In this document: positions 1 to 64,000 of the stretch, piece by piece
Layout: each line of letters opens with the position of its first letter
How positions within the stretch are numbered: the first letter of the stretch is position 1
Origin: Flavobacterium microcysteis
GTDB lineage: Bacteria; Bacteroidota; Bacteroidia; Flavobacteriales; Flavobacteriaceae
DNA: 64,000 nt
Direction of reading: 5' to 3'
NCBI RefSeq assembly: GCF_006385255.1
Contig: NZ_VFJE01000050.1
Location: 186,001 to 250,000 of the forward strand
Made by a program: the position numbers and the translations under genes
The notes under the pieces: model-generated
Told to the model about the DNA's origin: nothing
The model's input: the letters and a program-made list of their open reading frames with translations, nothing else
The model's database searches: none

Positions 1-449
1 TCCAACGGAATGCCATAGAATCGTGCCTGGTAAGAACTGTTAAAATCAATTCCATACCACCCGAAACGGTACATATTAGAAGCCCAGGTCATGGCATGTG
101 AATAATTGTCTTTAGCAAAAATAAACGGATCGCCACTGGAACCGGAAGTCTTGTTTACAAATACATTTTTAGCAGTAAAACCTTGAGAAAGTCTCAAATC
201 TAAAGGTTGTTGCAGTTCTTTTTTAGTCAGTACTGGCAAAGCATCCCATTGGTCAGAAGTCTTTCCAGAGGCCAATTGGCTATAAAAGGGATTGTTTTTC
301 AAATGGAAATCAACAATCTGCTTTCTTTTCCCAAGGATGTAACTTTCGTAACTTGCTTCTGGAATTTCAAGGATATTGTCAAATTCCAATCGGGCTTCAT
401 CTATGGGAAAGCCGCTAATTTTTAAGGAAAAGTCAAAAAGTTTAAACAC
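1..449 (-). CDS. CapK/phenylacetate-CoA ligase-like adenylate-forming enzyme (3' end cut by window)
   Basis: Translating the minus strand gives an open frame that leaves the window at base 1. About 40% of the way along is a glycine/serine-rich nucleotide-binding loop (NKTSGSSGDPF), the ATP/AMP-binding signature of the phenylacetate-CoA ligase/CapK/F390 synthetase group. Such enzymes activate a carboxylate as an acyl-adenylate, and CapK-like members sit in capsule or polysaccharide loci. I chose a GTG start at 449 because an in-frame stop lies upstream, no ATG is available there, and the resulting N-terminus (MFKLFDFSLKISG) looks natural. The gene is divergent from purD across about 90 bases. 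Only the first ~149 residues are visible, so the substrate cannot be inferred. Confidence 0.7.
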   Translation of the reverse strand, partial: MFKLFDFSLKISGFPIDEARLEFDNILEIPEASYESYILGKRKQIVDFHLKNNPFYSQLASGKTSDQWDALPVLTKKELQQPLDLRLSQGFTAKNVFVNKTSGSSGDPFIFAKDNYSHAMTWASNMYRFGWYGIDFNSSYQARFYGIPL

Positions 450-505
450 AGCCTGAAAGTTGATAGTTTTTAGTAAATTAATTATTTTTTATCTTCAAAA
501 GCAAT

Positions 506-513
506 TAATTTTG
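506..513 (+). promoter_or_regulatory. Putative -7 box for purD
   Basis: TAATTTTG matches the Bacteroidota housekeeping -7 consensus TAnnTTTG exactly and lies 27 bases before the purD ATG. It predicts a short leader of about 20 bases. The -33 region is only T-rich, with no clear TTG. Confidence 0.5.
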
Positions 514-539
514 GCACTTAATTAAACAACAACACAACA

Positions 540-1811
540 ATGACAATTTTATTATTAGGATCTGGCGGAAGAGAACATGCTTTGGCCTGGAAAATATTGC
601 AGAGCAAAAAATGCTCACAACTATTTGTAGCGCCGGGAAATGCTGGTACAGAAACAATTGCAAAAAACATCAATATCAGCCCAACTGATTTTGAGGCTAT
701 AAAAAATTTCGCTATCCAGGAAAAAATTGAAATGGTTGTCGTTGGACCTGAAGATCCTTTGGTTGCCGGAATTTATGATTTCTTCAAAAATGACGAAAAC
801 CTCAAACATATCCCAGTAATTGGTCCGTCAAAAACAGGAGCGCAGCTTGAAGGAAGCAAGGAATTCGCAAAAGAATTTCTTGTAAAGAATAATATACCAA
901 CAGCAGCTTACGGAAGCTTTACCAAAGAAACTTTAGCAAAAGGACAGGAATTTCTAGAAACACTTGCTCCGCCTTACGTTTTGAAAGCGGATGGATTGGC
1001 AGCTGGTAAAGGTGTCTTGATTATTCAGGATTTGGAAGAAGCCAAAACGGAATTAGCCAATATGCTTGTTGGAGAAAAATTCGGACAGGCAAGTTCTAAA
1101 GTTGTAATCGAAGAATTTTTAGACGGAATCGAATTGAGCTGTTTTGTCTTGACCGATGGGAAAAACTACAAGATACTTCCAACAGCAAAAGATTATAAAA
1201 GAATTGGAGAAGGCGATACCGGACTGAATACAGGAGGAATGGGAGCTGTTTCACCAGTTCCTTTTGCTAATGACATATTGTTGGAAAAAATTGAAAACAG
1301 AATTGTAAAACCAACAATAGCCGGATTGCAAAAAGACGGAATAGAATACAAGGGTTTTGTATTCATTGGTTTGATTAATGTGAAGAATGAGCCAATGGTC
1401 ATTGAATATAATGTCAGAATGGGCGATCCGGAAACCGAAGTCGTTATACCAAGATTGAAATCAGATTTGGTGGAATTGTTTTTAGCCATTGCTGAAGAAA
1501 AATTAGATGAGGTTGCCTTAGAAATAGATTCTCGAAGTGCAACAACCATTATGGTAGTTTCAGGTGGCTATCCGGAAGATTATGAAAAAGGCAAAGTCAT
1601 TTCTGGAATTGAAACAGTTTCAGATTCGATAGTTTTCCATGCAGGGACTAAGATGGCAGATGGCCAGATAGTAACTAATGGAGGAAGAGTATTGGCTGTG
1701 ACATCCTATGGAGATAATTTTCAGGAAGCAATCCAAAAATCATATCAGAATATCGAAAAGCTGAAATTTGAGAAAATGTATTTCAGAAAAGATATCGGAT
1801 TTGATCTATAA
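540..1811 (+). CDS. purD: Phosphoribosylamine--glycine ligase
   Basis: This is a full-length GARS of 423 residues, the usual size for a monofunctional PurD. It joins glycine to 5-phosphoribosylamine with ATP, the second step of purine synthesis. The N-terminus begins ILLLGSGGREHALAWK, the hallmark PurD start. An ATP-grasp domain follows, with KADGLAAGKGV near residue 150, a glycine-rich stretch (GLNTGGMGAVSP) near 230, and metal/ATP-binding EYNVRMGDPE near 285. It appears monocistronic, with a matching promoter box upstream and a strong hairpin terminator directly after the stop. No other purine genes are nearby, as is common in flavobacteria where pur genes are scattered. Confidence 0.97.
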   Translation: MTILLLGSGGREHALAWKILQSKKCSQLFVAPGNAGTETIAKNINISPTDFEAIKNFAIQEKIEMVVVGPEDPLVAGIYDFFKNDENLKHIPVIGPSKTGAQLEGSKEFAKEFLVKNNIPTAAYGSFTKETLAKGQEFLETLAPPYVLKADGLAAGKGVLIIQDLEEAKTELANMLVGEKFGQASSKVVIEEFLDGIELSCFVLTDGKNYKILPTAKDYKRIGEGDTGLNTGGMGAVSPVPFANDILLEKIENRIVKPTIAGLQKDGIEYKGFVFIGLINVKNEPMVIEYNVRMGDPETEVVIPRLKSDLVELFLAIAEEKLDEVALEIDSRSATTIMVVSGGYPEDYEKGKVISGIETVSDSIVFHAGTKMADGQIVTNGGRVLAVTSYGDNFQEAIQKSYQNIEKLKFEKMYFRKDIGFDL

Positions 1812-1816
1812 CCAAT

Positions 1817-1850
1817 AAAAAAACCGAGAAGCAGTACTTCTCGGTTTTTT
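1817..1850. terminator. Intrinsic terminator after purD, probably bidirectional
   Basis: An inverted repeat with arms AACCGAGAAG and CTTCTCGGTT closes over a short loop. It is flanked by A-runs on the left and T-runs on the right, so it can end both purD and the convergent small gene at 1867-2097. Confidence 0.85.
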
Positions 1851-1866
1851 GTTTTATTAGAATAGC

Positions 1867-2097
1867 TTACTTTAGGAATGAGTGAGCTGTAGTATCTTGA
1901 AACTCGTCATTATTGGCTTTGTGCAGTTTTAACTGCTTGATCCAATAAACAATTGCCACAGCACAGATGATCATAAAAATCCAGTTTAGTGTGTTGGCAG
2001 CCCACCAGTTTTTCAGTTCTAATTCTCTGAAAAAATCAAGCGGTTTGAATAAAATGTCTACAAATAAATATTGTATTCCTTCAAAAAATGATTTCAT
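1867..2097 (-). CDS. Small membrane protein, DUF6341-like
   Basis: A 76-residue protein with a single predicted transmembrane segment near residues 38-52 (WIFMIICAVAIVYWI), preceded by an amphipathic stretch rich in Phe and Leu and followed by a short polar tail ending HSFLK. The pattern resembles a short flavobacterial family that I recall as DUF6341; its function is unknown. It is divergent from the multi-spanning gene at 2213, and I recall these families being neighbours in related genomes. The coding assignment rests on the ATG, the bounding terminator and the plausible membrane topology. Confidence 0.7.
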   Translation of the reverse strand: MKSFFEGIQYLFVDILFKPLDFFRELELKNWWAANTLNWIFMIICAVAIVYWIKQLKLHKANNDEFQDTTAHSFLK

Positions 2098-2179
2098 ATC
2101 GTTTGTTATGTTTTATTTTATGAACTTCTAAAATTTCTGTAGAGATCAACTTTATCATAGTTCATTTTAGAACAAGTAG

Positions 2180-2187
2180 TATCTTTA
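2180..2187 (+). promoter_or_regulatory. Putative -7 box for the 2213 gene
   Basis: TATCTTTA, one mismatch from TAnnTTTG, lies 26 bases before the ATG. It is followed by an ACTGCAAAAG tract similar to what follows the boxes before atpB and trpS. Confidence 0.4.
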
Positions 2188-2212
2188 CACTGCAAAAGTA
2201 TAAAATATCCTC

Positions 2213-3142
2213 ATGATTACAAGCATTTTTAGCAAATCTAGGCCGTTAAATTATATAATTATTTCAACGCTACTGGTCGTATGCTATTTTTTATACCTAC
2301 AAAAGTTCCCGGAACGAGTTGATTCTGTCGAAGGCATTCTGTCTAGTATAGGGCTATTGCTGGTTTTGATAGGCTCGCTATTTATTGTAAATTTTGTAAC
2401 GAAAAAGAACGGTTTGAGTAAAGACAACAGCTTTACGTTTCTTTTTTTCTTTTCTTTTTTGGTTTTATTTCCAACGACCTTAGTCAACGTAAACCTGATT
2501 CTCTCCAATTTTTTTATACTTCTGGCGCTGCGCAGGCTGATTTCATTACAATCATTACTCACACCGAAAGAAAAAATATTTGATGCCTCGCTTTGGATTT
2601 TTATAGCTGCTATTTTCCATTTCTGGAGCATTTTATTTATCCTGATTGTTTTTGTGTCGATTCTTTTCCACGTTTCCAGAGATTACAGGAACTGGATATT
2701 GCCATTTATTTCCTTTTTTGCTGTAGGAGTCATTACCCTGATGTATGCCTTGATTTTTGACAGAAGCTTGATTGAGACAGTTGTTGATAGTGCCCTGATA
2801 GATTTTAATTTTAATTATTTTACGAATAATTATCAAAACTTTGCGCTTTCGCTTTATGTGGTTACTGCGGCTTTCTTTTTTATTACACAGGCATTGACAT
2901 TACCAAACAAACCACTAAACATGCAGTCGTCCTATAAAAAAATAATTGTTGCGTTTTGTATTGGTGTGGTAGTCTTTTTAATTTCTTCCAATAAAAATAA
3001 CAGCCTACTGATATACACTTTTGCTCCTGTAGCCATTATGGCTACTAATTACATCGAGTCAATGCAAATCAATTGGCTGAAAGAAACCTTTGTATATGTA
3101 ATTGTGGTCTGTAGCTTGCTGACGTTTTTTTCGCAATTATAA
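2213..3142 (+). CDS. Polytopic membrane protein, DUF6427-like
   Basis: A 309-residue integral membrane protein with roughly eight to ten hydrophobic helices across its length and very few charged residues. The N-terminus (MITSIFSKSRPLNYI) and overall helix pattern resemble a flavobacterial family I recall as DUF6427. No catalytic motif is apparent, so I assign no function. Its last 6 bases overlap the 3' end of the convergent upp gene, which leaves no room for a terminator. In related genomes this kind of gene sits beside upp, which would be consistent with a transport or membrane role, but that is inference. Confidence 0.75.
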   Translation: MITSIFSKSRPLNYIIISTLLVVCYFLYLQKFPERVDSVEGILSSIGLLLVLIGSLFIVNFVTKKNGLSKDNSFTFLFFFSFLVLFPTTLVNVNLILSNFFILLALRRLISLQSLLTPKEKIFDASLWIFIAAIFHFWSILFILIVFVSILFHVSRDYRNWILPFISFFAVGVITLMYALIFDRSLIETVVDSALIDFNFNYFTNNYQNFALSLYVVTAAFFFITQALTLPNKPLNMQSSYKKIIVAFCIGVVVFLISSNKNNSLLIYTFAPVAIMATNYIESMQINWLKETFVYVIVVCSLLTFFSQL

Positions 3143-3790
3143 TTTATTGCCATACGCCAGATCGCCAGCGTCTCCTAAACCAGGAACAATATAATTTTTA
3201 TCGTTCAACCTTTCGTCAAGAGTGGCTACCCAAAGATGGCAATAGTCAGGAAGATGTTTTTGCAGATAAGAAATTCCTTCTGGCACAGCAATTACGACAG
3301 CGATATGAACTTCTTTTGGAGTTCCTTTTTCCATCAATTTATTAAAAACGGCTACCATAGATTGACCTGTAGCCAACATCGGATCTATAAGCAAAAGGTT
3401 TTTGTTTTCAATACTTGGAACAGCCTGATATTCTACCTTGATTTCAAAAGCATCGTCATTATTATAATGATGGCGGTAGGCCGAAACAAATCCGTTTTCA
3501 GCGCTATCAAAATAATTCAGAAAACCTAAATGCAGAGGCAATCCGGCACGCAAAATGGAACATAAAACCAAATCATCCTGAATTTCCGTTGTTTTTTTAA
3601 TACCTAGTGGCGTTTGAATTTCTACATCCTTATAATGAAGATTTTTACTCAGCTCATAAGACATTATTTCGCCAATACGTTCAATATTCCTCCGGAAACG
3701 CATACTGTCTTTCTGTACGTTTACGTTACGAATTTGTCCTAAGAAATGATTTAGTACGCTGTTGGCTTCTGATAAATAATGTATTTGCAT
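3137..3790 (-). CDS. upp: Uracil phosphoribosyltransferase
   Basis: A 217-residue enzyme of the pyrimidine salvage pathway that converts uracil and PRPP to UMP. The PRPP-binding loop is LLLIDPMLATGQS near residues 133-145. The uracil-binding C-terminus includes IVPGLGDAGDLAYG. The SILRAGLPL region near residue 78 also matches the family. Length is normal. It converges with and overlaps the membrane gene at 2213 by 6 bases. Its 5' side is a 180-base spacer holding an unusual heptamer array, shared divergently with the DUF4254 gene. Confidence 0.96.
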   Translation of the reverse strand: MQIHYLSEANSVLNHFLGQIRNVNVQKDSMRFRRNIERIGEIMSYELSKNLHYKDVEIQTPLGIKKTTEIQDDLVLCSILRAGLPLHLGFLNYFDSAENGFVSAYRHHYNNDDAFEIKVEYQAVPSIENKNLLLIDPMLATGQSMVAVFNKLMEKGTPKEVHIAVVIAVPEGISYLQKHLPDYCHLWVATLDERLNDKNYIVPGLGDAGDLAYGNKL

Positions 3791-3798
3791 GTTTTTTT

Positions 3799-3914
3799 AA
3801 GTTTCTAAGTTTCTGAGGTACTAAGTTTCTGAGTTCAGCGATCTAGTCTAAAGTCTAAAGTCTAAAGTCTGAAATCTGAAATCTGAAATCTGAAATCTGA
3901 AATCTGAAATCTGA
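3799..3914. repeat. Octamer then heptamer tandem array
   Basis: Bases 3799-3833 hold imperfect octamers of the form AAGTTTCT/GAGGTACT. Bases 3845-3914 hold ten perfect 7-base units in register: three AGTCTAA, one AGTCTGA, then six AATCTGA. The array lies in the spacer between divergent upp and the DUF4254 gene, ending about 30 bases before that gene's -7 box. Units carry no spacers, so it is not a CRISPR. Confidence 0.9.
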
Positions 3915-3944
3915 AATTTTTCCCAGCCATAAAGGTATAAAAAG

Positions 3945-3952
3945 TATATTTG
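3945..3952 (+). promoter_or_regulatory. Putative -7 box deciding the DUF4254 start
   Basis: TATATTTG is an exact TAnnTTTG match 19 bases before the ATG at 3971. An upstream in-frame ATG at 3950 falls inside this box and so would lie upstream of the transcription start, which favours 3971. Confidence 0.5.
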
Positions 3953-3970
3953 TATTTTAATTGTAAAAAT

Positions 3971-4576
3971 ATGTTTTCAAAATTAGCGTATTCCGTATTC
4001 GAGCAGAGCATTAAGGATTATCACAAGCATGATAATGTGGACCAGCCGATCAGCAACCCGTATTCAAATGATACATTTGAGCATTTATTATACCTGAAAA
4101 ACTGGATTGATACTGTGCAATGGCATTTGGAGGATATAATCCGTGACCCGAATATTGATCCTGTGGCTGCTTTGAAATTGAAAAGAAGAATTGATGCTTC
4201 CAATCAGGAAAGAACAGATATGGTGGAATATATCGACAGTTTTTTCTTGAAAAAATATAGCGGTGTTAAAGTAAAAGACAATGCTAAGATCAACTCTGAA
4301 AGTCCGGCATGGGCATTTGACAGATTGTCAATCTTGGCTTTGAAAATCTATCACATGAACGAAGAAGCTACACGTGAAGATGCAACTCAAGACCATAGAA
4401 ATGCGTGCCAGACCAAACTTAACATTCTTTTGGAACAACGTTCGGACTTATCGACAGCTATTGATGATTTGCTTACCGATATTGAAAATGGAGACAAGTT
4501 CATGAAAGTCTACAAGCAGATGAAGATGTATAATGACGATGAATTGAACCCTGTTTTGTATCAAAACAAAAAATAA
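3971..4576 (+). CDS. DUF4254 domain-containing protein
   Basis: A soluble, alpha-helical protein of about 201 residues resembling the DUF4254 family. Conserved-looking stretches include NPYSNDTFEHLLYLKNW and AWAFDRLSILALKIYHM. Its function is unknown. I start it at 3971 (MFSKLAYSVFEQ) rather than seven codons earlier because of the promoter box. It is followed after 6 bases by a small membrane protein and, beyond a terminator, by a family 9 glycosyltransferase. DUF4254 genes are often found next to heptosyltransferase-type genes, which suggests an envelope link, but no motif here shows a reaction. Confidence 0.85.
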   Translation: MFSKLAYSVFEQSIKDYHKHDNVDQPISNPYSNDTFEHLLYLKNWIDTVQWHLEDIIRDPNIDPVAALKLKRRIDASNQERTDMVEYIDSFFLKKYSGVKVKDNAKINSESPAWAFDRLSILALKIYHMNEEATREDATQDHRNACQTKLNILLEQRSDLSTAIDDLLTDIENGDKFMKVYKQMKMYNDDELNPVLYQNKK

Positions 4577-4582
4577 ATACAG

Positions 4583-4786
4583 ATGGCGGATAAGAATTTT
4601 ATTAGTTCCGAACCGTTATTTTTCAAGATTGTTTACGGTCTGACTTTTTTAGCATTTCTCTACGTTTTGTATGAAATGCTTTTCTTGCAAGCCGAACAGC
4701 AATCTCAACCATTAAAATTGATTGTTCTTGCGCTGTTTGGTGTCTTCTTTATTCGAAAAGGCCTGAGTGGAATGAGACAAAAATAA
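4583..4786 (+). CDS. Small two-helix membrane protein
   Basis: A 67-residue protein with two hydrophobic helices, roughly residues 12-30 (FKIVYGLTFLAFLYVLYEM) and 42-58, joined by a short polar turn. I do not recognise a family. It starts 6 bases after the DUF4254 stop, so the two are probably co-transcribed, and a strong terminator follows. It was kept as real because of this spacing, its membrane topology and the lack of a competing frame. Confidence 0.65.
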   Translation: MADKNFISSEPLFFKIVYGLTFLAFLYVLYEMLFLQAEQQSQPLKLIVLALFGVFFIRKGLSGMRQK

Positions 4787-4791
4787 TAACG

Positions 4792-4830
4792 AAAGACTTT
4801 TTTGATGAAATTTCATAAAAGTCTTTTTTA
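4792..4830 (+). terminator. Intrinsic terminator with nested palindrome
   Basis: Arms AAAGACTTTT and AAAAGTCTTT enclose a loop that is itself a palindrome, ATGAAATTTCAT, so the hairpin can extend almost fully. A T-run follows. It separates the DUF4254 pair from the glycosyltransferase. Confidence 0.8.
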
Positions 4831-4841
4831 TTTTAAAACTA

Positions 4842-5882
4842 ATGCCAAAAATCAAACACATTTTAGTTTTTAGGCTTTCAGCGATGGGAGATGTTGCAAT
4901 GACTGTTCCTGTATTGAGAGCTTTTGCAGCTCAATATCCGGATGTAAAGCTTACGGTGGTTTCCCGACCTTTTTTTAAGCCTTTTTTTAATGGTATTCCT
5001 AATCTTGACTTTGTTGCTATCGATTTGAAAGAAAGGCATAAAGGATTTTTAGGCCTGGTTCGATTGTACAAAGACTTGAAGAAACTCGGTATTGACGCTG
5101 TAGCCGACTTGCATAATGTGCTGCGTTCCAAAATAGTGCGAACTCTTTTTGCATTAGGCGGTAAAAAAACCGCTTCTGTTGACAAAGGTAGGGACGGAAA
5201 AAAAGCGCTAACACGAGCAGAAAATAAAGTTTTCAAGCCGTTAAAGCCAATGTTTGAAAGACATAAAGAGGTTTTTCGACAGCTAGGTTTTGAAATCGAC
5301 CTAAAAAATCCTGTTTTTCCTGAAAAGGCAAGCCTGACACCGGAAATTTTAAATATTACAGGGATAAAAAACAAAAAATGGATTGGCGTTGCGCCTTTTG
5401 CACAATATGACTCTAAGGTTTATCCACAAGACATGATGCAGCAGGTTATCGACAGGCTGTCTGAAAACCAAGAATATGCTGTCTTTTTATTTGGAGGAGG
5501 AAATAAGGAAATAGAAATCCTGAATCAGCTGGCCAAAGGAAAAGAAAACGTCATTACGGTAGCCGGAAAGTTAAAACTCGAAGAAGAAATAAAACTGATT
5601 TCCAATCTCGACCTTATGCTTTCAATGGACTCAGGTAATTCGCATATTGCAGCCATGCTCGGTATAAAACTGATTACGCTTTGGGGTGCTACGCATCCAT
5701 ATGCTGGGTTTTTACCTTTTAATCAGGAATTAAGAACAGCACTTGTTTCAGATAGGGAAAAATATCCACTGCTGCCTACATCAGTTTATGGTAATAAAAA
5801 AGTAGAAGGCTATGAAGATGCCATGCGAAGCATTCCGGTAGAAAAAGTCGTTACCGCAATCCAAGATGAGTTAAAAGGATAA
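4842..5882 (+). CDS. Glycosyltransferase family 9 (heptosyltransferase-like)
   Basis: A 346-residue GT-B fold enzyme of the ADP-heptose:LPS heptosyltransferase family (GT9). The N-terminus ILVFRLSAMGDVAMTVPVLRA is the typical RxSxxGD acceptor-side start, and the C-terminal donor domain has the family motif SMDSGNSHIAAMLG followed by LWGATHP. GT9 enzymes act on lipid A-core oligosaccharide at the cytoplasmic face of the inner membrane, so a role in lipopolysaccharide core assembly is likely. The exact sugar donor cannot be read from sequence; flavobacterial cores may use other sugars. A strong terminator lies upstream, so it is probably transcribed on its own. Confidence 0.9.
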   Translation: MPKIKHILVFRLSAMGDVAMTVPVLRAFAAQYPDVKLTVVSRPFFKPFFNGIPNLDFVAIDLKERHKGFLGLVRLYKDLKKLGIDAVADLHNVLRSKIVRTLFALGGKKTASVDKGRDGKKALTRAENKVFKPLKPMFERHKEVFRQLGFEIDLKNPVFPEKASLTPEILNITGIKNKKWIGVAPFAQYDSKVYPQDMMQQVIDRLSENQEYAVFLFGGGNKEIEILNQLAKGKENVITVAGKLKLEEEIKLISNLDLMLSMDSGNSHIAAMLGIKLITLWGATHPYAGFLPFNQELRTALVSDREKYPLLPTSVYGNKKVEGYEDAMRSIPVEKVVTAIQDELKG

Positions 5883-5896
5883 GATGTTCCTCAATA

Positions 5897-6796
5897 TTAA
5901 GGATTTGTCTTTTTCTTTCTTCTTCGAATTAGTATCCAGATAATAATTCCTGCAACTATAATCGTCCAGATATTGACGAAGAAGATAATGATCTCTTCCA
6001 AAATATGCCATCCCGTTTTCAGACCATCCATAATCCTAACGCCAATGCTTGTTCTGGATTCTTCATTTTCAGGATTAGCAATTACCTCTTTTTTGAACTC
6101 TTCCCTTTGGTAAAGAGATAAGCTCAGGGTACTGAAATTTACCTGGTCTTTCAGAGAAAGATTTGACAATTTGGCCTCGTCAGATTGCGTTTGACTGTCG
6201 TGTAATCTGTCTTCAGCATCAAGTGTCTCACCTAATTTTTTGCCACGATTCGTTATTGCATCCTCAACTCGTTTTTGATTGTCCTGATTTCTTTTTTGTG
6301 AAAGGTCATTTGACAACAATTTTAAGGAAACATCATCTGCTTTTATAACCCTAAAATCCAAATAGTCGATTTGTCGGGCGATGGTTTTTAAAGTAGTATC
6401 CAATAGCGTATTTGGAACACGAATAATCATGTTGTTCTCCACAACAAAACGAGTCGTTTCAACTAACGAGTCGTTGCTTATTTTTGCTGTTGAGGTATTG
6501 ACAATATTGCTTCTCAATTCGGTTGAAGTTACAAAACCTCCAAATTTTGCAACTGTATTTTCAATGGCATAAGTTGATTTTGCTACGTTTTTAACTTTGA
6601 ATCTCAAATCAGCCGTACGGATAAATTTCCGGTTAGAGTTTTTATCTACGACAGCAGCTGATGATGAAACCATTGGAGCTTCATTTGAAACAGCAGTTTC
6701 TGCTGCGGCATCTTCGGAATAGGCTTCACGCCCTTCGTTTTGTTTACAAGAAAAAAAACAAGCAGATACTAGAAGAAGATAAACGACTTTTTTCAT
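5897..6796 (-). CDS. DUF4349 domain lipoprotein with C-terminal membrane anchor
   Basis: A 299-residue protein with a lipoprotein signal (lipobox FFSC, Cys17). A DUF4349-like core runs from about residue 55 to 235, including RTADLRFKVKNVAKSTYAIE, a coiled-coil-prone charged middle, and NLSLKDQVNFSTLSLSLYQ. A C-terminal transmembrane helix (about 265-290) ends in a RRRKKK stop-transfer tail. The core of this family is thought to lie outside the cytoplasm; its function is unknown. Having both a lipobox and a C-terminal helix would tether it at both ends. It converges with the glycosyltransferase across 14 bases. Confidence 0.85.
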   Translation of the reverse strand: MKKVVYLLLVSACFFSCKQNEGREAYSEDAAAETAVSNEAPMVSSSAAVVDKNSNRKFIRTADLRFKVKNVAKSTYAIENTVAKFGGFVTSTELRSNIVNTSTAKISNDSLVETTRFVVENNMIIRVPNTLLDTTLKTIARQIDYLDFRVIKADDVSLKLLSNDLSQKRNQDNQKRVEDAITNRGKKLGETLDAEDRLHDSQTQSDEAKLSNLSLKDQVNFSTLSLSLYQREEFKKEVIANPENEESRTSIGVRIMDGLKTGWHILEEIIIFFVNIWTIIVAGIIIWILIRRRKKKTNP

Positions 6797-6815
6797 TTTT
6801 CAAATATTTGATAAT

Positions 6816-6823
6816 CAAATGTA
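6816..6823 (-). promoter_or_regulatory. Putative -7 box for the DUF4349 gene
   Basis: Read on the minus strand this is TACATTTG, an exact TAnnTTTG match, 20 bases ahead of the ATG at 6796. Confidence 0.5.
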
Positions 6824-6944
6824 ATTAAAAAAGAATCTTGATAATGAAGCGTGAGAGTGTATTTTATGAAAAAATTATTAGTTTTTTTCTTTCCCATTAA
6901 AAATATTGCTATTTTGGCTTCGTGCAAAAAATCTATTTGTTTTT

Positions 6945-7307
6945 ATGACCATTCAGGCAAATCCACTCGGATTACATCAATTACTCACACTTCATGTAGA
7001 AGATCATAAAAAACTTATTCAAGTAGAAGAGTTTGTAGGTTTTACAGAAACATTGCTTAAAAAATATAACCTGGAAAAAGTCGGGATTGCTTCGCATGTT
7101 TTTGATAATAAAAGCTATACAGTATCTTTTTGTCTGATGGAGTCCCATATCTGTATCCATACCTGGCCAGAAAACAAGAATTTGGCTCTGGATATTTATC
7201 TGTGTAATTATTCGCAAGACAATACGGAAAAGGTTAGGCAATTGGCCCAGGAATACATTGCTTTTTTTGGAGCCAAAATTTTAAAACAAGTTGAAATAGA
7301 TAGGTAA
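6945..7307 (+). CDS. speD: S-adenosylmethionine decarboxylase proenzyme, prokaryotic class
   Basis: A 120-residue pyruvoyl-dependent enzyme that makes decarboxylated SAM, the aminopropyl donor for spermidine-type synthesis. The self-cleavage motif is ESHICIHTWPE, giving Glu66-Ser67 as the processing site, with His72 and Cys87 downstream. The spacing equals that of the Thermotoga enzyme (Ser63, His68, Cys83). I start it at the ATG at 6945; a longer frame from a TTG at 6908 adds an unlikely hydrophobic extension. It is the first gene of a seven-gene overlapping operon and its TAA overlaps the next ATG (TAATG). No ornithine, arginine or carboxynorspermidine decarboxylase is in the window. Confidence 0.93.
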   Translation: MTIQANPLGLHQLLTLHVEDHKKLIQVEEFVGFTETLLKKYNLEKVGIASHVFDNKSYTVSFCLMESHICIHTWPENKNLALDIYLCNYSQDNTEKVRQLAQEYIAFFGAKILKQVEIDR

Positions 7308-8530
7308 TGCATATAGCTTGTAAAAAATGCGGTACAACTACATCAATCGAAAGCAGTTTCGAAGTCAAATACTTTGGCTGTCCTAATTGCAGGAGCTTGT
7401 TTGAAATCAAGGAGGAATTAACCTTTGTTAAAGAATTCGATTCCAAGCCGTTGAATCCTATACTGAAAATAGGAAGTAAAGGCATTATTGAAGGAGATGA
7501 ATATGAAATCATCAGCATGTTCATCAAAAAATTTCATGCCATTCATTATTGGAGAGAATATACACTAAAATCAAAAGACGATCACTATTTATATCTGTCA
7601 GAATCAGAAGGACATTGGATTCTGCTTGAAGAAATTCAGGATAAGTTCGATGCCTCCAGAAAATTTAAGAGGCTGACATATAATAATGTGACCTACGATT
7701 TATATGAAAATACGCATTGCAGGGTTGAATCGGCCTATGGTTTTTTTGATGCTGAAATACCTAAGTCGGAAATACAAATCATAGAATACATAAAGCCTCC
7801 TTATATCGTTTCGATTGAAAAATTAGGAAAAGAAGAAAAGACATATCTAGGAAGGCACATTAGCAGAAGGGAATTAAAAAAGGCATTTGGTAATCCGGAG
7901 TTACCGGGAAAATTTGGTGTCGGATCGGTGCAGCCATTCCTTTTTAGTTTTTATAATGTGGCTATCATTTTTTGCTGTACGGCCATTCTTATTTTACTAA
8001 CACAGCTGTTCGTGAATAATAGTAGGAGCGAAACCGAAGTGTTTTCAAAAACCTTTTCATTTACAGAATACAATAATAAGGACTTTGTTTCGGAGTCATT
8101 TACTTTAGAAGGAGGTTCTGCGCCGCTGTCTGTCCTTATCCATTCTGAGGTAGATAATTCATGGGCCAATGCGCAGGTCACATTGGTTAATGAAAAAACG
8201 AATGAGGAAGAATCTGCCAGTCAGGATATTGAATATTATCACGGAAATACTGATGGCGAAAATTGGAGTGAAGGAGACAGAAGCGAAGAATTTAATATTT
8301 GTGGTGTAGGAGAGGGAAAATACCATCTGGTCATCACACCTCAAAAGCAACCTGACGATACTTTAAATGATCGTATAACAGTCAAAGCAGTATGGAAAAG
8401 CCCGTCAATGTGGAATTTCTTTATTTCGATATTGGTTATGGGAATTATTTTGGGCATCATCTTTTTTGCAAATAAAAGCTTTGAAACCACCCGATGGAGC
8501 ACTAGCGATTTTTCACCTTTTAATGAATAG
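7307..8530 (+). CDS. DUF4178 domain membrane protein with zinc-ribbon N-terminus
   Basis: A 407-residue protein. Residues 1-30 form a zinc ribbon (Cys5, Cys8, Cys25, Cys28). A DUF4178-like domain follows at about 45-185, with LKIGSKGIIEGDEYEI, the WREYTL element and the late IKPPYIVSIE element typical of the family. A transmembrane helix lies near 210-230 and another near 368-388. Between them is a ~135-residue beta-rich domain predicted outside the cytoplasm. Its function is unknown. DUF4178 genes commonly travel with DUF350 and spermidine synthase genes, as here. It is translationally coupled to speD by a one-base overlap. The two-helix, split-domain layout suggests a trans-membrane adaptor, but that is inference. 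Confidence 0.88.
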   Translation: MHIACKKCGTTTSIESSFEVKYFGCPNCRSLFEIKEELTFVKEFDSKPLNPILKIGSKGIIEGDEYEIISMFIKKFHAIHYWREYTLKSKDDHYLYLSESEGHWILLEEIQDKFDASRKFKRLTYNNVTYDLYENTHCRVESAYGFFDAEIPKSEIQIIEYIKPPYIVSIEKLGKEEKTYLGRHISRRELKKAFGNPELPGKFGVGSVQPFLFSFYNVAIIFCCTAILILLTQLFVNNSRSETEVFSKTFSFTEYNNKDFVSESFTLEGGSAPLSVLIHSEVDNSWANAQVTLVNEKTNEEESASQDIEYYHGNTDGENWSEGDRSEEFNICGVGEGKYHLVITPQKQPDDTLNDRITVKAVWKSPSMWNFFISILVMGIILGIIFFANKSFETTRWSTSDFSPFNE

Positions 8531-8535
8531 AAATT

Positions 8536-8727
8536 ATGGATATTTATTCGATAAAAAATTTTATTGCAAACAACAAATGGCCAGTCCTGGCGGGGATTTT
8601 GGTTTATGGACTTTTCTTGTTTTTTACTATTTCAGGAAATAAGATTTGTGATTGCGCATCAACAGAAAAATACGGTTCAAATAATAATAATGGGCGTGTT
8701 GGAGTAGCACGTTTTTACCATAAATAA
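8536..8727 (+). CDS. 63-residue single-span membrane protein of the polyamine operon
   Basis: I do not recognise a family. A hydrophobic helix spans about residues 15-33 (WPVLAGILVYGLFLFFTIS). The tail is short and polar with two close cysteines (CDC), an Asn/Gly-rich linker and the ending RVGVARFYHK. It starts 5 bases after the DUF4178 stop and is 11 bases before the DUF350 start, so it is firmly inside the operon. The compact tail with a C-terminal lysine could be a substrate, a regulatory peptide or an assembly factor for the neighbouring aminopropyltransferase. All of these are inference. Confidence 0.72.
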   Translation: MDIYSIKNFIANNKWPVLAGILVYGLFLFFTISGNKICDCASTEKYGSNNNNGRVGVARFYHK

Positions 8728-8738
8728 AACAAAAAACT

Positions 8739-8954
8739 ATGGAACATATATTAGTAAAAGGGATTATCAATTCGCTCATTTTCTCAGGAGTAGGAATATT
8801 TGTTTTGATTGTTGGCTATCTGCTGCTTGAAAAAATGACTCCTGAAAATACATGGAAAGAAATTGTCAATAACAAAAATGTAGCTTTGGCCATTGTATTT
8901 GGAGCTTTCATTATTGGAATCTCAATCATTATTAGCGCTGCAATTCATGGCTAA
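8739..8954 (+). CDS. DUF350 family membrane protein
   Basis: A 71-residue protein with two transmembrane helices (about 8-30 and 46-68), resembling half of the DUF350/YjfL membrane family, which often has two such units. E. coli YjfL lies in an operon with a PspA homologue and a glutathionylspermidine synthase-like protein, so the family has a recorded link to polyamine-related genes. Its last 8 bases overlap the start of the downstream spermidine synthase (ATGGCTAA), showing translational coupling. Its molecular role is unknown. Confidence 0.82.
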   Translation: MEHILVKGIINSLIFSGVGIFVLIVGYLLLEKMTPENTWKEIVNNKNVALAIVFGAFIIGISIIISAAIHG

Positions 8955-10464
8955 AAACTTTTTGAAGTTTGAATACCTGCTACTTTTTGCAGTTTTTATT
9001 ATTGCTACTTGCGGATTGATTTATGAATTGGTTGCCGGAACTTTGGCAAGCTATCTTCTTGGCGATTCCGTTAAGCAGTTCTCATTTATTATTGGAGTCT
9101 ACCTGTTCTCGATGGGAATAGGCTCCTATTTTGCAAAATTTGTCAAAAAGAATCAGCTCAATACCTTCGTAGAAATAGAGATTCTGGTTGGAGTTATTGG
9201 AGGACTGAGTTCTGTTATTCTGTTTATTCTCTTTGAAAAAGTCGATTATTTCCAGTTTATACTCTACCTGCTGGTTTTTGTAACAGGATGCCTGGTAGGT
9301 TTGGAAATTCCCCTTTTGATGAACATTCTCAAAGAAAAGGTAAAATTCAGTGACCTTGTTTCAAATGTTTTTACATTCGATTATATCGGAGCATTGTTGG
9401 CTTCTGTTTTATTTCCACTAATATTAGTGCCAAAACTTGGGGTCATGAAAACCTCGCTTTTCTTTGGGATGATAAATGTTTCTGTAGCCATACTCCTATG
9501 TTTCCTATTGTCAAAAGAATTAAAACGGCCAATATTATTGAAGCTGAAAGCTGTTGGAGCCTTTGTGCTTTTGCTTTTGACTTTCTTTTTCTCAGACCAG
9601 ATTCTGTCCTATTCTGAGCAGAAACTCTATGGAGAAAATATTATTTTTACGAAAGCGACACAATACCAGAGAATTGTCCTGACACATACCAAAAACGATT
9701 ATAAATTGTACCTGAATAATAATTTGCAGTTCAGTTCGGCAGATGAATATCGGTATCATGAAGCCCTTGTCCATCCTGTTATGGCCAATGCAAAAAAGAT
9801 TGAAAACATTCTGGTTTTAGGTGGAGGTGACGGACTTGCTGTCAGGGAGATTTTAAAATACAAAGAAGTCAAAAAGATTACACTGGTAGATTTAGATGAA
9901 GGGATGACTACGCTTTTTGCTACCAATACCATCTTAACAAAATTCAATGACAATTCACTGACCAATCCTAAGGTCAAGGTCATCAACAGAGATGCGTTTC
10001 TGTGGGTAAAAGAAGAAAACAACCAATATGATGCAATCATTATTGACTTTCCAGACCCGTCGAATTACAGTTTAGGAAAGCTGTATTCGCTGAATTTTTA
10101 TAAGTCATTAAAGAAAATTGTAACTCCTGAAGCCGCAATCGTAATCCAGACAACATCACCATATTTTGCGCCTAAGTCTTTTTGGTGTATTAATAATACG
10201 GTCAATGAAGTTTTTCCAAATGCAGATGCCTATCATGTTTATGTGCCGTCTTTTGGAGAATGGGGCTATACCATCGCTTCCAATAACAATACGGCAGACT
10301 TTAGTAAAGTAAATCGGAAAGTCGGCGGATTGAAATATTATGACTACCAGTACAAGAAATTAAATTTCTTTCCTAAAGACATGAAGGCAAAAGATTTAGA
10401 GATTAATAGGTTAGACAATCAAATTTTAGTGAGGTATTTTGATGAAGAATGGGGAAAACTATAG
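8947..10464 (+). CDS. speE: Membrane-integrated spermidine synthase-like aminopropyltransferase
   Basis: A 505-residue fusion. Residues 1-215 hold about seven transmembrane helices; residues 235-505 form a spermidine synthase domain. That domain carries the substrate-side YLNNNLQFSSADEYRYHEAL region, the cofactor loop LVLGGGDG at about 290-296 and the catalytic-region IIDFPDPSNYSLGKLYS near 365-381. It should transfer aminopropyl groups from decarboxylated SAM, supplied by speD in the same operon. I start at the ATG at 8947, overlapping the DUF350 stop. The long membrane domain is unlike soluble SpeE and places the reaction at the inner membrane, perhaps on an unusual acceptor. The acceptor cannot be read from sequence. 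Confidence 0.9.
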   Translation: MAKNFLKFEYLLLFAVFIIATCGLIYELVAGTLASYLLGDSVKQFSFIIGVYLFSMGIGSYFAKFVKKNQLNTFVEIEILVGVIGGLSSVILFILFEKVDYFQFILYLLVFVTGCLVGLEIPLLMNILKEKVKFSDLVSNVFTFDYIGALLASVLFPLILVPKLGVMKTSLFFGMINVSVAILLCFLLSKELKRPILLKLKAVGAFVLLLLTFFFSDQILSYSEQKLYGENIIFTKATQYQRIVLTHTKNDYKLYLNNNLQFSSADEYRYHEALVHPVMANAKKIENILVLGGGDGLAVREILKYKEVKKITLVDLDEGMTTLFATNTILTKFNDNSLTNPKVKVINRDAFLWVKEENNQYDAIIIDFPDPSNYSLGKLYSLNFYKSLKKIVTPEAAIVIQTTSPYFAPKSFWCINNTVNEVFPNADAYHVYVPSFGEWGYTIASNNNTADFSKVNRKVGGLKYYDYQYKKLNFFPKDMKAKDLEINRLDNQILVRYFDEEWGKL

Positions 10465-12079
10465 TCCAAGATCTAGGAGAACATTCCTGAAGTCGATTTC
10501 TGCAGGAATCATTCTTGCATCCGTTCCTGCTTTTTTGATTGCCTGCAAAGAAAAAGCAATCAATATTGCAATCCGACTTTCCGGAACGAATCATATTTTA
10601 GGGCATAGACTTAGAACTAAAAACTTTCCGAAAATCTCTAAAACAATTGAAATTCCTTACCTTATCATAGGTGGTGGAATTTCAGGGCTCTCCGCCGGAA
10701 GGCAACTTATGAAAAAAGGGATTGAAGATTTTCTGATTTTAGAATTAGAAGCTGAGGTTGGTGGAAATTCAAGAAATAGAGAAAATAAATATTCAAAATA
10801 CCCTTTAGGAGCCCACTATTTGCCCTTACCCAATATTCAGGATAAAGAACTAGTACAGTTTTTAGAAGAAGCCAAAATTATTACAGGTTATAAGGATGGA
10901 TTTCCTGTTTTTGATGAAGAACAGCTGACCTTTATGCCACAGGAAAGGTTGTTTATTAAAAATACCTGGCAGGAAAGTCTGGTGCCAAAATTTGGCATCT
11001 CAAAAACATCGGAAGCCGATTTCAACAGGTTTTTCGAAATCATGTCAGATTTTAGAAATAAAAAAGGAGAAGATGGAATTTTTATTTTTGATATTCCTCT
11101 AGCCGCTATATCCAAAGACGGTAAGTACGATTTTTTGGATAAAATTTCCATGAAAGAATGGCTTGTGCAAAACAAATTTCTATCAGAAGAACTCTATCAA
11201 TATGTGAATTATTGCTGCCGGGATGATTTTGGATTGGGTGTTGACTTTATTTCAGCCTGGGCCGGAATTCACTATTTTGCTGCTCGCAAACACAATGCGA
11301 CAAAAGAAAAGACTGAAAATGTATTGACATGGCCGGAAGGAAATTCCAGATTGACGAAACACTTAAAAGAATACTCAAAAAATAAGATAGTAGCAAACCA
11401 TTTGGTTTATGAAGTTGGAATTAAAGGAGAAGGCGTAATTGTCAATGTTTATGACAATTTAAAAAATGAATCAATCGCCATCAATGCCCAAAAAGTAATT
11501 CTTGCAACACCTCAATTTATCAATGGCTATTTGCTTCCTGAAAGAACTCCTATTGCCAAAGAATTTCATTATGCTCCGTGGCTATTGGCTACTTTGACAG
11601 TTACAGATTTAGATGACAATAATAGCTATCCTTTATGTTGGGACAATGTCATCTATGGTGCTAAAGGATTGGGATATATTTACAATCAGCATGAATCCTT
11701 AGGACAGATTCAAGAGAAAAAAGTAATTACCTATTATTACAGCTTTTCAACAAATGATTTGAAAAAATCAAGAAAAGAACTCTTGACAAAGGAGGAAGAT
11801 TATTGGAAACAATTGATTATTGACGATCTAAAAATAGCACATCCCGACATTGAAAATGTCGTACAAGAAATTGATATCCAAAGAATAGGACACGGAATGA
11901 TTAGCCCTGTTCCTGGCTTTTTATTTGGAAAAGCAAGAGTTGAAGCGTCGCATGCGATTGACAATAAAGTCTTTTTTGCCCATAGCGATTTGTCCGGAAT
12001 CTCAATTTTTGAAGAAGCTTTTCACCAAGGAATTAATGCAGTAAATAAGATGCTCAATGAAACAGCCTTGGATAAATAA
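10442..12079 (+). CDS. Tat-exported lipoprotein FAD-dependent amine oxidase-like protein
   Basis: A 545-residue flavoprotein. The N-terminus has a twin-arginine motif (SRRTFLK, residues 11-17), a hydrophobic core and a lipobox (LIAC, Cys35), so it is predicted to be exported folded with FAD and lipid-anchored. The dinucleotide-binding fold is LIIGGGISGLSAG (74-86), followed by the ELEAEVGGNSR element typical of flavin amine oxidases and protoporphyrinogen oxidase-like enzymes, and a C-terminal FAD-contact segment (SGISIFEEAFHQG). The ATG at 10442 overlaps the spermidine synthase gene by 23 bases. Context suggests oxidation of a polyamine or polyamine-modified product outside the cytoplasm. 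The substrate is inferred, not shown. Confidence 0.85.
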   Translation: MKNGENYSPRSRRTFLKSISAGIILASVPAFLIACKEKAINIAIRLSGTNHILGHRLRTKNFPKISKTIEIPYLIIGGGISGLSAGRQLMKKGIEDFLILELEAEVGGNSRNRENKYSKYPLGAHYLPLPNIQDKELVQFLEEAKIITGYKDGFPVFDEEQLTFMPQERLFIKNTWQESLVPKFGISKTSEADFNRFFEIMSDFRNKKGEDGIFIFDIPLAAISKDGKYDFLDKISMKEWLVQNKFLSEELYQYVNYCCRDDFGLGVDFISAWAGIHYFAARKHNATKEKTENVLTWPEGNSRLTKHLKEYSKNKIVANHLVYEVGIKGEGVIVNVYDNLKNESIAINAQKVILATPQFINGYLLPERTPIAKEFHYAPWLLATLTVTDLDDNNSYPLCWDNVIYGAKGLGYIYNQHESLGQIQEKKVITYYYSFSTNDLKKSRKELLTKEEDYWKQLIIDDLKIAHPDIENVVQEIDIQRIGHGMISPVPGFLFGKARVEASHAIDNKVFFAHSDLSGISIFEEAFHQGINAVNKMLNETALDK

Positions 12080-13073
12080 ACCAAAGACAGACATTGCCTT
12101 TATCCTTTTTCCTCAGTTTTTTGTACTGGGCATTGTGTTTTTTTGCCAAGACTTTTTAAAAGAAGCACAAGAAAACCACTCGTTTTTTACATGGCTGCTG
12201 TTGATTGTATTTATTGATGTAGCCCATGTATATTCTACATTATTTAAAACCTATTTCGTAAAAGAAGAATTTGAAAAACGGAAAAAACTCTTGCTTTTAC
12301 TTCCGCTGTTCTGTTTTTTGATAGGTTTCCTATTATTCTTGTTTGGAGCCAAGACTTTTTGGTCGGTTTTGGCCTATGTAGCCGTATTTCACTTTATCCG
12401 CCAGCAATACGGATTCATGCGGCTTTATTCCCGCATGGAAATCAAGACCAAATGGACCGTGTTTTTAGACAATCTATTCATTTATACAGCAACGGGCTAT
12501 CCAATGATTTTTTGGTTTATGAACCCGTCCAGAAAATTCACATGGTTTGTGGAAGATGAATTTATCTCATACCAAAATCCATTATTGCTGGAGTTTTTCA
12601 CATGGACTTATTATTCGATATTGGCGTTTTATGTTTTGAGAACCATTTACTTTTCCATAAAAACAAGATATTTTAACCTGCCTAAAAATGCCATCATCAT
12701 GGGAACATTCTTGTCCTGGTATTTTGGAATCGTATATTTCAATAACGACTTAATATTTACATTGCTGAATGTCGTTTCTCACGGAATTCCATACATGGCA
12801 TTGATTTATTTTAATCAAAAAAACAACGATCACTCTTTTCAGATACCAAAGCTCTCTAGCTTTCTGGGCATTTTAGTTTACATCGGAATTTTGCTTTTGT
12901 TTGCTTTTACAGAAGAATATCTTTGGGAAATTCTAGTTTGGAATGAACACTTCAGTTTCAGTGAGGGTATAGACTCCCTTGTCAAATGGCAAATACTTCT
13001 GGTTCCGTTATTGACGGTTCCTCAGTTCACACATTATATTCTGGATGGTTATATCTGGAAATCCAAGAAATAA
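12057..13073 (+). CDS. Polytopic membrane protein with conserved-looking histidines
   Basis: A 338-residue protein with about eight transmembrane helices that I cannot place in a named family. Histidines sit near helix ends in motif-like settings: DVAHVYSTLFKTYF (His57), FHFIRQQYGF (His112), VVSHGIPY (His242) and FTHYILDGYIWK (His326). This is reminiscent of metal-binding membrane oxygenases or desaturases, but the classic desaturase HxxxH boxes are absent. Its start overlaps the upstream oxidase gene by 23 bases, and a terminator follows, so it is the last gene of the polyamine operon. A membrane redox partner or lipid-acting enzyme is a possibility; nothing proves it. Confidence 0.78.
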   Translation: MKQPWINKPKTDIAFILFPQFFVLGIVFFCQDFLKEAQENHSFFTWLLLIVFIDVAHVYSTLFKTYFVKEEFEKRKKLLLLLPLFCFLIGFLLFLFGAKTFWSVLAYVAVFHFIRQQYGFMRLYSRMEIKTKWTVFLDNLFIYTATGYPMIFWFMNPSRKFTWFVEDEFISYQNPLLLEFFTWTYYSILAFYVLRTIYFSIKTRYFNLPKNAIIMGTFLSWYFGIVYFNNDLIFTLLNVVSHGIPYMALIYFNQKNNDHSFQIPKLSSFLGILVYIGILLLFAFTEEYLWEILVWNEHFSFSEGIDSLVKWQILLVPLLTVPQFTHYILDGYIWKSKK

Positions 13074-13075
13074 AA

Positions 13076-13106
13076 AAAGAGGCTTTAAGCCTCTTTCTGT
13101 TTTTTA
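13076..13106. terminator. Bidirectional terminator ending the polyamine operon
   Basis: Palindromic arms AAAGAGGCTT and AAGCCTCTTT are adjacent with almost no loop, followed by T-rich sequence on the right and preceded by an A-run on the left. It sits between the convergent genes ending at 13073 and 13117. Confidence 0.8.
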
Positions 13107-13116
13107 TATGTGTAGA

Positions 13117-14169
13117 TTAAACATCGTCAAAATCAATATAAATTTCAGCAGATGTTGGATGTGCCTGACAAGTTAAGGTCAATCCTTCCGCAATTTCTCT
13201 ATCGGTCAGGATTGAATTCTTTTTCATTTCTGCACTACCCGAAACAATTCGTGCAATACAGCTGCTGCAAATACCACCTTGGCAAGAATATGGCGCATCG
13301 ATTCCTTGTTTTAAGGCTGCATCAAGAAGCGTCATTTTTTGAGACATATCAAAAGTAGTTTCCTCATCATCAACCATTACAGTAACTTTAGTATGGCCTT
13401 CTAATGATTCTGAAATCTTATTTTCTTTAGTAGAAGCGGAGAACAATTCAAACTTGATGTCTTTTTCTTTGATATTGCTTTCTTTCAAGACATTGTTTAC
13501 CGTATTGATCATCTCTTCCGGACCACACAAATAAAATTTGTCAAACTCAACAGAAGCGTGTTTGTTTTTCAGGATAAAATTCACTGAAGATTTTTCAATT
13601 CTGCCAAATAATGCATTTTCAGCTTTTGCCTGACTGAATACATAATACACGAAAAATCGTCCTGTGTATTGAAGTTGCAGGTTATGCAATTCTTCGTGAA
13701 AAATTGTTTCTTCTGGAGACTTGTTGCCATAAACCAATACAAAAGTGCTTTGAGGTTCTTTTTCTAAAACGCTTTTTAGGATTGACATTACCGGAGTTAT
13801 TCCACTTCCGGCAACAAAAGCAGCATAATTTTTAATTCTGTTGGCATCCGGTTCAAAAATAAATTTTCCTTCCGGTGATCCTACTTCAATCGTGTCTCCT
13901 GCTTTTAACTGTTTGTTTGAAAACTGAGAAAAAGCACCATTAGAAACAGCTTTGATTGCAATTCGCAACTCGCCGCTGTCTGGAGATGAACAGATAGAAT
14001 AGGCACGTCGGATTTCATTTCCGTCTAATGTCAGCTTCAGGTTTATATATTGGCCTGCTATGAAATTATAATTTGGTTTCAGTTCTAAAGGAACGTTGAA
14101 AAGCACAGAAACAGCATCTTTTGTTTCTCTTCTGACTTCTTTTATCGTTAGTTTATAAAATGTAGACAT
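13117..14169 (-). CDS. Ferredoxin-NADP reductase/PaaE-like oxidoreductase with C-terminal 2Fe-2S domain
   Basis: A 350-residue electron-transfer protein. Residues 1-100 form an FAD-binding barrel with RRAYSICSSP (RxYS motif), 105-235 an NAD(P)-binding domain with AAFVAGSGITPVMSI and YLCGPEEMI, and 260-350 a plant-type ferredoxin domain with the cysteine cluster CQGGICSSC plus a distal Cys in LTCQAHP. The architecture matches PaaE-type and flavohemoglobin-like reductases. No phenylacetate oxygenase genes are present, so the partner is unknown. I start it at the ATG at 14169; an upstream in-frame extension of 29 residues would cover the divergent promoter region. It is divergent from a PadR regulator. 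Confidence 0.9.
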   Translation of the reverse strand: MSTFYKLTIKEVRRETKDAVSVLFNVPLELKPNYNFIAGQYINLKLTLDGNEIRRAYSICSSPDSGELRIAIKAVSNGAFSQFSNKQLKAGDTIEVGSPEGKFIFEPDANRIKNYAAFVAGSGITPVMSILKSVLEKEPQSTFVLVYGNKSPEETIFHEELHNLQLQYTGRFFVYYVFSQAKAENALFGRIEKSSVNFILKNKHASVEFDKFYLCGPEEMINTVNNVLKESNIKEKDIKFELFSASTKENKISESLEGHTKVTVMVDDEETTFDMSQKMTLLDAALKQGIDAPYSCQGGICSSCIARIVSGSAEMKKNSILTDREIAEGLTLTCQAHPTSAEIYIDFDDV

Positions 14170-14240
14170 TCTGTATATTTTATGCAAAAATAAGCATTCC
14201 CTAAGCTTTTTTAAATAAGAAAAGCTTAAAAAATAATACC

Positions 14241-14276
14241 TAAATATATTATGCATAAGAAATTTATGTATATTTG
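14241..14276. promoter_or_regulatory. Overlapping divergent promoters with dyad symmetry, candidate PadR operator
   Basis: A plus-strand -7 box TATATTTG (14269-14276) and a minus-strand -7 box TATATTTA (14241-14248) point outward toward the PadR gene and the reductase. Their flanks form an imperfect inverted repeat (TACCTAAATATA against TATATTTGGATA). A perfect palindrome, TTATGCATAA, lies in the middle at 14249-14258. Each -7 box falls where the other promoter's -33 region would be, so a protein bound here could switch both genes. Confidence 0.45.
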
Positions 14277-14293
14277 GATACTAATTTTGAAAG

Positions 14294-14629
14294 ATGAAAA
14301 ACTCCCAATTGTATAAAGGAAGTCTTAATACCATAATAATGAAATTGTTAGGTGAAAACGGACGTATGTACGGTTATGAAATCACACAAAAAGTGAAAGA
14401 GATAACTAAAGGCGAGCTGAATATTACTGAAGGTGCACTTTATCCGGCATTGCATAAACTGGAAGCAGAAGGCCTGCTGGATGTCGAAATTGAGAAAGTA
14501 GACAACCGTCTCCGGAAATATTATAAGCTGACAGAAAACGGACAAACTGAAACGGTAAATCGACTGGCCGAACTAGAAGAATTTATAAAAAACATGCAAA
14601 GCATAGTCAATCCTAAATTGAGTTATTAA
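14294..14629 (+). CDS. PadR family transcriptional regulator
   Basis: A 111-residue winged-helix regulator. Features are the N-terminal GSLNTIIMKLL helix, YGYEITQKVKE, the recognition-helix region ITEGALYPALHKLEAEGLL, a wing with RKYYKLTENG, and a C-terminal dimerisation helix (VNRLAELEEFIKNM). PadR proteins usually repress genes for export or stress, often their own operon. It is the first gene of an operon with two accessory membrane proteins, an ABC-2 permease and an ATPase, an arrangement typical of PadR-controlled exporters. It is 1 base from the next gene. Confidence 0.93.
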   Translation: MKNSQLYKGSLNTIIMKLLGENGRMYGYEITQKVKEITKGELNITEGALYPALHKLEAEGLLDVEIEKVDNRLRKYYKLTENGQTETVNRLAELEEFIKNMQSIVNPKLSY

Positions 14630-14630
14630 A

Positions 14631-15305
14631 ATGAAATTAGATAAAAATCAGATAGATACAATCGATACGGTTTTAGAAAAACTGGGTGTCGTTTATATTG
14701 ATTACAAGTATGAAATCCTTGACCATATTGCTACGGAAGTAGAAGAAAAAATGATACTCAATGACATCACTTTTGAAGAAGCTTTTCCGGCCGTATTAAA
14801 AAAATGGCAACCAAAATTTAAGAAATCATCCAGTGCATTGTTTGGTTATTTCTGGGAAATGCCAGAGATTTTGCTCAATAAATGCATCAAAATGTATAGA
14901 AAAAAACTGCTCTTCATAATTACAGGAGCTATGGTTTTAACTTCTGGATTCTTGCTGTTTTCTTCTTTTTTGGGAAACCACCTGGCTGGTTTTTTTAGCA
15001 TTGCTACGATTTTGTATAGTGTGGCCCTCTTATTGTCGGCTATAGGATATATCAGGATTCGGTTATCGAAAAGAAAAACATCGTATGGTTTTTTATTTAA
15101 ACAGCAATTTATTGGTTGTTCCTTAGTAGCTTCACAGCAGCTTTACTATATGAACAGTGGTTTTGAAAGCAAGCATTCTTCATCACTTTTCAGCTATCTT
15201 ATAATTTTTACCTTATGCATCTACTTTCTCTTTTCTGTTTATAACCTGATTTATTACAGAGCCCATTTTTATGAGTTAAAAAGAATGAGATTTTTAGAAG
15301 CATAA
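14631..15305 (+). CDS. PadR-operon membrane accessory protein, paralogue 1
   Basis: A 224-residue protein with a soluble N-terminal helical domain of about 75 residues (LDKNQIDTIDTVLEKL, then YEILDHIATEVEEKM) and about four transmembrane helices from residue 95 on. The N-terminal domain is recognisably related to that of the next gene, so the pair arose by duplication. The E-[IL]-x-DH-[IL]-A element recalls small domains fused to PadR-linked permeases. The function is unknown, but its place between the PadR gene and the ABC genes suggests a part in signalling or assembly of that exporter. Confidence 0.8.
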   Translation: MKLDKNQIDTIDTVLEKLGVVYIDYKYEILDHIATEVEEKMILNDITFEEAFPAVLKKWQPKFKKSSSALFGYFWEMPEILLNKCIKMYRKKLLFIITGAMVLTSGFLLFSSFLGNHLAGFFSIATILYSVALLLSAIGYIRIRLSKRKTSYGFLFKQQFIGCSLVASQQLYYMNSGFESKHSSSLFSYLIIFTLCIYFLFSVYNLIYYRAHFYELKRMRFLEA

Positions 15306-15348
15306 AGCATTTGTTATCTAAATAGTAAAGACAGAAAAACCCTTTTCT

Positions 15349-16047
15349 ATGAAATTAAATGAACAGCAAATAAGCCAATTATACCAATTCACACGCCAGC
15401 ATTTTGTAGAATGGTACGACCTGCAATCAGAGTTGGTAGACCATTTGGCGAATTCAATTGAAGACAGATGGAAAGAAAATCCTAAGTTGTCCTTTGAAGA
15501 AGCACTGCAGCTGGAATTTAAGAAATTCGGAATCTTCGGATTTATGGATGTAATTGATGAACGCCGCCGATTTCTATCTAAAAAATACGGCAGGATAATC
15601 TGGAAATACTACAAGGAATTTTTCAGGCTGCCTAAAATTATCCTGACTGTTTCCGCAATGTATGTTTTATATTTTCTTTCAGAAAAATTGCAAGATACTC
15701 AATTCCTGTACCTCACTATTTTGGCCATTATTGGTATTGTATTCACTATCGAAATCCGCAAGATCCATAAGACTCAAAAACTGAAAGAAAAAGAAACAGG
15801 GAAAAAATGGTTTTTTGAGCAAACAGTTGATGCTTTTAATGTTTATCCTATGACGTTTTTGCCCATGCAATTGCTTAATCTATCCATAACAATTGGTGAA
15901 GATGGATGGAACAAAGCAATAGCTATTTTGGGTGCTATATTATTGGTATTGTTTGCATTACTACAATATGTGCATTGGAAAATCGTATACCCAAAAATCA
16001 CGCAAGAAATGGGCAGTATCTATCCGGAGTACGAAATATCAAAATAA
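15349..16047 (+). CDS. PadR-operon membrane accessory protein, paralogue 2
   Basis: A 232-residue paralogue of the preceding gene. It starts MKLNEQQISQLYQF, has the matching YDLQSELVDHLANSIEDRW helix near residues 24-42, and about four transmembrane helices, then a polar C-terminal tail. The charged loop near residue 145 is rich in lysine. It is separated from its paralogue by 43 bases and from the permease by 54 bases. No enzymatic motif is visible. Retaining two diverged copies suggests that they may form a heterodimer or have distinct partners in the exporter, which is inference. Confidence 0.8.
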   Translation: MKLNEQQISQLYQFTRQHFVEWYDLQSELVDHLANSIEDRWKENPKLSFEEALQLEFKKFGIFGFMDVIDERRRFLSKKYGRIIWKYYKEFFRLPKIILTVSAMYVLYFLSEKLQDTQFLYLTILAIIGIVFTIEIRKIHKTQKLKEKETGKKWFFEQTVDAFNVYPMTFLPMQLLNLSITIGEDGWNKAIAILGAILLVLFALLQYVHWKIVYPKITQEMGSIYPEYEISK

Positions 16048-16101
16048 GCTGTAACGTTTGTAATGATTGCACTACTAATTCTCAAAACCCAACCATAAAC
16101 T

Positions 16102-17574
16102 ATGTTTAAAAAATTTATTATGTTGGAATGGAAGGCTTTTTTCCGTTCCGCTTCTTTCAGGACTAATCTTGCCTTAAAAATATTAATGATTTTTGTGGCC
16201 ATTTATTTCACCGTGATTTTCCTTGCTATGGGAATCGGTGTGTTTTTCCTTATCAAAAAAGAAATGGATCTTGACCCTTTGATTGTTGTCAATAGGTTTA
16301 TGATTTATTATTTTCTTTTTGATCTGATGATGCGACTTTTTCTTCAGAAGATTCCTGTAATGAATATTCGCCCGTTACTCACGTTACCAATTAAGAAATC
16401 AACGATTGTAAATTTTGCTTTAGGCAAAACGATGCTGTCGTTTTTTAATATTGTGCATTGTTTTTTCTTTGTGCCTTTTTCTATAGTTCTTCTTATCCAG
16501 GGATATGATGTTACAAGTGTTATCCTTTGGCATATTGGAATGTGGTCTTTGGTCTATGTAAATAACTTCCTTAATATATTGCTGAACAATAAAGATTACT
16601 TGTTTTTCATCTTTATCGTGCTTGTACTAGGTTTAGGAACCATGCAGTATTATGACTTGTTTGATGTGACGGACTACACTTCCGTTTTCTATCAGGGTTT
16701 ATTTGATACAAAATATCTATTCCTCGTGCCGGTTGTGGTACTGATTGCCTTGTATGCGATTACCTACAATTACTTTATGAAGAACCTGCACTTAGATACA
16801 GGACTTTCATCAAAACACAGTATTGCCAAAACAGAACAGTTTACATGGCTTGACCAATTCGGAACTGTTGGTACGTTCCTTAAAAACGACATACGATTGA
16901 TCAAACGTAACAAGCGTTCAAAGACTACAATCTTTATGAGTGTCCTGTTTCTTTTCTATGGACTGCTTTTCTTTGCAAGCGGAATAGAATCGTATGACAA
17001 TCCAATGATGCATATGTTTGCCGGGATTTTTGTGACAGGTGGTTTTTTGTTCACTTTTGGACAATTCGTACCAAGCTGGGACAGTGCTTATTATCCGCTA
17101 ATGATGACACAAAATATTCCTTATAAAGGATATCTCAATTCAAAATGGTGGTTGATTGTTATTGCTACCGCCATTTCAACTGTTGTAGCTTCATTTTACC
17201 TCTATTTCGGATTGGAAATATATCTGATTATTGTTGTAGGTGCGGTTTATAATATTGGTGTAAACTCCCACTTGGTATTGCTTGGAGGTGCTTACACAAA
17301 AACTCCGGTTGACTTGAATTCAACCAAAGGAGCTTTTGGAGACAAAAAAGCATTTAACCTAAAAACAATGCTAATCTCATTGCCAAAACTGCTATTGCCT
17401 GTGATTATTTATGGATTAGGTTATTACCTGATCAACCCGATGACCGGATTGGCTTTGGTTGCTTTAGCAGGAGTTCTTGGCTTTGCTCTAAGAAATAAAG
17501 TTTTTACGTGGATTGAGAAAATCTATAAGGCAGAGAAATACAAAACACTGGACGCCTACAAGCAAAAAGGATAA
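16102..17574 (+). CDS. ABC-2 type permease, DUF5687-like
   Basis: A 490-residue integral membrane protein with about twelve hydrophobic segments. It starts FKKFIMLEWKAFFRSASFR, a pattern I associate with the flavobacterial ABC-2-like family DUF5687. Large soluble stretches are absent, and a cytoplasmic segment in the middle (FLKNDIRLIKRNKRSKTT) is typical of the second half of ABC-2 permeases. It lies 34 bases upstream of the ATPase, which together with the PadR gene and two accessory proteins gives a complete regulated exporter. The substrate is unknown; lipids, peptides or antimicrobials are common for such PadR-linked systems. Confidence 0.85.
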   Translation: MFKKFIMLEWKAFFRSASFRTNLALKILMIFVAIYFTVIFLAMGIGVFFLIKKEMDLDPLIVVNRFMIYYFLFDLMMRLFLQKIPVMNIRPLLTLPIKKSTIVNFALGKTMLSFFNIVHCFFFVPFSIVLLIQGYDVTSVILWHIGMWSLVYVNNFLNILLNNKDYLFFIFIVLVLGLGTMQYYDLFDVTDYTSVFYQGLFDTKYLFLVPVVVLIALYAITYNYFMKNLHLDTGLSSKHSIAKTEQFTWLDQFGTVGTFLKNDIRLIKRNKRSKTTIFMSVLFLFYGLLFFASGIESYDNPMMHMFAGIFVTGGFLFTFGQFVPSWDSAYYPLMMTQNIPYKGYLNSKWWLIVIATAISTVVASFYLYFGLEIYLIIVVGAVYNIGVNSHLVLLGGAYTKTPVDLNSTKGAFGDKKAFNLKTMLISLPKLLLPVIIYGLGYYLINPMTGLALVALAGVLGFALRNKVFTWIEKIYKAEKYKTLDAYKQKG

Positions 17575-17608
17575 TCAAAATAAAGTCTAACGATATAAAA
17601 ATCGAAAC

Positions 17609-18304
17609 ATGATACAAGCAAAAAATCTTTCAAAAACATATAACGGAACAACCGTACTTAAAATAGATAATCTTGAAATCCAAAAAGGAGAAAGCTTTGG
17701 ATTGGTAGGAAATAATGGTGCTGGAAAAACTACTTTTTTCAGTTTATTGTTGGATCTGATACAGCCTTCAACGGGAGAAATAATCAATAACGATTTTAGA
17801 GTTGACCATAGCGAAAGCTGGAAATCACATACGGCTTCGTTTTTAGATGAAAGTTTCCTGATTGGCTATCTGACTCCGGAAGAATATTTCTATTTTATTG
17901 GTGATTTGCGTGGACAAAACAAAGCCGATGTTGATGCCTTATTGCAGAAATACGAAGAGTTTTTTAATGGAGAAATCCTGAACAGCAAAAAATACATTCG
18001 TGATTTCTCAAAAGGAAACCAGAAAAAAGTTGGGATCATCGCTACTCTAATAGGTAATCCAAAAGTTATTATCCTGGATGAACCGTTTGCAAACCTTGAC
18101 CCGACAACACAATTCAGGCTTAAAAAGATAATTAAGGAATTGGCAGACAACCCAGAAATTACGGTTCTGGTTTCAAGCCATGACCTTCTTCACACAGTTG
18201 AGGTATCTAACAGGATTGTTGCTTTGCAAAAAGGAGAAATAGTAAAAGACATACAGACATCGTCTGAAACATTAGAAGAATTGGAGCGATTTTTTGCTGT
18301 CTAA
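17609..18304 (+). CDS. ABC transporter ATP-binding protein
   Basis: A 231-residue ATPase with Walker A GNNGAGKTT (residues 33-41), Walker B VIILDEPFANLDP near 150, and the H-loop SSHDL near 190. The signature motif is FSKGNQKKVGI rather than LSGGQ, as in several ABC-2-type exporter ATPases where only the glycine is kept. It powers the permease directly upstream. A strong terminator follows, so it is the last gene of the PadR operon. Confidence 0.95.
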   Translation: MIQAKNLSKTYNGTTVLKIDNLEIQKGESFGLVGNNGAGKTTFFSLLLDLIQPSTGEIINNDFRVDHSESWKSHTASFLDESFLIGYLTPEEYFYFIGDLRGQNKADVDALLQKYEEFFNGEILNSKKYIRDFSKGNQKKVGIIATLIGNPKVIILDEPFANLDPTTQFRLKKIIKELADNPEITVLVSSHDLLHTVEVSNRIVALQKGEIVKDIQTSSETLEELERFFAV

Positions 18305-18316
18305 TTTACGATATGG

Positions 18317-18344
18317 AGGCCTCGAAAATCGAGGCCTTTTTTTT
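18317..18344 (+). terminator. Intrinsic terminator ending the PadR-ABC operon
   Basis: Arms AGGCCTCGA and TCGAGGCCT flank a short AAA loop and are followed by eight T residues. It lies 13 bases after the ATPase stop. Confidence 0.9.
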
Positions 18345-18493
18345 CGCACTATATCAAGATATTTTATAGATAGTATCTGTCCGGATTAGCAAAAAATCAC
18401 CTATTTTTTTCCCTATATCAAAAAGAAACGTATTTTTACCAGTCATTATACTAAAATCGATTTTTAAAAGTTAAGGAATAAAACGCTTTTACA

Positions 18494-21163
18494 TTGAAAA
18501 CCAACATACTTAAATACGTCATTCTGTTTTGCTTTTTTGCATTTTTGGTAGCCTGCTCTACCAAGAAAAACAATTTTGTTAACAGGAACATGCACGCCCT
18601 CAGCACAGAATACAACATTTTGTATAATGGCAACATTGCTCTTCAGGCCGGAATAAACGAACTGAAAGCGCAATACAAAGATAATTTCTGGGAAATACTT
18701 CCGGTAGAAAGGATGCAAGCAACTCAGGAAACAATGCTTCCTGGCGATAAAAAGAATCCAAATTTCGAACGTGCGGAAACCAAAGCCAACAAAGCCATCC
18801 AGAAACACTCAATGTATATTGAAGGAGGAGAAAAAAACCCGCAAATTGATGAAGCACACCTTTTGTTAGGAAAGGCACGTTATTACGACCAACGATTTGT
18901 ACCTGCTTTAGAAGCTTTCAACTATATCTTATACAAGTATCCGAACAGCGATAAAATTTATGAAGCAAAAATCTGGAGAGAAAAAACCAACATGCGTATG
19001 GAAAATGACGCATTGGCGGTAAAAAACCTTCGCAAACTTTTGCAGGAAATAAAATTCAAAGACCAAATTTTTGCTGATGCTAATGCTACTCTGGCACAAG
19101 CTTATCTGAATGTTGAAGAAAAAGACAGTGCTATATCAAGGTTAAAGTTGGCTATTGAATATACCCGAGAAAACGAAGAAAAAGCAAGATATCATTTTAT
19201 CCTGGGACAGCTGTACGATAGCGAGAATAAGAAAGACAGTGCAATGGTAGCCTATCAATCTGTGATTGATATGAAAAGAAGAGCGCCTCGCCGTTATGTG
19301 ATTCAGGCTCATGCCAAGCAAGCACGCTATTTTGATTTCAAATCAGGTGATACTTTGGCCTTTGTAGAAAAATACAAAGACTTGCTTGAAGACCGTGAAA
19401 ACAGACCTTATCTGGATGTAATTAATCATCAAATGGGATTGTTCTACGACAATCTTGAAAAAGATAATATTGCCAAAAAATATTACAATAAATCATTGAA
19501 GTCCAATTCTCAGGACAATTACCAAATTGCTTCGAATTACAGAAATCTGGCTGAAATCCATTTCAATGACGCCAAATATTCTGTAGCGGGCCAATATTAT
19601 GACAGTACGTTGGTTCGTATGGATAACAGAACCAGAGAATATAAGGCAATCAAAAAGAAAAGAGAAAATTTGGTTGATGTTATCAAGTATGAAGGCATTG
19701 CCAAAACAAACGATAGTATACTTCATGTTGTTTCCTTATCTGACGATGGCAAAAAAAGCTTTTTTGAAGATGTGATAACACGTTTGAAAAAAGAAGACGA
19801 AGAAAAAGCTAAGAAAGCAGCAGCTTTAGCGGTAAATAATAGTCAGCCTGGAACAGCTATTTCAACGAAAGAATCAGGAGGGACTGATGAAGAGATGGCA
19901 AAGAGATCGGCGAAATTTGCTAGCAAACAGGCAGCAGTGGCTGACGCAATGGACATGAATAGTATGGCACCTCCGGGAGTAGGAAGTCCTATAGGAGCCT
20001 CTAATTTTTATTACTATAATCCAGCTACAGTAGCCTATGGAAAAAATGAATTCCGTAAGAACTGGGGAAATAGACCATTAAAAGATAACTGGAGATTGTC
20101 TCAAGGAAAAAGCAAGATCGGATTTGGCGATGACGCTACTGATGAAAGCGTAGCCTCAAATGAAGAAGGTGAGACTAAAAAAGAAGACAAAATCGATGTA
20201 AGGTATACGGTTGATTATTACCTGAAACAATTGCCTACTGACAAGAAAGTAATTGACAGTCTTGCTAAAGAAAGAAACTTTGCCTACTATCAATTAGGTC
20301 TTATTTATAAAGACAAATTCAAGAGATATGAACTGGCTACAGGTAGGTTGGAAAAATTATTGCAAAACGATCCGGAAGAAAGACTGATTTTGCCTTCGAT
20401 GTATAATCTGTTCAAAATTTACGAAGTAACCGACAAACAAAAGGCTGAAGCAATGAGACAGAGAATCCTTTCACAATATCCGGATTCCCGTTATGCTACT
20501 ATTTTAGAAACATCGCCTTCAGATATGGCTAAATCCAATGATACGCCAGATGCGGCATATAATAAGTTGTTTAAGCTCTACGAAGCAGGCCAATATCAGG
20601 CTGTCATGAAAGAAAGCGAAACGCTTATCGAACTGTATGCCGGAGAAGATATCATACCAAAAATAGAATTACTTAAAGCCAATACAACTGGAAAACTAAA
20701 AGGATTGGAAGAATACAAAGGCGCATTAAACTATGTGGCTTTGAATTATCCGAATAGCAAAGAAGGTAAAGAGGCAGAAAGCCTTTTAGCGACTAATATT
20801 CCGCAACTGGAAGCCATCGCTTTTGATAAAGAAATTCCGATAAGCTGGAAAATACTATATAAAGTAGGGCCAAATCCAGATGAAAAAAACACAAAAATAC
20901 TTCAGGATAAGATAAAGAAATTTGTTTCTGAAAGAACGGTTGATAAACTTTTGATGTCTTTCGATGTCTACACAGCAAATGAAAGTTTTGTGACCATTCA
21001 CGGAATCAAAACAGAAGAAAATGCAAAAGACATTGCATCAATCCTGAAAGATTATAAAGACTATAAGATTCCTGATACTCCTATAATTATATCCAACGAA
21101 AATTATAAGGTTGTTCAGATCAAGAAAAATCTTCCGGAATACCTAACAATCAAAAAGCCGTAA
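18494..21163 (+). CDS. sprE: SprE/PorW-like TPR lipoprotein of the type IX secretion system
   Basis: An 889-residue protein with a lipoprotein signal (lipobox LVAC, Cys21). The first half carries several tetratricopeptide-like repeats from about 110 to 400 (ALEAFNYILYKYPNSDKIYEAK, with further units after). A charged Ala/Lys-rich linker lies near 430-480, and a second TPR-like block follows at about 560-800. This matches SprE of Flavobacterium johnsoniae and PorW of Porphyromonas, needed for gliding and T9SS function, in length and character. The start is a TTG; no ATG lies between it and the mature region, and the signal peptide would otherwise be lost. A bactofilin gene follows after 2 bases. 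Confidence 0.88.
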   Translation: MKTNILKYVILFCFFAFLVACSTKKNNFVNRNMHALSTEYNILYNGNIALQAGINELKAQYKDNFWEILPVERMQATQETMLPGDKKNPNFERAETKANKAIQKHSMYIEGGEKNPQIDEAHLLLGKARYYDQRFVPALEAFNYILYKYPNSDKIYEAKIWREKTNMRMENDALAVKNLRKLLQEIKFKDQIFADANATLAQAYLNVEEKDSAISRLKLAIEYTRENEEKARYHFILGQLYDSENKKDSAMVAYQSVIDMKRRAPRRYVIQAHAKQARYFDFKSGDTLAFVEKYKDLLEDRENRPYLDVINHQMGLFYDNLEKDNIAKKYYNKSLKSNSQDNYQIASNYRNLAEIHFNDAKYSVAGQYYDSTLVRMDNRTREYKAIKKKRENLVDVIKYEGIAKTNDSILHVVSLSDDGKKSFFEDVITRLKKEDEEKAKKAAALAVNNSQPGTAISTKESGGTDEEMAKRSAKFASKQAAVADAMDMNSMAPPGVGSPIGASNFYYYNPATVAYGKNEFRKNWGNRPLKDNWRLSQGKSKIGFGDDATDESVASNEEGETKKEDKIDVRYTVDYYLKQLPTDKKVIDSLAKERNFAYYQLGLIYKDKFKRYELATGRLEKLLQNDPEERLILPSMYNLFKIYEVTDKQKAEAMRQRILSQYPDSRYATILETSPSDMAKSNDTPDAAYNKLFKLYEAGQYQAVMKESETLIELYAGEDIIPKIELLKANTTGKLKGLEEYKGALNYVALNYPNSKEGKEAESLLATNIPQLEAIAFDKEIPISWKILYKVGPNPDEKNTKILQDKIKKFVSERTVDKLLMSFDVYTANESFVTIHGIKTEENAKDIASILKDYKDYKIPDTPIIISNENYKVVQIKKNLPEYLTIKKP

Positions 21164-21165
21164 AG

Positions 21166-21576
21166 ATGTTTGATAAGAATCCCAAATCCTACACAGACCT
21201 TTTAGGGAAAACCAACAGAATTGTTGAAGGAACCATAATAAAAGGTGACATCATTTCCCAAGCCGATTTCAGGCTTGATGGAGAGCTGATAGGAAACTTC
21301 CAGTCAAAAGGAAAAATCGTTATCGGTCCGGCAGGAAAAGTAATTGGCGATATTATTTGCAGAAATGCAGATATTGAAGGAAAATTTGACGGCAAGATTG
21401 AAGTCATGGAAATTCTTAATGTGAAAGCCAAGGCAAAGATCTATGGAGAAGTTATCGTTGGAAAGCTGTCTGTTGAACCTGGAGCTGAATTTAGTGCTTC
21501 TTGTACGATGAAAGCCAATGTGAAAAACCTAAATCCAGGAGATGGAAAACAACGACCAGAAGAAAAAATCGCTTAG
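21166..21576 (+). CDS. Bactofilin (polymer-forming cytoskeletal protein)
   Basis: A 136-residue bactofilin. The core (about residues 18-115) is a right-handed beta-helix with repeating hydrophobic-glycine turns, such as GTIIKGDIISQADFRLDGEL and GKIEVMEILNVKAKAKIYG. Bactofilins assemble into filaments without nucleotide and scaffold envelope enzymes or secretion machinery. Its start lies 2 bases after sprE, and its 3' end overlaps the next gene by 35 bases, linking gliding, cytoskeleton and ATP synthase genes in one transcript. Direct contact with SprE is possible but not shown by sequence. Confidence 0.93.
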   Translation: MFDKNPKSYTDLLGKTNRIVEGTIIKGDIISQADFRLDGELIGNFQSKGKIVIGPAGKVIGDIICRNADIEGKFDGKIEVMEILNVKAKAKIYGEVIVGKLSVEPGAEFSASCTMKANVKNLNPGDGKQRPEEKIA

Positions 21577-21766
21577 CAAATGGGCAGCATTAATGAATAT
21601 TCCCTTTCAGATGGGAGTCATCATTTTTGCCTTCACATATCTGGGAATGTGGCTTGACGAAAAATATTCTAATAATTCTTCAATCTGGACAATTGTTCTG
21701 TCGCTTTTGTCTGTATTTATAGCACTATATAACGTAATCCGGCAGGTAAAAAATCTAAACAAATAA
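21542..21766 (+). CDS. AtpZ/AtpI-like small membrane protein
   Basis: A 74-residue protein with two transmembrane helices (about 20-38 and 48-66). It shows a motif-like spacing of FQMGVIIFAFTYLGMWLDEKY, as in the AtpZ/AtpI family encoded ahead of ATP synthase operons. Members have been linked to ATP synthase assembly or ion uptake. It overlaps bactofilin by 35 bases in another frame and touches the next gene by one base (TAATG), so it is translationally coupled on both sides. Confidence 0.85.
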   Translation: MENNDQKKKSLSKWAALMNIPFQMGVIIFAFTYLGMWLDEKYSNNSSIWTIVLSLLSVFIALYNVIRQVKNLNK

Positions 21767-22149
21767 TGCACAGGCTTTTCGCTTTCTTAAAGTATTTTAT
21801 TCCTTTTTCAGCAATCCTTTTTATTGCACAATTTTTTATCACTCAAAAGCTATTTCCGGATACAACATTCTTCTACCAGGTATGGAGTATCTATACATTT
21901 CATATCATAGCGACGCTTTTGATTTATCTTTTTCTTCTTTTTGTAAATAAAAATTTTTCGGATAAGACCGGTTTTGCTTTCCTTGCGGGAAGCGTTATTA
22001 AGATGATGGCGGCTGTAGTTTTTCTTATCCCTCTGATAAAAGCTGACGTAAACGACCCAATAATCGATGTTACCGCCTTTTTTATCCCGTATTTCCTATT
22101 CCTTTTTTTTGAAACTTTTTTTGCAATTCGTTTAATAAACAAACAGTAA
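21766..22149 (+). CDS. Four-helix membrane protein of the ATP synthase leader region (DUF6168-like)
   Basis: A 127-residue hydrophobic protein with four predicted transmembrane helices. It occupies the position of AtpI in other atp loci but does not clearly match it. I recall a flavobacterial family DUF6168 with this pattern, but could not check. It begins on the last base of the AtpZ-like stop codon. A promoter-like box and 134 bases separate it from atpB. A role in F0 assembly is inferred only from position. Confidence 0.75.
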   Translation: MHRLFAFLKYFIPFSAILFIAQFFITQKLFPDTTFFYQVWSIYTFHIIATLLIYLFLLFVNKNFSDKTGFAFLAGSVIKMMAAVVFLIPLIKADVNDPIIDVTAFFIPYFLFLFFETFFAIRLINKQ

Positions 22150-22234
22150 TTGCTTTGAATATTAAAGAATTATTATTCAAATGCCAAATAACTAAAAATT
22201 ATATTGATATATTTTCAAGTATGAATTAAATATG

Positions 22235-22242
22235 TACCTTTG
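22235..22242 (+). promoter_or_regulatory. Putative promoter for atpB operon
   Basis: TACCTTTG is an exact TAnnTTTG match, followed by CAAAAA, 42 bases before atpB. A weak TTTTC element stands about 19 bases upstream. It would let the core atp genes be transcribed independently of sprE-bactofilin-atpZ. Confidence 0.55.
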
Positions 22243-22283
22243 CAAAAATTTTTGAAACGTAAAATTAGATACACAATTTAATA

Positions 22284-23429
22284 ATGGTAATTTCAAATAA
22301 ACCACTCCAATTCATTCTGTCTGCTTTTTTAGCGTGTATTCCCTTGGCAAGCTTCGGTAGTACAACGGTTGATAGTATTTATGTTAAAACTGAAGCGGCA
22401 AATCCGGTACACGGAAGCCACAAAGAATTAAATGCTCACGAGGAGAAAGAGTTTAATGCAAGTGATTTGATTAATTCGCACATTGGAGATTCTCACGATT
22501 TCCATATTGCAGATTGGAATGGCCATCCAATTTCGTTCAGCCTTCCTGTTATTTTATGGACTAGCAATGGACTGACGATTTTTTCTTCAAAAGAATTCCA
22601 CCACGATAATACAGGGCACCATGTAGTGTCTGCAAACGGACAAGAATTCGTTCGTTACAATGAAGTTATTTTTTACGCAGATAAATTTGAAAAACTGACA
22701 GAAGAAGATAAAGGAGCTTTCAATTTTGAAGCAAGACCTTTGGACTTCTCAATCACTAAGAATGTCTTTTCAATGTTAATGTCGGCAATCGTTCTTTTCT
22801 TGTTGTTCTCTGCTGTAGCACGTTCGTACAAGAAAAACAAGATGGCGCCTAAAGGATTGGCAGGTTTCTTGGAGCCGCTGGTTACTTTTGTAAGAGACGA
22901 CATTGCAATTCCAAATATCGGTCACAAAAAATATGCGAAATACATGCCATATCTTTTGACGATATTCTTCTTTATCTGGATCAACAACCTTATCGGTTTA
23001 ATTCCATTCTTCCCATTCAGCTCTAACTTGACAGGAAACATATACTTTACTTTCGTAATGGCATTGATTACTTTTATAGTAACTACGCTAAGCGGAAACA
23101 AATATTACTGGAAACACATTTTGCTTCCACCGGTTCCAAAAGCATTATATCCTATTATGGTTCCGATTGAAATCATCGGTATGCTTACAAAACCTTTCGC
23201 CTTGATGATTCGTTTATTCGCAAACATTACTGCGGGTCACATCATCATCTTGAGTTTGGTTTCTTTGATATTCATCTTTAAAACAGCTGCGATGTCTCCG
23301 GTTTCTGGTGCTTTCGTATTGTTCATGAGTGTTTTGGAATTATTGGTTGCTGCATTGCAGGCTTATGTTTTCACATTGTTGTCAGCATTGTTTATTGGTC
23401 AGGCTGTAGAAGAGCACGATCATCATTAA
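22284..23429 (+). CDS. atpB: ATP synthase F0 subunit a
   Basis: A 381-residue proton-channel subunit. The first ~25 residues look like a cleavable signal peptide. Residues 30-155 form a histidine-rich soluble extension (SHIGDSHDFHIADWNGHP) on the periplasmic side. The membrane part starts near 160. The essential arginine is in LTKPFALMIRLFANITAGH, followed by the family C-terminus (LLVAALQAYVFTLLSALFIG). The long N-terminal extension is usual for Bacteroidota AtpB and makes it much longer than the ~270-residue E. coli protein. Confidence 0.96.
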   Translation: MVISNKPLQFILSAFLACIPLASFGSTTVDSIYVKTEAANPVHGSHKELNAHEEKEFNASDLINSHIGDSHDFHIADWNGHPISFSLPVILWTSNGLTIFSSKEFHHDNTGHHVVSANGQEFVRYNEVIFYADKFEKLTEEDKGAFNFEARPLDFSITKNVFSMLMSAIVLFLLFSAVARSYKKNKMAPKGLAGFLEPLVTFVRDDIAIPNIGHKKYAKYMPYLLTIFFFIWINNLIGLIPFFPFSSNLTGNIYFTFVMALITFIVTTLSGNKYYWKHILLPPVPKALYPIMVPIEIIGMLTKPFALMIRLFANITAGHIIILSLVSLIFIFKTAAMSPVSGAFVLFMSVLELLVAALQAYVFTLLSALFIGQAVEEHDHH

Positions 23430-23451
23430 TTTGAGTTTTATTAATTATTAA

Positions 23452-23670
<219 letters not shown>

Positions 23671-23682
23671 TTTAAAGTAAAT

Positions 23683-23720
23683 AAAGCTTCCTGCAACGGT
23701 TGGTTTCAGGGAGCTTTTTT
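23683..23720 (+). terminator. Intraoperonic terminator-like hairpin after atpE
   Basis: Arms AAAGCTTCCTG (23683-23693) and CAGGGAGCTTT (23707-23717) pair over 11 bases with one G-U wobble and end in a run of T residues. It lies 12 bases after the atpE stop and 37 before atpF. It could act as a partial terminator or protect the 3' end of an atpE-rich transcript. Confidence 0.7.
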
Positions 23721-23756
23721 AAAAACGACAAACAAATTAAATAAATATATAAGTTT

Positions 23757-24248
23757 ATGAATCCTACTGCACCAGAGAGTTTAGTTTTTTGGACAACGAT
23801 TATCTTCGTAATTTTCTTTATTCTTTTAAGAAAATTCGCTTGGAAGCCTATTTTAGGGGCTGTAAAAGGACGTGAAGAATCTATCAACAATGCATTGGCA
23901 TCTGCTGAAGCAGCGCGTAAGGAAATGCAGAATCTTACTGCAGACAATGAGCGTATCTTGCATGAAGCTCGTATGGAACGTGACGTTCTATTGAAAGAAG
24001 CTCGTGAAATGAAAGATAAAATGATTGCAGATTCTAAACACGAAGCACAAATTCAAGGAGAAAGAATGATCGAGCAGGCAAAAGCTGCTATCGAAGCTGA
24101 GAAAAATGCAGCTATGGCTGAATTAAAATCTCAAGTTTCATCATTGTCTCTTGACATTGCTGAGAAATTATTGAAAGAGGAATTGTCTAACAAAGAAGCT
24201 CAAACTAAATTGGTTGAGAAAATGTTAGGTGACGTAAAATTAAACTAA
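23757..24248 (+). CDS. atpF: ATP synthase F0 subunit b
   Basis: A 163-residue peripheral stalk protein with one N-terminal transmembrane helix (about residues 8-26) and a long charged coiled coil through residue ~160. The family KPILGAVKGREESINNALASAE segment follows the membrane anchor. It links F0 subunit a to the F1 head through AtpH. It lies 1 base upstream of atpH. Confidence 0.95.
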   Translation: MNPTAPESLVFWTTIIFVIFFILLRKFAWKPILGAVKGREESINNALASAEAARKEMQNLTADNERILHEARMERDVLLKEAREMKDKMIADSKHEAQIQGERMIEQAKAAIEAEKNAAMAELKSQVSSLSLDIAEKLLKEELSNKEAQTKLVEKMLGDVKLN

Positions 24249-24249
24249 T

Positions 24250-24783
24250 ATGTCAGGAACTAGAGCAGCAATCCGATACGCAAAAGCAATTTTAGATTTG
24301 GCGTTAACCAATGGCGCAGCGCAAGATGTCTATAATGATATGACTTCGATTGCATCAACAGTAGCTGATAATGAAGAGTTGAATACTTTTATTCAAAACC
24401 CTACTATCGGAGTTGGTGTTAAAGAAGCGGCCCTGACAGAAGTTTTCTCAAATGTAAATGGAGTGACCAAAGGTCTTTTCCACTTGTTGTTTGAAAACAA
24501 AAGATTTGAAATCCTTACAGATATTGCTTCGCAATATAAAATCCAGTTTGATGAAATGAATGGACTTGAAGTAGCAAAAGTTACTACAGCCATTCCAATG
24601 GATTCAGCTTTGGAAGCAAAGGTTTCAGAAAAAATCAAAGAATTTTCAGATAAGAAAATTACAATTCAAAATATAGTAGATCCATCTATTATTGGAGGAT
24701 TTATCTTAAGAATAGGCGATAAGCAATACAATGCTTCAATTGCCAACAGATTACAAGTTTTAAAAAGAGAGTTTAGTAATTAG
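24250..24783 (+). CDS. atpH: ATP synthase F1 subunit delta
   Basis: A 177-residue protein of the OSCP/delta family. The N-terminal six-helix domain begins AAIRYAKAILDLA, and the C-terminal part carries the family motif DPSIIGGFILRIGDKQYNAS near residue 140. It joins the b-subunit stalk to the top of the F1 head. Spacing to atpF is a single base. Confidence 0.95.
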   Translation: MSGTRAAIRYAKAILDLALTNGAAQDVYNDMTSIASTVADNEELNTFIQNPTIGVGVKEAALTEVFSNVNGVTKGLFHLLFENKRFEILTDIASQYKIQFDEMNGLEVAKVTTAIPMDSALEAKVSEKIKEFSDKKITIQNIVDPSIIGGFILRIGDKQYNASIANRLQVLKREFSN

Positions 24784-24820
24784 TTTTACCACACGAAAAG
24801 TGTATAAATTATAAAACAAA

Positions 24821-26398
24821 ATGGCGGAAATCAAACCTGCTGAAATTTCAGCAATATTAAAAAAGCAATTATCAGGTTTTGAATCTGGTGCTACGCTGGA
24901 AGAAGTTGGAACAGTACTTCAAGTTGGAGATGGTATTGCTCGTGTATACGGGCTTTCAAATGTTCAATACGGTGAGCTTGTAGAATTTGACAACGGTATG
25001 GAAGGTATCGTTTTGAACTTGGAAGAAGATAATGTGGGTGTCGTTCTTTTAGGACCATCAACAGGAATCAAAGAAGGTTCTACAGCAAAAAGAACACAAC
25101 GTATTGCTTCGCTTAAAGTGGGTGAAGAAATGGTAGGACGTGTAGTAAACACTTTAGGTCAGCCAATTGATGGTAAAGGACCTATCGGTGGAACACTATA
25201 TGAGATGCCATTGGAAAGAAAAGCTCCTGGAGTTATCTTCCGTCAGCCAGTAACTGAACCATTACAAACAGGTGTAAAAGCTATCGATGCGATGATCCCG
25301 GTTGGACGTGGACAAAGAGAGCTTGTAATTGGTGACCGTCAGACTGGTAAATCTACAGTTTGTATTGATACCATCCTGAACCAAAAAGAATTTTATGATG
25401 CAGGTCAGCCTGTATTCTGTATATATGTTGCAATCGGACAAAAAGCTTCGACTGTAGCAGGAATTGCAAAAACATTAGAAGAAAAAGGCGCAATGGCTTA
25501 TACAATCATTGTAGCTGCTAATGCTTCTGATCCAGCTCCGATGCAAGTTTATGCTCCTTTCGCAGGTGCTGCTATCGGTGAATACTTCAGAGACTCTGGT
25601 CGTCCAGCATTGATTGTTTATGATGATTTGTCTAAGCAAGCAGTAGCTTACCGTGAGGTTTCTCTTCTTTTGAGAAGACCACCAGGACGTGAGGCTTACC
25701 CTGGAGACGTTTTCTACCTTCACTCAAGATTGTTAGAAAGAGCTTGTAAAGTTATCAATAACGATGACATCGCTAAAAACATGAACGATTTGCCAGATTC
25801 ATTGAAGCCAATCGTAAAAGGTGGTGGTTCATTGACTGCTTTGCCAATCATTGAAACACAAGCGGGTGACGTTTCTGCATATATCCCAACAAACGTAATC
25901 TCGATTACAGATGGACAAATTTTCTTGGAGTCTGACTTGTTCAACTCTGGGGTTCGTCCAGCGATTAACGTAGGTATCTCTGTATCTCGTGTTGGAGGTA
26001 ATGCACAGATCAAATCAATGAAAAAAGTATCAGGTACATTAAAATTGGATCAGGCACAATTCCGTGAATTGGAAGCGTTCGCTAAATTTGGTTCTGATTT
26101 GGATGCTGTTACTTTAAACGTAATTGAAAAAGGTAGAAGAAACGTTGAAATCTTGAAACAAGGTTTGAACGATCCTTACACTGTTGAAGATCAGGTTGCT
26201 ATTATCTATGCAGGTTCTAAAAACTTATTGAGAAATGTTCCTGTTAATAAAGTAAAAGAATTCGAGAAAGATTTCTTGGAATTCATGAACAACAAACATA
26301 GAGATACTCTTGATGCTTTGAAAGCTGGAAAACTTGATGACAAGATTACTGATGTTATCGAGAACGTAGCTAAAGAAGTATCAGCGAAATATAACTAA
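24821..26398 (+). CDS. atpA: ATP synthase F1 subunit alpha
   Basis: A full-length 525-residue regulatory/non-catalytic nucleotide-binding subunit. It has an N-terminal beta-barrel, the P-loop GDRQTGKS near 172, and [23 protein letters not shown] (in two adjacent stretches) near 285-305 with the conserved arginine that completes the catalytic site of beta. Codon use is notably biased (many CGT and GGT), consistent with high expression. Confidence 0.98.
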
Positions 26399-26400
26399 AA

Positions 26401-26488
26401 TTAGTCAAATGTCTTAAAGACAAAAGTCGAAAGCCAAATAGGCATTTCACTAAACTTTTGTCTTTATGACTTGGGACTTTTAGACTAA
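26401..26488. repeat. Hairpin-forming spacer between atpA and atpG
   Basis: Almost the whole 96-base spacer is an inverted repeat. Outer arms are TTAGTC (26401-26406) and GACTAA (26483-26488). Inner arms are a perfect 12-base pair set, AAAGACAAAAGT (26416-26427) and ACTTTTGTCTTT (26454-26465). A GCC/GGC tip lies inside. It has heptad-like AAAGTC/AAAGCC units and lacks a T-run, so it is not an ordinary terminator. The atpG start lies 6 bases beyond. Confidence 0.8.
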
Positions 26489-26494
26489 TAAAAA

Positions 26495-27352
26495 ATGGCA
26501 AACTTAAAGGAAATCCGTAATAGAATTACTTCCGTTTCATCAACGATGCAGATTACATCAGCGATGAAAATGGTTTCTGCTGCAAAGCTTAAGAAAGCGC
26601 AAGATGCCATTACGGCGATGCGTCCTTATGCTGAAAAATTAACCGAATTGCTGCAAAATGTAAGCGCTTCGCTTGATGGAGAAAGCGGTGGAAAATATTC
26701 TGACCAAAGACCTGTAAATAAAGTTCTTATTGTTGCAATTACATCAAACAGAGGTTTGTGTGGCGCATTCAATTCGAACGTTGTAAAAGAAACTAAAAAC
26801 CTTTTACAAAACTATGCAGGAAAGAAGGTTGATTTTGTTACTATCGGTAAAAAAGGTAACGACATTGTCAGAAAGACAAATAACGTAGTTATAAATAACA
26901 ATGGTGTATTTGATGATTTGACTTTCCATAATGTTGCTGAAATTGCAGAAGAATTGATGAAGCTATATGCTGACGGAAGTTATGACAAGATTGAATTAGT
27001 TTATAACCAATTCAAGAATGCTGCAACTCAGGTTATCATTACTGAACAATTTTTGCCAATTGTTCCGGTAAAGGCAGAAAGCAAAAATCAGGTAGATTAC
27101 CTTTTTGAACCATCAAAAGAACAAATCGTTGAAGAATTAATTCCACGTTCGTTAAAAACGCAATTGTATAAAGCAATCAGAGACTCTTTCGCTTCAGAGC
27201 ACGGAGCTCGTATGACAGCGATGCACAAAGCAACTGATAACGCAACAGAATTGAGAAACCAATTGAAGTTGACATACAACAAAGCACGTCAGGCTGCTAT
27301 TACTAACGAAATCTTAGAGATTGTTGGTGGAGCCGAAGCTTTGAAAGCATAA
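26495..27352 (+). CDS. atpG: ATP synthase F1 subunit gamma
   Basis: A 285-residue central-stalk rotor subunit. The N-terminal helix begins NLKEIRNRITSVSSTMQIT, and the C-terminal helix contains KATDNATELRNQLKLTYNKARQ (two adjacent stretches) and ITNEILEIVGGAEAL, both diagnostic. It is the last gene of this atp cluster. atpD and atpC do not follow, as is usual in Bacteroidota where they form a separate locus. Confidence 0.97.
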   Translation: MANLKEIRNRITSVSSTMQITSAMKMVSAAKLKKAQDAITAMRPYAEKLTELLQNVSASLDGESGGKYSDQRPVNKVLIVAITSNRGLCGAFNSNVVKETKNLLQNYAGKKVDFVTIGKKGNDIVRKTNNVVINNNGVFDDLTFHNVAEIAEELMKLYADGSYDKIELVYNQFKNAATQVIITEQFLPIVPVKAESKNQVDYLFEPSKEQIVEELIPRSLKTQLYKAIRDSFASEHGARMTAMHKATDNATELRNQLKLTYNKARQAAITNEILEIVGGAEALKA

Positions 27353-27371
27353 AAAAGCATTTTTTTAAAAG

Positions 27372-27400
27372 AAAAGGCCAGCATTAGCTGGCCTTTTTTT
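27372..27400 (+). terminator. Intrinsic terminator of the atp operon
   Basis: Arms AAAAGGCCAGC and GCTGGCC(TTTT) close over ATTA and end in seven T residues, 20 bases after atpG. Confidence 0.9.
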
Positions 27401-27428
27401 ATATTCGTGGTAATCAAATAATTATATC

Positions 27429-28241
27429 ATGAAAAAAATTACTTTTTTATTGGCTCTTTTTGGGGCTGGAGCATATGCTCAAACTTTTCCTAACCCATAT
27501 TGTGACATAATAGATGTTTTTGCGGTAGAAGAAATAACTTCAGTAAGTTTTGCTGGCGCATCTATCACGAATAGTGATGACGAAACAGTGCTTTTAAATC
27601 ATATTTCTACGATTGCAAACGTTACGCCTGGGCAATCTTATACGATACAAGTACAAGGGGATTCATATGGAGATTATGACAATGAATATATTGCTTATAT
27701 TGATTGGAACCAGAATGGTGTTTTAAATGATGCCGGTGAATATTATTATATCGGAAAGCTAACCGATACTGATGGAAATGACGGTGCTATTGCTTCAAAA
27801 TCGATCCTTGTTCCTACGACAGCAACTACTGGAAATACACGTATCCGTGTTATCAAAGTTTTTACAGCTGAAACAGAGGGTTTTGTATTATATCCTACAC
27901 CATGCGGTATTACTGCTGAAGATGTAGAATTTGAAGAAATTAGTGATTCATTCGGACAAGCATTAGACTTTACGGTAAATGTAGGAGCATTAAGCGTAAA
28001 TTCTTTCGATTTGAATTCTTTGGCTGTATATCCTAATCCTGCAAAAGACGTATTAAACGTAAAATATAAATCAGACATACAAGATGTTAAGGTTTATAAC
28101 CTTTTAGGACAAGAAGTTCTATCGCAAAAGGCAGGACAGTCAGATTTCCAATTGAATATCAGCAAACTTTCTGCAGGAACTTATGTAGTGAAATTATTTG
28201 CTGAAGGCGGACAGCACAATTTCAAATTGGTTAAAGAATAA
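27429..28241 (+). CDS. Secreted GEVED-domain protein with T9SS type A sorting domain
   Basis: A 270-residue protein with a Sec signal peptide cleaved about residue 18 (AYA-QTF). A GEVED-like domain lies at about 45-165, with IDWNQNGVLNDAGEYYYIG and RIRVIKVF elements. The C-terminal ~75 residues form a sorting domain starting LAVYPNPAKDVLNV and ending in the usual KxVKE-like tail. Such proteins cross the outer membrane through the type IX system, to which SprE in this window contributes. GEVED domains are common in secreted adhesins and peptidases; no catalytic domain is present here. Confidence 0.9.
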   Translation: MKKITFLLALFGAGAYAQTFPNPYCDIIDVFAVEEITSVSFAGASITNSDDETVLLNHISTIANVTPGQSYTIQVQGDSYGDYDNEYIAYIDWNQNGVLNDAGEYYYIGKLTDTDGNDGAIASKSILVPTTATTGNTRIRVIKVFTAETEGFVLYPTPCGITAEDVEFEEISDSFGQALDFTVNVGALSVNSFDLNSLAVYPNPAKDVLNVKYKSDIQDVKVYNLLGQEVLSQKAGQSDFQLNISKLSAGTYVVKLFAEGGQHNFKLVKE

Positions 28242-28259
28242 TAACTAATTTGATAATAC

Positions 28260-28295
28260 AAAAAAGGCAGAGAAAGTAATTTCTCTGCCTTTTTT
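28260..28295. terminator. Bidirectional terminator between convergent genes
   Basis: A near-perfect hairpin with arms AAAAAAGGCAGAGAAA and TTTCTCTGCCTTTTTT around a GTAA loop. It serves the T9SS cargo gene on the left and the prolyl oligopeptidase gene on the right. Confidence 0.92.
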
Positions 28296-28315
28296 GTATA
28301 AATAGATTTTCGTGA

Positions 28316-30394
28316 TTAATTGTTTAGGTGATACAATAAGAAATTGTAGAAAGAAGCTTCTTCTTCGGTTTGACCTTGATAAGTAGATTTGCCGGAATGT
28401 CCCGAATTTGATAATGTTTTTAAATAAATTGGATTTTTTTGAGCACTTCTGTTTTGCAATCGGGCAGCAAACTTATACGAATGCAAAGGTGGAACCCGAT
28501 CATCATTTTCTGAAGTGATAATCAATGTTGTTGGATAATTGACATCCTCTTTTATATTGTGATAAGGAGAATAACTCAGAAGCGAATTAAATTCTGCTTC
28601 AATATTAGGATTTCCGTATTCGTCTAAATGTCTTTTTCCAACCGTATACAAATCAAATTTTGCCATATCAAATACCCCGACTTTTGGGATTGCGACTTTA
28701 AACAAATCCGGTCTTTTAGTCATGGCAACACCTACTAGCAAACCTCCCTGAGATCCGCCAGTAATTGCTAGTTTACTCGGATTGGTATAGTTTTCTTTAA
28801 TCAGATATTCGGCAGCATCAATAAAATCATTGAACGTATTAATTTTCTTTAGTCCTTTTCCTTCAGTATGCCATTTGATGCCTTTTTCACCGCCTCCACG
28901 TATCTCAGCATAAGCATAAACGCCTCCCTTTTCTAAAAAATAAAGCAATCCAGTATCATAATGAGGTCCGGAGACAGCTCCAAAACCGCCATAAGCTTCC
29001 AATAAGGTTGGATTATTTCCATCTAGCTTAGTTCCTTTTTTATAGATTATTGTAATAGGAACATCCTTATTATCTCTGCTTTTATAGGTAATTGCTTTAG
29101 TTTCAAAATAATCAAAAGGGAATAGAGAGGGCTTAGGCTGATTGAAATCATTAAAGTAAGGATTGTGTTTGCCGGTTTCAATATTTAGCTTGTAATTATG
29201 ATTTGAAATGGTGTAAGAAAAGAAAGTAACATACAGGTTTTTGGTCTCAGCTTCTAAATAATTGATTCTGAAATTCATTCCCATTGGGGCCTCAAATTTG
29301 CGGATAAACTTTCCTTCATAATCATAAATCGACATATAGTTTGATCCAACCGTTTTGTATTTTGCAATGATATAATCCTTATAGAAAAAAGTGCCGACTA
29401 AAAGATTGGCATAGATTTGAGGGACAATAACTTTTTCATCATTGCCATTTAAATCAAAGGAACGAACTTCTCCCCAACCAAATTTTGAAGTTGAAAAATA
29501 AACACGTCCATTGACATAGTTTAAAAAATCAAAGCTGTCGTCGATATTCTCAAAAATTCTTGTAAACGTTAAGGACTCGTCACTCAAAGTGGCATAAAAA
29601 TATTTTACCTGCGTTTCATCTTCATTTTGTTCAATAACAAAAAGTTTATCTTCGGCCGTAAAAAAAGTAAAATAACTTTTTGTATCACTTGTATCATAAA
29701 CCAGTTTATCATTGTCTTGTATAGCTCCAATTTTATGATAATACAGCTGATAGGTTGTGTCAACTGCAAAACGGTCTGTATTTCGGTTTCTCTTGTAAAA
29801 AACACCCTCATCTTTATTCCAGGCAAGGTTAGAATATCTGACATTCGTTAGCTTGTCATCCAGATTTTTTCGGTTATCCAAATTAACAAATCGGATTTCA
29901 CGCATGTCGCTTCCATCATTACTAACAGAAAAGGCAAGTAATTTGGAACTTTTGGAAGGGTAATAGCCATTAATGCTAACATTATTGTTATTAAAAATCT
30001 TTGACGGATTTATAAGCTCAACAGGATCATCGTTCAGGTTCTTTTTGTAAAAAAGATAAGCAGGTTTGTCTTTATCAATTCTATAGCTTGCAAAAAAGTA
30101 CTTTCCTTTTTTGACTGGAATCGCATATGTCGACAGGAAATCATATTCTTTTATTTTAGAAAGACTCGAATAGTTTTTCTTAATTCCTTCCAAGTGTGAA
30201 TTAGTAAGTTCATTTTCTGAATTTACCCAGGCTTTAGTTTCTTTAGAGTCCGTTTTTTCCATCCAGGAATAATCATCCTGAAACGAAAAATGATGTTTTG
30301 AAAAAAGGACTGGAACTTTTTTAGCCTCTGGATAATTCTGAGCAAATAATTGAACTGACAGCAGTAAAGTGTAAAGGAGGAGATGTTTTTTCAC
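28316..30394 (-). CDS. Prolyl oligopeptidase family serine peptidase (S9A)
   Basis: A 692-residue secreted enzyme with a Sec signal peptide (about residues 1-18, ending LFA-QNY). Residues 25-420 resemble the seven-bladed propeller, with DDYSWMEKTDSKETKAWV near the start as in S9A. The alpha/beta-hydrolase domain at about 430-690 has the nucleophile loop GGSQGG (Ser548), an acid in SENDDRVPP near 640, and the catalytic His in SGHSG near 675. It cleaves after proline in short peptides, probably in the periplasm. GGSQGG replaces the common GGSNGG; the change leaves the catalytic serine intact. It is monocistronic. Confidence 0.93.
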   Translation of the reverse strand: MKKHLLLYTLLLSVQLFAQNYPEAKKVPVLFSKHHFSFQDDYSWMEKTDSKETKAWVNSENELTNSHLEGIKKNYSSLSKIKEYDFLSTYAIPVKKGKYFFASYRIDKDKPAYLFYKKNLNDDPVELINPSKIFNNNNVSINGYYPSKSSKLLAFSVSNDGSDMREIRFVNLDNRKNLDDKLTNVRYSNLAWNKDEGVFYKRNRNTDRFAVDTTYQLYYHKIGAIQDNDKLVYDTSDTKSYFTFFTAEDKLFVIEQNEDETQVKYFYATLSDESLTFTRIFENIDDSFDFLNYVNGRVYFSTSKFGWGEVRSFDLNGNDEKVIVPQIYANLLVGTFFYKDYIIAKYKTVGSNYMSIYDYEGKFIRKFEAPMGMNFRINYLEAETKNLYVTFFSYTISNHNYKLNIETGKHNPYFNDFNQPKPSLFPFDYFETKAITYKSRDNKDVPITIIYKKGTKLDGNNPTLLEAYGGFGAVSGPHYDTGLLYFLEKGGVYAYAEIRGGGEKGIKWHTEGKGLKKINTFNDFIDAAEYLIKENYTNPSKLAITGGSQGGLLVGVAMTKRPDLFKVAIPKVGVFDMAKFDLYTVGKRHLDEYGNPNIEAEFNSLLSYSPYHNIKEDVNYPTTLIITSENDDRVPPLHSYKFAARLQNRSAQKNPIYLKTLSNSGHSGKSTYQGQTEEEASFYNFLLYHLNN

Positions 30395-30528
30395 GTGAAA
30401 AGTCTGATAATTTTGACAAAGATATATTTTTTTGAATCTAACCTCATGTTGGCTTTTTTATTTAAAGAAAATTCAAATAAAATATGCTTATAAGGATTTT
30501 AAAATGACTCTGAAATCAAAGAATTAGC

Positions 30529-30536
30529 TATTTTTG
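30529..30536 (+). promoter_or_regulatory. Putative -7 box deciding the flippase start
   Basis: TATTTTTG is an exact TAnnTTTG match. Transcription would start near 30543, leaving only a few bases before a TTG at 30547 but a workable leader before the TTG at 30562. Confidence 0.45.
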
Positions 30537-30561
30537 TTAAATAAAATTGACGAAACCTATT

Positions 30562-32025
30562 TTGAGCTTATATAAAAACCTTTTCAAGCAGACAGCTATT
30601 TACGGACTTGCTACAGTTGTGCCAAGAATGTTTAGCTTTTTTTTGGTACCGCTTTATACGGAACTGCTGCCTAAAGCAGAATATGGGCAAGTCAATATTA
30701 TTTTTGCCTACCTGATTTTCTTTAACGTCATCCTAGCATATGGAATGGAAACTTCTTTTTTCAGATTCTATAATACGGAAGATGATAAAAAAACAGTTGT
30801 GGAAACATCAACCGTTTCTATTTTTTGGACAAGTATTCTTTTCTTAGTACTTGCACTCCTTTTCAGGACTTCAATCTCAGGGTTTATTGATGTTGACGTA
30901 CAATATGTAACCTATGTAATCTGGATATTGGTACTTGATGCCTTAGTAATTATTCCTTTCTCAAAACTACGGGCTCGACAAAGGCCAATGTTTTATGCAG
31001 CAGTAAAGATTGGAAACGTAGCCGTAAACTTAGGACTGAATCTCTTCTTCCTGATTTACCTTCCTAAAATAGCCCAACAGAATCCGGACAGTTTTATAAG
31101 CTCGTTGTATTTTGAGGATTTCCAGGTCGGATATATTTTTGTTTCCAATATTGTAGCAAGCTTGCTGACACTATTGGTGTTTTTGCCAAATTACCTGCAC
31201 GTGCATTGGCATTTTGATTTCAAGCTGTGGAAAAAGATGCTACGATATGGATTTCCAATCATGATAGCCGGTATTGCTTTTGCCATTAATGACCAGTTCG
31301 ATAAGATATTATTGAAATACTTGCTTCCGCCTGATATTGCCGAAGCAGAAGTCGGGATTTATTCGGCTTGTTATAAGCTGGGACTTTTTATGGTACTGTT
31401 CCGTACAGCCTATACTTTAGGAATTGAACCTTTCTTTTTTAGCCATGCTTCTAATGAAAATGCAAAACAGACCTATGCAACAATTACAAAATACTTTGTA
31501 ATATTTGGCTCTTTGATGACATTGGCGGTTATTGTTTTTGCTGATATCCTAAAATTAGTCATGATTCGGGATTCGTCATTCTGGGATGCTATGGGAGTCG
31601 TGCCGTTAATTATACTGGCTAATTTTTTCCTTGGAATCTACACCAACCTTTCAGTATGGTACAAGCTGACCAACCAGACACATATCGGAGCTTATATTTC
31701 CATTATCGGTGCCATCATAACATTGGTGCTGAATTACCTGCTCATTCCGTCGTTTAGCTATTATGGTTCAGCAATTGCAACCATAGCGGCCTATGGAAGC
31801 ATGATGTTTATTTCCTATATCTGGGGCAACAAATACTATCCGATTCCTTATGATAAAAAAGCGATAGGAGCCTATCTCGTGATCTCCATTCTTTTTTCAT
31901 TCATTTATTTTTATGGATATAGAGAAAATTATTGGATAGGAATCCCAATGTTGATTGCATTCATGTATTTCATATATTACAACGAAAAAGAAACCATCCT
32001 CAAGATTATTAAAAGAAAAGCCTAA
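30562..32025 (+). CDS. Polysaccharide flippase of the MOP/Wzx superfamily
   Basis: An integral membrane protein of about 487 residues with roughly fourteen transmembrane helices, starting [20 protein letters not shown]. The [17 protein letters not shown] segment near residue 40 is typical of polysaccharide exporters that flip lipid-linked oligosaccharides across the inner membrane. Both possible starts are TTG codons. I prefer 30562 over 30547 because of the upstream promoter box and the family-like N-terminus. It begins a conserved envelope cluster with dut, a nucleotidyltransferase, TPR, DUF4292 and EnvC-like genes. Confidence 0.88.
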
Positions 32026-32053
32026 GCATATTAAATTTTTTACCTTATTATCA

Positions 32054-32488
32054 ATGACAATTAAAATCATAAACAAATCCCAGCATCCATTACCGAATTA
32101 TGAAACATTAGCCTCTGCCGGAATGGACCTGAGAGCCAATCTTTCTGAACCAATTACTTTAGCTCCGCTTGAAAGAGCCATCGTAAAAACCGGCCTTTTT
32201 ATAGAATTGCCTATTGGTTATGAAGCTCAAGTACGCCCACGAAGCGGATTGGCTGCAAAAAAAGGAATAACTGTACTTAATTCTCCGGGAACAGTCGATG
32301 CGGATTATCGTGGTGAGATTGGAGTGATTTTAGTAAATTTATCAAATGAAGCTTTTGTAGTCGAAAATGGCGAAAGGATAGCGCAGCTGATTATTGCCAA
32401 ACACGAAAGAGCGGTGTGGTTAGAAACAGAAGAACTGTCTGAAACATCAAGAGGAGAAGGCGGATTTGGAAGCACAGGAGTAAAATAA
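32054..32488 (+). CDS. dut: dUTP diphosphatase
   Basis: A 144-residue trimeric dUTPase with all five motifs: AGMDLRA (1), [12 protein letters not shown] (2), [16 protein letters not shown] (3), RIAQLII (4) and [10 protein letters not shown] (5). It hydrolyses dUTP to dUMP, preventing uracil incorporation into DNA and feeding dTMP synthesis. I start at the ATG at 32054, 28 bases after the flippase stop; a longer reading would overlap the flippase gene and add residues foreign to the family. Confidence 0.97.
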
Positions 32489-32540
32489 ATAAAACAAATA
32501 AGGTTGGATTTCCAACTTCAAAATAAAACACGAAAACTAT

Positions 32541-33551
32541 ATGAAGATAATAGTTCCAATGGCCGGACGAGGCTCTCGCTTAAGACCACATACATTAACA
32601 GTTCCAAAACCATTGATTCCGATAGCGGGCAAACCTATTGTACATAGGCTTGTTGAAGATATTGCAGGCGTGATCAATCAGGAAATAGAAGAAATAGCTT
32701 TTATTATCCATAAAGATTTTGGAAAGCAGGTTGAAGTTGATTTAATCGAAATAGCAGAAAAGCTTGGCGCCAAAGGCACTATTTATTATCAGGAACAGCC
32801 TTTAGGAACAGCCCATGCTATCATGAGTGCGAAAGAATCAATGACCGGACCTATAGTTGTAGCTTATGCAGATACGCTTTTCCGTGCTGATTTTACATTG
32901 GATACGGAAGCAGATAGCGTAATCTGGGTAAAACAAGTTGAAGACCCGAGTGCTTTTGGTGTTGTGCAGCTCAATGACCAAAACCAGATTGTTGATTTTG
33001 TAGAAAAACCAAAAGAGTTTGTTTCTGATTTGGCAATTATTGGTATCTATTACTTCAAATCGGGAGAAACTTTAAGAAATGAATTGCAATATTTATTGGA
33101 TAATAATGTTGTAAAAGGAGGAGAATACCAACTGACTGACGGCTTGGAGAATATGAAAGAGAAAGGGTTGAAGTTTGTTCCAGGAAAAGTGGATGAATGG
33201 ATGGATTGTGGAAACAAAAATGTGACTGTAGAAACAAATTCCAGAATGTTAGGCTTCTTGCATAATGACGGCGAGCATTTGATTGATTATGATGTCAAGA
33301 CAGAAAACGCAACAATTATTCCACCATGCTATATTGGTAAAGATGTAATCTTGATCAATGCAACAGTAGGGCCAAACGTGTCTTTAGGCAAAGGAACTCA
33401 CGTAATCAACAGTACTATAAAAAACAGTCTGGTACAAACCCATTCGCATATAAAAAATGCCAATTTAGATAATGCAATGATTGGAAATCACGCCAGTTTT
33501 GACGGGAATTTTACTAGCATAAGCATAGGCGACTATTCGGTTTTGGAATAA
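32541..33551 (+). CDS. Sugar-phosphate nucleotidyltransferase
   Basis: A 336-residue enzyme of the glucose-1-phosphate thymidylyltransferase/mannose-1-phosphate guanylyltransferase type. The N-terminal Rossmann-like domain starts IIVPMAGRGSRLRPHT and continues PKPLIPIAGKPIV, the nucleotide-binding signature. After residue ~245 comes a left-handed beta-helix with hexapeptide repeats (PPCYIGKDVILINATVG). It activates a sugar phosphate for cell-surface glycans, consistent with the flippase two genes upstream. The nucleotide and sugar are not resolved from sequence. A small palindrome (GTTGGA/TCCAAC) lies in the spacer before it. Confidence 0.88.
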   Translation: MKIIVPMAGRGSRLRPHTLTVPKPLIPIAGKPIVHRLVEDIAGVINQEIEEIAFIIHKDFGKQVEVDLIEIAEKLGAKGTIYYQEQPLGTAHAIMSAKESMTGPIVVAYADTLFRADFTLDTEADSVIWVKQVEDPSAFGVVQLNDQNQIVDFVEKPKEFVSDLAIIGIYYFKSGETLRNELQYLLDNNVVKGGEYQLTDGLENMKEKGLKFVPGKVDEWMDCGNKNVTVETNSRMLGFLHNDGEHLIDYDVKTENATIIPPCYIGKDVILINATVGPNVSLGKGTHVINSTIKNSLVQTHSHIKNANLDNAMIGNHASFDGNFTSISIGDYSVLE

Positions 33552-33570
33552 AATTTGATGAAAAACCAAT

Positions 33571-34923
33571 ATGAAAATTAAAAAATATCTTTTACAGCTT
33601 TTCTTCTTCGGAATCTTATGCATTCCGGCTAAAGTTTTTGCCCAGGCAGAGCCCGATGATATTGCTTTGGCGGAAGATTCTTTTCAAGATAGTTTTTATG
33701 AATCGCTCAAACAGAAAGGCATTGAAAATTATGACAAAGCTATTGTCGCTTTGGAAAAATGCCTCAAGTTGCAACCACAAAATGCAGTAGTCTATTATGA
33801 ATTAGGTAAAAATTATCTGAGTCAGAAGGATTATAAAAAAGCATATGAATCATTTTCACAGGCTTCACTCATAGATCCGAAGAATAAATGGTTCTATATC
33901 GGAATGTACGATGTCTGTTACCAAACAAAAGATTATGCCCAAGCCATAGTTGTTGTCAATAAATTAGTTGGAATGGATATGAAATATAAAGAAGATTTGA
34001 CCTCTCTTTATATGTATACAGACCAATACGACAAAGCTTTGGCGCTTATAAAAGATTTGGACGACACGGTAGGTGAAACTCCACAGAGAAATGCCTATAA
34101 GCAGCAAATCCTGAAAGATTCGAAATACCGTATTGGAGAAAAAGATCAGCTTTTGGAAGCCATCAAGAAAAATCCAAAAGACGAATCAAAATACATTGCG
34201 TTAATATACCTGTATTCTGAAAGCAATCAGGAAGAAAAGGCTTATGAAATCGCAAAAAAACTTGAGAAAGAAATCCCTGATTCTGAATTTGCCCAAGTAG
34301 GACTATTCAAATTCCATCTCAATAAAAACGATGGAGAAAAAGCCGTGGCAGCGATGAATAAGGTGTTGGATAGCAAGAAGATTGACAATGAAGTAAAATA
34401 CAAAATCTTGAAAGAATTTTTGGTTTTTGTCAAAAACAACCCTCAATTCAATACCGATTTAGATAAGGCAGTGGGTTATTTTAGCAATGAAGATCAGGCC
34501 ACATTGACCAAAGATGTAGGCAGGATTTTTTATGAAAGGAAAAATTGGGAACGGGCCATCCACTATCTGGAAATCTATTCTAAGAATAATCCACAGGAAG
34601 TAGAATCAAATATCTTTTTATTACAAGCCTATACAGAAAACAAGCAATTTGACGTATTGGCAAAAAAAGCTTCTGAACTGATTGATTTCTTTCCAATGCA
34701 GCCGGATTTTTATTATTACTCCGGATTGGCGAACAATCAGATTAAAAATTATAAAAAAGCCAAAGACTTTTTAGAAATGGGTATGGATTATATCGTTGAC
34801 AATAGGAATTTGGAAATTAATTTTAATATCCAGTTAGGCGAAGCTTTCAACGGATTGGGAGATGCAAAGAAAAAGGAATATTATTTCCTGAAAGCAGACC
34901 AGTTATTAAAACAGAAAAAATAA
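33571..34923 (+). CDS. Secreted tetratricopeptide repeat protein
   Basis: A 450-residue protein with a signal peptide (about residues 1-24, cleavage near VFA-QAE). It consists of TPR units across most of the chain, including AIVALEKCLKLQPQNAVVYY, YYELGKNYLSQKDYKKAYES and later copies to residue ~440. TPR proteins act as scaffolds. Its last base is shared with the next start codon (TAATG), so it is coupled to the DUF4292 lipoprotein, and the two may work together in the periplasm. Confidence 0.88.
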   Translation: MKIKKYLLQLFFFGILCIPAKVFAQAEPDDIALAEDSFQDSFYESLKQKGIENYDKAIVALEKCLKLQPQNAVVYYELGKNYLSQKDYKKAYESFSQASLIDPKNKWFYIGMYDVCYQTKDYAQAIVVVNKLVGMDMKYKEDLTSLYMYTDQYDKALALIKDLDDTVGETPQRNAYKQQILKDSKYRIGEKDQLLEAIKKNPKDESKYIALIYLYSESNQEEKAYEIAKKLEKEIPDSEFAQVGLFKFHLNKNDGEKAVAAMNKVLDSKKIDNEVKYKILKEFLVFVKNNPQFNTDLDKAVGYFSNEDQATLTKDVGRIFYERKNWERAIHYLEIYSKNNPQEVESNIFLLQAYTENKQFDVLAKKASELIDFFPMQPDFYYYSGLANNQIKNYKKAKDFLEMGMDYIVDNRNLEINFNIQLGEAFNGLGDAKKKEYYFLKADQLLKQKK

Positions 34924-35693
34924 TGAAAAGATATATTATCATAGCTTTTGGAGCTCTTTTGCTTTCATGTAATGCTAAGAAAGCAGTGATTGCAGAAGGA
35001 ACGGCCAGCGAAGTGGTTGCCTCTTCAAAAGTAATAGAAAACCATTACAAGCTCAAGAGAGATTTCTCGACACTCTATATCAAGTCCAGCGCAAAGTATA
35101 AAGATGATCGCATGTCTCAAGGTGTTTCTGCTGAAATCAGAATCAAGAAAAATGAGCAGATTTTAGTCAGTGTCCGCGTTATAGGTATTACTATGGCCAA
35201 AGCATTAATTACGCCTCAAGAAGTAAAATACTATGAAAAAATGGGAAATACATTTTTTGAAGGCGATTATTCTACCCTGAGCAAATGGCTGGGAACTGAT
35301 TTGGATTTTCAAAAAGTACAGAATATGCTTATAGGCGAGGCTATGGACGACTTGGCTAAAGGAAAATATACAACAACAATTGATGAAAGCCAGTATAGGC
35401 TGGAAGATGTCTCAGATAAAAACACGCAAAAAGCGTTTTATTTTGAAGCGGCAAATTACCTAATCAAAAAACAGGAAGTTTCGCAAGCAAAAGAAGACAG
35501 AAGACTGCAGATTTCCTACCCAAGCCATAAAGAATATCCGGAAGCCGTACTGCCATCACAAATTATCATTGATGCCGTTCAGAATGGTAAAAAGATCAAT
35601 ATCAACATTGATTATAATTCGATAACGTTCAATGAGGACCTGACATTCCCATACAGTGTTCCTAAAGGTTACGAAAGAATATATATTGATTAG
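34923..35693 (+). CDS. DUF4292 lipoprotein (LolA/LolB-like fold likely)
   Basis: A 256-residue lipoprotein (lipobox LLSC, Cys16) matching the DUF4292 pattern. Key stretches are LYIKSSAKYKDDRMSQGVSA and IGITMAKALITPQEVKYYE, with a predicted beta-rich half-barrel. Such folds in LolA/LolB bind lipid or lipoprotein acyl chains, so a role in outer membrane biogenesis is plausible. It lies between a TPR protein (one-base overlap) and an EnvC-like protein, all of which are probably co-expressed. Confidence 0.87.
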   Translation: MKRYIIIAFGALLLSCNAKKAVIAEGTASEVVASSKVIENHYKLKRDFSTLYIKSSAKYKDDRMSQGVSAEIRIKKNEQILVSVRVIGITMAKALITPQEVKYYEKMGNTFFEGDYSTLSKWLGTDLDFQKVQNMLIGEAMDDLAKGKYTTTIDESQYRLEDVSDKNTQKAFYFEAANYLIKKQEVSQAKEDRRLQISYPSHKEYPEAVLPSQIIIDAVQNGKKININIDYNSITFNEDLTFPYSVPKGYERIYID

Positions 35694-35715
35694 ATTTGCA
35701 CAAACATATCCAATT

Positions 35716-36972
35716 ATGTCAAAAAACATATTCACTCTTTTTCTGCTGCTGGCCACAACAATAGTTTTGGGCCAAAATGATGCGCAGAGAAAATTGGAAG
35801 AACGCAAGGCACAGCTTCAAAAAGAAATTAGAGAAGCAGAAAATGCATTGCAGTCAGAAAAGAAAAAAGAAAAATCTGTCGTAACACAAATCAGCCAGCA
35901 GACGGTTAAAATTAAGCTGCAGGAAAAGCTTATTGCTACAACCGAAAAGCAAGCCAAGCTATTGAGTGATGATATTTATACGAACCAGATAAAAATCAAT
36001 GGCCTTAAAAAAGATCTTGACGAACTTAAAAAAGATTATGCCAAAATGATTGTCAAGTCCTATAAGAGCCGTTCGGAACAGAGTAGGGCTATGTTTCTGC
36101 TTTCTTCTAAAAACTTCCTTCAGGCTTATAAAAGAGCACAATACATGAAGCAATACTCCAATTATAGAAAAAACCAGGGAGAAGAAATCAAGGTAAAATC
36201 AGATCAGCTGGCAGTCTATAATGAAAAACTGGGTGTCCAGAAAAAGGAAAAACAGAAGCTGATTGTCGAAAATGAAAAAGAAAAACAGACTCTGGAAAAG
36301 GATAAGGAAGAGCAGGAAAAAATAATGAAGTCGATTAAAAAAGACGTCAAAAAATATACTGCCGAAATCAAGAAAAAGCAACAGGAAACACGCGAAATAG
36401 ACCGTAAGATTGATAAGTTAATTCGTGAGGCAATTGCTGAAGCCAACAGAAAAACAGCTGCAGCAAACAAAAAAGCAAATCCAAAAGCAACAGTTGCAGA
36501 AACAAAGGCTATCGAGAATTCCTCAAAAATTATCCTGACACCGGAAGGAAAAATCATTTCGGATAATTTCAAGGCCAACAAAGGAAAACTATCATGGCCG
36601 GTTGCAAAAGGTTTTGTGTCGCTGAGATATGGTGACCAACCACACCCACTACAGAAATCGCTTATTGTTCACAGTAGCGGTGTAGAAATCACGACTGATT
36701 CAGGTGCTTCCGTAAGATCAGTTTTTGCGGGCGAAGTAACAAGAGTACAGTTGATTTCTCCAAATAATATGGTAGTATTTGTCCAACATGGAGATTTCTA
36801 TACTGTATACCAAAACCTAAGTTCCGTAAGCGTTTCCAAAGGAAATAAGGTAACGGCTTTGCAAAACATCGGAAAAGTAACAACCAATGCAGCAGGAAAG
36901 ACAGCGTTGAAATTTGTAATCATGCAAAACGCAACGACATTGAATCCGCAATCCTGGCTGACCAATATGTAA
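35716..36972 (+). CDS. EnvC-like coiled-coil protein with degenerate LytM (M23) domain
   Basis: A 418-residue secreted protein. It has a signal peptide (about 1-20, VLG-QND), a long coiled coil at about 22-260 very rich in Lys and Glu, and a C-terminal LytM/M23 domain from about 300. The domain keeps the fold landmarks (LSWPVAKGFVSLRYGD, VFVQHGDFYTVYQNLSSV), but the zinc ligands look lost: the usual H..D pair reads HSSGVEI, and the usual HLHFE reads LKFVI. This matches EnvC/NlpD-type amidase activators rather than active endopeptidases. I start at 35716; the frame upstream overlaps the lipoprotein gene. Confidence 0.87.
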   Translation: MSKNIFTLFLLLATTIVLGQNDAQRKLEERKAQLQKEIREAENALQSEKKKEKSVVTQISQQTVKIKLQEKLIATTEKQAKLLSDDIYTNQIKINGLKKDLDELKKDYAKMIVKSYKSRSEQSRAMFLLSSKNFLQAYKRAQYMKQYSNYRKNQGEEIKVKSDQLAVYNEKLGVQKKEKQKLIVENEKEKQTLEKDKEEQEKIMKSIKKDVKKYTAEIKKKQQETREIDRKIDKLIREAIAEANRKTAAANKKANPKATVAETKAIENSSKIILTPEGKIISDNFKANKGKLSWPVAKGFVSLRYGDQPHPLQKSLIVHSSGVEITTDSGASVRSVFAGEVTRVQLISPNNMVVFVQHGDFYTVYQNLSSVSVSKGNKVTALQNIGKVTTNAAGKTALKFVIMQNATTLNPQSWLTNM

Positions 36973-36975
36973 AAT

Positions 36976-37007
36976 AAAAAAAGGAACCAATTAGGTTCCT
37001 TTTTTTT
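36976..37007. terminator. Bidirectional terminator
   Basis: Arms AAAGGAACC and GGTTCCTTT around AATTA, with A- and T-runs on both flanks. It sits between convergent genes and just touches the stop codon of the thioesterase gene at 37006. Confidence 0.9.
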
Positions 37008-37518
37008 ATTCTGTAAATAACGCTTTCAGTTCTGTAGCTTCATTTGGTTTCATTTTTCCGGCTAAAACAAGACTAAGCTGTTTTCTTCTTAAGGCTGCAT
37101 CATAGCGCTGTTTTTCCAGTTCAGTTTCCGGAAGTATCGCTGGAACTTCTATCGGACGACCCGTTTCATCAACAGCAACAAAAGTATAAATAGCTTCGTT
37201 TGCTTTGTTTTTTATTCCTGATTCACGGTCTTCAATCCACACATCAATATAAATTTCCATTGAGGTTTTAAAAGTCCTTGAAACTTTAGCTTCAATAGTT
37301 ACAACGCTGCCCAGAGGAATAGCACGGTTAAATGCCACGTGATTTACGGAAGCCGTAACGGTAATTCGTCTGGAATGTCTTCTTGCTGCAATACTTGCCG
37401 CTCTGTCCATGCGTGCTAGCAATTCGCCACCAAAAAGATTATTTAAAGGGTTAGTTTCGCCTGGCAAAACCAAATCAGTTAGGATTGCTACAGATTCAGA
37501 AGGAGTTTTCGCTTGCAT
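37006..37518 (-). CDS. Hot-dog fold acyl-CoA thioesterase
   Basis: A 170-residue enzyme that hydrolyses acyl-CoA to free acid and CoA. The YciA/ACOT-type motifs are present: LVLPGETNPLNNLFGGELLARMD (adjacent stretches, with catalytic Asn/Gly region), ASVNHVAFNRAI with the conserved substrate-side residues, and FVAVDETGRPIEVP. The start ATG at 37518 is set by an upstream -7 box that a longer reading would include. It probably maintains acyl-CoA pools in the cytoplasm. Confidence 0.92.
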   Translation of the reverse strand: MQAKTPSESVAILTDLVLPGETNPLNNLFGGELLARMDRAASIAARRHSRRITVTASVNHVAFNRAIPLGSVVTIEAKVSRTFKTSMEIYIDVWIEDRESGIKNKANEAIYTFVAVDETGRPIEVPAILPETELEKQRYDAALRRKQLSLVLAGKMKPNEATELKALFTE

Positions 37519-37530
37519 TGTTTTTTTTTG

Positions 37531-37538
37531 CAAAGGTA
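37531..37538 (-). promoter_or_regulatory. Putative -7 box for the thioesterase gene
   Basis: Minus-strand TACCTTTG, an exact TAnnTTTG match followed by CAAAAA, 13 bases ahead of the ATG. The same extended sequence precedes atpB and trpS. Confidence 0.55.
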
Positions 37539-37592
37539 ACAGATAGCAATTAAATCCGATAGTCAGGCAGTAAATAATTTTTTCGAACAAAA

Positions 37593-37619
37593 ACAAAAAA
37601 TCCCGAACGAATCGGGATT
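37593..37619 (-). terminator. Terminator after the HU-SPOR gene
   Basis: On the minus strand the arms AATCCCGA and TCGGGATT form a hairpin followed by a T-run, 5 bases beyond the stop of the gene ending at 37624. Confidence 0.8.
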
Positions 37620-37623
37620 GGTT

Positions 37624-38559
37624 TTATAATTCTTGAATCAGAAGCCAGGCTTCCGGATTTTCTGTTTTTTGAATTTTTGACATCGCTTTTTGGGCTTCGG
37701 CATAGTTTGAAAAACTTCCATAAAGCACCGGGTGAAGACCATGTTTGTTTTTTGCTATCTTTCTTGCCTTATACCCTTTAGCACTTAGCTTCTCGAATAT
37801 TTTTTGTGCATTTTCTTCATTTCTAAAAGCACCGGCAACAATATGATAGGCTAACTTTTCTTCTTTAATATTCAGCTTCACGGCTGGAAGTGGACTTTCA
37901 ATAAAGAAAGTAGCTTCCTGTATTTTGTCCTCTACTTTTTTCTGAACGGTTTGTTGTACGATCAGATTTTCAGAATCAACCTGTTTTTGGTAATAGGTGT
38001 TTCCAAAGAAACCAGCTGCTCCAAGACCAAGAACAAAAATGGCCGCATATTTAAGATAAGGTCTGTTGTTTCTTCTTTCAGGAGTAAAGAGTATAGGCGC
38101 TTTTTCTTCAAGAGCTTCAACTTCTTCTTTATATACTTCTCTTTGGATTTTTGGAGCAACATAAGTACTCAATCCAAAAGAACTTGTAAGATAATTTAAA
38201 CTGTCAGAAGGCTCAAAAACAATATTGTTTTCTGAGTTTAAAGAAAGCTGGCCAATGTTTTTCAACACAAGCGACTTTTGCTGTTGCAATGCCAATTTCC
38301 ATTCTGAAACAACTGTTTCAATATGGGTCACCGTATCTTCATAGGATATTTTTTCAGCCTGTGAAATATGGTTTGCCAACAATCCGTCATTATTCTTTAA
38401 ATGAAAATTAAAAGAAACCACTTTTCTTGGTGGATAAAATACCATAGTACTTTCATTAAGCCTAGCCGGCTGAATTTCTGTAAGAAATGCGCCAAAGCCA
38501 GGAACTGCAACGCACTGGTATCTATATAAAAGTTGGGATATGTAAAATTCAATCTTCAT
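37624..38559 (-). CDS. HU/CCDC81-like domain fused to transmembrane and SPOR domain
   Basis: A 311-residue protein. Residues 1-120 resemble the prokaryotic HU-CCDC81 domain (CVAVPGFGAFLTEIQPAR, then NISQ-like packing elements); a transmembrane helix lies at about 167-187; residues 235-311 form a SPOR domain (YHIVAGAFRNEENAQKI and VLYGSFSNYAEAQKAM). SPOR domains bind denuded peptidoglycan at division sites. The HU-like part would be cytoplasmic and might bind DNA or polymerise, so the protein could bridge nucleoid and septal wall. That bridge is inference. The promoter lies so close that its mRNA may be almost leaderless. Confidence 0.88.
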   Translation of the reverse strand: MKIEFYISQLLYRYQCVAVPGFGAFLTEIQPARLNESTMVFYPPRKVVSFNFHLKNNDGLLANHISQAEKISYEDTVTHIETVVSEWKLALQQQKSLVLKNIGQLSLNSENNIVFEPSDSLNYLTSSFGLSTYVAPKIQREVYKEEVEALEEKAPILFTPERRNNRPYLKYAAIFVLGLGAAGFFGNTYYQKQVDSENLIVQQTVQKKVEDKIQEATFFIESPLPAVKLNIKEEKLAYHIVAGAFRNEENAQKIFEKLSAKGYKARKIAKNKHGLHPVLYGSFSNYAEAQKAMSKIQKTENPEAWLLIQEL

Positions 38560-38564
38560 AGAAA

Positions 38565-38593
38565 CAAAGTTACTTATTCATTGGTCAGGTCAA
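38565..38593 (-). promoter_or_regulatory. Promoter with -33 and -7 elements for the HU-SPOR gene
   Basis: On the minus strand TTTTG (TTG at 38591-38593) is followed after 18 bases by TAACTTTG (38565-38572), an exact -7 match. The box ends 6 bases before the ATG, so transcription should start at or just ahead of the start codon. Confidence 0.6.
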
Positions 38594-38637
38594 AATTTTA
38601 TCAACAAATTTTATTAACAATCTAAACGAAATGTCTT

Positions 38638-38645
38638 TATATTTG
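38638..38645 (+). promoter_or_regulatory. Putative -7 box for dprA
   Basis: TATATTTG, an exact TAnnTTTG match, 18 bases ahead of the dprA ATG. No TTG at the expected -33 position. Confidence 0.45.
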
Positions 38646-38662
38646 AAATTCAATTATTTGCC

Positions 38663-39763
38663 ATGAACCCAGAAGAATTATTTTATTTACTAGCCTTACA
38701 AAAAGTAGAATCAGTAGGTGACATCACCGCTAAAAAACTTCTTGCATACTTTGGAAGCGCCAAAGAAATCTTTCAATCCAAGCCTTCAAAGCTGGAAAGT
38801 ATCGAAGGAGTCGGCAGCATTTTGATTCGGAATCTCAAAGACCAATCCATTTTTAAAAAAGCTGAAAAAGAACTTGACTTCATTCAGTCAAATGCTATAG
38901 AGGTGCTTTTTTACCAAGATGAAAAGTATCCCGAAAGACTCAAGCATTGTATTGATGCTCCTGTCGTATTATTTGCTTCAGGAAACTTCAATTTCAAAAA
39001 CCGAAAAATTATAAGCATTGTCGGAACCAGGCAAGCTACTCCATATGGAGCAGAATCTTGCAGAAAGCTGATTTCTGACTTGACACCGCTAAATCCGATA
39101 ATAGTGAGCGGCTTTGCTTATGGAGTTGATATTATTGCACATCAGGCAGCAATGGAACACAACTTGCAGACCATTGGAGTCGTAGCCCATGGACTCAACC
39201 AGATTTATCCAAAAGCTCATAAAAAGTATGTCTCCAGTATGCAGGAAAATGGTGGTTTTATGACAGACTTTTGGAGTTCTTCCAATCCTGACCGGGAGAA
39301 CTTTATTCGCAGGAATCGCATTGTTGCCGGAATTTCCGAAGCGACTATCGTTATTGAATCGGCAGAAAAAGGAGGTTCCCTAATTACTGCTAACATGGCC
39401 AATGATTATAATCGGGATGTTTTTGCTTTTCCTGGAAGAGCAACCGACAAATACAGTCAGGGATGCAATAACCTGATCAAATGGCAAAAGGCACAACTGT
39501 TAACCTCGGCTGCCGATTTGGTTTATATGCTCAATTGGGATTTGGAAACGCCAAAAGCAAGCGTACAGAAACGATTGTTTGTAGAATTGGATTCGGAAGA
39601 ACAAACAGTTTATAATTATCTACAGGCAAAAGAAAAGGAATTGATGGATGTTATTGCTTTGGAGTGCAATTTTCCCATTCACAAAATATCTTCACTGTTG
39701 TTGAATATGGAACTCAAAGGAGTTGTCCGTCCGTTGCCTGGCAAATTGTTTGAAATTATTTAA
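38663..39763 (+). CDS. dprA: DNA-processing protein DprA
   Basis: A 366-residue protein that loads RecA onto incoming single-stranded DNA during natural transformation. It has an N-terminal helix-hairpin-helix region (about 1-75, ESIEGVGSILIRNL), a Rossmann-like core from 105 to 290 with ISIVGTRQATPYG, SGFAYGVDIIAHQAA and ESAEKGGSLITANMA, and a C-terminal winged-helix-like domain to 366. It is divergent from the HU-SPOR gene. recA lies about 5 kb away but is not co-transcribed. Confidence 0.96.
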   Translation: MNPEELFYLLALQKVESVGDITAKKLLAYFGSAKEIFQSKPSKLESIEGVGSILIRNLKDQSIFKKAEKELDFIQSNAIEVLFYQDEKYPERLKHCIDAPVVLFASGNFNFKNRKIISIVGTRQATPYGAESCRKLISDLTPLNPIIVSGFAYGVDIIAHQAAMEHNLQTIGVVAHGLNQIYPKAHKKYVSSMQENGGFMTDFWSSSNPDRENFIRRNRIVAGISEATIVIESAEKGGSLITANMANDYNRDVFAFPGRATDKYSQGCNNLIKWQKAQLLTSAADLVYMLNWDLETPKASVQKRLFVELDSEEQTVYNYLQAKEKELMDVIALECNFPIHKISSLLLNMELKGVVRPLPGKLFEII

Positions 39764-39768
39764 AAATA

Positions 39769-39790
39769 AAGCCCCGTTTATGCGGGGCTT
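39769..39790. terminator. Hairpin between convergent dprA and trpS
   Basis: Arms AAGCCCCG and CGGGGCTT enclose TTTATG. GC-rich stem with weak T-runs, 6 bases after dprA and 6 before the trpS stop. Confidence 0.7.
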
Positions 39791-39795
39791 AAATA

Positions 39796-40770
39796 CTAGT
39801 ATCCTAATTTTTCTCTCACTCTTTTCAGGACGCCGTTGGCAACAATTTTTGCCTTTTCAGCACCTTGTAGCAAGGCTTTGTCAACTTCTTCCAGATTGTT
39901 CATATAGTAGTTGTATTTTTCTCTTTCTACTTTAAACCTTTCTATAATAAGTTCGAATAGGGCCTGCTTGGCATGCCCCCAACCAAAATCACGATTGACG
40001 TTTTTATATTTTTCGATCATGACAGCCAGCTGCTCTTCATTGGCTATCAATTTATAAATAGCGAAAATTTTACAACTTTCCGTATCCTTCGGGTCTTCTA
40101 AAGGCGTACTGTCAGTTTCAATAGACATGACTTGTTTGCGCAACGACTTATCATCTAAAAAAATGTTGATGATATTGTTTGCCGATTTGCTCATTTTTCC
40201 GCCATTGGTTCCTGGAACGTATTTTGTTTCTTCCTGAAGATAGGAATCCGGAATCACAAAAGTTTCTCCCATCTGATGGTTAAAACGGGAAGCAACATCA
40301 CGGGTAATCTCAATATGCTGTAACTGGTCTTTTCCTACCGGAACGAATTCCGCATCGTATAAAAGAATATCAGCAGCCATAAGCATCGGATAAGTGAATA
40401 ACCCGGCATTGACATCATCCAGTCTATCTGCCTTATCTTTAAAAGAATGGGCTAACGTTAGTCGTTGGTATGGGAAAAAACAGCTCAAATACCAGGAAAG
40501 TTCTGTTGTTTGAGGAACATCAGACTGGCGATAAAAAGTAACTCTATTTACATCAACTCCACAGGCAAGCCACGTTGCAGCAGTACTGTACGTGTTATGA
40601 CGTAATGTTTCTCCATTTTTAATCTGCGTTATGGAATGCAGATCGGCAATGAAAAGAAAAGTTTCGTTTTCCGGCTTGTTTGATAATTCAATGGCCGGAA
40701 GAAGCGCCCCTAGCAAATTTCCTAAATGCGGCGTTCCAGTACTTTGAATTCCTGTGAGTATTTTTGACAT
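39796..40770 (-). CDS. trpS: Tryptophanyl-tRNA synthetase
   Basis: A 324-residue class I aminoacyl-tRNA synthetase charging tRNA-Trp. The HIGH-type motif is TGTPHLGNLLGA near residues 11-22, and the KMSKS motif is GGKMSKSANN near 190. The length is normal for bacterial TrpS. It is monocistronic, flanked by a hairpin and a promoter box. Confidence 0.97.
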   Translation of the reverse strand: MSKILTGIQSTGTPHLGNLLGALLPAIELSNKPENETFLFIADLHSITQIKNGETLRHNTYSTAATWLACGVDVNRVTFYRQSDVPQTTELSWYLSCFFPYQRLTLAHSFKDKADRLDDVNAGLFTYPMLMAADILLYDAEFVPVGKDQLQHIEITRDVASRFNHQMGETFVIPDSYLQEETKYVPGTNGGKMSKSANNIINIFLDDKSLRKQVMSIETDSTPLEDPKDTESCKIFAIYKLIANEEQLAVMIEKYKNVNRDFGWGHAKQALFELIIERFKVEREKYNYYMNNLEEVDKALLQGAEKAKIVANGVLKRVREKLGY

Positions 40771-40786
40771 AATAACTTAATTTTTG

Positions 40787-40794
40787 CAAAGGTA
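40787..40794 (-). promoter_or_regulatory. Putative -7 box for trpS
   Basis: Minus-strand TACCTTTG followed by CAAAAA, 17 bases before the ATG. Same extended form as at atpB and the thioesterase gene. Confidence 0.5.
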
Positions 40795-40893
40795 AATGTT
40801 TTGGCAGAATTGTAAGGTTTGAATTCTTACATTTGGGAGACAAAATTTGAAAATCAGGTTTTGTCTTCACGAATAATTTTGATACACACCTGC

Positions 40894-41652
40894 ATGCGTA
40901 TTTTTAAAGTAATTTTTTGGATTCTTTGGAGGATTTGGTTCTATTTTCTGATGGCACTTCCTATTATCATTATGTTTCCGTTCCTATTCATTTCCATCTT
41001 AAAAGAGAAATGGTATCCCTATTTTTTTGTTATGGCCAGAATCTGGGCGAAAATAATTCTTTTCGGTATGGGCTTCCATTATAAAGTAGAGCGTGAGCAG
41101 GAATTGGAAGCAGGAAAAAGCTATATGTTGGTGTCGAACCATACTTCAATGACTGATATTATGTTGATGCTTGCTTTGGTACGCAATCCATTTGTTTTTG
41201 TAGGAAAGAAAGAATTGGTTAAGATTCCTTTGTTTGGATTCTTTTATAAGAGAACCTGCATTTTGGTTGACAGAAGCAGTTCTAAAAGTAGGATGGAGGT
41301 TTTCAACAGAGCCCAAAAACGATTGGCACAAGGTCTTAGTATTTGTATTTTCCCGGAAGGTGGTGTTCCGGATGACGAGTCTGTTCTTTTGGACGAATTT
41401 AAAGACGGAGCCTTTCGTTTGGCATTGGAACATCAGATTCCGATAGTTCCTATGACTTTTCCAGATAATAAAAAGCGATTTTCATATACTTTTTTAAGTG
41501 GAAGTCCGGGCATTATGCGAGCCAAAATCCATCATTTTGTGGAAACGAAAGACCACAACGCTGACAAAAAGGAAATTAAAGAACTGAGAGAACAGGTAAG
41601 AGATATTATCTACAAACAGCTCTTGAAATTCAGCAACAAAAAAAGCGCCTAA
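40894..41652 (+). CDS. 1-acyl-glycerol-3-phosphate acyltransferase-like (PlsC family)
   Basis: A 252-residue membrane-associated acyltransferase. It has one or two N-terminal transmembrane helices (about 5-40), the catalytic box SNHTSMTDI (H-x4-D), the VGKKEL block and the FPEGGVPDDESV block that binds the acceptor phosphate. It should acylate lysophosphatidate or a related lipid such as an ornithine/aminolipid precursor. A second member lies at 45713. I start at 40894 (MRIFKVIFWI); an upstream TTG would add 25 unlikely residues. Confidence 0.9.
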   Translation: MRIFKVIFWILWRIWFYFLMALPIIIMFPFLFISILKEKWYPYFFVMARIWAKIILFGMGFHYKVEREQELEAGKSYMLVSNHTSMTDIMLMLALVRNPFVFVGKKELVKIPLFGFFYKRTCILVDRSSSKSRMEVFNRAQKRLAQGLSICIFPEGGVPDDESVLLDEFKDGAFRLALEHQIPIVPMTFPDNKKRFSYTFLSGSPGIMRAKIHHFVETKDHNADKKEIKELREQVRDIIYKQLLKFSNKKSA

Positions 41653-41667
41653 CCAAGACGCTTTTTT
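41639..41667 (+). terminator. Terminator overlapping the acyltransferase stop
   Basis: Arms AAAAAGCG and CGCTTTTT, with the stop codon in the loop. A second T-poor palindrome (TCATTAA/TTAATGA) follows at 41671-41689. Confidence 0.65.
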
Positions 41668-41719
41668 CTGTCATTAACGTATTTAATGACGAACCTAACT
41701 AAACTATAAAACCAACTAT

Positions 41720-43465
41720 CTAAAAGTTAAAGCTGATCCCGGAATACAAGCCTATAAAATAGGGCTTAAATCCACCAGCATTTTCACTAAACGTATTAAT
41801 TTGGTATTTTAATTTTGGCTCCACATTCGCTTCGAATGATTTCCAAAATTTATATTTGAATCCAATTCCGATATTGGAAGTAAAAGAAACGTCATTTAAA
41901 TTCGATGCTTTTCCAATAGAGGTTGACATTCCTGGGGATACTACGGAAAGGCTGTTTTCATTTAAGAAAAGTGTACTCATACCGCCAATTAATGATATCC
42001 CAAATTTGTCGTCCAATATTTTATAGGAAAGTTCAACAGGAACTTCTACATAACCCATGGTCTGATTTAACTGTCCTGCTTTTTTGCCAGGAACATCATC
42101 AAACGATACGGTATTGGCAGCTGTATTGTCCTCAATAATTACGATTGCATTTTTGTTCTCCCTTATAGTACTTGGCGAAAGTGCTTCTCCACTTGTGCTT
42201 AAAGTTGATAATCCGGCATAGTAGACAATATTATTGGTATTATAGCCCAGAGTCAGTTTATTAACTCCTCCGCGAATAGACCATTTTTTATTAATCGCAT
42301 AATTAACACCAAGTCCATAGCTCAGGTTTTTCTCATAGCTTTTACCGTTATCTGCAAATTGCTGGTCGATTGGAGAACCTTTGGAAGCAGAGCTAAAATA
42401 AATAGGGGCTACGGTTGACGTAATTTGCCACCTATTTACTTTAGGTTCTGGATCCGCTTGTTGTTTTTTTTCTTTTTCTTTTAGCAATTCTTCCAGCGGA
42501 TTAGGTTCGACAGTAGCAACAGCTGCCGAATCTTTCTTTTGCTTCTCGAATCCTTTGGTATCAAAAGCAATTCGGGAATTTTTATTCTTATCGTTATCAG
42601 ATTGCCTGTTGCGATCTGAAATTTTGTCGTTGAGCTTGTCGTTTTTCTGCAAAAGGTCGTTTTGTTTTTTCTCAGAAACAGCAAGCTGCTTTTCGTTTTC
42701 TTTTCGATTTTCAGGAATTAAATTTTTATTTGAATCCTGATTTACAATTGATTTTTCCTGATTTTTTCCTTTCTTGTTAGAATCTGCTACAGCATTTTCG
42801 TTCAAGAAATGTTCTTGGCTTGTCTTGTTAAGCTTATTCTGTTTGGCAGTTCCCTGGCCTTTATGTTGTTGAGCAGGATCTTGGCTGGCAAGTCCGGATT
42901 CTGATTCTGTTTTCGTTTTTTGATTTTTTATAACAGGAAGATGTTTATCGGCTGTATTTTTTAGGCGTTCTTGGTCAGTATTATCCTGACGGGCGATAGC
43001 CGTGTTTTTAGCCTTATTCTTTCCTGAAATAATTGACTTGTTCAGTTGATCCTGCTCTGGATTTTCAGAATTTTTATGTTGTGGTATTGAATTGTTTTTT
43101 TCTAAATCGGTATTTTCAGTTTTGGTAACGACATTTTCAGTTTCGGTAACAACTTCATTGCTTTTGATTGGGCTTTGCATTGGTGCCAAATCTTTTGAAC
43201 GTTCGGTGTCCGTATTATTTTGGTTAACGACTCCGTTATCAGTATCAGTTTTTATTGGATTATTTAAGATTCCGTCGCCTATCATAAATCCGATGAGCAA
43301 TATGGCAGCAACACCAGAGAGTCGAAGCCATAACGGTATAACCCTTCTTTTTTTCTTTTCTTTGAGCTTAGCCTCGATATTGTCCCAAACTTCGGGCGAA
43401 GGTGTCGCTTCAAAGTCTTTGAACTTTTCTTGGAAAAGCCTTTCTATATTCTTTTTCTCACTCAT
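41720..43465 (-). CDS. Envelope-spanning anti-sigma-like protein with C-terminal beta-barrel
   Basis: A 581-residue protein of unusual layout. Residues 1-40 form a short cytoplasmic segment (NIERLFQEKFKDFEATPSP), like those of anti-sigma partners. A transmembrane helix follows at about 45-65. Residues 70-340 are low-complexity, rich in Asn, Lys, Gln, Glu and Asp, with no hydrophobic stretches. Residues 345-581 look like an outer membrane beta-barrel ending in a C-terminal Phe (GLYSGISFNF). Its start overlaps the ECF sigma stop by 4 bases. The design suggests one chain linking inner and outer membranes and possibly sensing envelope state for the sigma factor; that function is inference. Confidence 0.85.
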   Translation of the reverse strand: MSEKKNIERLFQEKFKDFEATPSPEVWDNIEAKLKEKKKRRVIPLWLRLSGVAAILLIGFMIGDGILNNPIKTDTDNGVVNQNNTDTERSKDLAPMQSPIKSNEVVTETENVVTKTENTDLEKNNSIPQHKNSENPEQDQLNKSIISGKNKAKNTAIARQDNTDQERLKNTADKHLPVIKNQKTKTESESGLASQDPAQQHKGQGTAKQNKLNKTSQEHFLNENAVADSNKKGKNQEKSIVNQDSNKNLIPENRKENEKQLAVSEKKQNDLLQKNDKLNDKISDRNRQSDNDKNKNSRIAFDTKGFEKQKKDSAAVATVEPNPLEELLKEKEKKQQADPEPKVNRWQITSTVAPIYFSSASKGSPIDQQFADNGKSYEKNLSYGLGVNYAINKKWSIRGGVNKLTLGYNTNNIVYYAGLSTLSTSGEALSPSTIRENKNAIVIIEDNTAANTVSFDDVPGKKAGQLNQTMGYVEVPVELSYKILDDKFGISLIGGMSTLFLNENSLSVVSPGMSTSIGKASNLNDVSFTSNIGIGFKYKFWKSFEANVEPKLKYQINTFSENAGGFKPYFIGLYSGISFNF

Positions 43466-44007
43466 TTTGCTGCTGTATAATTTCCGTTTCCAGCCTGGGC
43501 TTCTATTTTTTCTTTTAAAATCATTTTTGCGCGTGCAAGATTAGATTTTGTGGTTCCGGTTGTGATATCTAGCATTTCGGCAATTTCTTTATGCGAATAG
43601 CCGTCCATTACATATAGGTTAAAAACCAACCGGTATCTGTCGGGCAGTTCCTGTATAATTTTCATTAAAAACTCGAGCGTCACATTCTCATCGTCAATCT
43701 CGACTTCTGCTTCGTCAGGAATAGTATCGTTGACGATTTCAAAAACAGAATTTCCTCTATACTTCTGCAGGACATTATTTACCATTATCCTTTTTGCCCA
43801 GCCTTCAAATGATCCTTTGAAATTGAACTGACCTATCTTATTAAAAATAATAAGAAATCCGTCCTGAAGATTATCTTCGGCTTCGGCATAATTCCGCGAA
43901 TACTTCAAGCAAACACTGAACAATTTAGGTGATAATAGCTTATATAATTGTTCTTGAGCTTTGGTATCATGATCTCTGCAACCGTATATGAGTTGTTCTA
44001 AACTCAA
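43462..44007 (-). CDS. ECF-type RNA polymerase sigma factor
   Basis: A 181-residue sigma-70 family factor. Region 2 spans about 20-90 (NYAEAEDNLQDGFLIIFNKI, then GSFEGWAKRIMVNNVLQKYR), and region 4 about 115-165 with the helix-turn-helix YSHKEIAEMLDITTGTTKSNL. Region 3 is missing, as expected for ECF sigmas. It overlaps the downstream membrane protein gene by 4 bases (ATGA), a classic sigma/anti-sigma coupling. The C-terminal tail is short and alanine-rich. Confidence 0.95.
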   Translation of the reverse strand: MSLEQLIYGCRDHDTKAQEQLYKLLSPKLFSVCLKYSRNYAEAEDNLQDGFLIIFNKIGQFNFKGSFEGWAKRIMVNNVLQKYRGNSVFEIVNDTIPDEAEVEIDDENVTLEFLMKIIQELPDRYRLVFNLYVMDGYSHKEIAEMLDITTGTTKSNLARAKMILKEKIEAQAGNGNYTAAK

Positions 44008-44030
44008 AGTTTTTCTTTATAAATTAAAAA

Positions 44031-44459
44031 TTATTGTCGAACTACCGGTACTTCATATTCTAGGAAAGTATTTTGTCCATACTCGTCTTTTCCTTTATAA
44101 AACTTAAAGACAAAGGAGCTTTCTCCTGTGGCCATAAAATCAAATGTAGCTTCTACGGGCTCTTCATTTAAAGGGGTACAATTATTGGCATTGATAACGC
44201 CAGTCTGTACTGCTATTGTTCTGACATTTAAATTTTTTTCATAATAAAATCCCTCAAAGAAATGACAGCTAGTAGGTCTTTTATAATATACTTTTATGGT
44301 ATAAGTTCTTCCTAACACAAAACTTTCGGGAAACACGGCACTTTCAGTAGGGATCAGTTCAAAATGGTAACTAACAGTATTATCGTCGTTTAGCTCGCAA
44401 GAGCTAAATGTGGTGATGGTAATAACTGCTAAAAATAAAATCGAAATTAACTTTTTCAT
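44031..44459 (-). CDS. Small lipoprotein upstream of the ECF sigma gene
   Basis: A 142-residue lipoprotein (lipobox FSSC, Cys21). The mature part looks like a single beta-sandwich (YTIKVYYKRPTSCHFFEGFY, with later hydrophobic strands). Two further cysteines could form a disulfide. I do not recognise a family. It lies 23 bases upstream of the sigma gene on the same strand, so it may belong to the same envelope-response operon, though a promoter between them cannot be excluded. Confidence 0.75.
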   Translation of the reverse strand: MKKLISILFLAVITITTFSSCELNDDNTVSYHFELIPTESAVFPESFVLGRTYTIKVYYKRPTSCHFFEGFYYEKNLNVRTIAVQTGVINANNCTPLNEEPVEATFDFMATGESSFVFKFYKGKDEYGQNTFLEYEVPVVRQ

Positions 44460-44524
44460 TTTTTGTATTCTGTTTATGCTTTATTGTTTAGATGTACCTA
44501 TTTGATAAAGGTTGCGTTAGGATA

Positions 44525-44556
44525 TAAAAAAACCCGAAAATTTTCGGGTTTTTTTA
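44525..44556 (-). terminator. Terminator after recA
   Basis: A perfect 20-base palindrome (AACCCGAAAA joined to TTTTCGGGTT) flanked by A- and T-runs, 1-2 bases beyond the recA stop on the minus strand. It also insulates the ECF operon promoter region. Confidence 0.9.
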
Positions 44557-44557
44557 A

Positions 44558-45562
44558 TTAAGCGTTATTTTCTTTAATCAGCGTTTTGATTTTAAGTTCT
44601 AATTCTTCCGCTAATTCAGGATTGTCTTTAATCAAGGATTTGACAGCATCTCTACCTTGTCCAAGTTTGGTGTCGCCATAGCTAAACCATGAACCTGACT
44701 TTTTCACGACTTCAAATTCTACGGCCAAATCAAGGATTTCTCCTGTTTTTGAAACACCTTCACCATACATGATGTCAAATTCTGCTGTTTTGAATGGAGG
44801 TGCAACCTTGTTCTTTACAACTTTAACTTTCGTTCTGTTACCGATTACGTTTTCGCCTTCTTTAATTTGAGAAGATCTACGGATATCCAATCGGACAGAT
44901 GCGTAGAATTTAAGGGCATTACCACCCGTTGTTGTTTCCGGATTTCCGAACATAACTCCGATTTTTTCACGAAGCTGGTTGATAAAGAAAACAGTACAAT
45001 TTGTTTTGCTGATTGTTCCTGTCAGTTTTCTCAATGCTTGTGACATTAATCGGGCATGAAGACCCATTTTTGAATCACCCATTTCGCCTTCAATCTCACT
45101 TTTTGGAGTCAATGCGGCAACGGAGTCAATTACAACAATATCAATAGCACCAGAACGAATCAGGTTTTCTGCAATTTCTAAAGCCTGCTCACCATTGTCA
45201 GGTTGCGAAATAATCAGGTTTTCAATATCGACACCTAGTTTTTCTGCATAATTTCTGTCAAAAGCATGTTCCGCATCAATAAAAGCAGCAATACCGCCTG
45301 CTTTTTGAGCCTCGGCAATAGCATGCAATGTCAGGGTCGTCTTACCAGAAGATTCTGGGCCATAAATTTCAATGATTCTTCCTTTAGGATATCCATTAAC
45401 TCCAAGAGCTAAGTCCAATCCTAAAGATCCCGAAGGAATCGTTTCTACCTCCTCAACTGCCTGATCACCAAGCTTCATTACGGTACCTTTTCCGTAAGTT
45501 TTATCTAATTTGTCAAGCGTTAACTGTAACGCTTTTAATTTGGCTTCTTTCTCTGAACTCAT
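44558..45562 (-). CDS. recA: Recombinase RecA
   Basis: A 334-residue RecA with Walker [10 protein letters not shown] near 65-73, Walker B IVVIDS near 140, and the DNA-binding loop region LMSQALRKL. It forms filaments on single-stranded DNA for homologous recombination and repair. I start at the ATG at 45562; a GTG eight codons earlier lies about 10 bases from the -7 box and would sit at the predicted transcription start. I see no LexA-type SOS box, consistent with other Bacteroidota lacking canonical LexA control, though this was not searched. Confidence 0.98.
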
Positions 45563-45596
45563 TTTTCTTACATTTATAATTGGCACTTATTTTTCG

Positions 45597-45626
45597 TAAA
45601 AATAGTTCTTTTTTTCTACGTGGCAA
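45597..45626 (-). promoter_or_regulatory. recA: recA promoter, -33 and -7 elements at ideal spacing
   Basis: On the minus strand TTG (45624-45626) is separated by exactly 19 bases from TATTTTTA (45597-45604), one mismatch from TAnnTTTG. This fits the Bacteroidota sigma-ABfr promoter form. Confidence 0.65.
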
Positions 45627-45686
45627 GTGTTATTTTTTGTTAGAAATTTGCTGTTTTTTGATTAAAATAAACAAAAATATAATTAG

Positions 45687-45694
45687 TACTTTTG
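45687..45694 (+). promoter_or_regulatory. Putative -7 box for the acyltransferase-desaturase operon
   Basis: TACTTTTG is an exact TAnnTTTG match, 19 bases before the ATG at 45713. It is followed by CG rather than CA. Confidence 0.5.
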
Positions 45695-45712
45695 CGTGGA
45701 ATTATAACAATT

Positions 45713-46447
45713 ATGGAGAAGCTAATTTCGTATCCGATTTCGGTTATTTATTATCTGGTTTTCGGGCTTATTTTGGTGATTTTTCATCCAATCCAATGGC
45801 TGTGTTTTAATCTTTTCGGATATCAGGCGCATAAAAAAAGTGTCGATTATCTGAATTTTTGCCTACTAAGATCAACCCATCTTTTGGGTACAACCTATAA
45901 AATAGAAGGCAGGGAATTAGTACCTAAAGGAGTTCCGGTAATTTTTGTTGCCAATCACCAAAGCATGTATGATATCATTGCGATAATCTGGTTTTTCAGA
46001 AAGTCGCATCCGAAATTTGTGAGCAAGAAAGAATTGGGTAAAGGAATTCCAAGTGTTTCGTATAATTTAAGACATGGAGGCTCTGTGTTGATTGACAGGA
46101 AAGATCCAAAACAAGCACTGCCAGTAATCAAAGGCCTTGGAGAATATATTGAAAAAAACAAAAGGGCTGCTGTAATTTTTCCGGAAGGAACAAGAAGCAA
46201 AACCGGAAAACCGAAAGAATTTGCACAAACGGGATTAAAAATTCTATGTAAAAATTCACCTTCGGCAGTAGTAGTTCCTATAAGCATAAACAATTCTTGG
46301 AAAATTGTTAAATATGGCTTTTTTCCTGTAGGTTTAGGAAATCGCCTTACCTTTACTGCTCATAAGCCAATTGCCGTGGCTGAGGTTCCTTTTGATGAAT
46401 TAATGAGAGAGACGGAAAAGGCAGTTGTTGATGGAATAAAAAATTAA
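45713..46447 (+). CDS. 1-acyl-sn-glycerol-3-phosphate acyltransferase
   Basis: A 244-residue PlsC family enzyme. It has an N-terminal membrane helix (about 8-30), the catalytic box ANHQSMYDI, VSKKELGKG, VLIDRKDPKQAL and FPEGTRSKTGKPKEF, all standard. It adds the second acyl chain to make phosphatidic acid. Compared with the copy at 40894 it is closer to canonical PlsC because FPEGTRS is intact. It is 4 bases upstream of an acyl-ACP desaturase, a pairing fitting for making unsaturated phospholipids. Confidence 0.93.
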   Translation: MEKLISYPISVIYYLVFGLILVIFHPIQWLCFNLFGYQAHKKSVDYLNFCLLRSTHLLGTTYKIEGRELVPKGVPVIFVANHQSMYDIIAIIWFFRKSHPKFVSKKELGKGIPSVSYNLRHGGSVLIDRKDPKQALPVIKGLGEYIEKNKRAAVIFPEGTRSKTGKPKEFAQTGLKILCKNSPSAVVVPISINNSWKIVKYGFFPVGLGNRLTFTAHKPIAVAEVPFDELMRETEKAVVDGIKN

Positions 46448-46450
46448 AAT

Positions 46451-47446
46451 ATGTCTGTAAAAAACATTCGTCTAGAAGTAATGCAGTTTCTAGAGAAAAA
46501 TATTGATGCATTTGTTGACCAGTATTTGATTCCGGTGGAGAATATATGGCAGCCTTCTGACCTATTGCCTGATTCCCGAAGCGAAACTTTTTTTGAAGAC
46601 GTAAAAGAATTAAGAGAAATAGCAAAAGAACTACCGTATGATTTTTGGGTAGTTTTAGTAGGCGACACCATTACTGAAGAAGCACTTCCAACCTATGAAT
46701 CCTGGTTGATGGATGTGGAAGGTATAAATCAGATTGACGAAGGCGGTAACGGCTGGTCAAAATGGGTAAGAAGCTGGACCGGTGAAGAAAACCGTCATGG
46801 AGATTTGCTAAACAAATACTTATACCTTTCCGGACGTGTGAATATGCGCGAAATTGAAATGACAACGCAGCATTTGATTAATGACGGATTTGATATCGGT
46901 ACAGGAAGAGATCCTTATAAAAACTTCGTTTATACCAGCTTTCAGGAATTAGCGACCTATGTTTCGCACAATAGGGTTTCACAAATAGCCAAAAAGTTTG
47001 GAGATAAAAAGCTTTCTAAATTATGTAAGCTGATAGCCGGTGATGAAATGCGTCACCATCATGCCTACTCTGAATTTGTACATAGAATTTTTCAGGTAGA
47101 TCCAAGCGAAATGATGCTGGCTTTCCAATACATGATGAAACAAAAAATAGTCATGCCGGCCCATTTTTTAAGAGAATCAGGAGAAAAGATAAGTACGGCT
47201 TTTGAACTTTTTTCAGATTCGGCACAAAGAATTGGCGTATATACGGCAACCGATTATATTGACATCATGCAAAAGCTGATTGACAAATGGGATATCAGCA
47301 AGATTACAGGATTGACAGATGAAGCAGAAAAAGCCAGAGATTACCTAATGAAGCTTCCGGCAAGAATGGCGAAGATTTCAGAACGATTGGTCATTCCTGC
47401 AGAATCACATATTTTTAAATGGGTAGAACCTGCAACATTAAGATAA
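46451..47446 (+). CDS. Acyl-ACP desaturase (diiron, soluble)
   Basis: A 331-residue enzyme of the plant-type stearoyl-ACP desaturase family, which introduces a double bond in acyl-ACP using oxygen and a diiron centre. The iron ligands lie in WTGEENRHGDLL near residues 113-124 and AGDEMRHHHAY near 196-206, the two EENRHG/DExRHH boxes. Helical content and length agree with the family. It is co-transcribed with the acyltransferase upstream (4-base gap), coupling desaturation to phospholipid assembly. The electron donor is not encoded here. Confidence 0.93.
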   Translation: MSVKNIRLEVMQFLEKNIDAFVDQYLIPVENIWQPSDLLPDSRSETFFEDVKELREIAKELPYDFWVVLVGDTITEEALPTYESWLMDVEGINQIDEGGNGWSKWVRSWTGEENRHGDLLNKYLYLSGRVNMREIEMTTQHLINDGFDIGTGRDPYKNFVYTSFQELATYVSHNRVSQIAKKFGDKKLSKLCKLIAGDEMRHHHAYSEFVHRIFQVDPSEMMLAFQYMMKQKIVMPAHFLRESGEKISTAFELFSDSAQRIGVYTATDYIDIMQKLIDKWDISKITGLTDEAEKARDYLMKLPARMAKISERLVIPAESHIFKWVEPATLR

Positions 47447-47453
47447 TAAACCA

Positions 47454-47485
47454 AATCCTTTCTTCACAGAGAGGATTTTTTTTCT
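47454..47485 (+). terminator. Terminator after the desaturase gene
   Basis: A 10-base stem AATCCTTTCT with AGAGAGGATT (one G-U wobble) around TCAC, followed by eight or more T residues. Confidence 0.8.
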
Positions 47486-47494
47486 CATAGTACT

Positions 47495-48145
47495 ATGGAC
47501 AACATAATAATAGAAAAGACAATTGCTTTTGTAAAAGAAAAGCTTAAGGACGCCGAAGGTGGTCATGATTGGTTCCACATCGAAAGAGTGTATAACAATG
47601 CCATGAATATAGCCGAACATGAAAACTGCAATACTACAATCGTTGCTTTGGGAGCCTTGCTGCATGACATTGCCGACAGCAAATTTCATGGCGGAGATGA
47701 AACGATAGGGCCTAAATTGGCTTGGGAGTTTTTAGAATCTCAGAACGTACCGGAAGAAACAATTATTCATGTAGTAAACATCATTGAAAATATTTCTTTT
47801 AAGGGTGGCAATTTCGAACGTAAATTTTCCTCAACTGAATTAGACGTTGTACAGGATGCAGACCGTTTAGATGCTATTGGAGCGATAGGAATTGCAAGAG
47901 CATTTAATTACGGCGGATTTAAAAACAGGGCGCTGTATGATCCGAACATTGCGCCTAATATGAATATGAGCAAGGAAGAATATAAAAGTGCCGTTTCGCC
48001 TACGATTAACCATTTTTACGAAAAACTCTTATTGCTAAAAGACAGAATGAATACACAATCAGGGAAACGAATAGCTGAAGAAAGGCATGCCTATATGGAG
48101 AAATTCCTCGAGCAGTTTTTTGCGGAATGTGAAGGAAAGAGATAA
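47495..48145 (+). CDS. HD superfamily phosphohydrolase
   Basis: A 216-residue HD-domain protein. Metal ligands are visible in HDWFHIERV (His28), ALLHDIAD (His57-Asp58) and a distal QDADRLDAIGAIG (Asp). The layout matches the YedJ/YpgQ-like group of single-domain HD hydrolases, some of which act on nucleotides. The substrate cannot be told from sequence. It lies between two terminators, so it is transcribed alone. Confidence 0.92.
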   Translation: MDNIIIEKTIAFVKEKLKDAEGGHDWFHIERVYNNAMNIAEHENCNTTIVALGALLHDIADSKFHGGDETIGPKLAWEFLESQNVPEETIIHVVNIIENISFKGGNFERKFSSTELDVVQDADRLDAIGAIGIARAFNYGGFKNRALYDPNIAPNMNMSKEEYKSAVSPTINHFYEKLLLLKDRMNTQSGKRIAEERHAYMEKFLEQFFAECEGKR

Positions 48146-48176
48146 AAAAAGCCGGAATTTAATTCCGGCTTTTTTG
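48144..48176. terminator. Bidirectional terminator
   Basis: Arms AAAAGCCGGAATT and AATTCCGGCTTTT nearly meet, with A- and T-runs, between convergent genes at 48145 and 48179. Confidence 0.92.
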
Positions 48177-48178
48177 TT

Positions 48179-48961
48179 TTATTTCCCTGTAAAAGAAGGT
48201 TTCCTTTTTTCTAAGAAAGCACCTGTGCCTTCTTTAAAATCTTCCGTTCCAAAAGCATCGCCAAAGTTTTTAATTTCTACAGCATAGCCATCCACTCCGT
48301 CTTTAAAGTTGGCATTGATAGATTCAATTGCTTTTCCGATAGCTACCGGTGAGTTTTTCATGATTTTTTGTGCAATGTTATTTGCCAATTCCAGCAATTC
48401 CGATTGCGGAACAACATGGTTTACCAATCCTGCTGTTTTAGCTTCTTCAGCTGTCAGCATTCCGGCAGTCATGATTAATTCCATAGCTTTTCCTTTTCCT
48501 ACCAGTTGAGGTAGTCTTTGAGTACCGCCATAGCCTGGAATTACACCCAAAGAAACTTCCGGAAGTCCCATTTTAGCATTGTCAGAAGCAATCCTGAAGT
48601 GGCATGACATAGCCAGTTCCAATCCGCCACCCAAAGCAAATCCGTTTACGGCAGCAATAACTGGAGTTTTTAGATTTTCTACGAAATCAAATAAAGTAGC
48701 TTGTCCTTTTGCTGCCAGTTCAGCACCTTGTGTAACTGAAAAATTAGCAAATTCAGAAATGTCGGCACCGGCTACAAAAGCTTTGTCGCCGCTTCCTGTT
48801 AATAGGATTACGCGAATAGAATGGTCTTTGTCGAATGCGTCAAATGCTGAATGAAGTTCTTCAATAGTAGCCTTGTTTAAAGCATTTAATTTTGTCGGTC
48901 TGTTAATGGTTATTGTAGCAATGCCATTTTCAGAAGCTGCCAGAATATTTTCGTAATTCAT
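48179..48961 (-). CDS. Enoyl-CoA hydratase/isomerase family protein
   Basis: A 260-residue crotonase-fold enzyme. The oxyanion-hole segment GDKAFVAGADISEF near 58-71 and the catalytic glutamates in ALGGGLELAMSCH and GLPEVSLGVIPGYGGT near 110 and 130 are both present, so true hydratase activity is likely. It would hydrate enoyl-CoA in fatty acid degradation. It lies 29 bases downstream of the sensor kinase gene on the same strand, so it may be read through from the heme-side operon. Confidence 0.94.
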   Translation of the reverse strand: MNYENILAASENGIATITINRPTKLNALNKATIEELHSAFDAFDKDHSIRVILLTGSGDKAFVAGADISEFANFSVTQGAELAAKGQATLFDFVENLKTPVIAAVNGFALGGGLELAMSCHFRIASDNAKMGLPEVSLGVIPGYGGTQRLPQLVGKGKAMELIMTAGMLTAEEAKTAGLVNHVVPQSELLELANNIAQKIMKNSPVAIGKAIESINANFKDGVDGYAVEIKNFGDAFGTEDFKEGTGAFLEKRKPSFTGK

Positions 48962-48990
48962 GATCTATAAATTTATGGTTGTTTTGTTTT

Positions 48991-50463
48991 TTACATTTTG
49001 ATTATTGGAAGGAACACATTAAAAATGGTTCCTTTTCCGGATGCAGTTTCAAAAGTAATAGTTCCGTTATAATTTTCAATAATATTTTTGATGATTCCCA
49101 GTCCTAATCCCATGCCGCTATTTTTTGTAGTAAACTTAGGTTCAAAAATCCTGTTAAGGTTGTCTGTTTCTATTCCGGTTCCGTTGTCTTGAACGCTAAT
49201 TAAAACTTGTTCTCCTTCTTTTTTGACCGAAACAATTACTGATTTTTTTGCCTGATGTTCCGGAATAGCCTGAATAGCATTCTTGACCAGGTTTGTTACA
49301 ATACGGATAAGCTGAGTACGATCCATAATAGTAATGACTTCCTTCTCATCGCTTCGGAATTCGATATAATCTTCATTGAAAATATCCAATGTAAGCTGTA
49401 CGACATCAACCACATTCAGTGTTTCGTTTTGCTGGGCAGGCATAGAAGCAAAATTTGAGAATGCTGAAGCTACAGAACTCATCGTGTCGATTTGCTGAAT
49501 GAGCGTATTGGAATAATCCGACATTTTTTGCTTTACTTCCGGATCATTCGGATCAAATTTTCTTTGGAAACTTTGCACTGTTAAGCGCATAGGCGTCAAA
49601 GGATTTTTGATTTCGTGTGCAACTTGTTTTGCCATTTCGCGCCATGCCTGTTCTCTTTCGCTTTGCGCTAATTTCGAGGCACTCTCTTCAAGTTCTTCAA
49701 CCATGGAGTTGTAGGCATGAACCAGTAGGGCAATTTCCTTACTGCTTTCTTCAAGTTCAATCTTTTCGTTTTTCTGATTGAATCGGGTTTCTGTAATTTT
49801 ATCCGTAATCGATTTTAAAAACTTGGTAATGTAACTCGATAGGAAATAAGCCAGAATAAAAGCTACAATCAACATGATGGAATATACCTGTCCAAGGCTG
49901 ATAAGGAAATTCCGAAGCTCTCTTTCGTAAAACCCGTCATCCGGAATATAAGGAAGGTTCAAAATTCCTAAAGGTTTGAACTTGGTATCCTTGATTTGCG
50001 TATAGGAAGAACGGAATTTTTTACCATCAATACTTTGGACATCTACATATCGTTTGTCCATAGACGACTGTACCAATTTCAATATATAATTTGGAATTGG
50101 AGGCAAAATGGTATCCACCGTAAACGAAGCCTTAGAAGATTTAAGAAGTTTTCCGTCCAGGCTGTAAATGTTTATCGCCAAACTATGGATGTCGGCCAAC
50201 TTGTAAATCTCATCTTTGAAAATAAGCGGCAGGTTTTCCGTAGTCAGCGGATAAGTTGTTGTGTTCAGTATATAATTGATGTGTTCTTTGACTGCTGTTT
50301 CCCTACGTTCTAAACGTTCTTCGTGATATTCTTTGGCAGCGGTCTTGAATTGGTAAACGGAAAGTGAAGCCATCAAAATTGACGAAATCAGAGTCAGGAA
50401 AATCATCGAAAGGAAGATTCTGACACGGAGTGATAGGCGTTTTATTTTGATAGGTTTCAGCAT
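48991..50463 (-). CDS. NtrY-like sensor histidine kinase
   Basis: A 490-residue membrane kinase. Two transmembrane helices (about 12-35 and 188-210) bracket a periplasmic sensor domain of ~150 residues. A HAMP-like linker follows, then a dimerisation helix with the phospho-acceptor in VAHEIKNPLTPMRL and an ATPase domain with NLVKNAIQAIP (N), DNGTGIE (G1) and SGMGLGLGI (G2). No response regulator is adjacent. Its ATG overlaps the hemJ stop by one base (TAATG), which ties it to heme synthesis genes; the sensed signal is unknown. Confidence 0.92.
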   Translation of the reverse strand: MLKPIKIKRLSLRVRIFLSMIFLTLISSILMASLSVYQFKTAAKEYHEERLERRETAVKEHINYILNTTTYPLTTENLPLIFKDEIYKLADIHSLAINIYSLDGKLLKSSKASFTVDTILPPIPNYILKLVQSSMDKRYVDVQSIDGKKFRSSYTQIKDTKFKPLGILNLPYIPDDGFYERELRNFLISLGQVYSIMLIVAFILAYFLSSYITKFLKSITDKITETRFNQKNEKIELEESSKEIALLVHAYNSMVEELEESASKLAQSEREQAWREMAKQVAHEIKNPLTPMRLTVQSFQRKFDPNDPEVKQKMSDYSNTLIQQIDTMSSVASAFSNFASMPAQQNETLNVVDVVQLTLDIFNEDYIEFRSDEKEVITIMDRTQLIRIVTNLVKNAIQAIPEHQAKKSVIVSVKKEGEQVLISVQDNGTGIETDNLNRIFEPKFTTKNSGMGLGLGIIKNIIENYNGTITFETASGKGTIFNVFLPIIKM

Positions 50464-51020
50464 TAAGACTGGTTTCTTTCCCTGATTCTTTTATAAAATT
50501 TGAAGCCGAGCATAATCAGTACAGAGAACAGGAAAATCCCAACTACTCCATAAATCCAATTGACGGCATTTTTCAAAATTACCAAAAAAACTACTGCAAA
50601 AAGTATGATTGTGGCACCTTCATTCCAAAGACGCATAAAATTGGAAGTATGCTTTATCTCGTCATTTTGCAACTGTTTAAATATCTGATGGCATTTCAAA
50701 TGGTACAAATACAAAGCAAAAACAAAGCCAAGTTTGACATGCATCCAGGATTGTTGCAGCCAAAAATTTCCTTGTGGCGTAAAAAATAACATCCAAAATG
50801 CAAAAATACTGGCTAATACTGCCGACGGCCAGGTGATGATATACCACAGGCGGTAGGTCATGATTTTATATTGTTTTTGCAGGATTTCTTTTTCAGGAGA
50901 TTCTTTCTGTGAAGCTTCTATTTGGTAGACAAACAAGCGAACAATATAAAATAATCCCGCAAACCAGGTAATCACAAAAATCAGGTGTAGGGATTTTAGG
51001 TAGTCGTAATAGTTTTCCAT
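50463..51020 (-). CDS. hemJ: CopD/HemJ-family membrane protein, likely protoporphyrinogen IX oxidase
   Basis: A 185-residue protein with about five transmembrane helices. The heme-binding-type histidines are in YLKSLHLIFVITWFAGLFY (His12) and WMHVKLGFVFALYLYHLKCH near residues 92-111, matching HemJ. HemJ converts protoporphyrinogen to protoporphyrin IX, the step just before ferrochelatase. hemH lies 40 bases upstream in the same operon. No hemG or hemY is in the window, so HemJ likely fills that step. Confidence 0.87.
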   Translation of the reverse strand: MENYYDYLKSLHLIFVITWFAGLFYIVRLFVYQIEASQKESPEKEILQKQYKIMTYRLWYIITWPSAVLASIFAFWMLFFTPQGNFWLQQSWMHVKLGFVFALYLYHLKCHQIFKQLQNDEIKHTSNFMRLWNEGATIILFAVVFLVILKNAVNWIYGVVGIFLFSVLIMLGFKFYKRIRERNQS

Positions 51021-51060
51021 CGATAGTCAAAAATGTAAAAAGTTATCAGATAGCTGCTTT

Positions 51061-52083
51061 TTATGAAGCCCACTCTTTAATCCAATTGCTTACGGTTTCT
51101 ACCCAATTGTCATCATCATTCAGACATGGGATGGCCAAAAATTCTTCTCCACCGTTTTCTACAAAATCTTCATTGGCACGCATTGCAATTTCTTCCAAAG
51201 TTTCCAAACAGTCGGTTACAAAGGCAGGTGTTACCACGGCAATCTTTTTGATTCCTTTGGCAGGCATATTGTTGATTTCAACATCAGTGTAAGGCTCAAG
51301 CCATTTGTCGCCCGCTAAACGCGATTGGAAAGTCACACAATATTTGTCTTTTGGAAGATTCAATTGTTCCACGACCAGTCTTGTGGTTTCATAACAATGC
51401 GTCCTGTAGCAGAATTCGGCAGCAGGAGTTCCAGGCTGGCAACACATTACATTAGTTGTAAATTTTTTGTGTGATTTGGTCTTGTCGGTTTTTCTGACGT
51501 GTCTTTCCGGAATCCCGTGATATGAAAAGACCAATTGGTCATAATCGCCAAAATCTTCCAGAGACTTTTTAATAGAATCAGCCAGGTTTTTGATATATTC
51601 CGGCTTGTTGTAAAAAGCAGGAACATCAGTGAATTTCATATGCGGAAATTTCTTCTTTCTGATTTCTTCAGCCAAGACTAAAATAGTCAGTGTTGAAGCC
51701 ATTGCATATTGAGGATATAACGGAAAAAGCAATACTTCGGTAACGCCTTGTTCGTGGAGTTCCTGAAGTCCTTTTTCTATTGTCATTTCACCATATCGCA
51801 TAGCTAAGGCAACTGGAACAGTTGCTTTTGCCTGTACTTTTTTATGCATTCTTTCAGACAGTACCATTAGTGGAGAACCTTCCTTCCACCATATTTTTTT
51901 ATAAGCGTGGGCTGATTCTTCAGGACGCTTTCTTAAAATAATCCCACGAACTAAGAAAGCTCTTAATAGATAAGGTACATCGATAACGTACTTGTCCATT
52001 AAAAATTCATCAAGATAGGGTTTTACGTCTTTGGGTTCAGGACTTTTTGGAGAGCCAAGGTTTACTAATAATACGCCTTTCAT
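51061..52083 (-). CDS. hemH: Ferrochelatase
   Basis: A 340-residue enzyme inserting Fe2+ into protoporphyrin IX. Recognisable are LVNLGSPKSPEPKDV at the start, FSYHGIPERHVRKTD near residue 190 carrying the metal-binding His, and the C-terminal VVTPAFVTDCLETLEEIA with the second catalytic Glu. It lies between the AraC gene and hemJ on the minus strand, forming the left arm of the heme divergon. Confidence 0.96.
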   Translation of the reverse strand: MKGVLLVNLGSPKSPEPKDVKPYLDEFLMDKYVIDVPYLLRAFLVRGIILRKRPEESAHAYKKIWWKEGSPLMVLSERMHKKVQAKATVPVALAMRYGEMTIEKGLQELHEQGVTEVLLFPLYPQYAMASTLTILVLAEEIRKKKFPHMKFTDVPAFYNKPEYIKNLADSIKKSLEDFGDYDQLVFSYHGIPERHVRKTDKTKSHKKFTTNVMCCQPGTPAAEFCYRTHCYETTRLVVEQLNLPKDKYCVTFQSRLAGDKWLEPYTDVEINNMPAKGIKKIAVVTPAFVTDCLETLEEIAMRANEDFVENGGEEFLAIPCLNDDDNWVETVSNWIKEWAS

Positions 52084-52128
52084 TTGTTTGTTTTTATTCC
52101 TTATTAGGGGTTACGGATTGCGATTTGT

Positions 52129-53001
52129 TTAGCTAGTTACTGCAATCGACATTAAATATTTTTTTGGTGTGGTGCCGAATTTTTTCTTGAATGCGGCAAT
52201 AAAGTGGCTTGCTGTGCTATAGCCTATTTTAAGTCCTACTTCATTTACATTATAAGAACCGCTGTCTAATAATTTTCGGGCAAATTCCATCTTGTAGTCA
52301 AAGAGAAAACTGTAGACACTGTCGCCATAAATTTGCTTAAAGCCCATTTTTAGCTTCTTCAGATTGATTCCTACCTGATCGGCAAGTTCCTGCAATCCCG
52401 GAGGCTCAGCCATATTGGCTATTACAATATCCTTAGCCTTTCTAATTTTGAGAACGTTTTCTTCATCAACCAAAAACGGACATTGTTCTGCATTCGGGTC
52501 TTCATTCCTGTTGAAATAAAGGCTTAGCAGTTCATAGGCCTTTCCTTTAAAGTATAGATTTTTTATAGAGGGATGCAGGTTAAAGTTGAATAGCTGGTTC
52601 AGTACAATTGACATTGATGGACTGATTGGCTCGTCTTTATAGTATTTCTTGTCTTTGTTTTCTTCGCTTAAAAAAGGAATGTAATCTGCTTCGGAAGAAA
52701 ATAAACCATGGAATTTTTTAATTGAAATCAATACGGAAATAGCCCAGGAGTGAGGTGCAATTTCCAAATGCACGGGAAGTTCTTTTTGAGGGTTGTAAAG
52801 AAATAAAGAAAGGTCTTCTTTAAGATCTAAAGCATAACGTCCCTGATTAAAAATAAACTTCGCCCGGCCTTTGATACCAAAATGAAACTGTATCAGGTCA
52901 ACATTCACTTCTCGCTCAAAGTGCGAGGTTTCATCACTGTCATTTTGAATTCTGATGATAATAAAATCATCTTCAATTTTGATTTCTTCGGCTGAACTCA
53001 T
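52129..53001 (-). CDS. AraC family transcriptional regulator at the heme divergon
   Basis: A 290-residue regulator. The N-terminal ~170 residues form a cupin-like ligand domain; the C-terminal ~100 hold two helix-turn-helix units (GLQELADQVGINLKKLKMGF and NVNEVGLKIGYSTASHFIAAF, ending KKFGTTPKKY). It is transcribed away from hemA and stands 45 bases upstream of hemH. I start at 53001; a longer reading from 53079 would use up shared upstream DNA. Its place suggests control of hem genes in response to iron or heme, which is inference. Confidence 0.9.
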   Translation of the reverse strand: MSSAEEIKIEDDFIIIRIQNDSDETSHFEREVNVDLIQFHFGIKGRAKFIFNQGRYALDLKEDLSLFLYNPQKELPVHLEIAPHSWAISVLISIKKFHGLFSSEADYIPFLSEENKDKKYYKDEPISPSMSIVLNQLFNFNLHPSIKNLYFKGKAYELLSLYFNRNEDPNAEQCPFLVDEENVLKIRKAKDIVIANMAEPPGLQELADQVGINLKKLKMGFKQIYGDSVYSFLFDYKMEFARKLLDSGSYNVNEVGLKIGYSTASHFIAAFKKKFGTTPKKYLMSIAVTS

Positions 53002-53196
53002 AGCGGTATTTTTTTTCGTAAGAAATTTGAAATCGGAAAGATTTTTATTTAGAATGGTTCTAAACAAAAAAGCTGTCAAATGCTGATTTCACTGCAAATT
53101 TATAGTTTTTCTAATTTATAATCGCCAAAATTATCAAAATATCTCACAGCGATATAAATAGCACTTTCAGCGTTACTTTTATAAAACGTATAGCTA

Positions 53197-53204
53197 TAAT
53201 TTTG
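53197..53204 (+). promoter_or_regulatory. Putative -7 box for hemA operon
   Basis: TAATTTTG is an exact TAnnTTTG match, leaving a leader of about 50 bases before hemA. The leader includes the dyad TTCGAAATAAAATCCGTTCGAA (two TTCGAA copies), a possible operator for the AraC protein. Confidence 0.45.
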
Positions 53205-53262
53205 TGGTGTTCGAAATAAAATCCGTTCGAAGGTTTGTTTCGTTATACTTTAAAGTAGCACT

Positions 53263-54519
53263 ATGAACAAAAATAACTTGTCAAAGCATCATTACTTCTA
53301 TGCAGTTGGATTGAGTTACAAGAAAGCTGATGCAGAGATTAGAGGAAAATTCAGTTTAGGTAATGAGGCTAAATCCGAAGTTTTGCGTCAGGCAAAAGAA
53401 AGCGGGATTAGCAGTTTGATAGTTACTTCTACTTGCAACAGAACCGAAATCTACGGTTTTGCAGAGCACCCATTTCAACTGATTAAATTACTTTGCGATA
53501 ACAGCCAGGGAACTGTAGACGAGTTTCAAAAAGTAGGTTTTGTGTATAAAAACCAGGAAGCTATACATCACATTTTCAGAGTCGGAACCGGTTTGGATAG
53601 CCAGATTTTAGGCGACTTTGAAATCATCAGTCAGATAAAATCCAGTTTTTCAGAAGCAAAATCGCAAGGTCTTGCTAACGCTTTTATGGAACGATTGGTG
53701 AACTCAGTTATTCAAGCGAGCAAAAAAATCAAAAATGAAACCGAATTAAGTTCAGGAGCTACTTCTGTTTCTTTTGCTTCGGTACAATATATAATGAATA
53801 ATGTTCCAGATGTCAGCAATAAAAACATATTGCTTTTCGGAACAGGAAAAATAGGAAGAAATACGTGTGAAAATTTGGTAAAACATACCAAAAACGACCA
53901 TATCACGTTGATCAACCGTACAAAAGACAAAGCTGAAAAAATAGCAGGGAAATTCAATCTAATCGTAAAAGATTATGATTTGTTGCCGTTGGAAATCCCA
54001 AAAGCAGATGTATTGGTTGTAGCTACTGGAGCAAGTAATCCAACAATCGATAACGAAATCCTGACGCTAAACAAACCGCTTTTAATCCTGGATTTGTCGA
54101 TTCCAAAAAATGTTCATGACAATGTCAAGAATATTCCTGGCGTAACCGTAGTCCATCTGGATGATTTGTCGAAAATAACCGATGTTACGTTAGAAAACAG
54201 GAAAAAACATATTCCTCAGGCAGAGTTGATTATTGAAACAATGATGGAAGAATTTACGGACTGGGTCAATGACAGAAAATTTGCTCCTACGATTCATGCC
54301 TTAAAAGAAAAACTAAACTCTATTAAAGATACCGAACTGAACTTTCAGCGAAAAAAAATCAGTAATTTTGATGAAGAGCAGGCTGAAATTATCAGCAAGA
54401 GGATTATCCAGAAAATAACGACTCATTTTGCCAATCATTTGAAAGACAGTGATACCATGGTTGATGAAAGTATCGAATGGATTGAGAAAGTTTTTCAGAT
54501 TGAACCTTCCAGAAAATGA
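53263..54519 (+). CDS. hemA: Glutamyl-tRNA reductase
   Basis: A 418-residue enzyme reducing glutamyl-tRNA to glutamate-1-semialdehyde with NADPH, the first committed step of C5 heme synthesis. The catalytic cysteine is Cys58 in STCNRTEIYG. The NADPH domain has LLFGTGKIGRNTCENL near 190-205, and the C-terminus forms a dimerisation helix. hemL (the next enzyme) is not in this window. It overlaps hemC by 4 bases. Confidence 0.97.
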   Translation: MNKNNLSKHHYFYAVGLSYKKADAEIRGKFSLGNEAKSEVLRQAKESGISSLIVTSTCNRTEIYGFAEHPFQLIKLLCDNSQGTVDEFQKVGFVYKNQEAIHHIFRVGTGLDSQILGDFEIISQIKSSFSEAKSQGLANAFMERLVNSVIQASKKIKNETELSSGATSVSFASVQYIMNNVPDVSNKNILLFGTGKIGRNTCENLVKHTKNDHITLINRTKDKAEKIAGKFNLIVKDYDLLPLEIPKADVLVVATGASNPTIDNEILTLNKPLLILDLSIPKNVHDNVKNIPGVTVVHLDDLSKITDVTLENRKKHIPQAELIIETMMEEFTDWVNDRKFAPTIHALKEKLNSIKDTELNFQRKKISNFDEEQAEIISKRIIQKITTHFANHLKDSDTMVDESIEWIEKVFQIEPSRK

Positions 54520-55433
54520 ATAAAATAATCCGAATAGGAACCCGCGACAGCCAATTAGCGCTATGGCAGGCTCACACGGTAGAAAAAAAACTAAACGATT
54601 TAGGGTACCAAACAGAAATTGTTGCCGTGAAATCTACAGGCGATGTCATTCTGGACATTCCGCTTTACGAATTCGGAATTACCGGAATCTTCACAAAAAC
54701 ATTGGATATAGCCATGATTAAAGGCGAAGTTGATATTGCGGTACATTCGATGAAAGATGTCCCAACAGCACTTCCCAAAGGCATTGTCCAAACTGCAGTT
54801 TTAAAAAGAGCCAATCACGAAGATATTTTAGTACACAAAGGAAATCTGGATTTCCTGCATTCCAGCGGAACGGTAGCTACAGGAAGCTTGCGTCGTCAGG
54901 CACAATGGCTACATAGATACCCAAACCATCAAGTTGTCGATTTGCGTGGCAATGTCAATACAAGATTGCAGAAATTAAAAGATAACGATTGGAACGGTGC
55001 CGTTTTTGCCAAAGCAGGATTGGAACGAATTGAAATTTTACCAGAAAATCATACCATTCTGAATTGGATGATCCCAGCTCCGGCACAAGGTGCGATGGTA
55101 ATCGTTGCAATGGAAAACGATGATTTCTGCAAAGAAGCAACAGCAAAATTAAACCATTTCGAAAGTGAAATCTGCACGCATATTGAACGCCAATTTCTAA
55201 GAACACTTGAAGGCGGCTGTACTGCGCCTATTGGTGCTTTTGCTGAAGTATTGGGTGATAAAATTCGTTTTGAAGGTGTGCTTTTTTCAATTGACGGAAA
55301 AGAAAAACTCGAGATAGAAAAGACAGTCGAAGTGACTCATTATAAAAATTTCGGACAGGAAGCAGCATCAGAAATTCTTGCCAATGGTGGACAGAAATTG
55401 ATGGAAGCTATCAGGAGAGATTTAAAGAAATAA
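54516..55433 (+). CDS. hemC: Porphobilinogen deaminase (hydroxymethylbilane synthase)
   Basis: A 305-residue enzyme that polymerises four porphobilinogens. The N-terminus reads IRIGTRDSQLALWQAH, typical. AVHSMKDVPT near 80 carries key basic residues, and the dipyrromethane cofactor attaches to Cys235 in LEGGCTAPIGAF. Its ATG overlaps the hemA stop (ATGA), ensuring coupled translation. Confidence 0.97.
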   Translation: MNKIIRIGTRDSQLALWQAHTVEKKLNDLGYQTEIVAVKSTGDVILDIPLYEFGITGIFTKTLDIAMIKGEVDIAVHSMKDVPTALPKGIVQTAVLKRANHEDILVHKGNLDFLHSSGTVATGSLRRQAQWLHRYPNHQVVDLRGNVNTRLQKLKDNDWNGAVFAKAGLERIEILPENHTILNWMIPAPAQGAMVIVAMENDDFCKEATAKLNHFESEICTHIERQFLRTLEGGCTAPIGAFAEVLGDKIRFEGVLFSIDGKEKLEIEKTVEVTHYKNFGQEAASEILANGGQKLMEAIRRDLKK

Positions 55434-55445
55434 ATTTCAAGTGAG

Positions 55446-56120
55446 ATGTCTGAACCAATTCGAATTTTATCCACAAAAAAACTGTTGCCAAACCAGAGGC
55501 AGTTTTTACTGAATGCTGGTTTTTCAGTACTAGAAGCCAATTTTATTGAGACAGTAGGGAAGAAATTTGAGTTAGAAGATGAAGTTGGAAGCCTGATTTT
55601 TACCAGCCAGAATGCCGTGAAAAGTTTCTTGGAAAATAAGAAATCTGAAAATTTTAAAAGCAAAAAGATCTTCTGTGTTGGCACAAAAACTAAAGCCTTG
55701 TTAGAACAAAACGGCTACAAGGTTCTTGCTTCAAAAGAATATGCTTCGGAATTGGCAGAAATTATTGTAAACGATTTTCAAGGAGAAAGTTTTGTGTTTT
55801 TTTCAGGAAGCCTGAGACGCGATACCATACCGGAAGCCTTACAAAAAGCCAATATAAGCCTCAAAGAAATTGAAGTATATGAAACCATCCTGACGCCGCA
55901 AAAGGTAAATGGTACGGTGGATGGAATACTTTTTTTCAGCCCATCGGGCGTGCAAAGCTACCTGAAGGAAAATACGATAGAAAACCAGATTTGTTTCTGT
56001 ATTGGCACTACCACGGCAGAGCCTTTGGAACAAATAACAGATAAAATAATAATCGCAAAACAGCAGACCGTTGAAAATGTGATTATTCAAGCAATAAATT
56101 ATTATAGTAAAAAGCTTTAG
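55446..56120 (+). CDS. hemD: Uroporphyrinogen-III synthase
   Basis: A 224-residue protein of the HemD fold, which closes hydroxymethylbilane with inversion of ring D. Sequence conservation in HemD is low. The supporting signs are LIFTSQNAVKSFLEN near residue 55, FFSGSLRRDTIPEAL, FFSPSGVQSYL near 160, and its position between hemC and hemE. Length is slightly below the E. coli protein. Spacing to hemC is 12 bases. Confidence 0.9.
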   Translation: MSEPIRILSTKKLLPNQRQFLLNAGFSVLEANFIETVGKKFELEDEVGSLIFTSQNAVKSFLENKKSENFKSKKIFCVGTKTKALLEQNGYKVLASKEYASELAEIIVNDFQGESFVFFSGSLRRDTIPEALQKANISLKEIEVYETILTPQKVNGTVDGILFFSPSGVQSYLKENTIENQICFCIGTTTAEPLEQITDKIIIAKQQTVENVIIQAINYYSKKL

Positions 56121-56156
56121 GCAATACGCCTAAGCAAATTTAAGTCATCAATGAAA

Positions 56157-56193
56157 GCTTTAAGCCTCGAAGCTTAAAGCCAAAAGCCAAATA
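56157..56193. repeat. Hairpin and heptad spacer between hemD and hemE
   Basis: Arms GCTTTAAGC (56157-56165) and GCTTAAAGC (56172-56180) pair perfectly around CTCGAA. AAAGCC-A-AAAGCC-A units follow immediately, and hemE begins at 56197. It resembles the spacer between atpA and atpG, including the AAAGCCAAATA string. Confidence 0.75.
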
Positions 56194-56196
56194 AAA

Positions 56197-57222
56197 ATGA
56201 TAAAAAACGACCTTTTTTTAAGAGCACTCAATAAAGAAACTGTAGAACGTCCGCCAGTTTGGATGATGCGTCAAGCCGGAAGATATTTGCCGGAATTCAT
56301 CGCCCTGCGTGACAAATATGATTTCTTCACCCGTTGCCAGACTCCGGAATTGGCAGCTGAAATTACGGTACAGCCAATCAGAAGGATTGCTCCTGATGCA
56401 GCCATTTTGTTTTCGGACATTCTGGTCGTGCCACAGGCAATGGGAATTGAAGTCCTTATGAAAGAAAGTGTCGGGCCGTTTCTGCCAAATCCAATCAGAA
56501 CTATTCAGGATGTAGAAAAAGTCGTGGTTCCGGATATTCATGAAACATTAGGTTATGTGATGGATGCCATTAAGTTGACCAAAGAAATGCTGAATGATGA
56601 GGTTCCGTTAATTGGGTTTGCCGGTTCTCCATGGACTATTTTTTGCTACGCTGTAGAAGGAAAAGGTTCAAAAAGTTTTGATACAGCCAAAGGATTTTGC
56701 TTTACGCACCCTGAAGCAGCACACGTATTATTGCAAAAAATTACCGATACTACAATTGCTTACCTAAAAGAAAAAGTAAAGGCTGGCGTCAATGCGGTAC
56801 AGGTTTTTGATAGCTGGGGCGGAATGCTTTCTCCAACAGACTACCAGGAATTTTCATGGAAATACATCAACCAGATTGTTGAAGCATTAGCCCCTGAAAC
56901 ACACGTTATTGTTTTTGGAAAAGGCTGTTGGTTTGCTTTGAATGAAATGGGTAGAAGTAAGGCTTCGGCTCTAGGAGTAGACTGGACTTGTTCGCCAAGA
57001 AACGCCAGATATTTGTCGGGAGGAGAAATCACGTTGCAAGGAAATTTTGACCCGTCAAGATTGCTTTCGCCAATTCCGACAATCAAAAAAATGGTTACGG
57101 AAATGATTAACGAATTTGGTAAAGACAAATTCATTGCCAATCTAGGACATGGAATTTTACCAAACATTCCTGTTGACCATGCCAAAGCATTTGTTGACGC
57201 TGTAAAAGAATATAGATCTTAA
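56197..57222 (+). CDS. hemE: Uroporphyrinogen decarboxylase
   Basis: A 341-residue barrel enzyme decarboxylating uroporphyrinogen III to coproporphyrinogen [19 protein letters not shown] near residue 19 is the substrate-binding signature, and [14 protein letters not shown] near 70 carries the catalytic Asp. [12 protein letters not shown] near 145 also matches. It is flanked on both sides by hairpin-forming repeat spacers. Confidence 0.97.
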
Positions 57223-57234
57223 TTTAGGATTTTA

Positions 57235-57319
57235 GATTTATGATTTTAGACTGAAACCTCAAATCAAAAATCCCAAATCCCCAAATCCCCAAATCCCCAA
57301 ATCCCAAATCATAAATCAG
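57235..57319. repeat. Hairpin and AAATCCC array between hemE and the next gene
   Basis: Eight tandem 7- or 8-base units beginning AAATC occupy 57261-57319: AAATCAA, AAATCCC, three AAATCCCC, AAATCCC, AAATCAT and AAATCAG. GATTTATGATTT at 57235-57246 pairs perfectly with AAATCATAAATC at 57306-57317, so the array can form the loop of a 12-base stem. The next ATG is 13 bases away, preceded by AGAGGA. Confidence 0.85.
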
Positions 57320-57331
57320 AAATAGAGGAAA

Positions 57332-57706
57332 ATGCTAACCAAAGGATTACGTGACGAAGAGAATGAAAGGATTAACAATATCCTCAAGCAACTGATTTCA
57401 CTGACCTATATTCCGGAAAACTGGAATTTGGACGAATTGGAAAAACATCTTAATTATTTAGAACTGACCTTGAGAAACCTATTGGATTTTTCGTCAGATG
57501 AATTGATTGCCCATCTGGAAAAATTTCACTTTGATTGGGCCAATGCTGAACAGTTCGCAGATTTTATAGTATTGCTTTCTGACCGTAAAGAAGAAGAAAG
57601 AACACAATTAAAAGAAAAAGCCGTGGCTATTTACGAATACATCCAAAAAGAAAGTAAAGTATTTTCTTTTGATATTTTCAATAAAATTGCCAAAGCCAAA
57701 GCATAA
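57332..57706 (+). CDS. Unknown 124-residue helical protein in the heme operon
   Basis: I do not recognise a family. The protein is soluble, highly charged (Glu/Lys), and predicted almost all alpha-helical, with a hydrophobic pattern (LNYLELTLRNLLDF) suggestive of a helical bundle. It has no cysteine or histidine cluster for heme or metal. It lies between hemE and hemF, 5 bases ahead of the latter, with a Shine-Dalgarno-like AGAGGA that is rare in this genome. Position suggests an accessory role in coproporphyrinogen handling; nothing in the sequence shows this. Confidence 0.75.
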   Translation: MLTKGLRDEENERINNILKQLISLTYIPENWNLDELEKHLNYLELTLRNLLDFSSDELIAHLEKFHFDWANAEQFADFIVLLSDRKEEERTQLKEKAVAIYEYIQKESKVFSFDIFNKIAKAKA

Positions 57707-57711
57707 CCAAA

Positions 57712-58614
57712 ATGAAAAACAAATTTTACGCATACATACAAAATCTTCAGGATAAAATTACTGCCGAACTAGAACGAGTTGACGGACAAGCAACCTTTAG
57801 ACAGGACATTTGGGAACGTCCCGAAGGCGGCGGCGGAAGAACCCGTGTAATTGAAAACGGAGCCGTTTTTGAAAAAGGCGGCGTTAATATCTCTGCTGTT
57901 CACGGTTCATTGCCACAAGCCATGCAGGCTTATTTTAAGGTTGGTGATGTTGATTTTTTTGCTTGTGGATTGAGTCTGGTTATCCATCCTAAAAATCCAA
58001 TGGTTCCAACGGTTCATGCCAATTGGAGGTATTTTGAAATGTATGACAAAGAAGGAAATATAGTAGACCAATGGTTTGGCGGTGGACAGGATTTGACGCC
58101 TTATTATTTGTTTGAAGAAGACGCCAAACATTTTCACCAAACCTGCAAGTCTGCTTGCGACAAACATAATCCGGATTTTTATTCAAAATTTAAGAAGCAA
58201 TGCGACGCTTATTTTTGGAATGCACACAGAAATGAAGCCAGAGGTCTAGGCGGATTGTTTTTTGACTATTGCAAAGCTTCAGAAGATTTTACGTTAGACA
58301 ATTGGTATGATTTTGTAACAGAAGTAGGAAACAGCTTTTTAGAAGCCTATGTCCCAATTGTAGAAAAAAGAAAAGATTTAGAATATACATCAGAAAACAG
58401 AAACTGGCAGGAAATCCGCCGTGGACGCTATGTAGAGTTTAATCTGGTTCATGATAAAGGAACGCTTTTCGGACTAAAAACCAACGGAAGGATAGAAAGT
58501 ATACTAATGAGCCTGCCGCCACATGTGCAGTGGGTTTATGACCATCATCCGGAAGCCGGAAGTGAAGAAGAAAAATTAATCAAGATATTACAGAATCCGA
58601 TTGATTGGATTTAA
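57712..58614 (+). CDS. hemF: Oxygen-dependent coproporphyrinogen III oxidase
   Basis: A 300-residue aerobic CPO, which decarboxylates two propionates with O2. The signature WRYFEMYDKEGNIVDQWFGG (near residue 103) precedes GGGQDLTPYYLFEEDAKHF-type residues; FWNAHRNEARGLGGLFFDY near 165 and RRGRYVEFNLVHDKGTLFGL near 230 are also family hallmarks. It indicates aerobic heme synthesis; no hemN is present in the window. Confidence 0.97.
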   Translation: MKNKFYAYIQNLQDKITAELERVDGQATFRQDIWERPEGGGGRTRVIENGAVFEKGGVNISAVHGSLPQAMQAYFKVGDVDFFACGLSLVIHPKNPMVPTVHANWRYFEMYDKEGNIVDQWFGGGQDLTPYYLFEEDAKHFHQTCKSACDKHNPDFYSKFKKQCDAYFWNAHRNEARGLGGLFFDYCKASEDFTLDNWYDFVTEVGNSFLEAYVPIVEKRKDLEYTSENRNWQEIRRGRYVEFNLVHDKGTLFGLKTNGRIESILMSLPPHVQWVYDHHPEAGSEEEKLIKILQNPIDWI

Positions 58615-58623
58615 ATCAATACC

Positions 58624-58667
58624 ATTTTAGATGAAAGTCTCAACTGAAATCTAAAATCTAAAATCTA
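58624..58667. repeat. Hairpin and AAATCTA array between hemF and hemB
   Basis: Three tandem AAATCTA units (58647-58667) end 6 bases before the hemB ATG. ATTTTAGAT (58624-58632) pairs perfectly with ATCTAAAAT (58649-58657), so the spacer can fold over the ribosome entry site. Confidence 0.8.
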
Positions 58668-58673
58668 AAAATT

Positions 58674-59666
58674 ATGTTTCCACTACAAAGAAATCGCCGT
58701 TTAAGAACCAATGATTCTATCCGAAGCCTGATTCGGGAAACTCATCTGTCTCCTAACGATTTTATGTTTCCAATGTTTGTTGCAGAAGGAAAAGACTATA
58801 AGGTTGAAATTCCATCCATGCCGGGCATTTACCGTCGTTCGTTGGATTTGACAGTCAAAGAAGTAAAAGAACTTTGGGATTTGGGAATCAAGGCTGTCAA
58901 TATTTATGTAAAAGTAGACGACAAGCTAAAAGACAATACCGGAAAAGAAGCATGGAATAAAAACGGACTGATGCAGGAAACCATCCGTGCTATCAAAGAT
59001 GCCGTTCCCGGAATGATAGTTATGCCAGATGTGGCCCTTGATCCGTATTCTATTTATGGACACGACGGGATTATCGAAAAAGGACAAGTAATCAATGATG
59101 CTACTGTTGATGCGTTGACCTTAATGAGCTTGAGCCATGCAGAAGCTGGAGCTGATTTTGTAGCACCAAGCGATATGATGGATGGACGTGTTTTGGCAAT
59201 ACGCAAAGCCTTGGAAGAAAACGGACATCATAATGTTGGAATTATGAGCTATAGTGCCAAATATGCGTCCTCTTTTTACGGACCGTTTCGTGAAGCATTA
59301 GACAGCGCTCCTGTAGATAATATGGATGTTCCAAAAGACAAGAAAACGTATCAGATGGATTATGCAAACCGAATTGAAGCTATCAAAGAAGCTTTGCATG
59401 ATGTGGAAGAAGGAGCTGATATTGTAATGGTCAAGCCGGGAATTGCTTATCTTGATATTGTAAGAGAAGTAAAAAATGCGGTAAATGTTCCGGTTTCAGT
59501 ATATCAGGTTTCAGGTGAATATGCCATGGTAAAAGCTGCTGCAGAAAGAGGATGGCTGGATCATGACAAGATTATGATAGAACAGTTACATTGCATTAAA
59601 AGAGCAGGGGCAGATATTATTTCTACTTACTTTGCGAAAGAAGCAGCAATCATTTTAAATAAATAA
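58674..59666 (+). CDS. hemB: Delta-aminolevulinic acid dehydratase (porphobilinogen synthase)
   Basis: A 330-residue barrel enzyme that condenses two aminolevulinates. The Schiff-base lysines lie in MSYSAKYASSFYGPF near 195 and MVKPGIAYLDIV near 247. The metal site reads DVALDPYSIYGHDG near 120, so the cysteines of zinc-type enzymes are replaced by Asp-type residues as in magnesium-type HemB of Pseudomonas. It is encoded after hemF although it acts before hemC. Confidence 0.97.
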   Translation: MFPLQRNRRLRTNDSIRSLIRETHLSPNDFMFPMFVAEGKDYKVEIPSMPGIYRRSLDLTVKEVKELWDLGIKAVNIYVKVDDKLKDNTGKEAWNKNGLMQETIRAIKDAVPGMIVMPDVALDPYSIYGHDGIIEKGQVINDATVDALTLMSLSHAEAGADFVAPSDMMDGRVLAIRKALEENGHHNVGIMSYSAKYASSFYGPFREALDSAPVDNMDVPKDKKTYQMDYANRIEAIKEALHDVEEGADIVMVKPGIAYLDIVREVKNAVNVPVSVYQVSGEYAMVKAAAERGWLDHDKIMIEQLHCIKRAGADIISTYFAKEAAIILNK

Positions 59667-59682
59667 TTAAAATTCAACCCAC

Positions 59683-59711
59683 CCTGGCAGGGTTCGAAAC
59701 CCTGCCAGGGT
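59683..59711. repeat. GC-rich nested palindrome (dispersed-repeat-like)
   Basis: Perfect 13-base arms CCCTGGCAGGGTT and AACCCTGCCAGGG flank CGA. Each arm is also nearly a palindrome itself (CCCTG-N-CAGGG), so two small hairpins or one large one can form. GC content is far above the AT-rich surroundings. It lies between hemB and the cytochrome gene and lacks a T-run. Confidence 0.8.
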
Positions 59712-59728
59712 TAAGGTTTATTTACAAC

Positions 59729-60121
59729 ATGAAAAATCTATTTTTTATCCTTCCGGCTTTATTTCTTATTTCGTGTCAAAAAGAAACAAAAAAAGAATCG
59801 CTTTATCCAGAGAAAACGGTTTCCGCTGAAGAAAAGCAGCTGGAATTGGGGCGTGAAATTTTTGATGGAAAAGGAATGTGCTATTCCTGTCATAAGCCAG
59901 ACCAGAAAGTTATTGGTCCTAGTATTGTTGAAATCGCAAAAATCTACAAGGAAAAGAATGGTGATATCAAATTATTCCTAAAAGAAAAAAGCGAACCTAT
60001 TGTTGACCCGAGCCAGTACTCTGTCATGAAGACCAACTTTGCGATCACCAAGACATTTTCAGATGAAGAGCTGAAAGCTGTAGAAGCCTATTTTTATAGC
60101 CATTTGAAAAACGAAAAATAA
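59729..60121 (+). CDS. Lipoprotein c-type cytochrome
   Basis: A 130-residue lipoprotein (lipobox LISC, Cys16) with a single heme c site, CYSCH (Cys51, Cys54, His55). An axial methionine is likely in SVMKTNF near residue 97. It should be anchored in the envelope and carry electrons to or from a respiratory or peroxidase partner. It follows hemB by 62 bases and may be the last gene of the heme operon, fitting its need for heme. Confidence 0.9.
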   Translation: MKNLFFILPALFLISCQKETKKESLYPEKTVSAEEKQLELGREIFDGKGMCYSCHKPDQKVIGPSIVEIAKIYKEKNGDIKLFLKEKSEPIVDPSQYSVMKTNFAITKTFSDEELKAVEAYFYSHLKNEK

Positions 60122-60123
60122 AA

Positions 60124-60148
60124 AAAGCCATCTCTTGAGATGGCTTTC
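60124..60148. terminator. Terminator between convergent genes
   Basis: Arms AAAGCCATCTC and GAGATGGCTTT around TT, flanked by A-runs and T-rich sequence. Confidence 0.82.
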
Positions 60149-60169
60149 TTATTTTAGAATCGGTCACAA

Positions 60170-60619
60170 TTATGATTGTGGCTCGATAACTTTTCCTTTG
60201 ATAGTCAAAATCTTTGGAGTTTCAGTATCGTTAGTTGTTACTGTAACAGATTTAGAGAATGCACCTGGTGTAGCTGCATTGTAAGTAGCAGTGATGCTAG
60301 CAGTTTCTCCTGGTTTGATTGGAGTTTTTGTATAATTTGTTGCTGTACAGCCACAAGAAGCTTTTACATTCGTAATCAAAACAGTTTGTTTTGTAGTGTT
60401 TTTGAATGTGAAATCAAAAGAAGCTGGTTTTCCTTTTTGGATATCTCCAAAATCGTGAACATCAGATGCCCAAGTTACTAAAGATGCTTTTGCAGTTTGT
60501 TTTGCAGGAGCAAGAGCAACAGCTTGTGTTTTTGCAGGAGCAGCAGTTTGAGCAAATGAAGAAGCACTTAGTAATAAAGCTCCAGCTAAAGCAAAAAATG
60601 ATAATTTTAATGTTTTCAT
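60170..60619 (-). CDS. DUF1573 domain secreted protein
   Basis: A 149-residue protein with a Sec signal peptide (cleavage near SFA-QTA, residue 23), an alanine/threonine/lysine-rich linker and a DUF1573 immunoglobulin-like domain from about 48 to 147. Family marks are VHDFGDIQKGKPASFDFTF, KASCGCTATNYTKTPIKPGE and VTTNDTETPKILTIKG. Such proteins are abundant in Bacteroidota and are located in the periplasm or at the surface; the exact role is unknown. Codon use suggests high expression. Confidence 0.92.
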   Translation of the reverse strand: MKTLKLSFFALAGALLLSASSFAQTAAPAKTQAVALAPAKQTAKASLVTWASDVHDFGDIQKGKPASFDFTFKNTTKQTVLITNVKASCGCTATNYTKTPIKPGETASITATYNAATPGAFSKSVTVTTNDTETPKILTIKGKVIEPQS

Positions 60620-60678
60620 AAATCAGATAAATTTTAAATTAATTTAGATTTCGTGATTGGTGTTTCAAATGAACAATA

Positions 60679-60686
60679 CAAATGTA
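60679..60686 (-). promoter_or_regulatory. Putative -7 box for the DUF1573 gene
   Basis: Minus-strand TACATTTG, an exact TAnnTTTG match, leaving a leader of about 50 bases before the ATG at 60619. Confidence 0.5.
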
Positions 60687-60801
60687 TTTAGTTTTTTTAA
60701 GAAAGATGTTAAGCATTTCGCAAGTCTTGTTAATGACTTGTTAACGGGTTGTTTTGCAGTCTAATTTATAGTAATATCGTGCTCTATTTATACTTCATGT
60801 C

Positions 60802-62061
60802 TTGAAATTCAACAAATTAAATATAATTATCTTCATTGGGCTTTTGGCAATCATAGGCGTGTTGTTTATGCAATTGCTGACTCTTTCGCAGGCCTATGCG
60901 TTTGAGAAAAAAGAATTTAGTGAGAAGATCCATTTCGCCTTGCAGGACGTGGTCGCTAAAATCCATAAGGATAATAAGACCGAAGTTCCGGTAACTAGCC
61001 AGATAAAAAAGATTACGGACGATTATTATATCGTAAATGTCGATGATGTTTTTGAAGCTTCGGTGCTGGAGTATTATCTAAAGACGGAATTCCAGAAAGT
61101 AAAGCTAAATATCGATTATGAATATGCTATCTACGATTGCAGTTCAGACGAAATGATGTACGGAAAATATGTTTCCTCATCAGACAAGAAAGCACCACGA
61201 TGTGAAAAATGTTTTAGCAAAAAGGAAGGGCTCGTTTATTACTTTGCCATCCGTTTTCCGCAGCTGAAATACAATTATATTACGTCGCTTCAGCAATATT
61301 GGGTGTATACCGGTGTGCTTGTACTGGTTCTGGTTATATATGTTTATTCAGTTTTGCTTCTGATCAGGCAGAAAAAATATACAGAACTTCAAACCGATTT
61401 TATCAATAACATGACGCATGAATTCAAGACACCCATATCTTCAATTCTTATAGCGTCTAACTATGCTAAAAATCAGGAAGAGATTACCAAAAATCCAAAG
61501 CTTTCCAAGTATGTCCAGATTATAATCGAACAGAGCAATAAGCTCAACCAACACATTGAAAAAATCCTGCATATTGCCAAAAGTGATTCGCATATGCTGG
61601 AATTGGAAAAAACCACATTTAATATATTGGATGTGACAGCTTTGGCCAAAGAAACCATATTGCTTAAGTACGACAAGGAAGTTTCTATTGAAATTCAAAG
61701 CGACAAGACAGAATATCTAATCGTTGCAGATGAATTTCACTTTTCAAATGTTGTATACAATATTTTGGACAATGCTATAAAATACAACGACTCCATTCCA
61801 AAAATACAGATTACCATTACGGAAACACCAAAAGAAGTCCGACTTGAATTTATGGACAATGGGATTGGTATTGAAACTCCCGAATTAAATGCTATTTTTG
61901 ATAAATTCTATCGTATTTCGAGTGCAAAACGAAACGAAGTAGGCGGATTTGGATTAGGGCTGTTCTACGTAAAGAAAATCTGCATATTGCACCGATGGAA
62001 GATAAATGTTAAAAACAATCCGGATAACGGTATAACAGTAACAATCAGTATTCCGAAATAA
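60802..62061 (+). CDS. Sensor histidine kinase of a two-component pair
   Basis: A 419-residue membrane kinase starting at TTG. Transmembrane helices lie at about 7-26 and 173-193; between them is a ~145-residue periplasmic sensor domain with three cysteines (YDCSS and CEKCF). There is no HAMP domain. The phospho-acceptor is in MTHEFKTPISS near residue 205, with NILDNAIKYN (N), DNGIGIE (G1) and GGFGLGLFYV (G2). The response regulator follows after 3 bases. The cysteines could sense redox or metal state, but this is inference. Confidence 0.92.
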   Translation: MKFNKLNIIIFIGLLAIIGVLFMQLLTLSQAYAFEKKEFSEKIHFALQDVVAKIHKDNKTEVPVTSQIKKITDDYYIVNVDDVFEASVLEYYLKTEFQKVKLNIDYEYAIYDCSSDEMMYGKYVSSSDKKAPRCEKCFSKKEGLVYYFAIRFPQLKYNYITSLQQYWVYTGVLVLVLVIYVYSVLLLIRQKKYTELQTDFINNMTHEFKTPISSILIASNYAKNQEEITKNPKLSKYVQIIIEQSNKLNQHIEKILHIAKSDSHMLELEKTTFNILDVTALAKETILLKYDKEVSIEIQSDKTEYLIVADEFHFSNVVYNILDNAIKYNDSIPKIQITITETPKEVRLEFMDNGIGIETPELNAIFDKFYRISSAKRNEVGGFGLGLFYVKKICILHRWKINVKNNPDNGITVTISIPK

Positions 62062-62064
62062 TAT

Positions 62065-62748
62065 ATGGCAAAAAGCAAAATTTTTTATGTAGAAGACGAT
62101 GCTACATTGGCGTTTCTGACTATAGATTATTTAGAGCAGTTTTATGACATCACTCATTTTTCGGATGGTGCAGAAGCTGTAAAGAATTTTCATAAGGGCA
62201 ATTACGACTTATGTATCCTAGATGTCATGCTTCCTAAAAAAGACGGTTTTGAGATTGCTCAGGAAATCAGGAATTCCAATACTGAAATACCCATACTTTT
62301 TCTTTCTGCAAAATCCTTAAAAGAAGATCGTATTAAAGGTTTAAAACTAGGAGCAGATGATTTTTTGGTCAAGCCTTTTAGTTTGGAAGAGCTAAGCCTG
62401 AAAATAGAAGTTTTCCTGAAAAGGAGTTCCAAAGCTCCAATCATTGCTCAGAAAAGTTATGAAATAGGAAGCTTTCAGTTTTTTCCAAACGATTATTGCC
62501 TGACAAGAGATACTGAAAAAATAAACCTGACGGAACGCGAATCGGCACTATTGAAGCTGTTTTTAGACAATAAGAATGAGATACTAAAACGCGAAAAAAT
62601 CCTTACAGCCTTGTGGGGAGATGACGATTACTTTATGGGTAGAAGCCTTGATGTATTTATCTCCCGTCTTCGCAAAATTTTCAAAGAAGAAAATTCAGTA
62701 AAGATTGAAAACATTCCAAGAATAGGCTTTAAGCTGGTGATGGAATAA
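62065..62748 (+). CDS. OmpR-family response regulator
   Basis: A 227-residue DNA-binding regulator. The receiver domain (about 1-118) has the acidic pocket EDD (10-12), phospho-acceptor Asp53 in ILDVMLPKKDG, and Lys103 in LVKPF. The C-terminal winged-helix domain (about 130-227) contains LTERESALLKLFLDNKNE and SRLRKIF. It is paired with the kinase upstream and likely controls a small regulon; targets are not evident here. Confidence 0.95.
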   Translation: MAKSKIFYVEDDATLAFLTIDYLEQFYDITHFSDGAEAVKNFHKGNYDLCILDVMLPKKDGFEIAQEIRNSNTEIPILFLSAKSLKEDRIKGLKLGADDFLVKPFSLEELSLKIEVFLKRSSKAPIIAQKSYEIGSFQFFPNDYCLTRDTEKINLTERESALLKLFLDNKNEILKREKILTALWGDDDYFMGRSLDVFISRLRKIFKEENSVKIENIPRIGFKLVME

Positions 62749-62820
62749 CAATCCGACTATCACAGCTTCGTATAAATCCGAAAGTTTTTTTTCATAACTT
62801 TAGATTTTAAATAATCCTCC

Positions 62821-63294
62821 ATGTTACAAGCCTACATCAATACGCCATTGGGCATTGCTGAAATTAACGGTGATGAAAACGGAATATCCAGTATTCTGGC
62901 ATTTGACGAAGGAAAAACTGTTTCTACAACCATCCCTTCAGAACTTCAAGATGCCGTAAACCAATTGCAAGATTATTTTGATGGGAAAAGAAAAGATTTT
63001 ACTTTCAAAATGAATCCATCAGGAACAGAATTCCAGAAAAAAGTATGGAAAGGCTTGCTTGAAATTCCTTTTGGAAAAACATTGTCTTATCAGGAATTTT
63101 CTATCCGATTAGGTGATGTCAAGGCTATACGAGCCGTAGCTTCTGCTAACGGAAGAAATCCACTTTGGATTGTAGTTCCCTGTCATCGTGTTATCGGTTC
63201 AGATGGTTCATTAACGGGATATGCAGGAGGACTATGGAGAAAAAAATGGCTTTTGGATCATGAAAATCCTGTAAAGCAGCAAAGCTTATTCTAG
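62821..63294 (+). CDS. ogt: Methylated-DNA--protein-cysteine S-methyltransferase
   Basis: A 157-residue suicide DNA-repair enzyme that removes methyl groups from O6-methylguanine. The acceptor is Cys121 in VVPCHRVIGSDG, with the ASANGRNP helix and GYAGGLWRKKWLL motif around it. The short N-terminal domain, without an Ada zinc site, places it with Ogt. It is 73 bases downstream of the response regulator and 18 bases upstream of a serine hydrolase. Confidence 0.95.
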   Translation: MLQAYINTPLGIAEINGDENGISSILAFDEGKTVSTTIPSELQDAVNQLQDYFDGKRKDFTFKMNPSGTEFQKKVWKGLLEIPFGKTLSYQEFSIRLGDVKAIRAVASANGRNPLWIVVPCHRVIGSDGSLTGYAGGLWRKKWLLDHENPVKQQSLF

Positions 63295-63312
63295 AACCAA
63301 TAACTAAAGAGT

Positions 63313-64000
63313 ATGAGATTTCTGAAAAAATTCCTTTTGTGGTTTGTAATTGTATTGGCAACAATTATTCTGTTGCTGTATATCTTTAATTTGGACTATC
63401 TCATACGTGCTGTCAGGATTACATATCTAAACGGAGAGAAAACCGCTTTCCTTGAGGATTATAGTGAATTTCCAAATCGTGAAATTAAAAAAGGAGCAGG
63501 ACAACCTTGGGCCATTAGTAAAGACTACAACAAGGCAAAACCAACAGATGTACTTGAAGCAACCCATAAAAAATTCGAAACAGTTGCTTTTTTAATCATT
63601 AAGAATGATAGTATTTGGTATGAAAGTTATTATGACGGCTACAATAAAGACAGCAAATCCAATTCATTTTCTATGGCAAAAAGTATTGTTACTGCTGCAT
63701 TAGGAAAAGCAATCATGCAAGGAAAAATCAAAAGCCTGGATCAAAAAGTAACCGATTTTTTTCCTGAATTTGCAGGCAAATATGGCGACAAGATGACTGT
63801 AGGCGATTTGTCGTCAATGTCATCCGGATTAGATTGGGACGAATCGTATTATAGCCCGTTTTCAATTACAACTAAAGCCTATTTTGACGATAACCTTACT
63901 GATTTGATGCTTGGGCTGAAAGTTACTGGCGAACCGGGTAAAGAATTCAAATATTTGAGCGGGAATACGCAACTGTTGTCTATGGTAATTGAAAAAGCAA
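63313..64000 (+). CDS. Beta-lactamase family serine hydrolase (3' end cut by window)
   Basis: An open frame from the ATG at 63313 leaves the window, giving at least 229 residues. An N-terminal membrane anchor (about residues 5-26) precedes a periplasmic domain. The nucleophile motif is SMAK (S-x-x-K) in SNSFSMAKSIVTAALG, and the second element, KYLSGN, resembles the YxN motif of class C-like penicillin-binding enzymes. These often act as D-aminopeptidases or esterases rather than true beta-lactamases. The rest of the gene, with the third motif, lies beyond the window. Confidence 0.88.
   Translation, partial: MRFLKKFLLWFVIVLATIILLLYIFNLDYLIRAVRITYLNGEKTAFLEDYSEFPNREIKKGAGQPWAISKDYNKAKPTDVLEATHKKFETVAFLIIKNDSIWYESYYDGYNKDSKSNSFSMAKSIVTAALGKAIMQGKIKSLDQKVTDFFPEFAGKYGDKMTVGDLSSMSSGLDWDESYYSPFSITTKAYFDDNLTDLMLGLKVTGEPGKEFKYLSGNTQLLSMVIEKA

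Follow-up and report, generated by a model that had tools for sequence, protein, structure and literature searches.

The substrate of the widespread membrane-fused spermidine synthases is the question raised by an operon in the window, the 64,000-nucleotide stretch of Flavobacterium microcysteis DNA analysed here, in which seven closely packed genes on the same (+) strand occupy positions 6945–13073. ORF coordinates confirm the original prediction of seven consecutive genes with overlaps of 1, 8, 23 and 23 bases, and the proposed coupling of decarboxylated S-adenosylmethionine (dcSAM) synthesis, a membrane aminopropyltransferase (TM-SpeE) and an exported oxidase is upheld by the order kept across loci. 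In the 80 oxidase-anchored loci, the top-scoring ones among at least 572 relatives, speE adjoins the oxidase gene in 80/80, so that the homologues are neither scattered nor lacking in co-occurrence among relatives, and the exact seven-gene order is kept in 51/80 of these best matches; the order is conserved beyond chance, and the operon is a real unit. Of 198 Bacteroidota genomes, five have the oxidase (E ≤ 1e-60), all of them among the 12 with full-length TM-SpeE. Seven of 13 plasmid matches were taken in, and a partial match (L153) and a locus cut by a contig end (L185) were left out of the counts. Assignment to a defence system was rejected: the PADLOC mad2 match to TM-SpeE (53.6 bits, 4e-15) spans only residues 279–424, within the transferase domain, the desaturase-like match to the oxidase is weak (8e-4), and PADLOC returned no match for the other five operon proteins.

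The first gene, speD (6945..7307, +; ATG at 6945, stop codon ending at 7307), encodes what its family match and conserved residues identify as a class 1b AdoMet decarboxylase, the only AdoMetDC in the whole genome. It matches Pfam AdoMet_dc (PF02675) at 64.7 bits (cut-off 25), lies below the cut-off of NCBIfam TIGR03330 (59.1 vs 75.65), and retains E65, S66, H71 and C86 (numbered without the initial Met), of which E65-S66, within the Glu-Ser-His pyruvoyl site, are the self-processing residues and H71 and C86 the catalytic His and Cys. The gene that follows (7307..8530, +), overlapping speD by 1 base, encodes a DUF4178 protein (Pfam DUF4178, 41.2 bits, cut-off 25) that reads as a CxxC zinc-ribbon-like N-terminus, DUF4178, a membrane helix, an ectodomain and a further membrane helix. 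The DUF350 protein (8739..8954, +; Pfam, 55.9 bits, cut-off 26) consists of one two-helix unit, as its helices are read. SpeD and DUF350 are conserved over their full length, unlike the 63-residue protein with its variable tail. Conserved ends, a point against the reading favoured below, are not peculiar to that protein: C-terminal Arg is found on SpeD in 74/74 and C-terminal Gly on DUF350 in 66/75, and the DUF350 conservation may come from an overlapping-gene effect, its ...IHG end containing the speE ATG in the window. Neither PspA (PF04012) nor the glutathionylspermidine-synthase family with its GSP_synth ATP-grasp domain (PF03738) was detected in the whole genome at E ≤ 0.001, which extends genome-wide the absence first reported for the operon.

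TM-SpeE (8947..10464, +; ATG at 8947, with an 8-base overlap with the DUF350 gene) joins a seven-helix membrane domain to an aminopropyltransferase domain. Profile matches (Pfam Spermine_synth, 134.7 bits, cut-off 22.9; NCBIfam NF002956 polyamine aminopropyltransferase, 648 bits, cut-off 472) and a structural match of the model to 1uir (Z 34.6, rmsd 1.9, 269 aligned) assign it the SpeE fold, and the transferase active-site motifs DExxYHE, GGG[DE]G and DxxDP are intact in 88/88 TM-SpeE proteins. Loop charges place the N-terminus inside and the transferase domain outside in 53/53 and in 12/12 TM-SpeE proteins. An apparent TM-SpeE–oxidase fusion in Burkholderia (L149) was discarded, the 1028-residue ORF being a frame artefact of GC-rich DNA in which the oxidase begins separately, with an Arg-Arg/lipobox signal.

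The amine-oxidase-like FAD protein (10442..12079, +; ATG at 10442) is encoded by a gene overlapping that of TM-SpeE by 23 bases and carries, on profile evidence, the FAD Rossmann domain of the flavin amine/polyamine oxidase family (Pfam Amino_oxidase, PF01593, 40.3 bits, cut-off 19.8), with similarity to the polyamine oxidase FMS1 (E 3.4e-8) in an N-terminal stretch. The Pfam match covers residues 81–359 only, and because it takes in just part of the oxidase, the amine substrate is putative. Flavin amine oxidases have a conserved Lys and an aromatic cage at the substrate site; among 53 of the oxidases, no column that is fully or almost fully conserved holds Lys. The sequence shows a lipobox Cys and a twin-arginine motif, in line with the predicted export, but 20/84 oxidases lack a strict Arg-Arg motif.

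Gene 7 (12057..13073, +), with a 23-base overlap with the FAD protein gene, encodes a polytopic protein with invariant D54, H57, H112, R115, Q116 and H242 and nearly invariant H326 and D330. Assignment to a known enzyme was abandoned, the protein having no Pfam, NCBIfam or PDB sequence match; its relatives likewise gave no match in Pfam (three distant and two kin) or NCBIfam (two distant). The model is confident, and its best Foldseek hit reaches only E 2.6 and its best VIA match only Z 4.9 (6m31, rmsd 4.2, 120 aligned); lacking a fold match, the model does not show a new fold. The metal-protein role first suggested for gene 7 is putative. TM-SpeE is absent beside the eight of ten weak gene 7 relatives read in context, and the scanned neighbours of three of these are housekeeping genes.

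The 63-residue protein (8536..8727, +), which has no Pfam match, consists of one membrane helix and a variable tail ending Arg-Phe-Tyr-His-Lys, and is the most telling part of the operon because its C-terminal His-Lys (codons at 8719..8724, +) is invariant. The earlier account, partly supported as a whole, gave this protein by length alone and overlooked its end. His-Lys terminates 75/75 homologues (74 loci) detected with a profile that was itself built from His-Lys-ended proteins and may favour them, the check on this being a census of gap genes together with fused and short cases. In the census the His-Lys protein ranked first in 62/68 loci with a hydrophobic candidate; among the other six it ranked second in L077, L078, L086, L129 and L137 and was absent in L143, where the profile found it. 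Loci with no candidate above the hydrophobicity cut were settled by the profile search and by the fused and short cases. Among the loci missed by the profile, L116 and L144 encode a shorter version still ending His-Lys (L189 is a near-copy of L144), and in L047, L103 and L141 helix and tail are fused onto the C-terminus of DUF4178 with the His-Lys end retained. The end is thus present in 79/79 complete oxidase operons, five more being cut by contig ends. Among background ORFs, which are greedy ORF calls and not annotated genes, His-Lys ends are found on 1/876 others in these loci and 0/279 in other loci, and Lys ends on 154/876 and 26/279, respectively, the latter excluding family and tail proteins (37/343 with them included).

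Within the tail, positions -1 and -2 are invariant and positions -5 to -12 variable (2.5–3.1 bits). The penultimate His is encoded by CAT in 38 and CAC in 37 of the 75 homologues, so that selection acts on the protein; an overlapping-gene effect was rejected here, the stop codon preceding DUF350 by a varying gap and the His codon itself varying. Charge before the helix is the more positive in 67/75 and equal in seven, which by the charge rule suggests that the tail lies outside the membrane; taken with the patterns of the other proteins, this suggests an external location for transferase domain, tail and oxidase alike.

Terminal Lys extends beyond this set. Tails outside it were read from a hydrophobic or signal-bearing ORF that we chose next to DUF350/speE, those of L149 and L190 coming from a search for Lys- or His-Lys-ended ORFs; on this basis Lys terminates the exported tail of 10/10 other TM-SpeE operons with the oxidase (His-Lys in 6/10) and in 15/17 with no oxidase alongside, the carriers in the latter being one-helix proteins or lipoproteins of ~240–250 residues ending GGFGK or similar. 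His before the terminal Lys goes with the oxidase in most cases, the exceptions being L192, L193 and L194, close kin with an oxidase (in L194 a 193-bit fragment at the contig end) and a GGK tail, L147 with HGK, and L190, which has a His-Lys tail but no adjacent oxidase, one being encoded elsewhere in the same genome. The remaining 2/17 tails, in L050 and L051, end YGG, and these are the only 2/112 loci with a homologue of the GSP_synth ATP-grasp spermidine ligase; E. coli YgiB and YjfM, each beside an annotated peptide-spermidine ligase, end SMGG and HWGG. Mapped on the tree, with the cut-off tails of L123 and L125 assumed to be HK, L194 set to xK and the fragment L188 dropped, the HK state needs two changes, xK three and GG one, and independent events are therefore few.

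Built on the observed gene order, invariant ends, domain families and charge pattern, with all of the chemistry inferred, the reading we favour, at a probability of roughly 0.55, is that TM-SpeE aminopropylates the terminal Lys of the 63-residue protein and that the oxidase acts on the product. SpeD, its residues being intact, would make dcSAM in the cytoplasm; the 63-residue protein would be anchored by its helix with a flexible tail outside; and the transferase domain, predicted to face outward, would take the aminopropyl group from dcSAM and attach it to the terminal Lys at its side-chain amine, the four-carbon aminoalkyl arm of this residue resembling putrescine. The weakest step is that dcSAM would cross the membrane via the seven-helix domain or DUF350, and we know of no precedent for dcSAM outside the cytoplasm. 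The exported FAD protein would then oxidise the new amine, with DUF4178 and gene 7 as probable accessories. Use of dcSAM at the membrane on an acceptor other than putrescine, as first predicted, appears the likelier reading. Since the operons with a ligase homologue have a Gly-Gly exported tail, both types appear to be alternative means of capping the ends of envelope proteins with polyamine; an extracytoplasmic hypusine-like route of exported dcSAM, N6-(3-aminopropyl)lysine and Tat oxidase, parallel to the Gly-Gly/ATP-grasp route, is put forward tentatively, at somewhat short of an even chance.

That TM-SpeE instead makes free polyamine (spermidine or a relative), the Lys-ended peptide being a regulator, adaptor or pseudo-substrate and the oxidase degrading excess outside, would agree with the intact active-site motifs and with TM-SpeE being the sole SpeE homologue in the whole genome, where nspC was likewise not found (E ≤ 0.001). 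We nevertheless consider it quite improbable: it leaves the Gly-Gly end in the ATP-grasp ligase loci unexplained, putrescine and dcSAM are cytoplasmic whereas the transferase domain is predicted outside, and fusions of this kind, the MFS-SpdSyn proteins with AdoMetDC of Li 2019, reportedly gave no spermidine and failed to complement. TM-SpeE is present in both Gly-Gly loci and therefore has no strict need of a Lys tail, which fits the unlikely case of another acceptor (lipid, peptidoglycan or another protein), with the C-terminal signal of the small peptide only assembling the complex. Conserved C-terminal residues can serve as binding signals, and DUF4178, DUF350 and gene 7 are without assigned roles; yet terminal Lys on carriers as unlike as one-helix peptides, a DUF4178 fusion and lipoproteins speaks for a substrate more than for a docking tag, and so does the Gly-Gly end with the ligase.

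The tail Lys could also be the acceptor and be modified in the cytoplasm before export, were the topology call for TM-SpeE wrong (six crossings). dcSAM is cytoplasmic, the ATP-grasp ligases too must act there on tails exported later, and in the TM-SpeE model helices 5 and 6 merge into one continuous helix (residues 134–187); that stretch, however, reads as a pair of hydrophobic segments with Pro and Lys between them, and in 53/53 the alternating charges agree with seven crossings; we regard this course as very unlikely.

Operons of TM-spermidine-synthase, DUF350 and DUF4178, some variants of which carry AdoMetDC and polyamine oxidase, are described in the accessible text of Ravi 2024 (PMC11237479), which, citing Li 2019, also proposes aminopropylation of other substrates, and the non-putrescine use of dcSAM by TM-SpeE is, on that text, essentially already published. 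Those operons resemble the present one in their membrane and spermine-synthase fusion, DUF350, DUF4178 and exported lipoprotein, and differ in containing PspA, whereas here there is no PspA but a 63-residue His-Lys peptide and an added gene 7; with PF04012 absent from the genome, this is not a PspA-type envelope stress operon. The accessible text of Ravi 2024 was found to make no mention of the C-termini or of gene 7, and a C-terminal lysine acceptor is not named in the accessible text of the open-licence PMC literature searched, including PMC11237479, PMC12568646, PMC10948618, PMC10407285 and PMC11107197. What seems to be new is the 63-residue partner with its His-Lys end.

An invariant C-terminal Lys on a dedicated exported partner points to a specific acceptor residue, testable by mass spectrometry; if the favoured reading is true, the modification of the protein would be new, and dcSAM would be used beyond the cytoplasm. 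The MFS-SpdSyn systems reported by Li 2019 share SpeD, membrane SpeE, DUF350 and the idea of a non-polyamine acceptor, which was reportedly left open there, whereas a candidate acceptor residue is named here. In deoxyhypusine formation on eIF5A a polyamine arm is placed on a protein lysine and later oxidised, as proposed here, but the arm is an aminobutyl group from spermidine added in the cytosol, whereas here dcSAM would donate an aminopropyl group to an envelope peptide; we know of no homology between the two. E. coli YgiBC/YjfMC likewise couple a tail protein that is exported to an adjacent enzyme annotated as a peptide-spermidine ligase (see Pederick 2023), YjfL being a DUF350 protein, and differ in pairing an ATP-grasp ligase with a Gly-Gly tail where an aminopropyltransferase is paired with a Lys tail here; with PF03738 absent from the genome and a tail ending Tyr-His-Lys, the present operon is not a peptide-spermidine ligase system. 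The favoured reading, if true, would give a common logic to these operons, the E. coli YgiBC/YjfMC peptide-spermidine systems and the envelope stress genes.

The seven genes of the operon (6945-13073, forward strand) and their overlaps were borne out by reading of the window, and family scans upheld the labels assigned in the original prediction to speD, DUF4178, DUF350, the spermidine synthase (TM-SpeE, a seven-helix membrane domain fused to an aminopropyltransferase domain) and the FAD protein. Neither the 63-residue protein nor the polytopic product of gene 7 (12057-13073) has a Pfam or NCBIfam match. The genome (4.06 Mb, 56 contigs) carries one AdoMetDC and one SpeE homologue, and neither PspA nor the ATP-grasp glutathionylspermidine synthase (GSP_synth), both already taken to be absent, finds a match, nor does nspC (all at E ≤ 0.001). 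Divergent from the operon lies a DUF4349 lipoprotein-like gene (5897-6796, reverse strand), and 3' of the operon (14294-17574, forward strand) are a PadR-like regulator, two HAAS-like membrane genes and a large permease-like gene, labelled by reading only.

Compared across relatives, the genes co-occur and are not scattered: a scan with the oxidase alignment over 84,980 species gave at least 572 relatives, and in the best 80 of these TM-SpeE adjoins the oxidase in 80/80 loci, with the exact order speD-DUF4178-63-residue protein-DUF350-speE-oxidase-gene 7 in 51, the other 29 having a gene missing, duplicated, moved or undetected, or an operon cut by a contig end. Most hosts are, by record label, Bacteroidota (Flavobacterium, Chryseobacterium, Chitinophaga, Hymenobacter, Spirosoma, Mucilaginibacter and others), and a few are MAGs labelled Verrucomicrobiota, Akkermansia, Deltaproteobacteria and Nitrospirae; in one labelled Akkermansia muciniphila (L123; the label may be wrong), speD lies downstream of the oxidase. 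Full-length TM-SpeE, counted as matches spanning the query, occurs in 12/198 Bacteroidota genomes, and the oxidase (E ≤ 1e-60) in five, all among those 12; distribution is patchy even within the genus, with TM-SpeE in 2/10 listed genomes, the window's included. Relatives of gene 7 occur in 14 of the 198 genomes, the four strong ones all inside oxidase operons, and the eight examined in context of the ten weak ones all outside them. Ahead of the main DUF4178 protein, L107, L112, L115, L117, L136 and L144, and also L148, L150, L189, L190, L192 and L194, encode a second, shorter one of about 205-250 residues.

The 63-residue protein comprises a single hydrophobic helix followed by a tail, which across 75 homologues spans 23-40 residues rich in Gly, Ser, Thr, Arg, Tyr, Asn and His. 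Mean column identity of the aligned homologues is only 23%, with the last two residues invariant in 42/42; every one of the 75 homologues detected by the profile has a His-Lys end, preceded by Phe-Tyr in 47. Since both codons vary (His: CAT 38, CAC 37; Lys: AAA 70, AAG 5), as does the spacing from the following start codon, the constraint acts on the protein. Shorter proteins without a profile match end HHK (L116) and SHK (L144), and where a separate gene is lacking the DUF4178 protein is extended at its C-terminus by a further helix and a tail that ends SHK (L047), NHK (L103) or GHK (L141). The His-Lys end is thus found in 79/79 complete operons of the main set (L046-L049 and L066-L145), a count outside which stand five operons cut by contig ends (L071, L109, L123, L125, L145); among 876 other ORFs of at least 100 residues in the same loci, one ends in His-Lys and 154 in Lys. 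An invariant last residue alone is not unusual, as SpeD ends in Arg in 74/74 and DUF350 in Gly in 66/75; the unusual feature is that the end stays fixed while the rest of the tail varies.

These observations are consistent with a scheme in which TM-SpeE aminopropylates the terminal lysine of the exported tail with decarboxylated SAM (dcSAM) and the oxidase acts on the product, a testable and seemingly new hypothesis given a probability of roughly 55%. The operon kind and the idea of a non-polyamine acceptor are already known, as Ravi 2024 (PMC11237479), which cites Li 2019, describes TM-spermine synthase/DUF350/DUF4178/lipoprotein operons with PspA, variants carrying AdoMetDC and a polyamine oxidase, and the aminopropylation of substrates other than polyamines. 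No mention of the tail end as acceptor turned up in the open-licence papers searched. TM-SpeE keeps its dcSAM and catalytic motifs in 88/88 sequences and aligns structurally with 1uir (Z 34.6, rmsd 1.9, 269 aligned). SpeD retains both the Glu-Ser pair that forms the pyruvoyl group and the catalytic His; its catalytic Cys, present in the window, is Cys in 40 of 80 operon SpeDs and Ser in 37 (three not read). The SpeDs with Ser lie, by reading, mostly outside Flavobacteriia, and their decarboxylation chemistry may differ. In the oxidase, residues 81-359 match the flavin amine oxidase family, and similarity to solved amine oxidases covers a short stretch near the N-terminus. The model of gene 7 is confident (90.6) but yielded no match to a solved fold; conserved Asp, His and Arg spread over four helices suggest a putative metal or cofactor site. 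Its distant relatives (L057-L064, about 23-27% identity), which keep most of these columns and whose neighbours, where scanned, are purF/serA (L057), porV (L060) and lptG (L062), are an uncharacterised membrane family.

The boldest form of the terminal-lysine hypothesis, extracytoplasmic chemistry, is held more tentatively and turns on topology. The hydrophobicity profile of TM-SpeE has seven segments ahead of the transferase domain, the second being the weakest, and the AlphaFold2 model (mean pLDDT 87.1, pTM 0.72) shows long helices, then the transferase fold. Given seven crossings, the catalytic domain is predicted to lie outside; should helices 5 and 6 form one span, it would lie inside. 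Lys and Arg residues, summed over the N-terminus plus loops 2-3, 4-5 and 6-7, outnumber those in the remaining loops in 53/53 and 12/12 sequences. The tail is placed outside because positive charge precedes its helix (more positive there in 67/75, equal in 7/75), and the oxidase bears an RRx[hydrophobic] motif in 64/84, or motif plus lipobox by a stricter pattern in 56/84, with Arg-Lys variants in Chryseobacterium and several others. With the transferase domain outside, as sequence features favour, it would share one side of the membrane with the tail and oxidase.

Further TM-SpeE operons came from the Bacteroidota survey (those lacking the oxidase), from plasmids and from genomes sampled around three relatives that lie beyond the main set. 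Tails were chosen for their position and the presence of a hydrophobic or signal segment, except that those of L149 and L190 were picked up by searching for ORFs with a Lys or His-Lys end. With an oxidase, 10/10 tails end in Lys, six in His-Lys (L148, L149, L183, L184, L189, a near copy of L144, and L191), the others in HGK (L147) or GGK (the close kin L192, L193 and L194). Without an adjacent oxidase, Lys ends 15/17 tails found (L052-L056, L150-L152, L186-L188, L190, L195-L197), as His-Lys only in L190, whose genome carries an oxidase elsewhere; the carriers are one-helix proteins, or larger lipoproteins or one-helix proteins, six lipoproteins aligning with an RSRSGGFGK-like end. An ion-channel gene (L056:6508-7302; PF00520, 134 bits) directly follows speD in one such operon, and an SPFH gene is annotated in L148, with one similar by reading in L149.

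The remaining two tails, L050 and L051, end YGG, and these loci combine TM-SpeE, speD and the tail protein with an ATP-grasp homologue of the GSP_synth family (273.5 and 255.8 bits); when the L051 protein and E. coli YgiC were searched against the ORFs of all 112 loci (L046-L056, L066-L145, L147-L152, L183-L197), this family was found in these two only. Glutathionylspermidine synthetase couples spermidine to a C-terminal Gly, so a Gly-Gly end suits a ligase substrate. As Lys ends occur without the ligase, and Gly-Gly in L050 and L051 and in E. coli YgiB (SMGG) and YjfM (HWGG), which adjoin genes annotated as peptide-spermidine ligases, the tail end tracks the enzyme: Lys if the aminopropyltransferase has no amide ligase beside it, Gly-Gly if such a ligase is there. 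Few independent events lie behind this match, the tree, with labels of L123 and L125 assumed, requiring only two changes for His-Lys, three for another residue then Lys, and one for Gly-Gly. YgiB resembles the L051 tail weakly (pairwise E 2e-4), and with TM-SpeE and the ATP-grasp homologue side by side in L050 and L051, both modification chemistries may share one system.
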